Assembly: GCF_037893015.1 (NCBI RefSeq)
Contig: NC_133663.1
Location: 144,998,577-145,062,576 of the forward strand
Direction of reading: 5' to 3'
From: Macrotis lagotis
Taxonomy: Eukaryota > Chordata > Mammalia > Peramelemorphia > Peramelidae
Length of the DNA: 64,000 nt
The translations under genes were made by a program, and so were the position numbers. Numbering within the stretch: the first letter of the stretch is position 1; each line of letters opens with the position of its first letter. The notes beneath the pieces were generated by a model that saw only the letters and a list, made by a program, of their open reading frames with translations, was not told the DNA's origin and searched no databases. Positions 1 through 64,000 of this stretch are shown in pieces.

Positions 1-434
1 TAGAATTTTTTCTGGTGTCATTATTTAGAGGTATTTGGAGGGGTTTGAGTGGGAAAGCTCAGGCAATTCCCTAACTTTACTCTGCCTCCTTGGCTGCAAT
101 GATCATAACTAAAGTACAATATTATAGATTTCTCTTTGAGAATTAATAGTGATATTATTGGTACTATATGGCATTCAATGGACTGGGATCACTATTTGTA
201 ATTATACAAATAATAATGATAACATCTCCCTCAAAGTCCAACTCATCATCTTTGTCCCAAATGGCAATGACAAATTAAGACCTATCTGGCCAGATTGCTA
301 TGTATTTGGGATAATGTATTCCCTAAGAAAACTGGCAATTTTTTAGACCTAACAAGTTTCCTAAATGCCAAATACTTGAGTGCTGAAACACTCAGCTATT
401 TCGTTAATACTGCAGTAAATTTGATGTAGTTTGT
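1..434. other. Unassigned AT-rich sequence
   Basis: I recognise no repeat family or gene in this stretch. The longest open frame (149-346, plus, 65 codons) has no recognisable motif and is the length expected by chance in AT-rich DNA. Confidence 0.5.
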
Positions 435-2690
435 TCTTGTACTTTGAAATGGAAGAAGACCAAAATGACATCACTGTGTTTGAGACAAATTACAGTGTGT
501 CTGACTGTGGCTGATCAGACCAATAAGAGTTTGAAATACTGTACCACAAATTGGGTGTGAATAGTTCACGTGGCAGTCCATTCTAACAACATGAGTAGTC
601 CATCTTAGTCACGCTCTCTATAATAACATCTGAATGCTTGGCACATTAGCTCAAGTAAGGGCCTCAGTGTCTGGTATTTTTTTTTAGGTTTGTTTTTTGC
701 AAGGCAAATAGGGTTAAGTGACTTGTTCAAGGCCACACAGCTAGGTAATTATTAAGTGTCTGAGACCAGATTTGAACCCAGGTACTCCTGACTCCAGGGC
801 TGGTGCTTTATCCACTGTGCCACCTAGCTGCCCCATCTGGTATCTTCTACTTCCAGGTCATCTTCAAAATTTTCCTAAGACAAATTAGATGAAAGTAATT
901 CAGTTTCATTACATGGCACTGTTAGATTGTCCAATTTTCACAGCAATGAGGTCAGTGCAATGGCTCTGTAGACTTTCAGTTTGTAGTCAGTCTGAAGCCT
1001 CTTCTTTCCCACACTTTTTTTCAGAGTCCTCTAAATACTGAGCTAGCTCTGGCAACATATGTGTCAACCTCAATGTCATTTGTATCTCTCTGGAAAGTAC
1101 ACTGCAAAGGTAAATGAACTTATCCACAGTATTCAAAACTTCTCCATTTTCCATAACTAATGGTTTCATATATTGATGGTGTAGTGATGGCTGATAGAGC
1201 ACCTGTATTTTCTTGGTGTTAATTATTAGATGAAACAGCACAAGTATCAGCACAAGCATACTTTGATACATCTCAGCTTCTGAGGCTGCACTGAATGCCC
1301 AATCATGTGTAAACAGTAGATCATACATCAAAATACCCTTCACTTTGAACTTGGCTTATAATCCTCTAAAGTTGAAGAATTTATCATCACCATGGGAGTT
1401 GACCTTGATGTTGTGTTCATTCTCAGTGAAGGCATCTGTTAAACATGACTGAAAATATCATACTAAAAACCTTGGGAGCATGGATACATCCTTGTTTTAT
1501 TTTATTGATGACTGGAACTCACTTGAGCATTATCCAGTATCCAGAAACCAGGGAAGCAAGCCATCATGAAATGGACATATAATACCAGGGAACTTCACCA
1601 GGCAACCAAATGTTGACATACTTTTCCATAAACACCCATGACTGATGATATTAAAGTCCTCTTTTGGATCTATAAATGCCAATTCTCTGTTTTGCTCTTG
1701 GCATTTTTCCTGTAGTTTTCTGAAATTAATCACCATATCAACATTTCCTGGACTCTTTCTGAAGTCACACTGGCCCTCAGGTAGGTGACCCATCTTTCAG
1801 GTGAAATGTCTCCCTATTTAGAAGAATCTCACGGGTAATAAATAAAGGATAAATACTATTTGATTGCCACAAGACATTTTATTACATTTACCTCTAAAGA
1901 GATGGACAATGGAGGCATTCTATAATTCCAGGGGGAGAACATCTTAATGCCATATAACCTATAAAATGTCAGTAAACTTTTAGATGAGCAATGGATCCCC
2001 AGTGGACCTTGTATATCTCAGCTGGAGTAGAATCAATACCAGGTGCTTTGCAAGATGAAAGGAGCTTAATGGCATTCTAAACCTCTTCTTCAGTTGGAAC
2101 TTCAGGTAGGGAGAGATTCACTTCAACTTGAAGTAAACAGTAAATGATTTCTACATTGATTTATTGCAAGAACACTTGACTGCCAGTTAAGAACCCTATG
2201 GAAATGGTAAGCTCATCTGTCTAGAATCATGTTTCTATCATTAAGCAATGTGACTCTATCAGCACTGATAACTGAAATGCACCTATGACTTTGTCTAATA
2301 AATAGTTTTCAGGGTATCATAAAAGCATTTTGGTTTTTTCTTATTTTCATAAAACCAAATTTCACCTAACTTCTTACTGAAGCAAGAATCCTACATCTCT
2401 CTAAGGTTCACTTCACTTTTGATGCTGCCTTCTTAGAAATGGATGAACTATCCTGCTGGTAAGCCTTGTTGAGTTCTCATTTTTCATTTAGTAGCTCCCC
2501 TATTTCCCATCATTTTCATCAAATTAATTTTGGTTTTTGCAAGTGTTCTGACCCAGTTGAACAAATGTAGTGGTATATACTAACTCTCTGAAAGCTGCCC
2601 ACTCTTTTTCTGCTCCACTGTTGTCAACTGTATTTTGGTTCAACTTTCTCTACAAGTTAGCAACAAACTTCCCACTCAGAGAAATACTCA
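435..2690 (-). mobile_element. Decayed RTE-clade LINE, split by a SINE
   Basis: This is a non-LTR retrotransposon of the RTE clade, which includes BovB. Minus-strand translations match the conserved RTE order. Near 2640-2530 is a stretch like WAAFRELVYTT, the RTE linker after the endonuclease. Near 2100-2030 is PGIDSTPAEIYK, the start of the reverse transcriptase. At 1793-1530 are QCDFRKSPGNVDMVINFRKLQEKCQEQNR and FIDPKEDFN. At 1343-987 is the palm-to-thumb region (FTHDWAFSAASEAEMYQ, then VDKFIYLCSVLSRE). The catalytic YADD position reads THDW, so the enzyme is dead, and the frame is broken several times. RTE-like 3' sequence continues to about 435 beyond a SINE at 678-835. The 5' limit near 2690 is approximate. 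[Residue runs here are family landmarks, not a continuous open frame.]. Confidence 0.85.
678..835 (-). mobile_element. Marsupial tRNA-derived SINE (WSINE1-like) in the RTE
   Basis: The reverse complement gives the full SINE: tRNA-like head (GGCAGCTAGGTGGCACAGTG), B-box region around GGGTTCAAAT, core, and tail ending at TTGCAAAAAACAAACC. The 8-bp target-site duplication TCTGGTAT lies at 670-677 and 836-843. RTE sequence is continuous on both sides, so the SINE inserted after the RTE. Confidence 0.92.
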
Positions 2691-4015
2691 AATCATTTTC
2701 TTTGGAGAAAAAGGGGGAAGTAAAGCCCAACAAGGCAGAAGAGCAGGAATTTCAGTGGGAGATTATTGCCACAATGCAGTCTAGGATCTGACAACTGGAC
2801 AATAGTATAAATCCCTGCAGGTAGACAGGAAGACAGCAAGGAGGATCCTAACCCCATGCAAAGTCTGAACCTTGGCAACACAGAGGCAAAAGACAAGAGT
2901 GGGTTGGGTAAAAATCACTACATAGGCAGAACCTGGACATAAAGGACGAAACACTCTGCAAAGGCAAGACCTGGACAGCATAGGCAACATTTTTGCAATG
3001 ACAAGTGAGGAAATATATCCCAGGTCCAGTATAAAAAGCTTGGGTCTATTCTCCCTACCCCAGGATTAGAGCTCAGACATTTCAAGATGAGAAGAAAAGC
3101 TAAAAAAGCACTCACTATAGAAAACTACTATGCAGGTAAAGATGATAATAATGACACCTCAGAAGAATAACACAGTGAAAACTTACCCACGGGAGTAGTC
3201 TCAAATGAGTCTATGAATTGAATTCAAATTCAAAAGCTCATAGAAGAGCATAAAATAGAATTTAAAAAAACTAAAAGAGAGAGGTAGAAGAAAAATGGAA
3301 AAAAGAAATAGAGAGTCATGTAGGAAAAGTTATGAAAAGTGGACAAAAGAAATTAACTCCTTTAACAGTAAAAATAACCAATTGAAAAACGAATGAAACT
3401 CTTCAAAAAATAAAATTTGCCAACTAGAAAAGTAAACACAAATGTTAGTTGAAGAAAATAAAACCCCTAAAATACGAACTGAACAAATAGAAACCAATGA
3501 ATTTATGAGAATACAAGATTCCATCTAACAAAATGAAAAACCTGAAAAAAATTTGAAGAAAACGTAAAGTACCTTTTAAAAAAATAAAATACCTGGAAAA
3601 TAGATCCAGGAGGGAAACTTTTCAAATCATTGAACAATAGAAAGCCTAAATCAATGAAAGAATGTGGAAAACATCTTGCAGGAAATTATCAGAGAAAACT
3701 GTCCAAATCTGCCAGAACATGAAAACAAAGTAGCCATTGAAAGGGTACACAGAACTCCTCCAGAAAGAAATACCAAGATGAAAAATTCTAAGAGCTATTA
3801 ACCAAATTTCATAATTCTCAAATAAAGGAAAAAATACTTCAAGTAGCAAAAGGAAACAATTTAAATACAAAGGAGATACAATCAGACTTACATAGAAATT
3901 ATCAGTCTCAGTAATGAAGATTCAGAGGACCCAGAATGCCATATATTGGAGAGCAAAAGACCTTGTATTACAACCCAGACTTTACAACCCTGCAAAATTC
4001 AATATAAAATGTCAG
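2691..4015 (+). mobile_element. Old L1 fragment: 5' UTR-like region and ORF1 remains
   Basis: The plus strand carries a decayed L1 ORF1. An initiator-like ATG at 3086 opens MRRKAKKALTIENYY, which resembles the N-terminus coded by the minus-strand L1 at 10406-11449. It is followed by a Lys/Glu-rich coiled-coil-like region full of stops, then the C-terminal ORF1 region at 3660-4010 (ILQEIIRENCPNLPE, then VAIERVHRTPPERN). ORF1 encodes the RNA-binding trimeric protein of L1. No ORF2 follows, so this is either a half-L1 (HAL1-like) or a fragment. The 2691-3080 part is assigned to the 5' UTR by position only. Confidence 0.7.
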
Positions 4016-4690
4016 GGGAGATAATCTATGAATCATTGGTCTACTAGAAAGCCTGGACCAGCAAAAGAACCTGGAAAACATAATGCAGGAAATTATAAGG
4101 GAAAACTGCCCCAATCTACTAGAACAAGATAACAATATAACAATGGAAAGAACCTACAGAACCTCTCCAGAAAGAAACCTCAAGATAAAAAACTCCAAGG
4201 GCCTTTGTAGCCAAATTCCAGAACCCTCAAGTAAAAGAGTGAATATTACAAGGAGGAAAAATGAAAACATTTCAAATACAAAGGGAAAACAATCAGACTA
4301 ACACAAGTGCTATCAGACTCAGCATTGAAGGATCAGAAGAACTGAAATAACATATTGTGGAGAGCTAAGGACGTGGGATTACAACCCTGCAAAATTCAGC
4401 ATATACTGTGAAGGAAAAAGATGGATATTTTATGAAATGCAGGACTTTCAGAATTTCCTGATGCAACGACCAGAACTGAACAGAGAATTCAATTACTAAA
4501 TACATGACTGGAGAGTCACACAAAAAAGGTAAATGTAAAAAGGGAATGAAAAAAACAAAATTGTTTTAAACAAATGTTGGTTCCTAAAAGGGAAGATATA
4601 ACAATTCTAATTGTTTAGAACTTTACATCATTAAAGATTATTAGATGGTAGAATATAATTGAAGACAATGAACCTAAAAGATATAAATAT
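4016..4690 (+). mobile_element. Second tandem L1 ORF1 C-terminal fragment
   Basis: This repeats the ORF1 C-terminal half just passed. It begins near GGAGATAATCTATGAATCAT, equivalent to the ORF1 motif RDNLWIIGLPE, and continues as NIMQEIIRENCPNLLEQ. The longest open piece is 4083-4301 (72 codons). The inter-ORF region follows to about 4690 (GGGAAGATATAACAATTC resembles the L1 inter-ORF near 39000). It has diverged clearly from the copy at 3646-4010. Confidence 0.68.
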
Positions 4691-4692
4691 AT

Positions 4693-5406
4693 TGGGGTCT
4701 TGTATCTCAGTTGAAGAGATTCAAGATCACAATACTATGTCTGAGACAAAAAGCCCTGAAAAAAGCAGGGTTGTAAACTTAAGTGTTTTATTGTACTTTG
4801 ACTCACTTTAATCACCTTGTCTAATGAGGGCATCATAAACTGCAAGGACCTAAGACAATGTCTCTGTTACTTATAATCATTTGTAAGGTTCTCAGGAGAG
4901 AGCTCCCAAGACTCCCAGTACTTTGAGATCTTCAAGATGCTTTCAGTTAACTAGATCAGGGTTTGAATTATCTAATGTTTCATTTAAGATGGGGTTAAGT
5001 ACCCTGAATGGGGAGGGTGAGAGGTAAAGTGTGAAAGAAAATAAGTCTGTGGGGAAGAGCATAAATAGGTCAAGAAATAATATGGTTTTGGATGATACAT
5101 TGGCTTGTAAGGAGGATTGTGTATATTAGAAAGATATTTGAAAAGGGAGTAAGATAAAATACTGATTATAATTATAATTTGATGCAGTTTAAGTCAATGT
5201 TGATTATCAAGCAGTCAAGTAAACAATTTGTGATGATATCTTAATAACAAGAATTTATCAAGAAATCACATAATCGAACTGTGATTGATGATACCTGGTT
5301 AATAATATTAGAGTACAAAGGGAAGAGGCACAAAGATTAATAATTTTAGAGGGAAAAAAGGGAGAATGTTTATGCTGAATAACTTCTATTCAATAGATTT
5401 AACCCA
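4693..5406 (-). mobile_element. Possible solo LTR-like fossil (tentative)
   Basis: This 714-bp segment matches neither neighbouring L1. It starts TGGGG and ends CCCA, the short inverted ends typical of LTRs. On the minus strand an AATAAA-type signal (near 4785) lies about 90 bp before the end, as in an R-U5 layout. I could not find a clear target-site duplication, a primer-binding site or any coding part. Family and age are unknown. It may instead be ordinary unique sequence. Confidence 0.25.
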
Positions 5407-5431
5407 GTGAGGCAATAAGATATATTCCCAC

Positions 5432-8050
5432 TTATAATTTTCAATCTGGTATGGCTAAGCTTCCTTCTTTTGCAGTTTTTTTCATTGAATCCCTGGAAAT
5501 TCTTGACTTTTTATTTCTCTATATACATTTACTTAGCATTTTTTCTAACTAAGTAATTTTTTTGGAATTTTTATTGGTAGGGCACTAAATAGGAAGTGTA
5601 GCTTGGGTAGAATCGTCTTTTTTTTTATTATATTAACTCAACCTATCCATGAACAGTTGATGTTTGCCCAGGCATTTAAATATGATTTTATTTGTGTGAG
5701 AAGTGTTTTGTAATTGTTTCCAAAAAGTTTTTGAGTCTGCCTTGGCAGGTAGAATCCCGGGTATTTTATTTTGTCTGAAGTTACGTGGAATAGAATTTCT
5801 CTTTCTAGCTCTTCTGCTGTATATTGTTAGTCATATATAGAAATGTTAAGGATCTATGATGGTTTACTTTATATCATGCTACATTGCTAAAGTTGCTATT
5901 TATTTCTAATAGCTTTTAGATGACTTTTTGGGATTCTCTAGGTACTATCATGTCATCTGCAAAGAGTGAGAGTTTTGTCTCCTTTCCTATTGTAAATTCT
6001 TCAATTTATTTTCCTTCTCTTATTGCTGAGGCTAACATTTATAATGCGGTATTGAATAATAGTGGTGATAATGGGCATCCTTATTTTACCCCTGATCCTA
6101 TTGGGAATCCCTCAAGCCTATCCCCATTACATATAAAGCTTTTTGATGGTTTCAGATAGATATTGTTTATTATTCTAAGGAACAAATAATTTTTTCCTAC
6201 ACTCTAGTGTTTTTATTTGGAATGGGTGCTGTATTTTGTCAAAAGTTTTCTCATCATCTACTGATATGATCATATGATTTCTGATAGGCATGTTATTGAT
6301 ATAATTGATTATACTAACAATTTTCCTAATATTGAACCAACTCTACATTCCTGGGATAAATGCTACTTGATTATAATGTATTTTCCTAGTGATAACTTGT
6401 TGTAATTGTTTTACTAAGATTTTATTTTAGATTTTAGCACCTATAATCATCAGGGAAATAGGTCTATAAATTGCCTTCTCTGTTTTAACTCTTCCTGGTT
6501 TAGGTATCAGCACCATATTGGTGCCATAGAAAGAGGTAGGTAGAGTTCTGTCTTCACCTATTTTACCAGAGTTTATAGAGAATTGGAAGCAATTGTTCCT
6601 TCAGTGTTTGATGGAATACACTTATGGATCCATATGGTCCTGTAAATTTTTTTCTTAAGGAATTCAATAAAAGTTTGATTAATTGCTTTTCTTGAGGTAA
6701 AGTTATTTAGGTTTTTAGTTTCCTCTTCCTTTAATCTGGGCAACTTAAATTTTTGTAAATATTTATCAATTTAACTTTGATTGCAAAATTTATTTACATA
6801 TAGTTGAGTAAATTAATTCCTGAATTATTACTTTAATTTCCTCCTCACTGGTGGTGAGTTCACCTTCTTCATTTATGATATTAGAATTTTGATTTTTCTT
6901 TCTTTTTTTAATCAAAATGGCCAGAGGTTTAACAATGTGATTATATTTTTTTCATATATCCAGTTCTTGGTTTTATTTATTAGTTCAATAGTTTTCTTGT
7001 TTGCAATATTATTAATTTCTCCTTTAATTTTTAGAATTTCTAATTTGGTATTTAATTGGGGTTTTTTAATTTTTGCTTTTTCTAATTTTTTTAATTGCAT
7101 ATTTAGTTCATTGATTCTTCTTTCTCTAATTTACTCATGTAAGCATATAAAGTTATAATAAATCCCCTGACAGCTGCCGTGAGTGTATCCCATATGTCTT
7201 GGTATGTTGTTTCATTATTGTCATTATTTAGGATGAAATAATTGCTTGTTTCTTTAATTCATTGCTTGATCCACCCATTCTTTAAATTGAGGTTCCTTAG
7301 TTTCCAATTAGTTCTGGGTCTATATCTCTCTGGCCCAGTATTGCTTAGGATTTTTATTTCATTATGATCTGAAAAAGGTATATTCACTATTTCTTCCTTT
7401 CTGCAATTGATTATTAGCTTTTTATGTCCTAGGGCATGGTCAATTTTTGTGTATGTGCCTTGTACTGCAAAAAAAATGTATTCCTTTCTATCCCCATTCA
7501 GTTTTACTCTGTAGGTCTATGATATGTAGGTTTTCTAACAATCTATTTACCTCCTTAACTTACTTCCTGTTTATTTTATGATTAGATTTACATAAATCTG
7601 AGAGTAGGAGGTTGAGGTCTCCCACTAGTAGTGTTTTGCTGTATATATCTTCCTGTAGCTCTTTCAACTACTCCTCTAAGAATTTGGATGCTGTACCATG
7701 GGATGCATACACATTTAGTATTGAAATTACTTTATTGTCTATGGCACATTTTAGGAGGATATAGTTTCCTTTCTTATCTCTTTTAATGCTATCTATTTTT
7801 CAAGATGCTTTGTCTGAGATAAGGATTGCTACCCCTGGTTTTTTCACTTCAACTGAAGCCAAATACATTTTACTCCAACCTTTTACCTTTACTCTATATG
7901 TATCTCTCTGCTTCAAATGAGTTTCTTGCAAGCAGCATATTGTAGGATTCTGGTTTTTGATCCAAGCTGCAATCCACTTACATTTTAAGGGAGCGTCCAT
8001 TCTATTCCAATTCAAAGTTATAATTATTAACTCTTTATTGCCCTCCATGC
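5432..8050 (-). pseudogene. L1 ORF2 remnant: endonuclease and reverse transcriptase
   Basis: Translation from about 8047 starts MEGNKELIIITLNWNRM and leads to CCLQETHLKQRDT, the start of the APE-type endonuclease with its conserved Glu (QETHL). The N and G of the usual TLNVNG motif are altered here. Reverse-transcriptase sequence continues to the FADDM catalytic box, read on the reverse strand of about 5943-5965. The downstream Cys-rich C-terminus is absent. Stops and frameshifts throughout make this a pseudogene. Several apparent plus-strand frames here (for example 5920-6159 and 7957-8265) are antisense shadows. Confidence 0.8.
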
Positions 8051-8819
8051 TAACTTCCTTCTGTTTGTATTTTTCCCCTTTTTTCCCTTTATCCATATTC
8101 CCCAGTGTTTTTTTCCTGAATAGTACCACCTTCAGTGTGTTTGCCCTCTTATATCATCCGCCCTCCCTTTTTATTTCTCTTTCCCTCTCTTCCCTTCATT
8201 CTCTTAGTTCCCCTTGTTCTCCCCCTCCCTGTTCCCCCCCATCCCTTTCCCCTTTTAATGCTTGAAAGGTAAGATATGGTTCTTAACTTAACTAAGTGTG
8301 TTTAAGTTCATTTAAAGCCAAATCTGATTAGATGAATATTCAGGTGGTTCTTCAATTACAATAGGTCTTCTGTACCTCTTGATTTAATGAGATTTACCCC
8401 ATTTAGTCTCCCTCCAAATTCACTTCTCCTTACTGTCCCTTTTTTTAAGGAGGTATTTTTCTTAAACCATTCTATCTGAATCACAGAAAAGTCATGAGCC
8501 TTCATCACTTCTGGCTAAGTATGTTTTCTCTCATAGAGTTACAATTGTCAAGAGTTATGAGTCTCTTTCTCCCAAGTGGGTATGGATCCAATTTGACCTT
8601 ATTGGATTTTTTTTTTCTTTTCATGTGTCTCTTGAGTCTCCTGTTTGATGTCCAACTTTTCTATTTAGCTCTGGTCTTTTCATCATGAAATCTTGGAAGT
8701 CTCCTATTTCATTAAATGTCCATATTTTCTCCTGGAAGAGAAGTCTCAGTTTTGCTGGGTAGTGTATTCTCGGCTTCATTCAAAGCTCCCTTGCTCTTCC
8801 AAATATCTCATTCCATGCC

Positions 8820-9883
8820 CTTTGATCCCATAATGTTGATGCAGCCAGGTAATCCTTATTGCTTAATCCTTACTGTGGCTCCTTGTTATTTAAATTGTTT
8901 CTTTCTGGACACTTGAAGGATTTTTTCTTTTATTTCATAGTTCTGGAATTTCCTTACAACATTCCTTAGTGTTTTCATTTCAGGATGTCTTTCCAGGGGG
9001 ATTGATGTATTCTTTCAATAACTATTTTTCATTTTGGTTCTATGATATCAGGGCAGATTTCCATCACTAAATCCGGTAATATTTAGTCCAGGCTTTTTTT
9101 TTTAAATCCTCATTGTTTGCAGGAAGGCCTATAATTCTCAGATTCTCTCATCTTGATCAGTTCTTGAATTCAGTGGTTTTGCTGAAGAGGTATTTTACAT
9201 TTTCTTCTATTTTTTTGATCTTTTGCTTTTGTTTAACACAATCTTGTTTGCTCATGAAGTCATTAGTTTCTTCCTATTCCATTATATTTTTAGAGAAGAA
9301 GACTTTTCTTCATTTATATCACAACTGCTTTTCCGGTTGGTCAATTCAATTTTTTGAAGTTTTCCATTTGCCCAAGTGTAGTTTTGACAGAACCATTTTC
9401 TTTTTGCATTTGCCCAATTGAAGATCTGAGTTATTCTAATTTTGTACTTGTCCAATTGTATTTTTACAAGGATTTGTTTTCTTTTTGTGAGATGTTAATA
9501 TTCTCTTGCAAGGTATTAATTTTTTCTTGATCTTCTTTTCCCAATTTTTCCAACTGATTTTTAAACTCCTTCCTGATTTCTTCAAGGAAGTCTCTCTGGG
9601 CTGGAAACCAATTCATATTCTCCTGAGCAGTGCTAGATCTCTCTGGGTAAGAATTTGTCTTTTCTAAGTATTTCTTCATGGGCCCCCCTTTTCTCTGGCC
9701 TTTTCTCATCTTTCTAGGATCTTGTTTTGGGGGTGAGCTGACTCTCAGAGGTTTGCTTTTGATGATCATAGAGGTTTTGTTCACTTGGTTTAGTATTTCC
9801 AAAGGTAGGCCAGTAAGGGCACTGGCTGCTTTATCTGAAGTGATTGAGGTCTCAGCAGCAGGGTCTGAGTTGATCTTGAACAC
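8820..9883 (-). pseudogene. L1 ORF1 remnant (ORF1p-like)
   Basis: The open N-terminal piece at 9883-9464 is 139 codons long. It has a Ser/Thr/Pro-rich head, a basic stretch (KQDPRKMRKGQRKGG), then a heptad-like helix (DFLEEIRKEFKNQLEKLGKEDQ and on) matching the ORF1p coiled coil that trimerises the protein. The RNA-binding domain that should follow, down to about 8820, is broken by stops. The 3' boundary is approximate. A further open stretch upstream (10068-9790) probably belongs to the 5' UTR. Confidence 0.7.
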
Positions 9884-10405
9884 TGGGCTGGGCCCTGCAG
9901 GAGGGAGTTAATCTCTTTCAATTGAGTGAACTCTGTTGCCCTGAGGGGTGGAGGATGTTGTTTATTGTTTGTTCTGGGCAAAGGGCTCTGCTGAAAGTAT
10001 GGAGCTCTGGTCCCAGGTTCAGCTGATTTTTCTCCAGGCATGCTCTGAGACTCTGTGCTGGAACTCATCCTCCTGTAGCTCCTTTCCCCTCTGGGCCAAA
10101 GTCTTCACAGCTAAAGTTGGATCTTGTGCTTGCCACTCACTGAAGTCTCTATGGCTGAGGCTGGCCCTCTACCTTCTCCTTGCTGCCATCCCCATGCTAA
10201 TCCTTTGCTCTCATTTCCTGGTTTACCCATGGTCCCCTGAAAGAGACTTTCTTGGTAGGTGTTATTCTAGCTTCTCTTTCTGGGTTTTGTTGATCAAATT
10301 TCTGGTAAGAGGTTTCTATCATGCTGTTTTTGAGGGGAAAGAGGTGCACTTATCATAGTGCCTGTCTTCTCTCCCCCATCTTAGCTGGAAGTCTCAGGAG
10401 TTATT

Positions 10406-11449
10406 TTCTTCGGAGAGCTTTTTTATTTCCTTTTCCAGTTGGCCAGTCTTGCTTTTTCAGGCATTCTTCCTCTCATTTGCCTATTGTTTTGCTTTTTTAT
10501 ATTTGGCCTAAAGTGGTTTTAAACATATTATTTTCTTCAGTATTTTTTTGTATTTCATGATTTTTCTGCATGGCTCTCATTTTTCCTCTAAATTTTTCCT
10601 CCACCTCCCTTAATTGCTTTTCAACAAACTTTTTTGAGCTCATCCACAATCTAAGCCCATTTTCTATTTCTCTTGGAGGTTTTGGATACAGAAGCTTCAA
10701 TTTTGTGATCATCTGAGTATGTATTTTCATCTTCCATGGGACTAAAATAATTTTCTATGGTCAGATTCTATTTTTTCTGTTGTTTACTCATTTCCTCAAC
10801 CACAGACTAATTTACATCACTTCCAAGGCTTTGGGTTTTTTTTTTTTTGGGGGGGGGACACTCCACTGGGACCTTTATTCCTCCAAGGTCTTATGCTCTC
10901 CTGCTTGTGCTTGATATGTAGATGACCCAGGCATTCCCCTCTACCCTGGAGCTGTGAGGAGGATCCCTGCAATCTTAGTATGGAAGGCCAAATTGCAAGC
11001 TGGATCTGAGTGTGGGTAAACAGCAGTCTTACCCCAGGGTGAGTATACAGATTTCTGAAGTCTCCCCTGCCCCCCTACTGTCTGTGGGCTATACTCTGAA
11101 GGCGCTGGTTTCTCTTGATTCTCCCTACAGATTATAATGCCAGGGCTCCTCACTTCACACTCATTCTGGTGTAGCAGAGTTCTTTCACTATCCCTTAAAG
11201 CTCTTCCCAGTGATCCCTGGGCTGAGCTGGGTTGGGCTGCACTATGACCAGGGCTTTTTTTCCAGCTCCCAGTCCTGACGAAACACACCTTTCCTGTGGA
11301 GCTTCTAAATTATCTTGGACTGGGAAAATGTATCACTCAGTCTTTCTGTGGGTTCTGCCCCTCTAAATTTTGATGGCTTTTGGAATTTTGGTGGGGAGGA
11401 GTTCGGGGGGAAATGCTGCCTTCATGCTGCCATCTTGGCTCCACCCCCC
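10406..11449 (-). mobile_element. 5' part of an older L1 (5' UTR and ORF1 start)
   Basis: On the minus strand this starts at about 11449 with GGGTGGAGCCAAGATGGCAG, the conserved L1 5' end (YY1-site-like AAGATGGC). The 5' UTR runs to about 10800 and includes a poly-C/poly-A tract near 10840. ORF1 begins there (MSKQQKK, then LTIENYF) and continues through a charged helical piece (10730-10497) until it is cut at 10405 by the 5' end of another L1. Its 5' UTR differs from that of the inserted element, so two L1 families are involved. I could not locate its continuation on the far side. Confidence 0.75.
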
Positions 11450-11669
11450 CATCACTACTATTAAAAGGGGAGATTACCAGTGTAATTGGATCAGTTTGCT
11501 CATATTTTTACCAAAAAAACTTTGATTAGTTTTCTATAAAATGCAATAACAGTGTTATTGGTGTTTCCTCATCTGTTGACATAAATGATATCATCTAGCA
11601 ACAAAAAAGTTGCAACATCTATCTTGTCATGATCCCAGTATCAGTGTAGATTTTATAACCAGATAGTCA

Positions 11670-11785
11670 GACTTTTATTAGAAAGCTATTATGTCTTCTG
11701 TCCTATGCTAAGAGCTGAAAATACAAATATGAAAAGGAAAGACCTATCCTCAAGTAACTTGCCAACTAGTTGGAAAAAAAATGAA
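11670..11785 (+). repeat. L2/MIR-type old repeat fragment
   Basis: The order of words such as CTATGCTAAGAGCTGAAAAT, ACAAATATGAAAAGGAAAGA and CCTCAAGTAACTTGCC matches the mammalian L2/MIR-type consensus (tattatgtgccaggcactg, ggggatacaa, ctcaaggagctt). It is highly diverged. Confidence 0.5.
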
Positions 11786-11791
11786 GGGAAT

Positions 11792-11888
11792 TTACTTGGC
11801 TTCTGCAGCATATATACTAAAATTGGAATGATACAGAGATTAGCAACCCTCTGAGCAAGTAGGCCATGCAAATTCCTGAAGAAGGAAT
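11792..11888 (+). pseudogene. RNU6 (pseudogene): U6 snRNA pseudogene
   Basis: The sequence follows U6 spliceosomal RNA almost from end to end: GGCTTCTGCAGCATATATAC, then TAAAATTGGAATGATACAGA, then GATTAGCA, GCAAGTAGGCCATGCAAATT and CCTGAAG. In real U6 the ACAGAGA box is followed by AGATTAGCATGGCCCCTGCG. Here the region after ACAGAGATTAGCA is shortened and altered, and the 5' stem and 3' end are degraded. U6 pseudogenes are common in mammals through LINE-mediated retroposition. No U6 proximal element or TATA box is visible at the expected upstream spacing, so I call it non-functional. Confidence 0.85.
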
Positions 11889-11983
11889 ATGATGAATCAG
11901 TTAAGAAATGAAGAGATTGTTGACCTGGATGCCCTTCTTAAGTGGAGATTTGGGGAGGAGTTTTTTTTTTTTTGTCTTTTTAG

Positions 11984-12094
11984 TTGGGAAGAAGATATTA
12001 ATCAGGAGGGAATACCAAAGCTGATGAAATCTTGCAGGGTGATAAAGAAGATGAAGTCAAGAGCTTATTACTAAATCATCTATCCCACTTACAG
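11984..12094 (+). other. Exon-like segment with strong splice signals
   Basis: A long T-rich tract (11961-11983) ends in TTTTTAG, then 111 bp, then CAG|GTGAGT (donor at 12095-12100). Together these look like a good acceptor and a near-consensus donor around a 37-codon, phase-neutral exon. One frame ends in a long open stretch (GDKEDEVKSLLLNHLSHLQ) but has a stop near its start (TAA at 11999), and the other frames also have stops. It may be a non-coding or decayed exon, or a chance arrangement. I recognise no protein family. Confidence 0.3.
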
Positions 12095-12100
12095 GTGAGT

Positions 12101-15100
12101 TTCCATAGTAATGAAGGCAGTGTTCAGAAAAGTCAGGTGAGAACCAGTTGTGTTTCATTGTGGAGTCAAGGCTTTAGAAGCTAAGCTACTGAATCCTTAT
12201 AACATATCCTTTCTGACTTAGGACAAAATGAATCTCCTTTTGTTGACTGTTCAATGTGCCTCATTTCATTCCAACATTGAAATTGAATTAACAGTGTACA
12301 GGTGTTAAGTCAGTTTCTAATAACCTCTCAAATTACAGGCCAATTATATGTCTGATTAGGTTTTAATTTTAAAGCATTCATAGCTTGCATTGTAATACCA
12401 GATATCAGCAGGAACAAATGAATGTTAAAAAATCTCAAAAATGAAGATATTATCGATTAAATAACTATTGGATAAGATTCCAAAAAGCATTATTTATACT
12501 GTATTTTAAAATAATTTCAAATAAGTGTTGCAGTCCTCTTATCTGAATACTGCAAATACTATAAGCATAAAAAAAACAGATCTAAGTCTAATGATGATGG
12601 AATTTTTAATATTCCAAAGAAGACTTTTTTATTTGAAACATATCACAAGTGCAATAATATACAATTCTATTAATTATTGCATTTTAAGGTCATTTAATTT
12701 CAGCATAATTCTGTCTCAACTTAAATCTACTTAAATCTCTTCTAAGTGAAACTAAATATGTTTTCCAAAATAAAAATAATATGTAGTCATATCAATACAT
12801 ATTATTAATCACATGATGTTGCATGATTACATAATGCTATGTTTCCAGGAGCAAACAAACTAAAATAGTGTATCTTATGAAATCTTTGTACGTTGATGTC
12901 AAAATGCCAATTTGATACTATAAGTGTACTTTTTTAGTGTTTGCCTAAATTATAAATTATAGTTTTGAGTATCATTCTTTAGATCACATTAAATCAATGA
13001 TTGAATACAATATTTATTTGGAAATAGGTACATTGATGAATATTTCAAGTGACTTACTGAATTCTGAAATCAAAGTTTAATGAGAATAAATCATTTAAAA
13101 TAATTAATATTACAACATTTACTTTTAGAACTTTTCAATGGATAATAACAAATTTTAAAACAACCTAAAAATATCCTAAAAAGCCCCAGAGTCTAAAGTT
13201 CTAGAACAGCTATACAAAGATAATGTCTTCTCACAAGAAAGGAGAAAGAGAAATATTAGTTTCTCAGAACTTATAAAAACACACAAAAACCCTCCTACAG
13301 AAATATCTCATTTGGAATGAGCAAACATAATTTCACTATTCAGTAGCAGATATTAGATACATATCATTGGATTTCTTTAGTGTAGCTAAATATGTTTATC
13401 TTTGAATGCAATCTCTTTAATGATCAAGTTTTATAAGTGGAATGACAAAGATTCTTTGGGCAAAACCTGAATGAGCTCATGTGAAGATATATTGATAAAG
13501 ATATTAGAAAATGACTGGATAAAATAAATTTGTTTATGGAAACAGAATAATTTGTGATGGTAATTCAGGATTATGGCATTGCCTCCAGAACTTTTTAAAA
13601 TATCATTTTTTTAAGGAGACAAGATCTATTGATTGAGTTAGATTATTATATGAAGTGTATAGTGGTCACTATAGGTTGGTCACTATTTTTGTTTCATTCC
13701 CAGAAAAATATAAAAATGAAACTACAATTATGAAACAGAAACTTGCTTTCCTTAATAAAGTTGTGATTAAGCCCCATACTATAAATATACTCTCTACTCA
13801 TCAAAAATAAATAAAATTAATGGAACCCAACCATAAATACAGACACAAATGTTGCTTGTGATTATCTATATATGATATTGATTGATAAAAATAACAATGA
13901 TATTTTAATAAATGTCACATATGGCATATTTATAATATCCAGAATACATGTAATATGGATGGTCTCAGAATATAATTAACTAACTGAAGAAATTAAAAGC
14001 TGTTAAAAATTGGATAAGAACATGACATACCTGTTCTATCTGCTACTGGAATTTTCCCTAAAAAGTTTTCAGTGAGATCACAGACAATGACATTGCATTT
14101 CTTATTTGAATACAATTGTTTAATTTGTAACAACATTACATTTTTAGCAGGATATCAACTTCAGACAATTTCTATTTGTTATTCCTTTAAAAATGGGGAT
14201 GTTAGCAATATTGATAATGGTAATCATAATTCTCTGTCATGCTCAACCCTCTTTCTTCATTTTTAAACTACCACCCCGCCCCAACCAAGAGGTAGGAGCA
14301 GTTATGTGAGACCTGGTCTGCAGCTCAAATGCAGCTCTCCCTTTCCATATCCATTATGCTACAATGAACAAAAAATTGGAGACAACCTGGCATAATGCCT
14401 AAAACTTAGTATTATAATTAATCTGCCACACTCTGTAACCCCTATGGCTAACAAACTCCTGCTGCATGTTACTTTATTCCTAAATTTTTAAAAATCATTT
14501 TTCTTTGTTAGGGTGCAATCCTCTTGAAAATAGGAATTATTTCATCTCTTTAACTCTGCTTCATATTTTTTGGTCTTGGGAATATCTACGTTTACACACA
14601 GGCTCAAACAATAAATGTATAACCTTGAACAAATAAAACTTTGCTGCAATTTTTTTCATATTTAAAAGTGGCATTATAGTGGTACTTATTTTAAAAATGT
14701 GAAAATTAAATTTATCTATTTGAATTAAGGTATTTAATCAAACAGTTTGTTCAACACATTTAAGAAGCATTATTAACTATTATTTCAATCTCTAATCAGC
14801 TAACACAACTAGCTTACAACCAATTTCTTTTATCTCATGATTATCTTCTACTTTCTCTTCAATTACACACTCAAGGCCTACTCACACCTTCCACTTTGTT
14901 TTTTTAATTCTTCCATAATGAATATTTCATGTCCCTTTTTCTATTCTTTCTCTTTACTTCATTTAGAGAAATATCAATTTCCCCACACATTGCTGGCCAT
15001 TCATTTCATAACTTAATGCAATTTATCCTTTTTCTCCTGTAGTACTAGTTCTAGTGCAGAATGAAGAAGAGTTTCTCTTACTCCCCAGTGTCACTTCTAA

Positions 15101-16122
15101 ATTGTCACCTTGCAAGGATTCCTTAATAATGTCTCCTTGTAATTTCATTCTATTAAAATTTATCTCCCAATCCAGTTTGTGGTAGTCTTGTCTATGAACC
15201 TAAGGAAATTTCTTCTTTTCCTTTAAAAAGAATTTGGTACCTCCTTACTTCTACATTTATACTCAAACATTTTAAAATTCATATCTATGCTACCTTAAAC
15301 ACTCTAATCTTTCTGTTCTTAAATGTCTTCAGGTCAATTAACCTCTGCCTCCATTCCCTCCCAGAAATGTATAGCCATCATCAAAATTTACCTTTCTTTC
15401 ATTGTTTAATTTGGATAAACAAAAAACTCTGACATTTTTCTATTTGGCCATACCATCCTATTTTTCCTTGTGCCTTAAATCAGTATTAAACTTTTCATCC
15501 CTTAATTCCTCATTATTTTTTCAGAATCTTTCTCATGCACTGAAATAACTCACTCTCTTCTTGTCTTGAATCTTTAGTGAACCGCATCAATGCTACAATT
15601 TCCTTTTATTTTAAATCCATTTCCCCCTTTTCTTATATTAGCTAATCTCTTGAGAAAACAAAACTTTAAAATATCTCCACCAATATCATCCACTTCTACT
15701 GTTTCTTCTAGATGGAATTGGAGTAATGTCATGCTATTCAACTGATTTAGGTTCTTCAAATTTTGTATTATTCAACCTTCATTGTATCCTCATTGCATAA
15801 AGGCAATCGCTTAAATTCTTAATTGATACTTAAACAAAGGGTGAATATTGTTTTATCTCCACAAGATTTCTCATATTTGTCCCTTTACTTCAACTCACAA
15901 AGTCACAACCTTGGTTTATAGGCCCAACATCTCTCACTTACTTCTTGATCTGAACTATGAAGGAAGTTAAGAGGTAGAGTTCATTTTATTAGGACAGATC
16001 AAGCAAAGGCCAGAAAATGGGAGATGGAGTTTCATACATGGGTCATATCAAGTAATCTGTCTTTGAAAGGTCTTGATGCATAATAAATTCAGAAACAGTA
16101 TACTTATTTAATTCAATTACAG
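12101..16122. other. AT-rich unique-looking DNA, no feature seen
   Basis: About 4 kb without any repeat family, open frame or structured element that I can support. The 14830-15950 part is pyrimidine-biased on the plus strand and could hide a very decayed LINE, but I could not place it. Confidence 0.5.
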
Positions 16123-16156
<34 letters not shown>

Positions 16157-16168
16157 ATTGATGATGAT
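16123..16168 (+). repeat. (GAT)n microsatellite
   Basis: About eleven near-perfect GAT units (16123-16155), followed by an interrupted continuation to 16168. Confidence 0.95.
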
Positions 16169-16179
16169 AATATTTGTAC

Positions 16180-16490
16180 TTTGTTCTGAAAGGGAACCAT
16201 GACAGATCAAGGAAGTGGTGTCAAGACAAGCACAAGAATTGGATTTGAATGATGGGCTACTGTGCTAAGTCACCAGCTGCATTTTCACTTTCAAGTCTTC
16301 TGGATCCAGTGGCCAGATATGCATCAGGATGACTGGAGATGGCCCTGGATGTGAGGTCATCAGGTTTAAGTATTTTGCCCGTGGTCACACAGCTAGTAAG
16401 TGTCATGTGTCTGGGACTGGATTTGAACTCCCATCCTCCAGACTCCAAGGACAATGCACCATCCACTGTACCACCTAACTGCCTCTTCCA
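16180..16490 (-). mobile_element. SINE with RTE-derived tail
   Basis: The minus strand reads as a tRNA/CORE-like SINE head near 16490 (GGCAGTTAGGTGGTACAGTG). Then come a B-box-like region, CTAGCTGTGTGACCACGG, and an extended tail (GGGCCATCTCCAGTCATCCT, then CTGGCCACTGGATCCAGAAG). The tail is shared with RTE LINEs in marsupials. Related copies sit at 17318-17590, 34535-34795, 61705-61862 and 63861-64000. The sequence is fairly diverged, so this is an older insertion. Confidence 0.8.
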
Positions 16491-16499
16491 GTTATAATA

Positions 16500-17317
16500 G
16501 AATTAGTAAATCTAGCATATCCTAAACTCATTTGTATTTATAATATTATAAATAAATGGTGCTGGATAAAGATTTGCCTGTGAAAATCTACTTATCTTTC
16601 CCTCCCACACTTAAGCAGTAACAAAAAGAGATTCCTTTCTAAGTAGATGTTTTCCTTGATTGTCCTGACTCCATTTGTCTAGGAGAAAAGGTATGTTAAT
16701 GAAACCAGTTATATTTTTCATATTATTTATTATGGTGATTGCTTTGCTTCATTTATACTCATCTACTATAATAGGTGATTTTTAAGTATGTTTGCACACA
16801 TAAATGATTTTTTAAGAACGCATATATGTGTTTGTGTAATGTTTTTGGTAAGTCTTAGCTTTCTTGTCATCTTAAAGTGATGATAAAGTTATTCAATTAA
16901 CCTTCATATATGGTTTACTGAAAACATATCTTTAATAATTTTCAACTCCCAAGTGAACTAAGAACTAAGGAGACTTGAATAAAAATTCAATGTGTCAGTT
17001 TGTGGTGAGGCCTAGTTATAAAACTTAGCTGGATCAGATTTAGTCTTCAGATATCCATGCATTTAAAAAAACTTACCAACAACCTAGGGTAATTCTAAAA
17101 TGATAAATAGTTCCTTATTTGAGTCTTAAGTAGGAGTAAAGAAGCTTATTTTAAGTGTGAAGAAATTTACATGATGGAATTAATTACCAAGTCTTTTCCA
17201 ATCTGTTATTTTATTTCCTTGCTGATCCTCTACTTTGGCAAAATACATAGACATATACACACAATCATATGTGTTTATGTAAGCCTATATAGATTTATGT
17301 AACTATGTATTTAAATG
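16500..17317. other. AT-rich DNA, no feature seen
   Basis: I recognise no repeat or gene here. Confidence 0.5.
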
Positions 17318-17590
17318 ATGCTTTGTTTGTTCTTCATTCTTGACGAAAATCATGATATTAATTAGGTGATGCCATAACAGTTTATGAATTGGGTTTGAGT
17401 GAGAGGATGCTAAGTCACCAGCCTCACTTTCTCCTTGGGACAACTGGAGTTTGCCCTTGATGTGATGCAAACAGGGTTAAATGACTTGTCCAGGATCACA
17501 CAGCTAGTGTCAAGAGTTTGAGACTGAATTCAAACTCCTGACCTCATGACTCTGAGACCAATGTTCTATCTACTGTACCACCTAATTTCA
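17318..17590 (-). mobile_element. SINE with RTE-derived tail, diverged
   Basis: Same family and orientation as 16180-16490. The RTE-like tail TTGTTCTTCATTCTTGACGA is at the low-coordinate end, and the tRNA-like head (TTAGGTGGTACAGTAGATAG when reversed) lies near 17585. It carries internal deletions. Confidence 0.75.
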
Positions 17591-17671
17591 CTGTATCTGT
17601 ATATGTTGTGGTTATAACTGTAAGCAAAAACTGTATATTGTTTACTATCATTGTTAATATTATTATTATTT

Positions 17672-17830
17672 GTCTCAGGTAGCGTAAAGTGTTAGGTCTG
17701 GAATCAGAAATATCTGAATTCAAATCTGACCTCAAATATTAACTAACTGAAGGACTATGGACAAGTCACTTATCCTGTATTTGCCTCAGTTGCCTGTGCT
17801 GTTATGCATATCAAATGAAATATTAATTAT
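17672..17830 (+). mobile_element. MIR/MAR1-like SINE
   Basis: The plus strand shows the CORE-SINE order: GTTAGGTCTGGAATCAGAAA, GAATTCAAATCTGACCTC, ACTATGGACAAGTCACTTAT, then TTTGCCTCAGTTGCC. Diverged. Confidence 0.65.
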
Positions 17831-17954
17831 AAAATTCTTATCACAGTGTACACCACATTTAGGAATCATATAATTGCTACATTATAATTTTTATAATAAT
17901 AGTCATTATTTTTAGTCATATGCTGTAAATGAATAAATGTATTTATGTATTATA

Positions 17955-18165
17955 TAGAGAAACTATATGACATAGTAGATAGTGCACTGGACCTGGGATT
18001 TTTAAATAGTACCTTAGATACTTCTTAGCAGTGTAACCCTGGGACATTCATTTAACCTTGCTTGCCTCACTTTTCTTATATGTAAACTGATATGGAGAAG
18101 AAACTTTTCTTTGCCAAGAAAATACCAAATGGGATCACAAAGAACGAACACAACTGAAAAACAAT
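17955..18165 (+). mobile_element. MAR1-like SINE with RTE tail
   Basis: It begins near GACATAGTAGATAGTGCACT. It continues through CAGTGTAACCCTGGGACATT and CTTATATGTAAACTGATATG, and ends with the marsupial MAR1-type tail words CTTTGCCAAGAAAATACCAA and CACAAAGAACGAACACAACT. Confidence 0.8.
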
Positions 18166-18256
18166 ACTGAACATATTTATGTAAAATACACAGTTTTGTA
18201 CACTATATATACATTTATATTTACATAAACATATGTATATTATGTACTTTTAATGC

Positions 18257-18298
18257 ATATATATATATAATATATATATATTATATATATATATATAC
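18257..18298. repeat. (TA)n microsatellite
   Basis: An interrupted run of TA dinucleotides with two phase breaks. Confidence 0.95.
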
Positions 18299-18299
18299 T

Positions 18300-18811
18300 T
18301 TAACTTTTACTTTATTCACCTCAATTTATGACTCCCTGGATTATTTATTAACCTAAGTCTAACAACTTTCTTATGCCAACAAAACTTCCTCCCTTAAGAC
18401 TTCTCCTTCCTCCCTTCTTCCTTCCTGGAGTCTCCATTTCAGAAAGCAAATTCACCAGCAAAGCTTATTTCTAAATTGGTTCAGTCCATGACTCATTGCA
18501 TCAATTCACCTTGTCCTAAGTCTAAGACATTCTCTTTCCCTTAACTCTAATTTGACTTTCTCCCATTAGAATATAAGTTCTCACAGGTCAAGGACTGTCA
18601 TTTATTTTTAGTCCCTGTCTCATTCTTTATTTTTCTCCATCCCCTTCTGACCTCAACTATCATGCCCTAAGTCTTTATCCTAAAACCTGGCTCCAAACCT
18701 GGAATTAATACATTGGAAATACCTTCTACAGGAGTCTCCTCTCTCTCTCTGATTGGCTAAATCCTTCATTAAACTCCATTTAATAAGGATCCTTGTCACA
18801 TTCCTCTAAAG
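18300..18811 (+). repeat. Possible L2-type 3' end
   Basis: CATTAGAATATAAGTTCTCA, CAGGTCAAGGACTGTCATTT and TTTTTAGTCCCTGTCTC, near 18565-18640, follow the L2 3' consensus (gaatgtaagctccttgagggcagggactgtctt). The rest of the interval is pyrimidine-rich and only tentatively included. Confidence 0.4.
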
Positions 18812-19042
18812 CAGGAGTAGAGAATATCTGGTCCTTGGAGCCATATATTGTCCAAAAAATCATTTGCTGCCAAGGCAACTGCATGTGGGACTCAAAATTC
18901 AATTAATCTAAGAATGTTTTAGGGGTATATTAATTTATGTTTGATTGAGTATAGAAGACTAAATTTTAAGTTGATATTTTTATATGGCCTGACAAAGATG
19001 TAATAAATATCGAATGACCCTTGGCAAAAAAAAATCCCTATC
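18812..19042 (+). mobile_element. Non-autonomous hAT-type DNA transposon
   Basis: The left end CAGGAGTAGAGAATATCTGG, TCCTTGGAGCCATAT mirrors the right end ATGACCCTTGGCAAAAAAAA, TCCCTATCCATG as imperfect terminal inverted repeats. The body (ATGTGGGACTCAAAATTCAA, TTTATGTTTGATTGAGTATA, AGTTGATATTTTTATATGGC) matches a hAT-derived MITE I recall from marsupial sequences. Possible decayed 8-bp flanks are CTCTAAAG and TTCTAGGT. It has no transposase. Confidence 0.65.
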
Positions 19043-19129
19043 CATGTTCTAGGTTTCATTCTGTTTTCCATCAGCTGGCAATTTTATCTCTCCCCTCCTC
19101 TACCTTCATATTTTTTTTTATATGTGGAT

Positions 19130-19235
19130 ATTTACCAATAGAATGTATATTAGGACAATGATAATTCTTTTCTTTCTTCTTGTATTTGTATTCCCAGCTC
19201 AGTGTCTGGAATGTAGTGAGGAACTAAAAAAAATG
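19130..19235 (+). repeat. L2-type 3' end fragment
   Basis: CTTGTATTTGTATTCCCAGC, TCAGTGTCTGGAATGTAGTG and AGGAACTAAAAAA resemble the L2 terminal consensus (ttgtatccccagcgcctagcacagtgcctggcacatagtagg). Confidence 0.55.
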
Positions 19236-19240
19236 GTGTT

Positions 19241-19348
19241 TATCATCTATCTACCCATCTAACTCTCTCTCTCTCTCTCCCTTTCTGTCTGCCTTTTTAT
19301 CTATCTATTCTTCTATTTACCTACCTACCCATCTATCTATTTCTACAT
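19241..19348. repeat. Compound CTAT / CT low-complexity tract
   Basis: Mixed ATCT, ACCC and CT repeats with a (CT)8-like core at 19264-19279. Confidence 0.9.
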
Positions 19349-19658
19349 TTTCCCCAGATTTTGCTTGTAATGAGTGTGTGGTCACACGCGTATGCACGTG
19401 TCTGTGTGTATTGTGTAAAAGACATCATCTACCACCTTCACACAGCAGAATTTTTTCATCAAATTACAATATCTCGGTAAAAATAAATTCATAGAAAAAA
19501 TATGTTGGATTGAAATTACCTGTGTAACTAGTAAATCCATTCCAAAATAATCCATTCCAGAAAATAACTTTCTTTGGAGTATATTGATTAGATTCATCTT
19601 AGCCTTGTCTTAATTTTGCGGCTGTGAACATAATAATGACTTGAAATTGGTTTTCTTT

Positions 19659-19805
19659 GTTGTTTGTTTTTGCAAGGTAAGGGGGTTAAATGACTTGCCC
19701 AAGATCACACAACTAAGTATTAAGTGTCTGAGACCTGATTTGAATTCAAGTCCTCTTGACTCCATGATCAGTATTCTATTGATTGTGCCACCTAATTTCC
19801 CCATT
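19659..19805 (-). mobile_element. WSINE1-like SINE
   Basis: The reverse complement shows the head near 19803 (GGGAAATTAGGTGGCACAAT), the CORE region and the GCAAAAACAAACAAC tail. A 15-bp duplication with two mismatches flanks it: AAATTGGTTTTCTTT at 19644-19658 and GAATTGGCTTTCTTC at 19806-19820. Confidence 0.88.
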
Positions 19806-20116
19806 GAATTGGCTTTCTTCAATGTGTCTAGTTGGTACATGACACTCAGTTCAGATGTTTGTCAACTGCTCTTGGGACACTTGGATGAATTTTCACTAGG
19901 TTCCTCTCTGGCAATAGGAGAGCACATATGCATACTCCCCTCAAGTAGTTGCTTCCCTATGGATTCCAACATGGAATTGTTTTATGGGAGAATGTTCTAG
20001 GATTAGAGCTGGCTTGCAAAAAAAATATAGGATAAAGTTAATTCTCAACTAATTTGAATATTTGCCATCCAAGATTTTTAAATTTATCAAATGTTTTCTA
20101 AAGATTGTTTAATTGA

Positions 20117-20265
20117 GGGGTGGCTAGGTGGCATAGTGGATAGAGCAATGGTCCTGGAGCCAGGAGTACCTGAGTTCAAATCTGGCCTCAGACACAGAAT
20201 AAGTACCTAGCTGTGTGGCCTTGGGCAAGTCACTTAATCCCATTGCCTTGCAAAAACTAAAAAGA
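20117..20265 (+). mobile_element. WSINE1-like SINE
   Basis: Complete: head GGGGTGGCTAGGTGGCATAG, B box (GAGTTCAAAT), core CTAGCTGTGTGGCCTTGGGC, and end TTGCCTTGCAAAAACTAAAA. It has an exact 17-bp target-site duplication, AAAGATTGTTTAATTGA, at 20100-20116 and 20266-20282, so this is a fairly recent insertion. Confidence 0.95.
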
Positions 20266-20282
20266 AAAGATTGTTTAATTGA

Positions 20283-22515
20283 TTGAGCTTTTATCAAATT
20301 TAGTCAAAAACTTTGCTTGATTGGTTGTTTGGTTCATCTAAGCATTAGGTGTCATTCAAACCTAGCTCTTCAGTCATATAAACAGTATCATGACGGTATA
20401 GGAATCACCATATCAGTAAACATAGCCAATTTAGTAACTTTTCATTGAATCTAAATATACCAAATATAGATTTGGAGAAGAAATAGTAACTGTGGCTACA
20501 ACAATGGAACTACCTACAAAGAAATCCCTTTTTTTCAATATGACCAAGGACTCTGAATAATTTGTTATTTCACCATGCTAAATTCAGCTGTGAATAAACA
20601 AAAATGCCCCCCCCCCTTTAATTAGAAACTAAGCCTTTATGACTGCCTGGATATAACTTTACAGAGAAACTATACTGTCAGTTGAGCAACTGGAATCTCA
20701 AAAATAAACTAAAAGCAGGGAAATTATTCTTTGGATCTTTTATTAAAAATAAAATAAAATTCTCACTGACTCCAAATTACCCTTAGAAATATTAAGAAAA
20801 CCTTGAGAGAAGCTGCAATGATGATTCAAAATGGTTCATGATAAGAAGAATAATGAATTTCTGAAATTATTACCTTCCTTCTGCTCACTAATTTTTTCAT
20901 TATTTCAGTGCAGTTTTTGCTGTGTTGGAAAATGTCCAATTTCACTAATCAGATTGTTCATTTTATCATACTGCTGCAAGATCCTGAAGGATTTTAGCTC
21001 AAGCCATATGCACATATAAAATGCTGGAATTGATTGAAATTTCTGTACTACAGAGTGTATCCATAAGAGAAATAAAAATCATTCTGACAATAAAACTACT
21101 GTTTTTACAATACTAGAATTAAAAAATGTGATCAAAATGAAAATTATTATTCCTATTAAAAGTTGTTATTCAGAGGAAACACAGAAAATTCAAAATCTAG
21201 AGGGGAAAACAAAGAGAACAACATTCTAAATCAAGTTGTCAGAACATGATTTGTTGAATATTGCTCTATTAGCTATAGAACACTTTTCTTTTATGTCTGT
21301 TAAGAGATGTTCTAAAGAAAACTGGCTACAGAAAATATAGAGGTATTTCTTATTTTATAGATATGATAACCATTACTTAAAATACAGAAGAATGACAATG
21401 AAATACAGAAAACATTACATAAATATTTTGCATGTAGCTGTCAGTAATCTGAGTGCAGTCTCTTCTCTCATTTATCTTTGCAAGGGCAAGTGAAAATGTT
21501 TGATCTGATGGTTTGTGGTTTATATCACAAATGATGAAATTTAGCATTTTATGTAATGGTTATCATGCAACACTTTTGGCATCATTGCATATTATAAAAA
21601 TGACTGAACTGTAATGTGACAGATAAATGAAAGTCCCAGTGGGGAAGTTTTCCCACCTCCTTTGCCCCCTTGTATAGTTATTCCAAATACAAATATATGA
21701 TTTGTGACTGAATCAGTAATTGCAGGTACAGAAGGAGGAGAGGACAAAATATCCATCTAGAAAAAATATGTTGAAAACTGAAAATTAACTCGGAATTCAT
21801 GGCAAGTTTTCTTGTGACCATTTCCTCATTTACCTAGGTTTCACTGGCAAAAGAATTAGTAGCATTTGTATCCAGAGATTTGTTGTGTGATATCTCTCCA
21901 TGCCTTAGTATGACAAATAAAAGGCAATTGTTGCATTAGATTAAACTTAATGTAATGTATGAGCAGACTGTTTATTTTTCTTAGTGCATGTAGATGTGAG
22001 TGGAAATGGCTTGATTTATTCAATTTTGCATCACATGAATCCAAGTGACAATGAGATATATAGTAATAGTTCTTTTTTAATTACTTGTGGTCTATAGAAA
22101 TAACAACAAGCAAAGAATGCTTTAGCATATTTGAAAGATATACAGTTAGGAATAATGTGACAGAATTGACAATAAAAGTATCAGTTCAACAGTAGAAACA
22201 TTTATTTGACAACAATATATAATAGAGTAGTGTTTGTTTCCCAAAGAAAATTGCTTAAGCACCCCATTCATGACAAAGAAATATTTCCATTTCCATAAAA
22301 ATCCACAATGCAAATCTGTATGTAAGGAATTATAGTTTCAAAATTTAAATCTAAGATTAAAATATTAATAGTCTGGGAAACCTCTTGAATCAATATTATA
22401 TTGTCTCTTTTTTTATGTTCCTTCTTACTTTCTAAAATCATTTGAATTTTTGGTTAAATTTTTGTCCATCTAGCCATAAAAGTAGGTAGAACTATACTTT
22501 AACCTATCAATTCTG
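20283..22515. other. AT-rich unique-looking DNA, no feature seen
   Basis: About 2.2 kb with no repeat family I can name and no convincing open frame. A short C run is at 20606-20615. Confidence 0.5.
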
Positions 22516-22630
22516 AGGTACCTGGAGTCAGAAATACATGAGATTAAATTGTATCTCAAAATTATTTACTGTGTGAACAAGTTGCTCCATTCAATCTCAT
22601 TTTCCCTATAAAAACCAAATAACATGAACA
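22516..22630 (+). mobile_element. MIR-like CORE-SINE fragment
   Basis: TACCTGGAGTCAGAAATACA, GAGATTAAATTGTATCTC and TGTGTGAACAAGTTGCTCCA follow the CORE-SINE order on the plus strand, with high divergence. Confidence 0.5.
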
Positions 22631-23489
22631 TTTTATGATCTTTAGGAGCATCGAATGTTTTAATAAAAGCAAAGTTTAAGATACTAGATAATATTATATA
22701 TTATTATATGGAACTTCCCAAAGCCCAAAGGATTCCATTATAGTCAGAGAGCATTTTTCATAGGAGAAAAATATAACAACAACAAAACTGGAAACAAAGT
22801 GATTTTCCTATCAAATTATTGTGTATTAATGCTATACAATATTATTATTTCATAAAAATATAATACATATAAGAATTTAGATAAATATGAAAATATTTAT
22901 ATGAATAGCAAAGAAGCAAATAAACAGAAGCAAACAAAAATAAAGTAATATGATTGAAAACAACACTTGGTAAATGAAATTCTATTAATAGTTAATACTA
23001 AGCATGACCCTGGGTGGGAGTGGGGGGGATGATTAAACACCATTCCCCTATCTTAGTAAAAAGACAGGCATAAACATTTTTGTGCAGATTTTTGTACCAG
23101 TTTCTATATAAATAATTGTTTTATATATTTAACTTAACAATTTTTCTTTGTTTTGTGAAAGGATTAAAGACAAACTGAAGATGTGAATAGAGAAATGATT
23201 ATAAGTACAAGCTATAAAAATTTAAGGGTGTCAATAATGTGAAAAAAAAAGAAAATTATGCGTTGCTGTTTATTGATCATTTGTTGAGTACCTACCAAAG
23301 TGTGACATTGTTCTAAACAGTGAGAAAAATAATAGAATATTGAATAAAATCTTTTTCTCTGAATCAATACTTATCTCAATCTCACACAACTTGATAAATT
23401 ATCAAAATATAATAATAGTTTCCAAATAAAATACCCAAAGTTTTATATATTCATATTTAAAATGTTCTTAATGTTCTTAAGTCTCTATT
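22631..23489. other. AT-rich DNA, only a weak L2-like trace
   Basis: At 23265-23350, TTTATTGATCATTTGTTGAG, TACCTACCAAAGTGTGACAT and TGTTCTAAACAGTGAG recall the L2/MIR-type phrase tttattgagcacctactatgtgccaggcactgttctaag. Otherwise nothing is recognised. Confidence 0.4.
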
Positions 23490-23975
23490 GATTGGAGAAA
23501 AAACCATGCATACTTTTTGACCTAGCAATACCACTACTGGGTCTGTATCCCATGAAAGATTTTTAAAAAGCCATAAATGTACAAAATTATTCATAACACC
23601 TCTTTTCTGGTATCAAAAGGTTTGAAATTAGGGTTGTTCATCAATTGTGGAATGACTGAACAAATATGGAGATGTGATTATGTGATTAAGATGAAACAGT
23701 ATTGTGGTATGAGAAATGAGTAGATTGATCTCTGAAAAACCTGTAAAGACTTATATAAAATGATACAAGTGAAACTGACTTTGTACAAAGTAACAACAAT
23801 ATTTTAAGATGATCAGCTCTGAATGACTTAGCCATTTTCAGCAATGAAATGACTCCAGACAACTCTGAAGGACTGATGATGAAAAAAAGCAATCTATTCC
23901 TAGAGAAAGAATTGATGGTGTTTGAATTTTCTCTCTCTCTCTCTCTATCTATCTATATCTATATATTACATATAT

Positions 23976-24025
<50 letters not shown>

Positions 24026-24235
24026 GCACTTAGTTTCTTGGGGTTTCTCTTTTGGAGGTAGGACTGTTTTCTTTCATAAAATGACTATTATGCAAATGTT
24101 TTGCATGAATGTAAATATATAACCTAATTTGAATTGCTTGCTTTCTCCATGAGGATGATTGGGGAGGAAGAAAATGTTTTTAAATGTACCTGTGGATAAA
24201 TAAAATGTTAAATAAAAAGAAATTAAAAATAATTC
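23490..24235 (+). mobile_element. Old L1 3' end (ORF2 C-terminus and 3' UTR)
   Basis: CTTTTTGACCTAGCAATACC, ACTACTGGGTCTGTATCC encodes the ORF2 C-terminal motif (FDPAIPLLGLYP in better copies). The 3' UTR follows, with CTATTCCTAGAGAAAGAATT and GATGGTGTTTGAATTTTC, and the tail ends near AAATAAAATGTTAAATAAAA at 24210-24230. A CT/TA microsatellite has grown inside the 3' UTR. It is more diverged than the L1 at 58280-59454. Confidence 0.8.
23930..24026. repeat. (CT)n-(CTAT)n-(TA)n compound microsatellite
   Basis: Successive CT, ATCT and TA/CATA runs inside the L1 3' UTR. Repetitive open frames over it (23849-24061, 23922-24122) are artefacts of the repeat. Confidence 0.95.
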
Positions 24236-25104
24236 TTCGGTATTCCTATTTGATCACACATCCTCCACTTAATGCCCTCTCTACTTTATAAGGCAAGTCC
24301 ATATTCATAGTTCTATGCTGAGGAGACAAATAGGAGTTAATCTAGTAGATATTTAAGATTTTATGGAGAAAAATTATCAAGGCTTATAATTTTGGAAATT
24401 GTTCTTGAAAAAATTGATCTGAAAAATTGTATGATGAATTGAAACCTGCGGCACTCATTAGCTAGAGTATATATGTACCTAAGAACATACATATATGGTG
24501 ATGGATTCCAAAAGGAGCCTGGGGTATTATGTTGCTTTGGGTTGATTTCACTAAGGAATTTGTTGTTGCTATTGTTTTTCATGTATTTATTCTCAATTGA
24601 TTGAGAAGATGCTGATTTTACTAGGAAGTAGTGGGAGAAACAGATTAGGAAAAAAAACTGTAGATTTCATCTCTTGCAAACCCCTTTACTCAGTCTGTTG
24701 TTTTTTACTCATTACTCAGATTGCGCATTATTTTATGAGGCATTTGATGCAAAATATTTTTATGATGTGCCGTTTCTACTGAGTAAATAAAGTTGAAAAT
24801 TGGGCATTTTTGCCCTTTATTTGGTTATTTTCTTTATACAAAGTCCTTGGTTATACAGATATGATAAGAATTAGGAAGGATAGTCATAACATATAGGAAA
24901 GTAAACTGAATTATTATGTTTCAAATATTTATCAAAAAGCTTATTTCATGATAATGATAAGAGTTTGAAGAAATAATTATTTCTTCAGGTATTTCAAATA
25001 GAAACATTTTTTCTCACCAAATTTGTTTTCAGGTAAGTAACATAGATAACATACAAGATAATCTATGTCAGCATTGGATATTAGGAAAAAAGTTCCTAAT
25101 TTAA
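24236..25104. other. AT-rich DNA, no feature seen
   Basis: I recognise no repeat or gene. Confidence 0.5.
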
Positions 25105-25265
25105 AGTAAGAAACCATTGAATCTCTGTGTTACATTTAACCTGGGCAATCTTGGGAGAGTCTCTTCCTTTCCTTGTACCTAAGTTGCTTTGTTTCTCCTA
25201 TTTTTAAATGATTGAATTCAATTAGACTATATCTAAGGTCCCCATCCACCACAAATATATATAAT
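25105..25265 (+). mobile_element. MIR-like SINE, diverged
   Basis: CTGGGCAATCTTGGGAGAGT, CTCTTCC, TACCTAAGTTGCTTTGTTTC, then AAGGTCCCCATCCACC follow the MIR order (gggcaagtcacttaacctctctgggcctcagtttcctc, aaggtcccttccagctc). Confidence 0.5.
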
Positions 25266-26419
25266 TCCATGATTTTATGAAGTAATTGGTATCAGTGATC
25301 AATAATTTTTATTTGGTCTGAGTGGAATATTAAGAATCACAGTAGAGTTCTGAGAAGATATAAAAACAGGACTTTATAAAAATGATAACTGCTTTTACTT
25401 TTAGGATACATTAGAAGAGAAAGTTGCAATTTGAAGTAGTCATAATTATGTTGCATGTGAATCTGAACATTGATATAGGAATGTACAACATGAACATCCA
25501 AAAATACTTAGGCTCTTAAATATATTTTCTAGAGTGTATTTCTCTAGCTATTCAGAACTGTAATAAATAGATAGGTGTATCAAATCATTTAAAATTTTAT
25601 TTGCTTCCTATTTTTGCCAGGCATTTTGTGGATTAAACAATGAATATAGTTGCTTGGCTCCTTCACACTAGTACTCTATATTATATATAATTGGATTCAT
25701 TTTTCTATTAAGTATATCATTATGATAATAAAGCAGTCTTCACGTGGTTATAATCTTGCCTTTGCTAACATCTACTTTAGATAACATCTTTTGCAATTTG
25801 AAGATGAAGGCCTGCTTCAACACATAGGAAGATTGGAACAACCTGTATTGATTCTATTAAGCTATAAAATACCCCAATCTTCTCTCAGACCTAAAGGACC
25901 ATACTTTTTATACCAGTATTTCCCTGGATTATTAGATGCAAGACCTGAAACAAAATTGTATTTAATGAATTTAATAGGATTATATCGTAAAGTTCATCTT
26001 TGAACTCTACAACCCTATGGCTTTTCTGAGACTCATCATTATCAGAGTGGCAGCAAAAATGTGTTTTCTAAGAGACAAAAGACTCATAGATGTTATTGGG
26101 ATTTCTTTAAGTACCTAGAGGTACTGTAAAGGTCCTGGGGATAAAAGGTCACCCCCAGGTTCTAGACTTGTCATTAATTTGTAGAACATCAAGCCATAAG
26201 ATGGCCAGCCACAGAACAAAATAAAAATGATGCCTATTTCAACAACTTCACCAAGCCAATGCTTTTAAGAGGGTTATTTGTGCTTACTGAAAATACCAGG
26301 CAATATTAATATTCATAATACAAATAAAAACTCAAGCTTTTAGGAGTCAGATTTTGCCTGTTCGTTATTTTATCTGAATTTTTGGTGAGAGGTTAGGATA
26401 TGGATGAGGAATGAACATT
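25266..26419. other. AT-rich DNA, no feature seen
   Basis: A 70-codon open frame at 25791-26003 (plus) has no recognisable domain and no supporting splice or promoter context. I do not call it a gene. Confidence 0.45.
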
Positions 26420-26665
26420 TAATAAGATCCTATAACATTTCTGTACTAAATATTTCACAATTTTTAATTCATTTAATTCTCAAAACACTCCTAGGAAGTA
26501 GGTGCTATTATCTTGCTCATTTTATACTTCAGGAAACTAGGAAAGACAGGTGAAGTGACTTACAAAGGATCATAGAGTTAGTCATTGTATTAGAGGAGAT
26601 TTGAACTGTGATTTTCTTGACTCCAGGGTCAGCTATCTATGTAGTATGTCACACAACTACATTAT
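26420..26665 (-). mobile_element. MIR SINE
   Basis: Classic reverse-oriented MIR: AGGTGCTATTATCTTGCTCA, TTTTATACTTCAGGAAACTA, GGTGAAGTGACTTACAAAGG, GAGATTTGAACTGTGA, TTGACTCCAGGGTC. Confidence 0.85.
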
Positions 26666-27867
26666 GATAGCATACTTCTTCAATTCTGTATAGATTTTAC
26701 TAGTTTGTAATCCTTGCTCTATCTTTCCACTTCCTGCTCACTTCTCAGATCCTAGGATTTTTTTATACAAATAAATTACCTGACAAGACCTGACTTTTGG
26801 TTTGCACTCTTGCTTTGAACCCTGGCATTCCTTTTCCCCAAAGGGTGTGTAACACATGTTTAGTTGTGACCTCAATAAATGACATGACAGTGTTGATATA
26901 GGAAAAACATACATAATATAGTGGATATCTTTTCAAGAATATCCAATTGTTAATATTTTAATTAAGATGGAAATGTTGTTTTAAATGATAAAAAGATGAA
27001 CAAAAGTACTTGACTTCAAGAAATTCCAGAAATGTTCAAAAATTTCTTTTTCAATGACTGACTCTTTTATATCTTTTGTATTCTTTTCCTCATCACAACC
27101 TTTTTAATTTAATTGAAAAAAGACCCTATTTACCATCTATTCCAGAAATGAGGAAATAGACTGCAGTATTTTTTACTAATAATGGGATTTATGTAGTTAC
27201 ATTGATGAATTGTGATAGACCATTCTGAATTAATTTCATTAATTGAAAATAGACTTCCACGGTTTTCAGGTATTTGAGAGAAATTTATATAATTATTTTA
27301 GGAGATAAATCTGGCTGATGTTTGTCGTTTGTTATTTTTCAGGCATTATGGTTCAAAGAATTATGCACTAAGAGAGCTAAATTTCCTCTTCTTAGAGACT
27401 TTCTTACTATGGTATTCAGGGAAAAAGATAGTTTATCTTTTTTGGAATCATAAGCTATATTCAACATAATTTACTTTGTGAGCAGAGATGTTCATATCTC
27501 TCACAGGGACTGGTGAGGGCTAATGATCTTCTGTTTTGAATGAATGTTTGCTCACACAATATCTCAAACCTTTACTACCTTTTATAGAATTCAGTATTAT
27601 GGAAGGGATATACCAGATACAACATTTAAAATGATTTAGAAGAACAGCCAGTGTTTCTAAGGAAATCAGCTATGTTTCAATCAGTCTTGTAGCTTGAATC
27701 CATTGGTAAACTGAGATATGCAAATAGATAAATAATTTATTAAAAATTTAATATATGTCAGACAGTATTCATATGCATATATACAGATTTACATATTATG
27801 TATACATAACACTTGTCGAAATGATTGATATATTATTTATGAGCATAGTTTTTTCTCTGATAGTTCT
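26666..27867. other. AT-rich DNA, no feature seen
   Basis: I recognise no repeat or gene. The 26690-26880 part contains a polyadenylation-like ATAAAT context but nothing diagnostic. Confidence 0.45.
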
Positions 27868-28285
27868 TCATATAATGGTTCCTAAAATATGGTCCAGAGA
27901 CCTCCAGTTGTCCCAAATATGACTTCAGGGAATCTTCAGATTAAAAAAATATATTTTTAGATTTACTGATATGCAGATGTTAATTTTTAGTACAGTAAAT
28001 ATTGATAGATATACTAACACACATGAACAAAAATCTCAGAAGGAGAGACCTCTTCAATAATTTTTAAGAATGGGGGCGGCTAGGTGGTGCAGTGGATAAA
28101 GAACCGGCCCTGGAGTCAGGAGTCCCTGAGCTCAAATTCGCCTGCAGAGGCTTAATAATTACCTGTGTGGCCTTGGGCAAACCACTTAACCCCATTGCCT
28201 TGCCCCCAAAAACCCTAAAAATAAATTATTAATAATTTCTAAGAATGGAAAAGGTGTCTAGAAAGCAAAACATTTGAATAGCTAA
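27868..28285. mobile_element. Old hAT-type DNA transposon remnant, split by a SINE
   Basis: GGTCCAGAGACCTCCAGTTG, then AGTAAATATTGATAGATATA, then CACATGAACAAAAATCTCAG, and, after the SINE, AATTTCTAAGAATGGAAAAG and GCAAAACATTTGAATAGCT. This matches a mammalian hAT non-autonomous element I recall, with gtaaatattgatagatataacc, cacataaacaaaagctc, and an end like tttgagaaccgctg. The left and right ends (GGTTCCTAAA, TTTGAATAGC) fit decayed inverted repeats. Confidence 0.6.
28074..28230 (+). mobile_element. WSINE1-like SINE in the hAT remnant
   Basis: Head GGGCGGCTAGGTGGTGCAGT, core CTTAATAATTACCTGTGTGG, end CCCATTGCCTTGCCCCC. An 18-bp target duplication with one mismatch (AATAATTTTTAAGAATGG) lies at 28056-28073 and 28231-28248, and the hAT sequence continues on both sides. 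Confidence 0.93.
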
Positions 28286-28330
28286 AAAGATAGTACCTAA
28301 CAAATTGGCAATGTAATCAATACTGAGAAT

Positions 28331-28447
28331 GGGGAAGGAGAGACAGAGAGAAAGAAAGAAACAGAGAAATCCGAAGAGAGGCACAGTGACACAAAGAGAG
28401 GCAGACAGACAGAGATAGAGACAACGACAGAGAGAGACACAGAGAGT
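28331..28447 (+). repeat. GA-rich low-complexity tract
   Basis: Irregular GAGA, GACAGA and AAAG repeats over about 115 bp, purine-rich on the plus strand. Confidence 0.9.
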
Positions 28448-28477
28448 TATGTGCTTATTACGTGTCAGCCATATATA

Positions 28478-28705
28478 AGAAAACTAGATGGCTTAGCAGA
28501 TTGAATTCTAGACTCAGAAACAGGATGAAATATCAAATCTGGTCTCAAATGCTCACTATTTGTGTGACTCTGGGCAAGTTACTCTCCCTATTCCTACTTT
28601 AATATACTGGAAAAGGAATTGGTAAGGCAGTCACATATTTTTTCCAAGAAAACCCTTTATGGGTTCATGAAGCATCAGGTACAACTGAACAAACAACAAT
28701 ATGCC
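28478..28705 (+). mobile_element. MAR1-like SINE with RTE tail
   Basis: AAACTAGATGGCTTAGCAGA, TTTGTGTGACTCTGGGCAAG, GGAAAAGGAATTGGTAAGGC, TCCAAGAAAACCCTTTATGG, then GTACAACTGAACAAACAAC. This is the same family as 17955-18165. Confidence 0.78.
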
Positions 28706-28780
28706 TGGTACTTTCCTAAGTATTAGGAGTATAAATAAAAGAAATAAGAAATTCAATTCTATTTTCTTTGATATTACTTT

Positions 28781-28932
28781 TTTTTGTTTGTTTTTGCAAG
28801 GCAATGGGGTTAAGTGGCTTGCCCAAGGCCACACAGTTAGGTAATTAGTGAGTGTCTGAGGCTGGATTTGAACTCAGGTACTCCTGACTCCAGGGCTGGT
28901 GCTCTATCCACTCTACCACCTAGCCACCCCCA
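28781..28932 (-). mobile_element. WSINE1-like SINE
   Basis: The reverse-oriented full SINE has its head near 28930 (GGGTGGCTAGGTGGTAGAGT) and its tail as GCAAAAACAAACAAAAAA. An 11-bp duplication with one mismatch lies at 28770-28780 (GATATTACTTT) and 28933-28943 (GATACTACTTT). Confidence 0.93.
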
Positions 28933-29164
28933 GATACTACTTTCTAAGAAGAAGAAACAATTCTATAAAATTAGGAGAATGTAAGTGGGAGCATTATTAT
29001 CTGCATGGCAGGAAATTTTAATATTCCAGAGATACAACAGGCATTTTTAGGATGCAAAAGCCATTAATATGAAGGTAGAGAGACAGAGAATCAGGAATAG
29101 TTAGGATAGAAGTGAGCATGGATAACTTGGGATTTTTCATGAACTGATTCTAGGCAGGAACTTT

Positions 29165-29380
29165 TAAGTTTGTAAAGCATTTTACATACATTATCTCCTT
29201 TGAGTCTCACAATCACCCTCTAATGTAGGTACTAAAGGTATAATTACTTCCATTTTACAGATGATTAAACTGAAGTTTAGAGGTTAAGTGACTTGTTCAT
29301 GGTTGTAAACCTAGTAACAGACTTGGGATTTGAAACTAGGTCTATCTGATTATAAACTATTACACAACACTGCCTCTCAA
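29165..29380 (-). mobile_element. MIR SINE
   Basis: Reverse-oriented MIR: TTGTAAAGCATTTTACATAC, TCTCCTTTGAGTCTCACAAT, TTCCATTTTACAGATGATTA, GGTTAAGTGACTTGTTCATG. Confidence 0.85.
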
Positions 29381-29639
29381 TAAATCATTTAGTCCTTATT
29401 CAATTGTTTTGGTTTAAAAAATTTGAAATATCTAAATGTGTTGGGTCCTGGGATCTAAAGAAATAAAGGATGTATAGATATTTCCTATAATACTCTACAA
29501 TATAATTATATAATTGGGAAATAAAATGCATTATAGACATAAGTTTGTGTTGTTTGTATTACACTGTCCCCAAAAGTACAAAAACTGTGAGATTATGACA
29601 TGAAAGGGTACAGAAATTAATAATAAATATCTGAAATTT

Positions 29640-29870
29640 TACTATCATTTTATTTACATTATCTCATTCAATACTCATACAACTTCCTGTGTTTTCCTTG
29701 TCACATCTTCATTTGACATGAAGTAGTTAAACAGAGAAATAGAATTATTTTTTCATAGTTAGACAGTTTTAATCATTGTATAGTAAGTATCAAAAGCTGG
29801 ATTCACATCTAAATTGCTTCTGAATCCTATTGCAGGTACTTCCTTAACTCCTTGACTCCACCATCTACCA
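29640..29870 (-). mobile_element. MIR SINE, diverged
   Basis: CATTTTATTTACATTATCTC, then GAAGTAGTTAAACAGAGAAA, TAGTAAGTATCAAAAGCTGG and ATTCACATCTAAATTGC follow the reversed MIR order. Confidence 0.65.
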
Positions 29871-30012
29871 TTCCACTACAGAAACAATGGATTTAGGAAT
29901 TCAGAGGAGATAAATAGTAGGCTGTTAGATTAGAGGGACTTTTCTAATTGCCACAGTTTTTTTTAAAGCAATTTGGATTTAAGACACAAATTTTCACATC
30001 TTACTAAAGTGG

Positions 30013-30024
30013 TTTCTCTCTCTT

Positions 30025-30073
<49 letters not shown>
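30013..30073. repeat. (CT)n microsatellite
   Basis: About 60 bp of CT units with a few TTT interruptions. Confidence 0.95.
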
Positions 30074-30119
30074 TAAATATTCTGGTGGAAAAAGCAATGT
30101 TTAAGCCATAAGAAATTCA

Positions 30120-30245
30120 TCTTTTAGTGGCTCTGCCATTGGTTCAATGTTTTTACTAGGCAAGGAATTTAACTTCCTTCTGACTCAATTTCTTCATTTG
30201 TAAGATCACTCAGAGATAATAGAATAAATTTTTCTTCTTCCTAGG
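30120..30245 (+). mobile_element. Possible MIR fragment
   Basis: CTAGGCAAGGAATTTAACTT, CCTTCTGACTCAATTTCTTC and ATTTGTAAGATCACTCAG resemble the plus-strand MIR core (gggcaagtcacttaacctctctgagcctcagtttcctcatctgtaaaatg). Confidence 0.45.
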
Positions 30246-31299
30246 GAAAAATATTGGACTATGAACATGATTGCATTGAATGTCTGGAGGTTTTTATTAT
30301 AGATATATTTATCTTTGAGAAGGCACTTAGTCTCACTTGGTTTCCCAAGGCTAAAAATAGGAATGTACTGTCTCATGATTATTTTTTAAGGTTAATGAGA
30401 TCTGTGCTTGATCCCTCCCTAAATATTAGGGAGTACTCTTACATTGAAAGATGATTATACCCAGAAATGAGTAAAATAATGATCTCATTATTTTCTGACC
30501 TGCTTTTTTACAGATACTGACGAATATCAAAATGCTTTGCCAGGATAGATAAATTATGGCTATTCTCTCCCACAAAATCAAAACTTAAAAAAAATAAAAA
30601 AGCAATCTTTCAAATGTACATGGGTCTCCTGACAGTTATTCCTATAGTGCACCTTTGATTTATGCTGCACAGTGTAAAATTATGCCATGTGACTCATGTT
30701 CCTAGACACAACTCCCATGCCAAAATTATGTCTTTACTCATGAACCCATCCCCAAGTATAGAAATTATGTTATTAAAAGAAAATAGGCTGTAAAATAAAT
30801 TTGCCCTTTGTAAAATATGAAGGATGAGTGGAGTAGGTGGTGTACCATATTACCCTTTCCACACTTTAATATGAATTGGTTTATTAATCATTTCTATAAG
30901 TAACAACTAAATTAGTATCCTACAGATCAAGTTACTGAACAGGAAGATTTTTGCTTGTTTGTTTTGTTTTTGCTTTTGTTTCTGTAGTGGCTCTTTTTGC
31001 TTTTCATAGTAAATTGTGGAAAAGAAATTCAAAGATAAGGTGCTTCAAGATGATTTCAAACCTATACACTTAGGACTCAGCATGAAAACATTGAATACTT
31101 GAGATGAACACTTAGAGGAAGACAAAAAATTCTTTAATTGAAATGGAATCTCAAAAGATAAGATTTTACTAATTTCAGTTTTTATTCCTGTCTTAAAATA
31201 CTCAAGCCCCAATATGCCCCATTGTAAACTGGTTTATCTCAGGAGAATAAGGGATATAGAATAATATTAGTACTATTAATATCAACAATAATATATGCA
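30246..31299. other. AT-rich DNA, no feature seen
   Basis: I recognise no repeat or gene. An open frame at 30254-30454 has no recognisable content. Confidence 0.5.
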
Positions 31300-31660
31300 T
31301 ACACAATTTTAGCTTTGCCAAATAACTTTTGAGTTAGTTCATATTCTTCTTATTACTATTGTTATTATTATCATAGGAATTTTTTTTGCAAGGCAATGGG
31401 GTTAAGTGGCTTGTCCAAGGCCACACAGCTAGGTAATAATTAAGTGTCTGAGGTCAGATTTGAACTCAGGTACTCCATACTCCAGGGCCGGTGCTCTATC
31501 CACTGTGCCACCTAGCCTCCCCCTATCATTGCAATTTTACAGATTAAAATATGAGACTCAGGCATGTAACATGACATTATCATAAACAAACAGATAAAAT
31601 ATTGTTAGAATTAATTCAAGTCCAGTTTTCAATGATCTCAATATTACTTCAAAGTCAACT
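31300..31660 (-). mobile_element. MIR SINE, interrupted by a younger SINE
   Basis: AATAACTTTTGAGTTAGTTC before, and CAATTTTACAGATTAAAATA with TGAGACTCAGGCATGTAACA after, are two halves of a reversed MIR, separated by the SINE at 31384-31520. Confidence 0.6.
31384..31520 (-). mobile_element. WSINE1-like SINE inside a MIR
   Basis: Reverse-oriented SINE with head GGGGAGGCTAGGTGGCACAG near 31520 and tail GCAAAAAAAA at 31384. The imperfect flanks (TATCATAGGAATTTT and TATCATTGCAATTTT) look like a decayed target-site duplication that partly overlaps the SINE tail. Confidence 0.88.
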
Positions 31661-32290
31661 AAAACTCTACGCTCTCTCTCACCTTCTATACCTAATCATT
31701 TCCCAAGAACTATCAATTATATTTTTACATCTATCTTCTCTTGATTTAAAGAAAAATTACCTACTTTAAGTCCTCACCTTCTCATTCATGAAATAATTCT
31801 CAACTCTCCAATCTATATTTCTGTAGTTCTAATACTAGTCACAAAACACATTACTGACTATAACACTGTCCTGACAAATAAATTTCAGTCACTCAACTGG
31901 ATGCCATAAAAATATTTGCCTGTCATTTAAAGTTCTTCACAAATCAAGTCTTACTTATCTTCCAGACTTATTTCATAGTAATTAGTTTCCTCCCCTCACC
32001 CCATTTCCCATACACTCCCATGATTTTTATGGCCAGACATAACAGTATAATTCTCAATCCTCATACACATTTTGATAAAATATTATCAATAAAATATTTT
32101 ATCACGTAGTTTTTTAAGTTTTGTACAGTTTTACCTTAAATGTTTGACTCCCAAGCTCTGTTTTTCAGAATGTGCCACTCTTTTCAAAGATTTATGCAAA
32201 AGCCATTTTCTCTATCACTTTTCCTGATTTATTAGTTAGTGCTTAGTACTCCTCATTTAGAAATTCATTCACTTTCATGTTATATATTTT
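31661..32290 (+). mobile_element. L2 (CR1-like LINE) 3' region
   Basis: CATTTAAAGTTCTTCACAAA, CTTACTTATCTTCCAGACTT and CATACACTCCCATG, then GTGCCACTCTTTTCAAAGAT, CACTTTTCCTGATTTATTAG and TTAGTGCTTAGTACTCC, track the L2 ORF2 3' end (atttaaagctcttcacaaact, cctacctttccag, cctttcctgatcccc, gttagtgcct). Coding potential is gone. Confidence 0.65.
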
Positions 32291-32480
32291 CTTAATTAAT
32301 TTCCAAACACATACGCAAAATTCCCAAATAGGTCATATCTCTTGTTCCAGTGAAGAACTATTGGACTCAGACCCAAGAGGTAACAAAGAAAAAAAAGGGA
32401 AAGATCCTATATTAATGAATATCTGTATATCTATACTGTATTTCTATATGTATACATTTATTTTTATGTTTATATGTGTT

Positions 32481-32481
<1 letters not shown>

Positions 32482-32511
<30 letters not shown>
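32482..32511. repeat. (TA)n microsatellite
   Basis: About 15 TA units following CACA. Confidence 0.95.
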
Positions 32512-32514
<3 letters not shown>

Positions 32515-32595
32515 CATGTGTTCACACACATATATGATATAGGTGCACACACAGGAGTATTTGTATGAAGCACTTTTTTGCATTGACACTCCCCA

Positions 32596-32960
32596 AAATA
32601 AAAAAAAAAATAAGCAAAACAACTGGAAACTAGGAACCCATCAGTTGAATATTTCGTAATCTTTGAAATATGGTTGAATATTTTTTGTAGTAAGAAATTA
32701 AGAAATAGATGAGTTTAAAATTTATGGTAAACTTTATGTAGTATGAAGCAAGAAGAAATTTAACAAATTTGTGAACTTTAATCAATTTATGATGAATGAA
32801 GTGAGCAGACCTTGGAAAATTTACACAATAACAACAACCCAGTATAAAGCAAAAGAGTTGAACATTCTAAGAATTGTGATCAATACAGAAGGTTTTTGAA
32901 GTTTGGTCATGAAACATGCTATATCTATTTTAGAGATATTATGACTTTAAGATAAATACC
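32596..32960 (+). mobile_element. Very old L1 3' fragment
   Basis: AACTGGAAACTAGGAACCCA, TCAGTTGAATATTTCGTAAT, GATGAATGAAGTGAGCAGAC and AATAACAACAACCCAGTATA follow the order of L1 ORF2 end and 3' UTR seen at 48650-48850 and 23600-23800, with high divergence. Confidence 0.6.
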
Positions 32961-32983
32961 AGCATGCATGTTTTGTATATTAT

Positions 32984-33080
32984 AAGAATCACATGTGACC
33001 ATAGGTTTTATCTACTACCTAAATCAATGAATTTGATTATATCACTTAACAAAAAAGGAAATTCTTTCATTTATATAATA
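32984..33080 (+). repeat. Local repeat shared with 36430-36520
   Basis: AATCACATGTGACCATAGGT, TTTATCTAC, CCTAAATCAATGAATTTGAT and AAAAAAGGAAA recur with modest divergence at 36430-36520 in the same orientation. I do not recognise the family. It could be part of an old L1 3' UTR. Confidence 0.6.
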
Positions 33081-33089
33081 TATAATCCC

Positions 33090-34534
33090 AGTGATTTGGG
33101 ATGTGAGAGTAATATAATTTATATTTCTCCTTTTTATTTAAAAAAAATTGAATAATACCATAGATACAAAATATTGCAGATGAATTCATTATTTGTAGTT
33201 ATGCATAACTATCTCATTCTATTAAAGAAAACTTTTCATGAAGTTATCTGTAAATATTTATAATATAAAGTACAAAATAGCAAAAAAAAATTTTAAGTGT
33301 CTATATAACCACAATTTATAGTACAGTGATTTTATACATTTTAAGTGATTTGTAAACACTTGTTTTATTGAATTTAGTAGGTGAGAGATATGTAGGGATG
33401 ACAGGAATTCATCTATATTCGTCTATTTCCAATCATCTATGATATGCTGAAGTATTTACAGAGGTTAAAATCTCTCAATAAAGGTGTGCAGAATGTTTTC
33501 ATAATGAACTTATAAAGAAAGGGAGTAGATGTTCTGCTATATCCTATGCTCAAGTGAATGCAAAAATCTTTTTCAATGTTGGGAAGAAGAGAGGTTATTA
33601 GTTTCATACATAATATGAAGTTAGATCTGTAAGGCAGGGGTGATCATGGCATTAGGGAAGAGGAGATGAAAGATAGTTATTGTAGATATAGAATCAAAAA
33701 TAACTTGAAAAATTCAATCTTAGGAGACTTAGTAAGTGATTTTAGTTACAAATTTACAAAGTTACAAATTTGGAATTTTGAAGTTGGAGGTGAGAGATAA
33801 TATCTTTGTATGGAATATATTGAGTTTGAGTTGTAAGAGTTGAATTTAGTGAGGATATGTCTTATAAATGGATGGAAATATAATTCTGGAACATTAGAGC
33901 ACAGTTAGGACTACAGGCATAAATATCTGAGGTTTTTTTTTTTTTGTTTTTTGTTTTTGTTTTTTCATAATAGTTAGAGGTGAATTCATTCCCAAAGAGT
34001 GTAAAGCACAGTCAGAAGAAGAAAGCCTAATGTCAGAATATTTTTTGAGGAAAGACAGATTCAGAGTAAAGGCCAGGAAAAACCAGACACTCTCTAGCAA
34101 AGAAGTCAGCTTGCCCTCAAAAATATCACTAAAATTTTAGTGAGTCTATCTTGCTATAATCTGCAACATATTATGTGAATGTGAGTTAATATTTAGAAAA
34201 TAAGTAGTGATCACAAAGATGGGTCCCATCAAGAGCAGTTTACAACAAATTAAATTCCTTCCACATTTTTAGCGGCTTACTAAACTCATTCTTCAAGAAT
34301 TTCTACAGCTACAATTAGTATGACTATAAAAACAGCATGTCAAAGGGCATATTTAAAGCTGTGATTTGTGATAAATCTAAACTATAATTTCTGACCAAGT
34401 ACTACTAATCCCTAAAGAGGTTTGTTCAAGGATAATGCAAAATCAAAGAAACAAATGGTTCATTCATGTAGAGAAGTTATTGTATCATCATGTATTCCTC
34501 CTTTTTATTTTGAACTAGTTATTACTGATAGTGT
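33090..34534. other. AT-rich DNA, no feature seen
   Basis: I recognise nothing except a T-rich GTTTTTT tract at 33930-33965. Confidence 0.5.
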
Positions 34535-34795
34535 TTTTCCTTCATTCTTGAATAAGATCATGACATCAAGCGTGATGCCATGAGAAGCACAAAAATTAGA
34601 ATTGAGTGAGAGGGATGCTGTGTTAAGTCACTAGTCTCACTTTCTTCTCTAGAACCATCTGGGTCCAGCAGCCAGAGGTGAACCAGGATGACTGGAGATA
34701 GTCCTGAATGCTAGGAAATCAGGGTGAAGTAACTTGTCCAAGGTCACAGAGCAAGTGGCAAGTGTCTGAAGTCAGATTTGAACTCAAGTTTGTAG
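34535..34795 (-). mobile_element. SINE with RTE-derived tail, head truncated
   Basis: TCATTCTTGAATAAGATCAT, GACATCAAGCGTGATGCCAT, then CAGGATGACTGGAGATAGTC and AACTTGTCCAAGGTCACAGA place it in the same family as 16180-16490. Identity ends near 34795, before the tRNA-like head. Confidence 0.75.
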
Positions 34796-34954
34796 CATCG
34801 AATGTTTATGGTGAAAGGTGTTGGTAATGGTGACTGGATGATTTTGAACTACTATTTAGGCAGGGGAAAAAAATGACCTTTCCATAACTTTCCATTTCCA
34901 TTCCCTTCATGTGGCTGTGAGCAGAAAAGCTAGCTAGAAAATAATCCTGAAGGC

Positions 34955-35090
34955 TTTTTATTATTGATATTTTATTTTTCCAAATACATGCTATAAAAGT
35001 TTTTCAACATTCATCCATATAGCTATGTATATTTAGAAATTTTAAAATTCCCTTCTACCCTCCCTTACCACCCCCTCCCCTCAGTGGCAA
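34955..35090 (-). mobile_element. L1 3' UTR end fragment
   Basis: Reverse-oriented L1 terminus: TTTTATTTTTCCAAATACAT, TTTTTCAACATTCATC, then CCCTTCTACCCTCCCTTACC. This is the same type of terminus as 62093-62496. Confidence 0.6.
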
Positions 35091-35094
35091 ACTC

Positions 35095-35645
35095 TTGAAG
35101 ACTTAAAGCTCAGAAGGTAGAATGACAAATCTAGTCAGCAATGGCTATGAGATCAGTATGGTAGAAGTCAATACTGAGATGTACTGCAATAATCAACAGA
35201 GCGTACTTTTCCTACTTCACGGAAATTTAATAATCCTAAATCTCTTGTAACAAACATTTGGTGTATGACCTGTGTTAACTATGTATAGATAATATATTTA
35301 CACTTTGGCAATATTATTACCTGGCCTATATTTGCTCATGGATATTACCTGGCATACATGTTCCTTGTATATCTTATATGTAAGATTACTGTGCACTTGT
35401 ATGAATTTCAAACAATCTCATTTCCCCCCTTTGGTAGTATACCAGCCCATTAAAGAATAAGCCAATGTGAGGCTTAGGGTAACTTTTCAGAAGACTATTA
35501 ATTGTGATCCTAGATTAAATAATTTTTGAATGGATTTATAATATGTTTGTGGCTGAAAAGAAAAGGTAAAGATACTGATAGAGACTCAGGAACTGTTAAT
35601 TTGTACATGTTATAACTCACAGAATTCTTTAAATCCACAGTAAGA

Positions 35646-35695
<50 letters not shown>

Positions 35696-36429
35696 CACTT
35701 TTTGTGTGTATTGTTAAGGTTGAAAAGGATACTGTGCAGGTAAGAAAGTTAATGTGACTTACAGTACATAGAGAGACTTAGGTTTTAGAAATAAGGAGAT
35801 GATAATTCCTCTGTTTCTACCTTGATTCAGTTTGGGTACCACTAACATGGAAACTTGATATGCTAAATCGTTTCCAGAGGAAGATAATGACAAAAAATCT
35901 TAATGTTAGACCATTTGAAGTTTATTTGAAAGAAATTAAGATGTTCAAAATGAAGAAACACTAAGATAACTTCCTCCAAGTATTTGAAAGTCTGTTAGAC
36001 AGAAAAACAATTACATATTTGTCTAATTGACTCTAGAGGGAAGAATTAAGGAATAAGAGGTAGACATTCCAAAGAACCCAATTTGGTTTAACATCAAGCA
36101 AAAAATTAAGAATATTAGTTCTACCTCTTTGCAGGTAAGAAAACAAGGGCTAGATGATCACCCAATTGTATATAATTTACTAGGAATTCTTTTACACATA
36201 TGGATTGGACTAGACACTCATAGAGTACTCCTTCACATTTCAACTTTTCTGTTCTGAAAGAGGTAGTACAAGATTCCCAAGTGTAAGCATTTATGAAGGT
36301 AAGGAAGAAGAAGGGGTCTTTTAGAAGAAAAAGATGATAATAAATCAGATTAAATATAAAATTTGCATTCAAAATTTCATTCATTGCATGGTTGTTATAC
36401 ATAGACTTGTACCCCGTTAAATGGATAAC
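35095..36429. other. AT-rich DNA with a GT microsatellite
   Basis: Apart from (GT)n at 35652-35692 I recognise nothing here. Confidence 0.5.
35652..35692. repeat. (GT)n microsatellite
   Basis: About 20 uninterrupted GT units. The 62-codon frame over it encodes a His-Thr repeat and is an artefact. Confidence 0.97.
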
Positions 36430-36520
36430 TTAATCACATGTGAACATTTTTATCTACATCCTAAATCAATTAATTAGATTATAACACTTTACAAAAAAGA
36501 AAACACTTTCATATTTATAA
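36430..36520 (+). repeat. Local repeat, second copy of 32984-33080
   Basis: AATCACATGTGAACATTTTT, ATCTACATCCTAAATCAATT and TTTACAAAAAAGAAAAC match the first copy in order and orientation. Confidence 0.6.
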
Positions 36521-36593
36521 GTTAAAATAAAAAAATATAATCATATAGATACCCTTTTCCTTATATGCAGAAAAATACAACAGTCCTCTAAAG

Positions 36594-36677
36594 ATCTATA
36601 TGTACATCTACATCTATGTCTACGTCTATGCCTATGCTCATGCCTACATCTATATCTATATCTATAACTATATCTAC
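36594..36677. repeat. Degenerate (CTACAT/CTATGT)n hexamer tract
   Basis: About 14 imperfect six-base units (CATCTA, CGTCTA, TGCCTA, TATCTA), with a partly preserved period. Confidence 0.85.
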
Positions 36678-37903
36678 AAATATGTATTTGAAATTCTAAA
36701 GTAACTTGAAAAATTAATCCTTGTAGTTAAAGAGATAGAAGAATAAAATCACTGAATCATTAACTTCATTAAGAGTCCTCATTTTATGTTTTCCTATCAT
36801 TTACCTTTGCTTTCAAAATGGTGACTTTTAGCAATTAGATATAAACAATTTTACTTTGGTCAAATACAGTATATATTAGTATTTCAAGGTTTCAAAGTTC
36901 TGATATTATTTGGATTTTTTTCTGATTTTTTTCATCAAAGATGTATGGCAAATACTTCTATGACTTGCCTAGATAGTTTTCAATCATTTCTGTGACCAAA
37001 AAATTCATCACTTTGGCTAACCTGTGGTAAAACAGAACCTTAGGTGAAATGCAAAGAAAAAACATTTGACAGAGGAATTTATGAGATAATTCACTAGAAA
37101 CAACAGCTACATTAGTTAAAAAAATCAGTAAGAAAATAACCTTGGGACTTCTGGTCAAGATGGTGGAGAGAAGACAGGTACAGTTCTCAAGTCTCCTGAT
37201 CTTCCCCTCTTAAATAATATGAAATAAACCTCGTAACAGAAACTGGACTGACAAAACCCAGAAAGAAAAGCCAGGAGAACATCTACCTCTGGATTTGTCT
37301 TCTCAGATCATGGGTGAGTCCAGGCACAGAGGGTGGACTCTGCTGGGCACATGGTATGTGTGAGAGTTTGGAAGTCTGGATTAACCATGGATTAGCCTGA
37401 TTAGTGGCAGGTTTGCCTAAAGACCTGAGAACTGGACCAGCTTGATCAGTGGCAGGGCTAGAGCCTGGTCGACAAGGGGGACTTAGGTCAACTAGGTAGC
37501 AGAAGCATTGGTGGTGGCACTGACCATCTGGAGCTTACAGGCAGGGCTGGAGGGAGAGTTCCCAGGCAGGAGAGCTACAGACATTAATCCCTGAACTCCT
37601 CTGGTCAGGAGGAACTGAGAATCCACACCTCCATTTCAGCTGAAAGCTCTTCCCAGAACAAACACAAACACAGACTACTTCTGCCCCAGGAGCAGGTGTG
37701 TGAGTAGTAGAACAGCCTCAGCTGACAATATGGAGAGTGATCACCTAACCCTAGTGTACAGTCCACCACTGATCAAAGACAAAACTATTTAACAGCTTCA
37801 ACCACTCCCTACAGGCCAAGGGAGAGGGCTTCAATCAAGGTCACAGACACTCCAGAGAAAGCAACCAGCACTGCCTACTGGTCAGCTGGAGATATTACAC
37901 TCA

Positions 37904-38890
37904 GTGAGTAAAACATCTAGGGATGCCAACACCAAACCTCTGGGAACCAGCCCCTCTCCAACACAAGGCCTTAGGAGAATGAAGAAAGACAAGCACAAAG
38001 GAGGGTCCATAGAAAAATTCTTGGAAGTAAAAGAGACTAACACAGACAGACGTAGATCCTCTGAGGAGAACATGACTGCTCTCCAGCACAGAAAGACTTC
38101 CTTGAAGAAATAAGTTAGAAGTTTAAAAATCAATTGGAAAACTTGGGAGGGAAAATTAACACCTTGCAATAAGAAAACAATTCTCTCAAAACCTCAAATT
38201 GTCAAATAGAAAACTCTTACAATAATAGAATTGACCAAGTGGAAAAGGAATTGCAAAACGTAAATGAAGAAAATTCTTCTCTAAAAACAAAGCATGAAGT
38301 CTGTCAAAACTTAATAAGACAGTAAGAGTCTATTAAACAAAACCAAAAAAATAAAAAAAAATAGATGAAAATATAAAATACCTCATCAGAAAAATCACTG
38401 ACCTCGTGAATAGATTGGAGAGGGACAACCTGTGAATCATTGGTCTTCCTGAAAACATTGAAGAGGGAAAAAAAAAAGCCTGGACTTAATGTTACAGGAT
38501 TTAGTCATGTAAAATTGCCCTGATTTCATGGAACCAGAGGCCAAACTAGCTATTGAAAGAATACATCAATGCCCTCTGGAAAGAGATCCTAAAATGGAAA
38601 TCCCAAGGAATGTTGTGGTCAAATTCCAGAACTATCAGATAAAAGAGAAAATCCTGCAAGTGGCAAGAAAGAAAAAAAAAATACCAAGGAGTCACAGTAA
38701 GGATTGCACAGGATCTGGCTGCATCAACATTAAGGGATTGATGGGCCTGGATGAGATAGTCTGAAGAGCAAAGGAGCTTGGAATCCAGTCAAGAATCCAT
38801 TATCCAGCAATGCTGAGCCTTCTTTTTCAGGGGGGAAAAGATGGACGGACATTTAACAAAATGGAAGAATTCCAGCAATTCCTGATTAAA
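37904..38890 (+). pseudogene. L1 ORF1 remnant
   Basis: The N-terminal frame (37904-38113) has PSPTQGLRRMKKDKHKGG, similar to the ORF1 head of the L1 at 5432-10405. A stop-broken coiled-coil region follows, then the RNA-binding C-terminal part, open at 38528-38764 (LAIERIHQCPLERDPKMEIP, then NVVVKFQNYQIKEKILQVA). The AIERxHR.P and K..IL..AR motifs are the conserved nucleic-acid-binding elements of ORF1p. Confidence 0.8.
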
Positions 38891-39689
38891 AGAACAAAAC
38901 TAAATAGAAAATTTGGACATCATACAGGAGGTTCAAGAGACAAATGAAAAGGTTAAAAAAGGGGGGGGACTGCTTTTCAATAAGATCAAACTGGCTATAC
39001 CCTAGCATGGGGAAAAAAGATTGTTATAACTCTTGATAATCGCAAGTCTAACAGAGAGAATTTACCTAGGCAGAAGTGATGGACACTTATCCATGAGATT
39101 GCTATCCAATGGGATAGAACTGGCTATATGCCTACTTGGGAGAAAGACTCTAATAACTCTCCAGAATTGTAACTCTATTAGAGAGAGTATACTTAACAAG
39201 AAGTGATGGATACTCAAGATCTCCTATAACTCAGAATGATTTAAAAACACTTTCTTCTTAAAAGGGGTAAAGGAAGGAGACAGGAAGATGGATGGGATAG
39301 AATGCAGTAAATCTCAGTACATTACGAGGTAAAAAATACCTGTTGTAATAGAGGGAAAGAAGGGAGGAGATGAGAAAAATCTGAAACTTCTCATCAGACT
39401 TGGCTTGAAGTTAACTTCCACACACATACTCAGTTAACTTAGAAAACATCTTACCTTTCAAGTTTTAAAAGGGGGTAAAGTCGATGGGGGGAACGGAGAC
39501 ATGGAGGGGGGAGATAAAGGGAAACTAACAGAAGGAAAGGAAGGAAAAAGGGAAAACAGGGAAAGGGGAAGGAAATGGGAAGTGTGGATATAAGAGGGCA
39601 TACACCCTGAAGGTGGTGGTATTCAGAAACATAATACAGGGGAATATGCATAAAGGAAAAAAAAGGGGAAAATGCAATCAGAGGGAAGA

Positions 39690-42090
39690 TAGAATGGAGG
39701 GCAATAAAGAGTTAGTAATTATAACTTTGAATGTGAATGTGATGACCTCTCCCTTAAAATGTAAGCTAGTAGCAGACTGGATTAAAAACCAGAATCCTAC
39801 AATATTATGCTTACAAGAAACTCATTTGAAGCAGAGAGATACATAGAGATAGAGAATAAAGATAAAAGATTGGAGCAAAATATATTTTGCTTCAGCTGAA
39901 GTGAAAAAAAAACAGGGGTAGCAATCCTTAGCTCAGACAAAGCAGCTGCAAAAATAGATAGCCTTAAAGAGATAAGGAAGGAAACCATATCCTCCTAAAA
40001 GGTACCATAGACAATACAGTGATTTCAATACTGAATATGTATGCACCCAATGGGATAGCATCCAAATTCTTAGAGTAGAAGCTGACAGAACTACAGGAAG
40101 ACATAGACCGCAAAATTCTACTATTGGGAGATCTCAACCTCCCTTTAAGATTTAGATAGTTTGAATCATAAAATAAACAAGAAAGAAATGAAGGAGGTAA
40201 ATAGATTGTTTGAAATCCTAGATATGATAGACTTTTTGAAGGAAATTGAATGGGAATAGAAAGGAATATACCTATTGGTCTGCAGTACATGGCACTTACA
40301 TGAAAATTTACAATTTATTAGTCCATAAAAACCTAATAATTGCAGAAAAGAAGAAATAGAAAATATATATTACTCAGATCAAAATGCAGCAAAAATCATA
40401 TGCAATATTGGATCAGGTAGATGTAGAACCAATACTAATTGGAAACTAAATAACTTCATTTTAAAGAAGGAGTGGATCAAACAACAAATTATAGAAATAA
40501 TTAATTATTTTATCATGGATAATGACAATAATGAAACAACATACCAAAACCTATGGAATTCAATCCAAGTAGATGTCAGGGGATGTATTTTATCTCTTAT
40601 TGCTTACATGAATAAATTAGAGAAAGAGGGAATCAATGAACTAAATATGTGACTAAAGAAATTAGAGAATGAACAAATTATACCCCCCCATTAAATACCA
40701 GATTAGAAATTCTAGAAATTAAAGGAAAAAACAATAATATTTAATGTAAAATACTACTGAATTAATAAATAAACCAAAAGTTGGTTTTATGAAAAAAACA
40801 ATAAAATTGATGTCTCTTGACAATTTGTTTAAAAAAAAAGGAAAGAAGAAAACCAAATTGCTAGTATCACGAATGAAAAAGGTGAATTCACCACCAGTAA
40901 GGAGGAAATTAAAGTAATAATTTGATATAATTTTGACCAAATCTATTTCCAATAAATTTGAAAATCTAAGAGAAATGGATGAATATTTACAAAAATATGT
41001 TGCCCAGGTTAAATGAAGAGGAGATTAAATACCTAAACAGCTCTATCTCCAAAAAAATAATTCAATTAGCCATCATTGAACTCCCTAAGGAAAAATCTCC
41101 AGGGCCTGATGGATTCAAAAGTGAATTCTACCAAACACTTAAGGAACAATTGTTTCTGTTCTATATAATCTCTTTGGAAAAATAAGTGAATATGAAACCC
41201 TGCCCAACTCTTTTTATGAGAATAATATGGTGCTGATACTTAAACCAGGAAGAGTTAAAACAAAGAATGAAAATTATAGACCTATCGCCTTGATGAATAA
41301 ATGGTGTATCTTAAATAAAATCTTAGCAAAATGATTACAACAAGTTGTCAATAGAATAATACATTAGGACCAAGTAGAATTTATCCCCAAAAGGCAGGGT
41401 TGATTCATTATTAGGAAAAACTATTAGTATAATTAATTATATCAAGAACAAACCTATGAGAAAACATATGATTATTTCAATAGATGCTGAAAATCTTTTG
41501 ACAAAATATAGCACCCATTCCTACTAAAAACACTAGAGAATGTAGGAATAAATGGACTCTTCCTTAGAATCATAAGCAGTATCTATCTGAAACCTTCAAC
41601 AAGCATTGTATGCAAAGGGGAGAGGCTAGAGGCATTCCCAATAAGACCAGGGGTGAAACAAGGATGCCCATTATCACCACTACTATTCAATATCATATTA
41701 GAAATGTTAGCTTCAGCAATTAGAAAAGAAAAAGTACAGTGATCATTGCTGGATTGGTTGAGGGAAATCTGGGACACTAATACATTGTTGATGGAGCTGT
41801 GAACACATCCAACCTTTCTGGAGAGCAGTCTGGAACTACGCCCAAAGGGCAACAAAAACATGAATACACTTTGATCCAGCAATACCACTACTGGGTCTAT
41901 ACTCTGAAGAGATGATGAAAAAGGGTAAAAACATCACTTGTATAAAAATATTCATGGCAGCCCTATTTGTGGTGGCAAAGAATTGGAAATCAAGTAAATG
42001 TCCTTCATTTGGATATTGGCTTAACAAGCTGTTATATGTAGGTCATGGAACACTACTGTTCTGTTAGAAACCAGGAGAGATAGGAATTCA
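39690..42090 (+). pseudogene. L1 ORF2 remnant, catalytic RT core deleted
   Basis: The endonuclease starts MEGNKELVIITLNVNVM and reaches LCLQETHLKQRDT near 39846. The reverse transcriptase begins with [18 protein letters not shown] (41099-41150) and GVKQGCPLSPLLFN-type sequence near 41650-41700. It stops at about 41735, before the FADD box, and resumes at the C-terminal region (CWIGG, then FDPAIPLLGLY near 41870-41905). The enzyme cannot be active. Confidence 0.82.
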
Positions 42091-42561
42091 GGAAACCTGG
42101 AGGAATTTGCATAAACTGTTGCTGAGCGAGATGAGTAGAACCAGAAAATCATTTTACAAACTAACAGCAACATGAGGGTCATGATCAACCTTGATGGACT
42201 TACTCATTCCATCAGTGCAACAATTAGGGACAATTTGGAGCTATCTGAGATGGAGAATAACATCTGTACCCAGAGAAAGAACTGTGGAGTTTGAACAAAG
42301 ACCCAGGAATATTACCTTTGAAGGAAAAAAAAAAAACCTGATCTCTTATTGTCTGATGTTGCTATCTCTTATACTTTATGTTTTATGTTAAAGGATATGA
42401 TTTCTCTCTCATCACATTCAATTTGGATCAATGTATACCATGGAAACAATGTAAAGACTGGCAAATGGCCTTTTGTGGGTGGTGGGGGTGGGGAGGGAAA
42501 TAAGATTAGGGGAAAATTAAAAAACCCAAAATATATAAAATCTTTAAAAAAAGATAACCTT

Positions 42562-43559
42562 ATAAAGATCTCAAGATTTTACTTTTTCTAAAATCAGATC
42601 ATGACTTTCTCCACTAGATTTCTAACCTGATATCACATTGTTGGGCAAAGGTGACCTGTGTTATTAAAAACTGCTAGGTGAGTATAAATTGTCAAAATTA
42701 TTTCTAGGTTGTAAATTCTATGAGTTTAAAAGTAAAGTTTGACTTTCTGTCATCTGAGATATAGCCTAAGAAATTTCATAGTCCACTAGCCAGAAAGATA
42801 ATTCTTAGGTGAGTCAATCGCTTTTTGCCTCATTTATTTAAGGAAGTCTCTTCTGCCATAGTGAGTGTTAATATGATTTGGAAAATAATTACTCCTCACA
42901 TAATCAATGGAAAGTTTCAAATTATTAATAAAGTTCATTTATCTGAACATTATTTAATGGATTTAATAGATCAGTAGGGTCTATAACTGAAAGAGACCTT
43001 CTAGTCTTCTAGTCCAAACATGATATTTTCTTTTAAATTTTTTTCTGGATTATTATAAACTTGACAAATATTAATAAATATACTTATTTCTATAATACAC
43101 ATAAAAGAAGATTTTCTATTAAACCATGAATCCCTTTATTGTATTGATATTACTCATTTATTACGCATTATATCTATTCTACTTTTTTTCAAGTGGATAA
43201 TCTATTCAGTACAGGGGTACTAAAACTCTCATAAATGCCTGTTTCTTCCTCTATTCTTCCTATTGCCCCTTTTGTTTGTTTTCAAAAGCATTTTGGTGAC
43301 TTTTTTCTTTTTGTATCCTTATCATTACCACTCCATACAAAATTTGACTTTCTAGTGTACTCTATAATATTAAAATTCTTCTTTGTAACAATTGTAAAGT
43401 TCTTCTTTGTAATCAAAGGGAAAAAAAAGCAGAAAAAGATCCTTAAATTAACAAAGGCAATGTCTAAGATTTATGTTTCATTCTACATAGTAAGTTCTCT
43501 CTCAGTCAGTACTTAGAAGAGCATCTGCTTCTTAATTACTTATTAAATGGAGACTTTGA
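42562..43559. other. AT-rich DNA, no feature seen
   Basis: I recognise no repeat or gene. The 93-codon frame at 43235-43516 has no domain that I can name. Confidence 0.5.
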
Positions 43560-43720
43560 CTCATCAACTTCTCCCTTCTATTTTATTTTATAAATGGACT
43601 TGAGACTCAGGGAATATAAGAGGCCTGCATATTACAAAAGAGGCAATCGACAAAAATTGAATTTGAACCCAGAATTCACTGAGTTGAGAGTCAATTCTCA
43701 TTCTAGTGTATTTAAATCAA
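43560..43720 (-). mobile_element. MIR SINE, diverged
   Basis: TTTTATAAATGGACTTGAGA, CTCAGGGAATATAAGAGG, then TTGAATTTGAACCCAGAATT follow the reversed MIR order. Confidence 0.6.
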
Positions 43721-44199
43721 AGACAAGCTTCTATGAATATGAGAACATACTCCTCTAATGCTTATGTATCATATATTCTCAATTGATGTTTCAAAGATGG
43801 ACATTTTTTTATGGGATAAGCTTGAGACATCAAACAGAAAATATTTTAAAGAACTATTTTTTTTCAATGCTATGCCCTGTGCAATAATTAAGTCAATCAC
43901 TCTTGATACTTTTTTACAAAATAATTTTCTTATATTTGATCAGTCTTCAGAATGAGGAATCTAGAGGCCATTTTAAAATATTAAGTGATGCTTAAGTGTG
44001 GAGGTACAGACTTGTAGTGCCCTTTCAGATAATAATGCATCCAAATTCACTGTTCTTTAGAATTTTATTTTAATAACTATTATATTTTAACTTTTTAGTG
44101 GAAGATGAGCATTTGAGAAGACAATATTACTAAGAAGAGACAAGAATTCCCCCTTCCTCTTACAATAAAAATTTGATTGATGTACTATTTATTATTAAA
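43721..44199. other. AT-rich DNA, no feature seen
   Basis: I recognise no repeat or gene. Confidence 0.5.
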
Positions 44200-44375
44200 T
44201 TATATACTTGCAATAGCTCTGTAAAATATATTCTCCAAATGTTAATAACTCCATTTTACATTAAGTCAACAGGGTGGGAGAATAAGGTGACTTGTATTAG
44301 TTACACAGATGACAAGTGATTATGAACCCTAATTTTCTGACTCTGTAGTCAATCTATTAGTCAATAAAATGAGTG
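44200..44375 (-). mobile_element. MIR SINE
   Basis: AATAACTCCATTTTACATTA, AATAAGGTGACTTGTATTAG, TTACACAGATGACAAGTG and TCTGACTCTGTAGTCAA follow the reversed MIR order. Confidence 0.7.
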
Positions 44376-44593
44376 TGTTAGTTGATAACTTGAGCCAGAA
44401 ATTGTTATGAAAATAAAAGAAAAGGTTTAAATGTAGTGTGAAAGTAACTGACTAAAATACTAGCAAAGTTAGTGTGACCCTTTATTTTTTGTTATATGGC
44501 TCCCCCTACATTGATAATCCAAAGATAATTTTGTTTTTGTCTTTTACTCTTTTTTGTTCTTGTGAGTATATGTCTGACCATTTTTTGGAAAAA

Positions 44594-44746
44594 TATTTTC
44601 AGGTTTTTGTAAGGCAAATGGGGATAAGTGGCTTTCCCAAGGCCACACAGCCAGGTAATTATTAAGTGTCTGAGGCTGGATTTGAACCCAGGTACTCCTG
44701 ACTCCAGGGCTGGTGTTCTATCCATTGCACCACCTAGCTGCCCCCA
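44594..44746 (-). mobile_element. WSINE1-like SINE
   Basis: Reverse-oriented full SINE, head GGGGGCAGCTAGGTGGTGCA near 44745 and tail TTACAAAAACC near 44610. The flanks (CAGGTTTTT and CAGTTTTTT) may be a short duplication. Confidence 0.93.
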
Positions 44747-44809
44747 GTTTTTTTAATTTGAAAGAGAAAATCTCCTTTGCAATACTTTAAAGTCCTTTCT
44801 ATGTCTTAT

Positions 44810-44935
44810 CTCCCCCTTTAAAATGCACAATTCTAGAAGGAAGTGTTTATTTTATTTTTGGTTCTGTAGCTTCACTACCAAAGTAGAATATTTGTCACCT
44901 AATAAATATCTAATGAATGTTCATTGACTGTTGAT
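44810..44935 (+). repeat. L2-type 3' end fragment
   Basis: TTTTATTTTTGGTTCTGTAG, then TTTGTCACCTAATAAATATC, TAATGAATGTTCATTGACTG follow the L2 terminal order (cctggcacatagtaggtgcttaataaatgcttgttgattg). Confidence 0.5.
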
Positions 44936-45019
44936 TCTTTTCCTTTGATTTTAACTCACATTATCAAGACTTATGATTTTCAAAAAGAAAACATTCTTAA
45001 TTAAATTATCTATCTTAAT

Positions 45020-45200
45020 AAGGAACCACCTGGTGAAATTTGACTTCAAATTCTTGCTAGTTATGTTACCCAGAGCAGTACAATTAACTTTATTTCCCTC
45101 AGTTTTCTCATCTGAAAAATTATTTGAAAAAGGAAACAGCAAACAACTACAAATAAGTTTATGGAGAATGAACAGTGACGTCACTTTTGAAAACATCACA
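45020..45200 (+). mobile_element. MAR1-like SINE, diverged and truncated
   Basis: TTGACTTCAAATTCTTGCTA, TCCCTCAGTTTTCTCATCTG, AAAAAGGAAACAGCAAACAA and CTACAAATAAGT follow the MAR1 order (cctcagtttcctcatctgt, aaggaaatggcaaaccactccagta). Confidence 0.65.
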
Positions 45201-45263
45201 CTTGATTCTTGAAACTTAACCAGTAGGTACTGTGTCCCTATTCTCTCTCTTTTCTTTAAAGAA

Positions 45264-45398
45264 GGTAATGGGTTTTAGTAACTTGCCCAAGGTCACACAG
45301 CTAGGTAATTATTAAGTGTATATTATTGGATTTGAACTCAGGTCAGTCTTCCTGACTCTAGGGTTGGTGCTTTATTCACTGAGCCACCTAGATGCCCC
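45264..45398 (-). mobile_element. WSINE1-like SINE, older
   Basis: Reverse-oriented; head GGGGCATCTAGGTGGCTCAG near 45398 and core CCTAGCTGTGTGACCTTGGG. Its end abuts the first base of L1 sequence at 45399, so the 5' limit of that L1 is set by this SINE or by an older breakpoint. Confidence 0.85.
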
Positions 45399-45420
45399 TA
45401 TAATGAAGTAATTTCAATAC

Positions 45421-45491
<71 letters not shown>

Positions 45492-48400
45492 CAAGTCATA
45501 TAACATTAAATTCTTAGAGGAGAAGGAAAATTATAACTGGTGGTGGACCTCAACTTTCTTATCACAGAATTAGACAGATTTAACCATTATAAAAAAGGAA
45601 GAAGAAAGTTGAAGAGGTGAATAGAATGTAAGAAAAATCTGAAAAATGATAGATCACTGGAGAAAATTGAATGGGGAATAGAAAAGGTTATGCAATTTTC
45701 CCCTATGGTACATAGCATCTACACAAAATTTGTCCATTTATTAGGGCATATAAAACTCATAATCAAATATAGTGAGGGGGAAATATTGAATGCATCTTCT
45801 TCAGATCATGATGAAACAAAAATATTGCATACAATAAAGGATCATAGAGAGATAGACATAAACATAATTGGAAACTAAATAATTTAGTTTTCAACAACAA
45901 ATGTATCAAACAGCAAATCATAGAAAGAATTAATGATTTCATCCAAGACAATCACAATAATTAGACAACATACCAAAACTTATGGGAAACAGCCAAAGCA
46001 GCTATTAGGGGAAGTATTATATTGCTAAATGCTTACTTGGATGATAAAAAGAAAGAAGAGTTCAATGAACTAAGCATGCAACTAAAATTATAAATAATCA
46101 CCAATTTAATTCCCAATTAGAAATTCTGAAAACTAAAGGTGAAATTAATAACATCAAAATAAGACAACTATTGAACTAATAAAGCCAAGAGAAGTTTTTA
46201 TGAAAAAAATAAATCATTGGTTAATTTGATTAAAAAAAGAGAAGAAAACCAAATTATTAGTATGAATTCACCACTAATAAGAAGTACATTAATAATTTGG
46301 AACTATTTTACCCAACTGTATGCCAATTAATTTGATAATCAAATCAAATATTTACAAAACTTTAAGCTGCCAATTTTAAAAGAAGAGGAAATTAAATACT
46401 TAAATACATCTATTTCAGAAAAAAAGAAATTAAGTAAGCCATCAATGGGCTGGCTAAGGGGAAAAAACCTCCAGGGCCAGATGAATTGATAAGTTATTTC
46501 TACCAAACTTTCAAGAAACAATTAGTTCCAATTCTATATAAGCTATTTGAAAAATAAGTGAAGAAGGAACTCTGCCAAATTCCTCCTATGAGACCAAAGA
46601 GGTGCTGATGCCTAAACCAGGAAGAGACAAAACAGAGAAAGAAAATTATAGAATAACTTCCTTAATGAATATGGTTGCAAAATTTAAAATAAAATATTAG
46701 CAAAGCAATTAAAGCAAATTATCATGAGAATAATAAACTATGAACAAGCATGATTTATCTCAGGAATTAAGGATTGGTTCAATATTAGGAAAACACTCAG
46801 AATAACTGACCATATCAATAACAAAAATCACAGAAATCATATGATTAACTCACGAGATGCTGAAAAAGTTTTTGACAAAATATAGCATCCACTCCTGATA
46901 AAAACAATAGAGAACATAGAAATAAATGGATTGTTCCTCAAAATGATAAATAATAACTGAAACCATCACAAGCATTATATAGAATGGCGATGAGCTGCAG
47001 GAATTCCCATTAAGATCAGGAGTGAAATAAAGATTCCCGTTATCACCACTATTATTTGATATTGTATTAGAAATGCTAGTTTGAACAATAGAAATAAACA
47101 AAGAAATGCAGGAATTAGAATTGGGAAGGAAGAGACAAAACTTCTACTCTTTGCAAATGACATGATGGTATAACTAGAAAAATCTAGAAAATCATCTAAA
47201 AACTGATGGAAGCTGTTAGCCACAAGAGCAAAGTAACAGGATATAAAATAATTCTCATAAATTCTTAGCACTTCTACATATTAATAGCAAGATACAGCAG
47301 CAAGACCTAGAAAGAGAAATCCAATTCAAAGTAACTTCACACAATATAAAATACTTACCTGCCAAGGAAGACTCAGCAACTCTATGAAAACAACTAAAAA
47401 ACACTTCTCATACAAATAAAATCAGATTTAAATAACTGTACAAATGCGAACTACTAATGGATAGGCAAGGTTAATATAATAAAAATAACAATTGTACCTA
47501 AATTAAATTATTTACTTATTTCCCTACCAACGAAAATTCTAAAAAAATTACATTAATGAGCTATAAAATATTCTAAGTAAATTCATAAGGAGAAATAAAA
47601 ATTCAAGAATTTCCAGGGATTTAATGGAAAAAAAGTGCAAAAGAAGGTGGCTTAGTCTTACCAGATCTAAAATTATATTATAAAGCACCAGTCATCAAAA
47701 CTGTCTCATATTGGCTAAGAAATAGAGTGGTGGATCAGTGGAATAGACTAGGTACAAAAAAGATAGCAGAAAATGATTATAGTAATCTACTGCTTGATAA
47801 ACCGAAAGAGTCCAGCTTCTGGGATCAAATTCTGTCTCTTCATTAAAAACTGTTGTGAAAATTGGAAGTTAGTATGGCAGAAACTTGGATTAGACCAATA
47901 TCTCACACCCTATAAGGTCAAAATGGGTACAGGATTTAGACATAAAAAAAATATTATAAGCAAACTAGGATATCAAGGAATAGTTTACTTGTCAGATCTA
48001 TGGAAAGGTAAGAAGTTTATGAACAGGGAAGAGATGGAAAATATCATAAAAACAAACTAGATAATTTTGATCACATTAAATCTAAAAGCTTTTGCCCAAA
48101 AAACCCCACAAGAACCAAGATAAAAAAATGTATGAAATTTGGAAATAATTTTTATAACTAGTATTTCTGACAAAGTACTCATTTCTAAAATATATTGCAA
48201 CTTTAGTATTTTTTTTTTAAAAACCAAGCCACTCATCAATTGACAAATGGTTAAATGATATGCAGCATCAATTTGCAGATGAGGAAGTCAAAGCAATCCA
48301 CAGTGATATGAAAAATTGCTTTAAATCATTACTTATTAGAGAAATACAAATTAAAGCAGCTCTGAGGTACCACCTTGCATCTCTCAGACTGGCCAATATG

Positions 48401-49288
48401 ATCAGAAAGGACGATGATCAATGTTGGAAGGGATAAGGAAAATCTGGAACACTAATACATTGTTGATAGAACTGTGAACTCATCCAAACTTTCTGGAGAG
48501 CAATTCAGAGTTATGCCCAAAGGGCAATAAAAATGTACATACCCTTTGATCCAGCAATAGGACTACTGGGTCTATAGCCTGAAAAGATAATGAAAAGGGG
48601 TAAAAACATCACTTGTACAAAAATACAGCAGCTCTGTTTGTGGGGTCAAAGAATTGGAAATTGATTGAATGTCCATCACATGGGGAATGGCTGAAGAAAT
48701 TGTGGTATACATATATTATGGAACACTACATTTTATTAGAAACCAGGAGGGATGGGAGTTCAGAGAAACCTGGAAGGATTGGCATGAATTGATGCTGAGT
48801 GAGATAAGCAGAACCAGAATAACACTGTATGCCATAACAGCAACATGGGTTTGACAGGCAATATTAATGGACTTGGTCATTTCATCAGTGCAACAATCAG
48901 GGACATTTATAGGGTATCTGTAATGGGGAATACTATCTGTATCTAAAGAAAGAATTGTGGAGTTTAAACAAAGACCAAAGACTATTGCCTTTACTTTTGT
49001 TTAAAAAATGTTATCTTATCTTATTTGGCTTTTATATTTTATTTTTTTCCTTTGGGATATGATTTTTCTCTCAACACATTCAATTTTGATCATTGCAAAG
49101 CATGGAAAGAATGTAAAGACTATCAGACTGCCTTCTGTGAGGGGTAGGGGAAGGGAAGAGATTGGGGGGGAAATTATAAAATTCAATAAAAATACAAATA
49201 TAAAAGAAAATTTGGAATTCAAAATTTTTTAAATGAATTGTTAAAAATCTCTGTTTACATTCAATTGGAGAAACTAAAATAATATTTA
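45399..49288 (+). mobile_element. 5'-truncated L1 (ORF2 and 3' UTR)
   Basis: Begins inside the ORF2 endonuclease (GTAATTTCAATACTAAATAT, equivalent to VISILNMYAP at 40020-40045). It runs through the reverse transcriptase (PGPDE near 46475; LFANDM near 47150, where FADDM is expected), and then through the C-terminus (FDPAIGLLGL near 48545-48575) to a 3' UTR tail near 49288. Many stops and frameshifts are present. The longest open piece is 47773-48060. A long TA microsatellite lies near the start. Confidence 0.85.
45424..45487. repeat. (TA)n microsatellite inside L1 ORF2
   Basis: About 32 uninterrupted TA units, the longest TA run in the window, placed where other L1 copies have only AATATGTATGCA (40039-40050) at the endonuclease NMYAP codons. 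Confidence 0.97.
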
Positions 49289-50724
49289 AAAAAGAGAAAT
49301 CCCATTTAAAATTATTTTAGACTGTATAAAATACTTGGGAGGCTAACTGCCTAGGCAGACTCAGAAACTCTGTGAGAACATCTATATAACACTCTTCACA
49401 CAAATGATATTATATGCAAATAATTGGAAAATATCAATTGCTCATGGATAGGTCAAGATAATTTAATAAATGTGACAATTCTCCCCAAATTAAATTGCTT
49501 AATTAATGCCATCTCAAACATGAAAAAGATTACTTTAGTAAGCTAGCAAAAAGTAACTAAAATCATAAAGTGCAATAAAAAGTCAAGAATATCAAGGAAA
49601 TTAAGAAAAAAAATGCAAAGAAAGCTGACCTAGCCATAAAAGATCCAAAAGTATATTATAAGGCATCAGTCTTCAAAACTGTTTAGCACAGCTAAGAAAT
49701 AGAGTGGTTGATTAGAGTGGAATAGATTAGTTTCATGAGAGAAACCATAAATAACTATAATAATGTATTGTTTCTGATAAACTCAAAGATTCTAGCTACT
49801 TTTATAAAAATTCACTCTGATAAGAATTGCTGGGATAACTGGAAAACATTATGGCAGCAACTAGGCATAGATTGACCTTTCAAATCCTATATCAACATAA
49901 GGTTGAAATGGGTGCAAGATTTAGAAATAAAAAGTAATATTGTAAGTCATAATGAGAACAAAGAATAGTTTACCTTCCAGCACTATGGAAAGGGGAGCAA
50001 TTTATGACCAAAGTAGAGACAGAGATCTTTATAAAAAACAAACTGAAAAATTTTGGTCACATTGAATTAAAAAAGCTTTTGCAAAAACAAAATCACTGCA
50101 ATCAAGATTAAAATGAATGTTGTAAGTTGACAAACAATTTTTACTTCTAGTGTTTCTTATAAAGGAATTATTTCTAAAATAGCAGTGAACTAAGTCAAAT
50201 TTATTAAAAAAACCAAGTCATTCCCTATTGATAAAGGCTCAAAGTATATGGAAAGGCAATTATCAGATGACAAAATCAAAGCAATTTACAATATATGAAA
50301 AATCACTCTACATCACTACTGATTAGAGAAATGCAAATTAAAATATCTCTGGGCTGCCACCTCACAACTCTCAGGTTGACCAATATAACTAGAAAGGAAA
50401 ATGATCAACATTGGAGGGAATATGGAAAAACTGGATCACTAATGCTTTGTTGGTGGAGTTCTGAAGTGAAATTTCTGGAGAGCAATTTGGAATTATGGAT
50501 GAAGGGCAATAAAAATGTGTGTACTCTTAGATTCAGCAATATCTCTACTGGATCTGTAACAAAAAGAGATCATGAAAAATGGTAAAAATCCCACATATAC
50601 AAAAATATTCATAACATCTCTTTTTTAAAGTTACAAAGAATTAGAAATTGAAGGGATGCCCATTATTAGACAAATTGTTAAACAAATTGTGCTATATGTT
50701 TGTAATGGAATAGTATTATTTTCT

Positions 50725-50740
50725 AAAAAATCATGAGGGA
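50725..50740 (+). repeat. Left target-site duplication of the SINE complex
   Basis: AAAAAATCATGAGGGA, identical to 52340-52355. The duplicated L1 sequence is continuous when the insert is removed. Confidence 0.95.
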
Positions 50741-50959
50741 GGGGGCAGCTAGGTGGCACAGTGGATAGAGCACTGGCGCTGGAGTCAGGAGTATCTGAGT
50801 TCAAATCCAGCCTCAGACACTTTTATTTTTCGATTTAAGCATTTACTTCTGTGAACAACACATTACCCTAAGCACTGAGACTACCAAGAAAAAAAAGTTA
50901 AACTTTCCTGCTCCTAAGAGAGTTGTTATTCTTAGAGCAAGTCCATACTCTTAGAGGTC

Positions 50960-51160
50960 ACCAAAGGGAGGCACAGGTGTGGCCTGGAACCAGGAAAACC
51001 CAATTCCAAATCTCAGACACTCCACAGGCTGCGATCCTTGCCAAATCACTCCTCCTCAGTTTCTTTGGCTGTAAAAAGGGGGTGGTCGGAACACCTCCCT
51101 CAATGGTTGTTGTGAGCATGAGTGGCAGGAGGAAGCGCTCTATCAATGCTCCTCTGAAGT
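50960..51160 (+). mobile_element. MIR SINE inside the foreign segment
   Basis: GTGGCCTGGAACCAGGAAAA, CTTGCCAAATCACTCCTCCT, CAGTTTCTTTGGCTGTAAAA and AATGGTTGTTGTGAGCATGA follow the plus-strand MIR order, so the foreign segment contains ancient genomic DNA. Confidence 0.75.
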
Positions 51161-51718
51161 TGAAGGAAAATAAAGATCTCAAACACCCCTTAGTTCTGAA
51201 TACAGATGCTATCCCCTCCCCCATTTTTCCTGTCCTCTAGTCCTGCGGGCACCGGGATGTTGGCTGATGGACACATGGGCTTCAACTAGAACTCTCTCTG
51301 AAGGGCAGCCGGGATGGTTGAGGAGCAGGTGACACCATTTTACAGACTGAAAAGCCAGAGCAAAGAGCACCTTGGTGGGCTTTACTTCTGGGGAGATTTC
51401 CTCCCCTAGATACACAATCTTGAAGGTCTCATGGAGCCCATGCGTTGGCCTGGTTAAGAGTTCTACCTGGACCCATGGGGGGAAAGTGATCTTGGCCGGT
51501 CACCCAGGCAGACCCCAGCGGCCCACCACCTGACCACCCGAGGCAACAAGATGCCCGGCAGTCCGAGTGGGCACATAGGTGAAAAGAAAACTCCCGACAC
51601 AGCCACTGCCAGGGAGATCGCTTAGGGGTGGGGAGGCCGGTTTCAACTATGGCAGGGTCGTTTGGAAACGGGAAAACTGGAGAAAAGTGATAAATGACTG
51701 TAAAATCGGGAGTCAGCC

Positions 51719-52256
51719 ACTTATAGGGCCGGGGGTCCCCTTGGGGTTGGGTTCGGGCTGGGGCTCCCCGTGGCTCCAGCCCAAGCGAAGGGCGCTGCCC
51801 CCGTTAGCTCTGCGCGTGGGGCCGCAGCTCCAGGCCGGGGCATCTGGCTTCAGGAGGGTCCGGCCAGCCCGGCTCGGCTCAGGGGGGCCCGTGGGGCGCG
51901 GCTCCAGCCCGAGGCCGCTTCGGGCCGGACCTCCCCTGATCGCTCGCACGTGGCCGCTGGGGGGGGGTCCTCCCCGCTGCCCCCTCCCCGAACCCCACGA
52001 AGTTGGACAGAAACGAGGCGCCGGCAGGGAGGCCCCGACTGCTCCCTCCCGCCCAGGTCCGGGCCCACGCGGCGCAGGCGGATCCAGGGCTGCGGGCCAG
52101 GCCGGCGCGGGCCCTGGAGGACAACTAAGCCGTGGCCCCACCGGGCCGGCCTCACCTCACCCTCCGGCCCCTTCCCGCGGCCCTGCAGCCCCCACCCACC
52201 TCCGGCTCCTACTGCAGTGGCGGCTCCTGCGGCCTCGGCTCTCCTCCCTAAAGCCC
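51719..52256. promoter_or_regulatory. CpG-island-like block (promoter or first-exon fragment?)
   Basis: By eye, G plus C dominates and CpG dinucleotides are frequent (for example GCGTGGGGCCGCAGCTCC near 51811 and CCCACGCGGCGCAGGCGG near 52065). The rest of the window is AT-rich and CpG-poor. On the minus strand a TATA-like CCCTATAAGTGG lies at about 51719-51730, at the edge of the block. GC-rich, CpG-kept DNA of this size usually marks a promoter or 5' exon in mammals. There is no sign that it works as one here. Confidence 0.55.
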
Positions 52257-52313
52257 AGCCTCAGAAGCTGTGTGGCCTTGGACAAGCCATTTAACCCCAC
52301 TGCCTAGCAAAAA

Positions 52314-52339
<26 letters not shown>

Positions 52340-52349
<10 letters not shown>

Positions 52350-52355
52350 GAGGGA
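52340..52355 (+). repeat. Right target-site duplication of the SINE complex
   Basis: Identical to 50725-50740. It overlaps the end of the poly-A, so the A-run boundary is ambiguous by a few bases. Confidence 0.95.
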
Positions 52356-52451
52356 TGACTTCACAAAAACCTGGAAAGACTTATACGAATATTATACACA
52401 CTAACAACCACATGAAGTGATGATCAACCATGATAAGACTTCTTCATTTCT

Positions 52452-53406
52452 TTTTTTTTAAGATTTTATTTATTTTGAGTTTTACAATTTTCCCCCAATC
52501 TTACTTCCCTCCCTCCACTCCCAAAGAAGACAATTTTTTAGTCTTTACATTACTTGCATGGTATACATTGATCCAACTTGAATGTGATGAGAGAGAATTC
52601 ATACCCTTAAGGAAAAAACAAAGTATAAGAGATAGCAGGATCAGACAGTAAGATATCAGTTTTTCCCCCCTAAATTTAAGGTAGTAGTCCTTGGTCCAAC
52701 TCCACAGCTGTTTCTCTGGATATAGATGGTATTCTCCAATGCAGACAGCCCCAAATTTTCCCTGATTTGTTGCACTGATTGAATGAGTGAGTCCATCAGG
52801 GATGATCATTGCCCCCATGTTGCTGCTAGTGTGCACAGCGTTTGTCTGGTTCTGCTCATCTCATTCAGCATCAGTTCATGCAAATCCCTCCAGGTTTCCC
52901 TGAATTCCCATTCCCTCCTGGTTTCTAATGGAAGAATAGTGTACCATGACATACATATACTACAGTTTGCTAAGCCATTGCCCAATTGAAGGACATTTAC
53001 TTAATTTCAAATTCTTTGCCACTACAAACAGGGCTGCTATGAATATTTTTGTACAAGTGATGTTTTTGCCCTTTTTCATCATCTCTTCAGGGTATAGACC
53101 CAGTAGTGGCATTGCTGGATCAAAGGGTATGCATATTTTTCTTGCCCTTTGGGCATAGTTCCAAATTTCTCTCCAGTAATGTTCAATGAGTTCACAGCTC
53201 AACCAACAATGTAATAGTATCCCTGATTTCCCACAACCCTTCCAACCATGATCATTATCCTTTCTGGTCATATTGGCCAATCTGAGAGGTGTGAGGTGGT
53301 ACCTCAAAGAAGTTTTAATTTTCATTTCTCTAATAAGTAATTATTTAAAGCAATATTTTCATATGACTAAGGATTGCTTTGATCTTCTCATTTGTAAATT
53401 AAGAGC
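52452..53406 (-). mobile_element. 5'-truncated L1 inserted in the older L1
   Basis: Reverse-oriented L1 3' end: 3' UTR from the T-run at 52452, then ORF2 C-terminus open for 121 codons (53325-52960), with CWLSCELIEHYWREIWNYAQ and FDPAMPLLGLYPEEMMKKGK. It is truncated at the 5' end near 53406. An 11-bp duplication with one mismatch (TCTTCATTTCT at 52441-52451, TCTTTATTTCT at 53407-53417) flanks it. Confidence 0.9.
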
Positions 53407-53797
53407 TCTTTATTTCTATAGAACAATAATCAAAGGAAATTTTAAGAGTTGTGATGAAAAGTGCCATCCATATCCAGAGAAAGAACTGTGCAGTTTAAAT
53501 GAAGATCAAAGCTTATTATCTTCCATTTTTAAAAGTTATCTTAAATATCATGTCTTTCTTTGTCTCTAATGTTTTCTTTCTTTCTCTTGGATCTGATTTT
53601 TCTCTCTCAACATGATCAATATGGATCTATGTTTAGCATGGTTTTAAATGTAGAACCTATTTAGATTGCTTTCTGTTTGGGGAAGGGGAGGTAAGGAAAG
53701 GGGGAGAAAATGTAAAATTTAAAATGTTGAAAAAAAGTTGATTGGCAAAAACTTCCATTGCATGTAGTTGGAAAATTACATGAATACATTTAAAAAA

Positions 53798-54240
53798 ATT
53801 ACTTATCTGACAGCCTTTAACTTTATTGCTCTCCCTTTTTGTATTGATACTATGAATTTATTTTTGGACACCCTTCTCTCCTGGTTCTCATCTTACCTGG
53901 TTACTACTTTTTGTTTCCTTTGATAAAAGCTCATCTGTTTTATACCATGTAACTGTAATCAAGTGTTCTGTCCAGAACTTTTTCTTTTCTCCATCTACAC
54001 TAAATTGTTTAATGATCTCATCCATTCCATGCATTTAACTTATTATGACCCGACTAATACTTCTCAAATATAGGTATCCTTCCCTAGCCTCTCTGTTCAA
54101 TTTCACCTTTGCAACATCTCTCTAATATTCCTCTTTTGCACCTCTAACAATACCAACAATATTTCATCATCTCTTGTCTGGTCTATTGTAATAGTATTCT
54201 GATGAATCTACTTGCTTTAAGTCTCTCTGTACTACATTAC
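53798..54240 (+). mobile_element. L2 (CR1-like LINE) reverse-transcriptase region
   Basis: CTTCTCTCCTGGTTCTCATC, TTTTCTCCATCTACACTAAA, ATGATCTCATCCATTCCATG, TTATTATGACCCGACTAATA (at the YADD codons), then ATCTCTTGTCTGGTCTATTG, TAATAGTATTCTGATGAATC track L2 ORF2. The catalytic codons are decayed. Confidence 0.7.
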
Positions 54241-54522
54241 ATACTTAAAGAGTACTCCTTATTTTTAACTTTTCTTATCTTTCAGTAGCATTCTATAACC
54301 ATCACATACTACATATATTTTAACAATTCCCAAGTTCACAAACATCTATCTATCCATCTATCATCCATCTTCATATGTTCACATATATGATGAATTCATA
54401 CCAGTGTTCTAACCAATTCACAATATAGGTAAATCTAAATAATTTCTTATTAATATTTTAATACCAAGAATAGCCTATTCAAATATATGCATCATTATTC
54501 ATTAGTTTAGGACACTTTCCAT

Positions 54523-54541
54523 ACAACAACAACAACAACAA
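54523..54541. repeat. (CAA)n short microsatellite
   Basis: Six CAA units. Confidence 0.9.
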
Positions 54542-54659
54542 TGTTGATAATGGTGATTATAATCCCAGGGAGGATCATTTGCCTTAGGGTATGGAACATC
54601 TGAATGTTGCCTTCTATAAGATATAGAATTCTGAAGAGACAGAAGCACATTATTTCAAC

Positions 54660-54850
54660 TTAATTTAGACATTTATTAGTTGTGGAACTGGATAAATCAA
54701 TTAACCTCTCAGACTCAGTTTCCTCATCAATTAAATGGGGAGAACCAGAGTATCTACTTCAGAAGATTTCATAAGGATCAAATGAGGACATGTAGTGTAT
54801 CTAAAGCATTTTGCAAGAAAAAACACTCCCTCAAAATTAATTGCTGTTGA
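54660..54850 (+). mobile_element. MIR SINE
   Basis: TTAACCTCTCAGACTCAGTT, TCCTCATCAATTAAATGGGG, TTTCATAAGGATCAAATGAG and AAAGCATTTTGCAAG match plus-strand MIR in order. Confidence 0.85.
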
Positions 54851-54894
54851 AATGAATTGATATTCAAATATCTTGTTTATAAAAAATCTTTAAA

Positions 54895-55041
54895 GAGCAG
54901 CTAGGTGGCGCAGTGGATAGAGCACCGGCCCTGAAGTCAGGAGTACATGGGTTCAAATCCAGCCTCAGACACTTAATAATTACCTAGCTGTGTGGCCTTG
55001 GGCAAGCCACTTAACCCCATTTGCCTTGCAAAAATCCTAAA
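54895..55041 (+). mobile_element. WSINE1-like SINE, near-consensus
   Basis: Head GAGCAGCTAGGTGGCGCAGT, B box GGGTTCAAATCC, core TTAATAATTACCTAGCTGTG, end CATTTGCCTTGCAAAAATCC. Exact 14-bp duplication AAAAAATCTTTAAA at 54881-54894 and 55042-55055. This is one of the least diverged copies and is useful as the local reference for the family. Confidence 0.97.
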
Positions 55042-55351
55042 AAAAAATCTTTAAATGATTTTCAAAGAACTTGATAAGCCACTTCTCTTGGTAGAAAAGA
55101 ATCTATAGCAAAGAAGATGACTGTATTTATGGGTGATCTCCAAAAGAATTGGTACAAAACTCATTGCCCTTTTTCTATATCCCTATATTTCCTATATTCC
55201 TATAAATGATAATTTAAAGGAGTTTTTTGTATATTGTTATACATGTTGAAAATTGATGAACAGTAATTGTGTGAATATAGGCCTCATTCAAGAAATGTTA
55301 ATATCATGAAGTTGGAATTTCTGTACTAATAGCTGTTTCACTGATTCTTTT

Positions 55352-55514
55352 TGTTTGTTAGTTTGTTTTTTTAGGTTTTTGCAAGGCAATAGGGTTAAGT
55401 GACTTTCCCAAGGCCACACAGCTAGGTAATTATTAATTGTCTGAGGTCGGATTTGAACTCTGGTACTCCTGACTCCAGGGCAGGTACTCTATCCACTGCA
55501 CCACCTAGCTGCCC
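55352..55514 (-). mobile_element. WSINE1-like SINE
   Basis: Full reverse-oriented copy with exact 14-bp duplication TCACTGATTCTTTT at 55338-55351 and 55515-55528. It lies about 310 bp from, and inverted to, the SINE at 54895. Confidence 0.97.
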
Positions 55515-55528
55515 TCACTGATTCTTTT

Positions 55529-56864
55529 AATTCTATTTAAGCCCATTTTATTTTCATTTAATGTATTTGATAATGATGGAAAGAGGAAACACTGTCGAAA
55601 TTAAGACTGAAACATCTAAAATCTTTTCATTGCTAAAATGTTATGATCGAGAAAATCATATTGATTTGGAAATAGGAAAATGGTTACTAGATTTGTGTAG
55701 AATGTTGAAGCTGGTGAATTAGACAAAATTAGAAAAAGGATATTTTCAACATCATATATAATTACAAAATACAGATTATTCTTTTGTTTTAGTCTAACTT
55801 TTTGTTGCTTTTGCATTTATGGATTAATAATATCTTTTATTAGATTGATTTGATTGCTCAAAAAAGGGAAGAGGAAGAATGAATGCTCATGAAGGAAATT
55901 ATGATGGAAGCTAATCAGATGCATCATGCTTTTGATTCTGGCATTGTCTGCTGTATCTTATTGCTTTTTCTTTGAATCTCACACCGTATCAAAGAAAGAT
56001 CATCTATGTAAACATCATAACAAATAAAAGTTCCATGATTTGTCCTTTTTTCTTCTTCTACATTTATCTCATTTTTCTTATCTAAACATTATTCTAGCCT
56101 TCTTCACTCATTGAGCAATATTTAGTCATTAAAAAAGTTGTAAAATACTATTTATTTTTTTCTCAATTCACAAAAGAAGAAAAGCTCTAGCAAAATATCT
56201 TTAAAAATGTTATAAATATCTTTGTTTAATTGTGTTTTGCTAATCTAGGACCTCTATGCAATTCAAAGGTTTTTTTTTTTTTATTCTATTGTACCATACC
56301 TTGTAATATGTGTTCATTACCAATTGACTGCACTCTCTTCCGGTCTAATATTTTCCTTCTAATCATTGATATATACCTTCCCTGTCCTGTAATTGATGAT
56401 TTTGTTTAAAGTTTTAAAAGAAAATAAATGTATCTACACATAACCATTTAAGAATATTTGTCACCTAGTTCCCGACTTCAGTTAAATTCTGGAGAAAGGG
56501 ATGTGGGTGAAAAGGATCTTTATGACAATATTTAGATCAGTCATTTACTAAAGTGAATCTGTTCCAGAGTTCCTTTCAGGAGGTAAATGATCAATTTTAA
56601 AATGAACTGGAGTTCTTTTCCTTCCTTACCCACTTTATTCAGGACAATTAGTTCAAATTTTTTTTAGGGTCAATGAAACATTTTAATATACTAGTATAAA
56701 TTTATGAAAGGTTTTCCTAAAAATTACTTCCAACCTAAGTAAAGGTAGTTTTATATGGTTTTTTTCTAAAAGAAAATGAATCTTCAAATTTAGGGTTTAC
56801 ATAAAAATAAATTTGCTAAGATATCAATTTAAGAACACTTAATTATTTCAATCCCCATAGTAAT
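55529..56864. other. AT-rich DNA, no feature seen
   Basis: I recognise no repeat or gene. Confidence 0.5.
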
Positions 56865-57080
56865 AACTATTATTTATATAGTAATTTAAATCCATAAATA
56901 TTATTTTAAAACATATTATCTATCTAATTCATGCTCAAAAGGCCTGTTAATATATATGCTACTTTATCCTCATTTTAAAGATAAAGAGAAAATTGAGTGC
57001 CCTGCCCCAGGGTTACACAGATAATAAGTACACTCGGCATGATTCAGTTTCATATTCAAGCAGAGGCTTTTAAATTTCCC
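56865..57080 (-). mobile_element. MIR SINE
   Basis: TTATCCTCATTTTAAAGATA, GAGTGCCCTGCCCCAGGGTT, ACACAGATAATAAGTAC match reversed MIR. Confidence 0.75.
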
Positions 57081-57128
57081 CTAAAAAAAAATCAGAATCA
57101 CAATCATCATGATGATCATCATCATGAT

Positions 57129-57171
57129 CTCTTTCTCTTCCTCCTCTCCCTTCTCCTCCTCCTCCTCCTCC
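57129..57171. repeat. CT/CTC-rich microsatellite
   Basis: Ends in about five perfect CTC units. It is preceded by a short ATC-rich tract (57100-57128). Confidence 0.92.
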
Positions 57172-57224
57172 AAAAACCTGAAAACTCTGGCTCTAACTCA
57201 GGCTCTGTCTGTGTATTTTTACAC

Positions 57225-57645
57225 ACAGAGATATAGACACATTTACACAGAGTGTATAACTATATAAATAAATAGATTTACATGTATATATATATATAAT
57301 ACATATTTATATGTACATATATATGTGAAGAATTATATATATAGTCACATATAAACACACAAATGTAAATTATATATCTAAATTAAAAATCACACACCTT
57401 AAGATGAACACTTTTTCAGTGATTACAAAAATGATTTTTAACGTTCTTAAGGCTTTTATTTTTTAAGTAAATTAGAATATATAGGTATAAGTATGTACAA
57501 TACATTTTCTGCATGTTATCTATACATACATTCATGTACACTATGTATATATAATTCTATCCATAATTTCACATATATGTGAATACATATCATCATATAT
57601 ATGCATATTCATAAATGAATATATGTATATGCATTAAACTACCTT
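57225..57645. repeat. AT-rich low-complexity block
   Basis: Mixed TATA, ACAC and TATG repeats with no clear unit beyond short (TA)n runs. Confidence 0.75.
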
Positions 57646-58266
57646 TATGACAAATTTTAGATAAACTGCTTGAATAGTTTTTACCCGAATTACAGAAAAA
57701 TATTCAACAAAAATTATATTTTCTGTAACAAAAGATTGCAATTCCACTTTATCTCCCACTATGTAAAATATAAATGTCTATGAATTTGTCTGAAATTCTG
57801 AGTAGTTCTGTACACATACATTAAAGGAAATGTCAGTGGCGTTTAATTCTGTCAAAAAGAAATTTCTATTTGAGCAGTATATGCCCGTGAATGTGGATTA
57901 TTAAATGCTATTGCTAACTGGTTATATTAAACTTTTGCTTCAAAAGGAGGTTTGGCAATTCTAATGGAGCCATCATTAGAAGAAAATGAGGATTTTTTTA
58001 GAAATTTATTGTTTGCAGCAAGACAGGAAAGTAGAAGAGCCTAAAAATGAAGGAGATTAGGGGAACTGAGAGAGGTACAATGTGATTATTTTAGGTGAAA
58101 GCCTAGTTAACAGGTTTTGTGACTGTGGCAGAGAAGATCATAGATTTGAGATTCAAATGACTTTCAGTAGAACTATTTTAACTTCAAACCAAAGTATGGA
58201 CCTGTGAGCAAGATATCAAAAGATACAATTTGTCAGCATGGCAAGAGACAAATTGAAAAGAGAGTG
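57646..58266. other. AT-rich DNA, no feature seen
   Basis: I recognise no repeat or gene before the L1 at 58280. Confidence 0.5.
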
Positions 58267-58279
58267 CAGTCTGATTTTT

Positions 58280-59454
58280 TTATAATTTTTTTATTTTTAT
58301 TAAAGATATTATTTGAGTTTTACAATTTTCCCCCAATCTTGCTTCCCTCCCCCCACCCCCACCCCACAGATAGCACTCTGTCAGTCTTTACTTTGTTTCC
58401 ATGTTGTACCTTGGTCCAAATTGGGTGTGATGAGAGAGAAATCATATCCTTAAAGAGAACAGAATTCTCAGAGGTAACAAGATCAGACAATAAGATATAT
58501 GGTTTTTTTTTTCCAAATTAAAGGGTATAGTCCTTGTACTTTGTTCAAACTCTACAGCTCCTTATCTGGATACAGATGGTACTCTTCTTTGCAGACAGCC
58601 CAAAATTGTTCCCACTTGTTCCACTGATGGAATGAGCAAGTCCTTCCAGGTTGAACATCACTCCCATGTTGCTGTTAGGGTGTACAGTGTTTTTCTGGTT
58701 CTGCTCATCTCACTCAACATCAGTTCATGCAAATCCCTCCAGGTTTCCCTGAAATCCCATCCCTCCTGGTTTCTAATAGAACAATAGTGTTCCATGACAT
58801 ACATATATCACAGTTTGCTAAGCCATTCCCCAATTGAAGGACATTTACTGGATTTCCAATTCTTTGCCACCACAAACAGGGCTGCTATAAATATTTTTGT
58901 ACAAGTAATGTTTTTACCCTTTTTCCTCATCTCGTCAGGGTATAGACCCAGTAGTGGTATTGCTGGGTCAAAGGGTATGCCCATTTTTGTTGCCCTTTGG
59001 GCATAGTTCCAAATAGCTCTCCAGAAGGGTTGGATGAGTTCACAGCTCCACCAACAGTGTAATAGTGTCCCAGATTTCCCACATCCCTTCCAACAATGAT
59101 CATTATCCTTCCTGGTCATACTGGCCAATCTGAGACGTGTGAGGTGGTACCTCAGAGAAGCCTTAATTTGCATTTCTCTAATAATTAATGATTTAGAGCA
59201 TTTTTTCATATGGCTATTGATTGTTTTGATCTCCTCATCTGTAAATTGCCTTTGCATATCCTTGGCCATTTGTCAATTGGGGAATGGCTTTTTGTTTTAA
59301 AAACATGACTCAGTTCTCTGTATATTTTAGAAATGAGTCCTTTGTCAGAATCATTAGTTGTAAAGATTGTTTCCCAATTTACTACTTTTCTTTTGATCTT
59401 GATTACATTGGTTTTATATGTGCAAAAGCTTTTTAATGTAATGTAATTGAATCG
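58280..59454 (-). mobile_element. Young-looking 5'-truncated L1
   Basis: Reverse-oriented 3' UTR starting at the T-run near 58280, then ORF2 C-terminus, truncated at about 59454. An exact 12-bp duplication AGTCTGATTTTT (58268-58279 and 59455-59466) flanks it. The C-terminal ORF2 piece is open for 153 codons (59269-58808), with the conserved CWWSCELIQPFWRAIWNYAQ and FDPAIPLLGLYPDEMRKKGK. It is the least decayed L1 coding sequence in the window. Confidence 0.95.
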
Positions 59455-59466
59455 AGTCTGATTTTT

Positions 59467-59882
59467 GAATAAAAAAATAAAAATTTGAATTTTAAAAAAT
59501 AATATTTAACTTCCATGAACGGAGAATTACTCGGAGACTACACTGGAAATATGACCTGAAAAGAAGAGGTGTCGGATGTGTTCTGTGGTAGGCTAAATAA
59601 AGAGAGTCAAATAAGAACTATGAACATGGAATCATTTCTATTTCTAATCCCTAATTCTAAATTCAAATATAATTTTGCACAGAGGATACTGGGATCACAG
59701 AATTTGAAATGAATTTCCCAAGCTCACATATCCAACAAGAAATTTCAGAACAAGAAACAGAACATATCCCTTTGAATTTTATACTAGCTATTTTTCAACT
59801 ATGCTACACACACATACATGCACATAAACATATATTTGTTTATGTATGAATGTATGCATACATGTGTATACATATCTTATAT

Positions 59883-59926
<44 letters not shown>

Positions 59927-60939
59927 TTGTATACACATATATCTTAGGTAGAATATTGGAAATACTGGAGCCCCTATTGTAGTACTGGTTAGATAAAAAA
60001 ACTCAGTAACTATTAAAAATTTGAATTAAAAATCAAAATTATTTAAAGGAGATCAGACTTAGCATAATGAATAAAACAGACCATTCTATAATTATTTTAA
60101 TGGGAACACAAAAATCCTGATTCCAGGGAAGCAAATTATACCTGAATCTAAACACATTTCTTACATACAAAGAATACAAATTAAAGACTATGAACTGCTT
60201 CTTATAGTTTTATATTATTTTAAAAATATTTCAAATTATATTTGTGTAAATTTCAAATTTAATCCTTGGAATTCTTTATAAACAGCAAAGAGGTTCCAGT
60301 TTAGCAATTTTCATTTCAATGTATATAAAATTTGGTTAAAAATTTCTTCACTACTATCATTTATTGCATTTATATCATGTCAGAGAAATTCATGTAAAAT
60401 CTAGTTTTACCATTTTACTATTAATTTACTAAATAATTATTCTTGGGATATTTGATTTGTGAAAATGAATTAAGTGTCAGAAATGGGGAGAATTAATTTA
60501 TCAGGATGTTTAAGTACAAGTATAATACTTTCATAAATGGGAAGACTCCAGGCAAGAAGTGGAAATAGAAATTGGCATTGATTAAATGAAACCTGTCTTT
60601 CTTCAGTCCTTTCCTACAGTAAAGTTCCTAACATAATTATTTTTCCAACATTTTGCATATTAAGTCTTTACTCTTAATTTAATTTTTTGAAGAACATTGT
60701 TTTCCTTCTTTAAAATGTAGGCAATAATAGTGGATTTCTTTTGTAATTTTTCCATTATTGCTTTTGGTTATGGGACTGAATTCAATGCAACAAAAATTGT
60801 TTGAGGTAAAGTAATGGAAAATAAGGGTGATCAGAGATGGGAAGGAGAGAAGAAACAAAGATACCCTATTCATTAGACTCCACAGGATTATCATAAAGGT
60901 TATAAATCTCAAGTTGAAGGGAGTATGAGAGAGCTCAGA
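59467..60939. other. AT-rich DNA, no gene seen
   Basis: Only the microsatellite at 59882-59922 is clear. A 91-codon minus frame at 60954-60679 has no recognisable domain. Confidence 0.5.
59882..59922. repeat. (CA)n-(TA)n microsatellite
   Basis: Short ACAC run followed by about 15 AT units. Confidence 0.95.
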
Positions 60940-61090
60940 ACATAATATCCTCATCTAAGAGATTAAAAATGGGACTCAGAAAAATTAGATTTACCCAAAT
61001 TCACATAGCTAAATATCAGAAGCAGGATTTGAATTGAGATTCTCTAATACAAAAACCTGTGTTCCTTATAACACTTTGCCTCAAAAAGAA
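60940..61090 (-). mobile_element. MIR SINE
   Basis: TCATCTAAGAGATTAAAAAT, AAATTCACATAGCTAAATAT, CAGAAGCAGGATTTGAATTG match reversed MIR. Confidence 0.75.
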
Positions 61091-61104
61091 AGGTACAGAT
61101 TAAT

Positions 61105-61270
61105 GTTTTCCACATATGTGAAGCAGATATTATGATTATTGAAACTTACAGATGAGGAAATGGAAAGAGAAATTAAGATGTTTGCTAAGGTTCATATATC
61201 TGGTTAATCCTTGAAGTGGGGATTCAACCCAATTTTTCCATAGATATATCATTCTACTATACCACCATTT
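61105..61270 (-). mobile_element. MIR SINE, second copy in tandem
   Basis: ACTTACAGATGAGGAAATGG, AAGATGTTTGCTAAGGTTCA, GAAGTGGGGATTCAACCC match reversed MIR directly downstream of the previous copy, in the same orientation. Confidence 0.75.
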
Positions 61271-61704
61271 TCTCTAAAATCTCTTCTCGGTCATCATTCA
61301 CATTTAACTCATTTACTATTTGACATACCTGGAAAATTCTTGTCCCCTCCTATCATCATGTGTTAACTAAATCATTTGTAATTTCTTCTATACATGGTAT
61401 ATAACTGACTGAGTATAGAATCAAAATTAAGAAGAGGAAAAGTAAAGTAAATCTAGAGTAGAATTAATAGACTGGGAGAATAGGGCTATATTGACTAAAA
61501 GACATTAAGGAAATGACAAAGAAGAGGTTTAGGAAGAGTGAAGGAGAGTTGCAATGCAGATAATATCTTTTAGGTCTAGAGAGTCATAGACACAGTTAAG
61601 AGTATCCCTCAGGTGACAGGGAGCAAAGGATTGACTGCCTTCTGTAAGAAAAACAAGAGGAAAATATGTGAAGGAAGTATAAAATGACTGAGAATGATTT
61701 AATG

Positions 61705-61862
61705 ATAGCTTTGTTTGTCCTTTGTTTTCAGAGGACCAATGACATCACTGCTGATGTCTTCTCTTGCAAAATGAGTTGGATTTCTATAAGGCAGAGTTGC
61801 ATAAAGTTCTCAACTTATCTCTCTGTTCCAGAGATGTTGAAGTCCAGTGGCAGACCAAAAAT
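61705..61862 (-). mobile_element. RTE-tailed SINE, tail portion
   Basis: TTGTCCTTTGTTTTCAGAGG, ACCAATGACATCACTGCTGA, TGTTGAAGTCCAGTGGCAGA, CCAAAAATCAAGACAATTAG match the RTE-derived SINE tail. It is cut at about 61862 by the L1 5' end. Confidence 0.7.
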
Positions 61863-61867
61863 CAAGA

Positions 61868-63858
61868 CAATTAGAGAGTGAAGTCAAGATAGCAGAGAGA
61901 AGCTAGGATGTTGCCTGATTTCTCCTCAATTTTCCTTAGAAAGTACATCAAATTAAACCTCTGAACAAAGTCTGGAACAATAGAAATCACAAAAGATGGA
62001 GTTAAACTATTTTGCAGCTTGGATAACTTTAGAAGGATTTCAGAAATGGTCTATCAAACCAAGTACAGATTGTGTCTGAGAAAACCAGCAAGAACCTTTT
62101 TTTTAATTAAAAAATTATTTCATTTATTTCAATTTTATTTAAAACTAATTTTCAACATTCATTTATTGAATGGTTTGGAGTTCCACATTTTTCTACCACT
62201 CTCCCTTCCCTCCTTTCTTAATCTGACAATGAGTAATCTAATAGGCTACACATGTGCAATCATTTTAGTCATGTTGTTAAAGAAGAGTCAGAACAAATGG
62301 AAAATATATTAAAAATAAAACAAATTAAAATATTGAAAATATTATGTTTTATTCTGCATTCAAATTCCATAATTTGTTCCCCCATCCCCTCTTTGGATAT
62401 AGATAGAATTTTCCTTCACAAGTTTTATAAAATTGACTTTACTCATTTAATTGCTAAGAGGAGCTAAGTCTATCATAATTGATCATCACATAATGTCAGC
62501 AAAAAGTTCTTAAGTGTAGCCAGATCAGCAACCAATATCTTTCATGACTTTGAAGGGCAGTACACAGCAGGTGAGCTGTGAGACCTCCAGTTTCACTGAG
62601 GAGGCAAATTGCTTGTACCTTGGAACTTAGGATATAAGAGATGCTAATAGACCAAGGCACCACAATGCAGTGGAAAAGTCACCTGTACCTGAGACCCCAA
62701 CATGGAAAACCAGTGACTAGGATGCTAATTGAAACATAAGAAGCCTGGGACTGTGATTTCTGGGACCCAGGAGCAAAAGTCAATTAGAAAAAAAAGATTG
62801 AGCAACAAAACAATAAAGAACCCTACCTATGGAAAGCTACTATTGTCACAAACTTAGAAGAGGACAATAATAGGAAATTGTCTACATATGAAACCTCAGA
62901 GGGGCATATGAATTGCTCTCAAGTCCAAAAAGTCCCATAGGAAGAGCTTGAAGAGGATTTTAAAAATTAAGTAAGAGGGGGGTAGAAAAAATTGGGGAAA
63001 TAAATAAGAGTGAGACTGCTAAATTATGAAAAAAGAGTCAACAGCTAGGAAATGGAAGCATAAAAATTGAGTGAAGAAACCAATTGCTTAAAAATTAAAA
63101 TTGACATTATCAGAAAAAAAGTTCACTGAAGATAACAAGTTTTGAAAAAATTGGCCAAAAGCAAATGGAGATACATAAACTAACTGGAAGTAAAAACTAA
63201 CTAGTAAAACTATTAATATATTTCTTTAAAAATAAGAATAAGGCAAGTGGTAGCTAATGAGACATGAATAATTTGTCCAAAAAAATCAAAAGAATAGAAG
63301 AAAATGTAAAACACCTCATTAGAAAAGTCATTAGAAAATACAATTGGAGTATACAACTTCAATAGAAAATCCTGGAAACTAGAACCAGGAGAGAAATTTT
63401 GAGAATAATTTGATGACCTGAAAGGCAAGATTAAAAAAAATGAGAGAAAGAGATTGAATAGCATCTTTGAATCTATCAAAAAATTATCAAGGAAAACAGT
63501 CCAGATATCTTAGAATGTGAGGATTGCATAGACGTTTGAAGGAATCCAAACATTACCTTCTGAAAGAGATGTCCAAATAGAAACTCCAAAGAACATTGTA
63601 GTGAGATTCCAAAAATATCAGGTCTAATAGAAAGTACTTCAAGAAGTCAAAAAGAAACAATTTAAATATGAAGTACTCACAGTTAGGACTTAGCATTAGC
63701 TTTAGCATTAAAGTAGGCTTGAAATATGATATTCCAGAGGACAAAGGAGCTTAGATTACAACCTAGAATGAACTACTCAGCAAAATTGACCATTATCTAT
63801 TAAGGGAAAAAGATGAATATTTAATGAAATAGGAAACTGTCAAATTTTCATTAATAAA
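61868..63858 (+). mobile_element. Old L1: 5' end and ORF1, split by a minus L1 end
   Basis: Starts near GTGAAGTCAAGATAGCAGAG, an L1 5'-end signature. The 5' UTR runs to 62092, is interrupted at 62093-62496, then continues with more 5' UTR and a stop-rich ORF1 to about 63858. The C-terminal ORF1 is recognisable near 63470-63700 (IIKENSPDIL-like, then LPSERDVQIETPKNIVVRFQ). It is of the same old type as 2691-4690. Confidence 0.72.
62093..62496 (-). mobile_element. L1 3' UTR end inserted in the L1 5' UTR
   Basis: Reverse-oriented L1 terminus: TTTTCAACATTCATTTATTG, TTAGTCATGTTGTTAAAGAA, GAGTCAGAACAAATGGAAAA, GCTAAGTCTATCATAATTGA, TCATCACATAATGT. Short similar flanks (CAGCAAGAA before, CAGCAAAAA after) suggest a target-site duplication. 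Confidence 0.7.
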
Positions 63859-63860
63859 AT

Positions 63861-64000
63861 TTAGCCAGGTAGGTGGTTCAGTGGATAGAGCACTGGCCTT
63901 GGAATCAGGAGGATGGAAGCTCAAATCCAGCCTCTGGCACTTACTAGCTGTGTGACCTTGGAAAGTTACTTAACCCTGATTGCCCCAAATCCAGGGCCAT
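63861..64000 (+). mobile_element. RTE-tailed SINE, cut by the window end
   Basis: Head AGCCAGGTAGGTGGTTCAGT, then CTTACTAGCTGTGTGACCTT, then ATCCAGGGCCAT, which is the start of the RTE-derived tail seen reversed at 16180-16490. The rest lies beyond the window. Confidence 0.85.

Follow-up and report, generated by a model that had tools for sequence, protein, structure and literature searches.

A CpG-rich insert in a SINE, probably retrocopied from a NAP1L4 transcript that was unspliced and polyadenylated too early

A SINE in the window, the whole 64-kb stretch of DNA analyzed, is interrupted by about 1.43 kb. Judging from the sequence comparisons below, the insert is very probably a single L1-type retrocopy of a NAP1L4 transcript that was left unspliced and polyadenylated prematurely. 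The initial annotation offered three readings. Support was obtained for one of them, in which a transcript read from the minus strand of a CpG-island promoter was retroposed into the SINE: there are a parent locus, two natural transcript ends, an A-run, a target site of the TT/AA type, and an inner duplication that is partial. The event, in which roughly the first 1.5 kb of an RNA from a housekeeping gene would have been copied, is mostly ordinary retroposition, but half a CpG island was relocated by it.

Structure of the split SINE

The SINE belongs to a common local kind, and the identical outer duplications ascribed to it earlier are real, with AAAAAATCATGAGGG(A) at positions 50725 and 52340 being exact over 15-16 bp. 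The sequence shared by the inner junctions is also present, as CCAGCCTCAGA at 50807 and 52255, and extends over 11 bp where 10 bp had been reported. The insert proper spans 50823-52254 and measures 1,432 bp. Loss of SINE bases at the joint was rightly noted, with the previous figure of about 13 bp replaced by 11 bp wholly absent (AATAATTACCT) and a gap of 16 bp (CACTTAATAATTACCT) after the right-hand inner repeat, both relative to a consensus built from 30 SINE copies, which were drawn from the window together with 40 kb of contig C3. Copies entered this consensus when their match spanned the SINE start and extended to position 70 or beyond in a query of 79 bases, and others were dropped. The features are as follows.

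50725..50739, no strand: left outer target-site duplication of the SINE, exact repeat of 52340-52354
50741..50822, plus: host SINE 5' part ending in CAGACACTT (first base ±1-2), from the 30-copy consensus alignment
50807..50822, no strand: left inner target-site duplication, CCAGCCTCAGACACTT, 16 bp, after which the SINE consensus continues AATAAT
50823..50830, minus: short A-run, TTATTTTT on the plus strand, mostly not encoded by the parent (50829-50830 ambiguous)
50829..52254, minus: putative retrocopy of the first part of a NAP1L4 transcript, 5' end at 52254, by homology to G000:C3:276381893-276383466
50842..50847, minus: candidate AGTAAA poly(A) signal, the sole AATAAA, ATTAAA, or AGTAAA in the first 1,966 nt of the parent
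50829..52199, minus: retained stretch downstream of the exon 1 donor (putative intron 1), with the donor GGAG/GTGGGTGG kept and unspliced
52200..52254, minus: putative exon 1, 55 nt, without ATG, from the AAGC homology end in both loci and the donor position
51700..52254, no strand: CpG-rich part, derived from that side of the parental CpG island which is transcribed
52255..52265, no strand: right inner target-site duplication, first 11 of 16 bp
52266..52339, plus: host SINE 3' part and A-tail, the tail running into the outer duplication
52340..52354, no strand: right outer target-site duplication of the SINE, exact repeat of 50725-50739

The flanks of the composite were joined and compared with other copies of the repeat around it. 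In 12 alignments the match crossed the joint and held the target sequence once; two of them were duplicates from overlapping loci, small gaps lay near the joint, and a stricter rule (>25 bases on each side) retained three. Because such alignments cross the joint, the composite seems to occupy a site in a dispersed repeat that was formerly empty.

The right part of the insert had been described as the only CpG-island-like DNA in 64 kb, and this was borne out, as 51521-52400 alone passed the island test (300-bp windows, step 10, GC ≥ 0.55, CpG observed/expected ≥ 0.6). The segment 51700-52256 holds 52 of the 199 CpGs in the window, over the whole of which CpG observed/expected is 0.112.

Parent locus and the copied RNA

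When 50821-52256 served as the query against the 3.66-Gb assembly, the window, one long relative in two pieces, and three short matches were returned. The long relative, a minus-strand gene start at G000:C3:276381893-276383466 (L007 5893-7466), corresponds to the transcribed half of a CpG island 1.8 kb long; a parent locus with a CpG-island gene start was what the initial annotation would take as support for retroposition. With the CpG-rich part as the sole query, the window and the C3 locus were found and nothing further (2/2 candidates scored). The search scores its best candidates alone (5/5 for the whole insert), and further weak copies are possible. The three short matches (46-110 bp) cover query positions 161-299, corresponding to 50981-51119 of the window, in the middle segment for which the initial annotation proposed a MIR, and fit an old dispersed repeat.

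Insert and parent are 74-76% identical with gaps and approximately 87% identical without them (1109/1278 aligned bases), differing by 169 substitutions and by indels. A GC-rich repeat of approximately 230 bp in the parent island (L007 6845-7076) has no counterpart in the copy; it either expanded in the parent after copying or was lost from the copy. A misjoin of parent DNA, as in the assembly reading proposed earlier, would not yield such differences; the insert also ends where a transcript appears to start and to be polyadenylated, and its A-run is largely untemplated. With ends that look like natural transcript ends and a copy diverged from its parent, an assembly join is, on this indirect evidence, very unlikely.

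Pfam NAP (PF00956) matches were obtained for four of six minus-strand frames tested downstream of the start (E values 1e-7 to 1e-19). The two frames without a match to this family were L009 7265-7687, which would precede the NAP domain, and L009 6442-6615, located between two matched stretches; by eye, we take the minus-strand frames, these two included, to be successive NAP1L4 exons. In a PDB search with two frames, the best relatives were NAP1L1 chains, and NAP1L4 was absent among the chains listed. SNORA54 was detected in the gene body on the same strand (77.2 bits, gathering score 60), and mouse Snora54 is located within Nap1l4, as indicated in PMC12101510. Judged by the NAP frame matches and SNORA54 in its body, the parent gene is NAP1L4.

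A parent from a Smith-Magenis (17p11.2-like) region was first suggested by a sub-threshold Rfam SMCR2_2 match, scoring 26.1 bits in the insert and 30.1 bits in the parent (gathering 55), with E values of 0.08, 0.0079, and 0.11 over 30 kb. A genome search with the GID4 family (PF09783) gave 12 places, none of them near C3:276 Mb and two on C3 at 16.4 Mb. This candidate was dropped because SNORA54 and the NAP exons pointed to NAP1L4, and the SMCR2_2 match, though not disproved, was treated as chance. The 12 GID4-family matches lie on contigs C2, C3, C5, C7, C9, C28, and C428, and several are in one piece or contain stops, which suggests retrocopies of GID4 in this genome. Separately, L030 3766-4416 (G000:C3:276519766-276520416) holds a 217-aa open frame inside a CpG island, with C2H2 zinc-finger matches below the Pfam cut-offs; by eye it resembles an intronless ZNF511 and may be a retrogene.

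One end of the homology is AAGC, 55 nt upstream of the GGAG/GTGGGTGG splice donor in both loci. The 5' boundary of the copy probably marks the transcription start, and the donor the putative boundary of exon 1. The donor and the sequence downstream of it, which would be intron 1, are retained in the copy, so introns were not removed; exon 2 was not located. The other end is AAATCGAA, 13 nt past AGTAAA. In the first 1,966 nt of the parent from the presumed start, AATAAA and ATTAAA are absent and AGTAAA occurs once, at the copied end. AGTAAA is a weaker poly(A) signal than AATAAA. Past the copied end the parent continues with TCGAATGAGTATC on the minus strand (TGAGTATC), not with an A-run, and the A-run of the insert, short and with one T inside, is largely untemplated. 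The AAGC end, the kept donor, AGTAAA, and the untemplated A-run fit an unspliced NAP1L4 transcript that was cut and polyadenylated at its first usable signal; in this species NAP1L4 would then be transcribed from, and polyadenylated at, these two points. A cap-derived extra G at the 5' end was considered, and no claim is made for it, as the extra C may be part of the inner duplication (CCAGCC).

The apparent-start 5' end, A-run, and TT/AA-type nick are shared with processed pseudogenes made by L1, and the inner duplication, incomplete on the right, may correspond to their target-site duplication. Those, however, end in the 3' UTR, whereas the insert ends downstream of exon 1, is unspliced, and has no coding exon that could be seen; with the donor and following sequence kept, it falls outside the strict definition of a processed pseudogene, in which introns are removed. 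Semi-processed retrogenes, such as rodent preproinsulin I, keep an intron. The insert likewise retains intron sequence, but such retrogenes carry a coding gene and the insert would consist of exon 1 and the start of an intron alone.

In Srrt-depleted mouse embryonic stem cells, cryptic poly(A) sites that lie early in first introns, close to their 5' end, are used, as indicated in PMC6969169. The resulting RNAs, short and with cryptic ends from premature cleavage and polyadenylation, resemble the RNA presumably copied here, but that report concerns RNA and the insert would be a genomic copy of it. Among the titles and abstract openings listed in literature searches, no described retrocopy of an unspliced, intron-retaining, or prematurely polyadenylated RNA was found, which is not proof that none exists.

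Insertion into the SINE and competing origins

The SINE consensus at the break is CACTT/AATAATTACCTAGCTG (including CACTT/AATAATTACCT), and the A-run adjoins CACTT, for which reason the nick site reads as CTT/AATA, of the TT/AA type. The L1 endonuclease has a target of this type, and L1 target-site duplications range from approximately 7 to 20 bp. On the left stands CCAGCCTCAGACACTT (16 bp); on the right only the first 11 of these bases remain, and AGCTGTG comes immediately after them. The inner duplication is thus exact over 11 bp on both sides and is cut on the right by the 16-bp gap; we read it as originally 16 bp long and trimmed by a small deletion on insertion or later. A gap already present in the target SINE was set aside, as none of the 14 of 30 local copies that a sequence pattern could read at this position has it (one was 2 bases shorter). 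The target motif and duplication are what point to L1 as the probable source of the enzyme.

Non-CpG differences between insert and parent amount to 79/709 (11.1%) in the low-CpG part and 28/322 in the island part, and those between the SINE and its consensus to 6/119 (5.0 ± 3.9%). A divergence of approximately 2:1 is about the ratio expected for two lineages against one, and would place insert and SINE at a similar age, with a wide error for the SINE and an uncalibrated clock.

That similar age, together with the exact outer duplication enclosing the whole, would also suit the mobilization of a composite SINE-island-SINE RNA as one unit, another reading of the initial annotation. Each inner junction, however, matched once in the 3.66-Gb assembly, in the window itself (30-base pattern, ≤3 mismatches; a reversed control pattern gave no match), so multi-copy junctions of the SVA kind were not seen beyond this single copy. 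Parent-locus alignment showed that the parent stretch is without flanking SINE halves; a separate SINE lies approximately 130 bp past the copied end, outside the copy. The insert is antisense to the SINE, in conflict with the single transcription unit and orientation of SVA-like elements, and has its own 3' A-run and its own partial duplication. With one match per inner junction and a parent without SINE halves, the composite element is not supported and very improbable.

A one-event chimera, in which reverse transcription switched templates between SINE RNA and NAP1L4 RNA, would likewise explain the similar ages, and the 11 bp of SINE lost at the joint could be counted in its favor. It would need two switches, and a simple switch to a sense transcript should give the other strand, since the insert lies opposite to the SINE. 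The target motif and the inner duplication would be unexpected as well, leaving this origin only a slim chance.

Retroposition of the NAP1L4 transcript into a resident SINE has difficulties of its own: the right inner duplication is incomplete (11/16 bp), the A-run, interrupted by a T, is short, AGTAAA ranks below AATAAA as a signal, identity with gaps is 74-76%, and the approximately 230-bp parent repeat is unmatched. It would have begun with insertion of the SINE into an older dispersed repeat, producing the outer duplication. Later, a NAP1L4 transcript would have been cleaved and polyadenylated downstream of exon 1, just past AGTAAA, while still unspliced. L1-type machinery would then have cut the SINE at CTT/AATA and, with priming at the A-tail, reverse-transcribed the RNA as far as its 5' end, producing the inner duplication. 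A 16-bp deletion, during or after insertion, would have shortened the right duplication at its end and taken 11 bp of the SINE as well.

CpG retention and significance of the relocated half-island

The fate of CpGs was scored at parent CpGs aligned without gaps, with TG, CA, or TA in the insert counted as deamination-type change. In the island part, 12 changes of this type stood against 42 kept CpGs (12/54), with 22 more changed otherwise, and in the low-CpG intron part 15 against 14 (15/29), with 5 more changed otherwise. For comparison, the two consensus SINE CpGs were changed in 23 cases and kept in 12 (23/35) among the 20 of 30 copies whose non-CpG divergence was ≤9%; the split SINE itself kept 0/2. 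The island part differed from the low-CpG part (Fisher P = 0.013) and from the SINE copies (Fisher P = 6e-5), and the low-CpG part did not differ from the SINE copies (P = 0.31). When every CpG not kept was counted as lost, the contrast within the insert was not significant (34/76 versus 20/34, P = 0.22). Lower deamination-type loss in the island part than in the intron part or in SINEs of similar age is only suggestive.

Changes from parent to insert showed a strong directional bias (G>A 38, C>T 32, A>G 6, T>C 3). Either the copy lost GC or the parent gained it, and because of this bias the parent may have gained CpGs. The half-island, lacking the upstream core promoter, might have remained for the most part free of germ-line methylation from its insertion onward, thereby becoming a new orphan CpG island. 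We regard this idea as doubtful and hold it back, since an outgroup would be needed to tell losses in the copy from gains in the parent. Its setting is AT-rich, CpG-poor DNA. A precedent for the relocation of CpG-rich DNA by an integrated pseudogene is the PPP1R26P1 retrocopy carried to a new site in RB1, which, as indicated in PMC4537222, forms a promoter and a gametic differentially methylated region inside the gene; the insert, by contrast, has no known function.

A composite element would have had greater import, but that reading fails. If the retrocopy reading is right, prematurely polyadenylated first-intron RNA, studied as a by-product of transcription, would be a possible substrate for heritable retroposition. 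Because such RNAs start inside CpG islands, this would also be a route for moving half an island without its promoter, and the site would serve as a natural experiment on whether a high density of CpGs is by itself enough to shield DNA from methylation.
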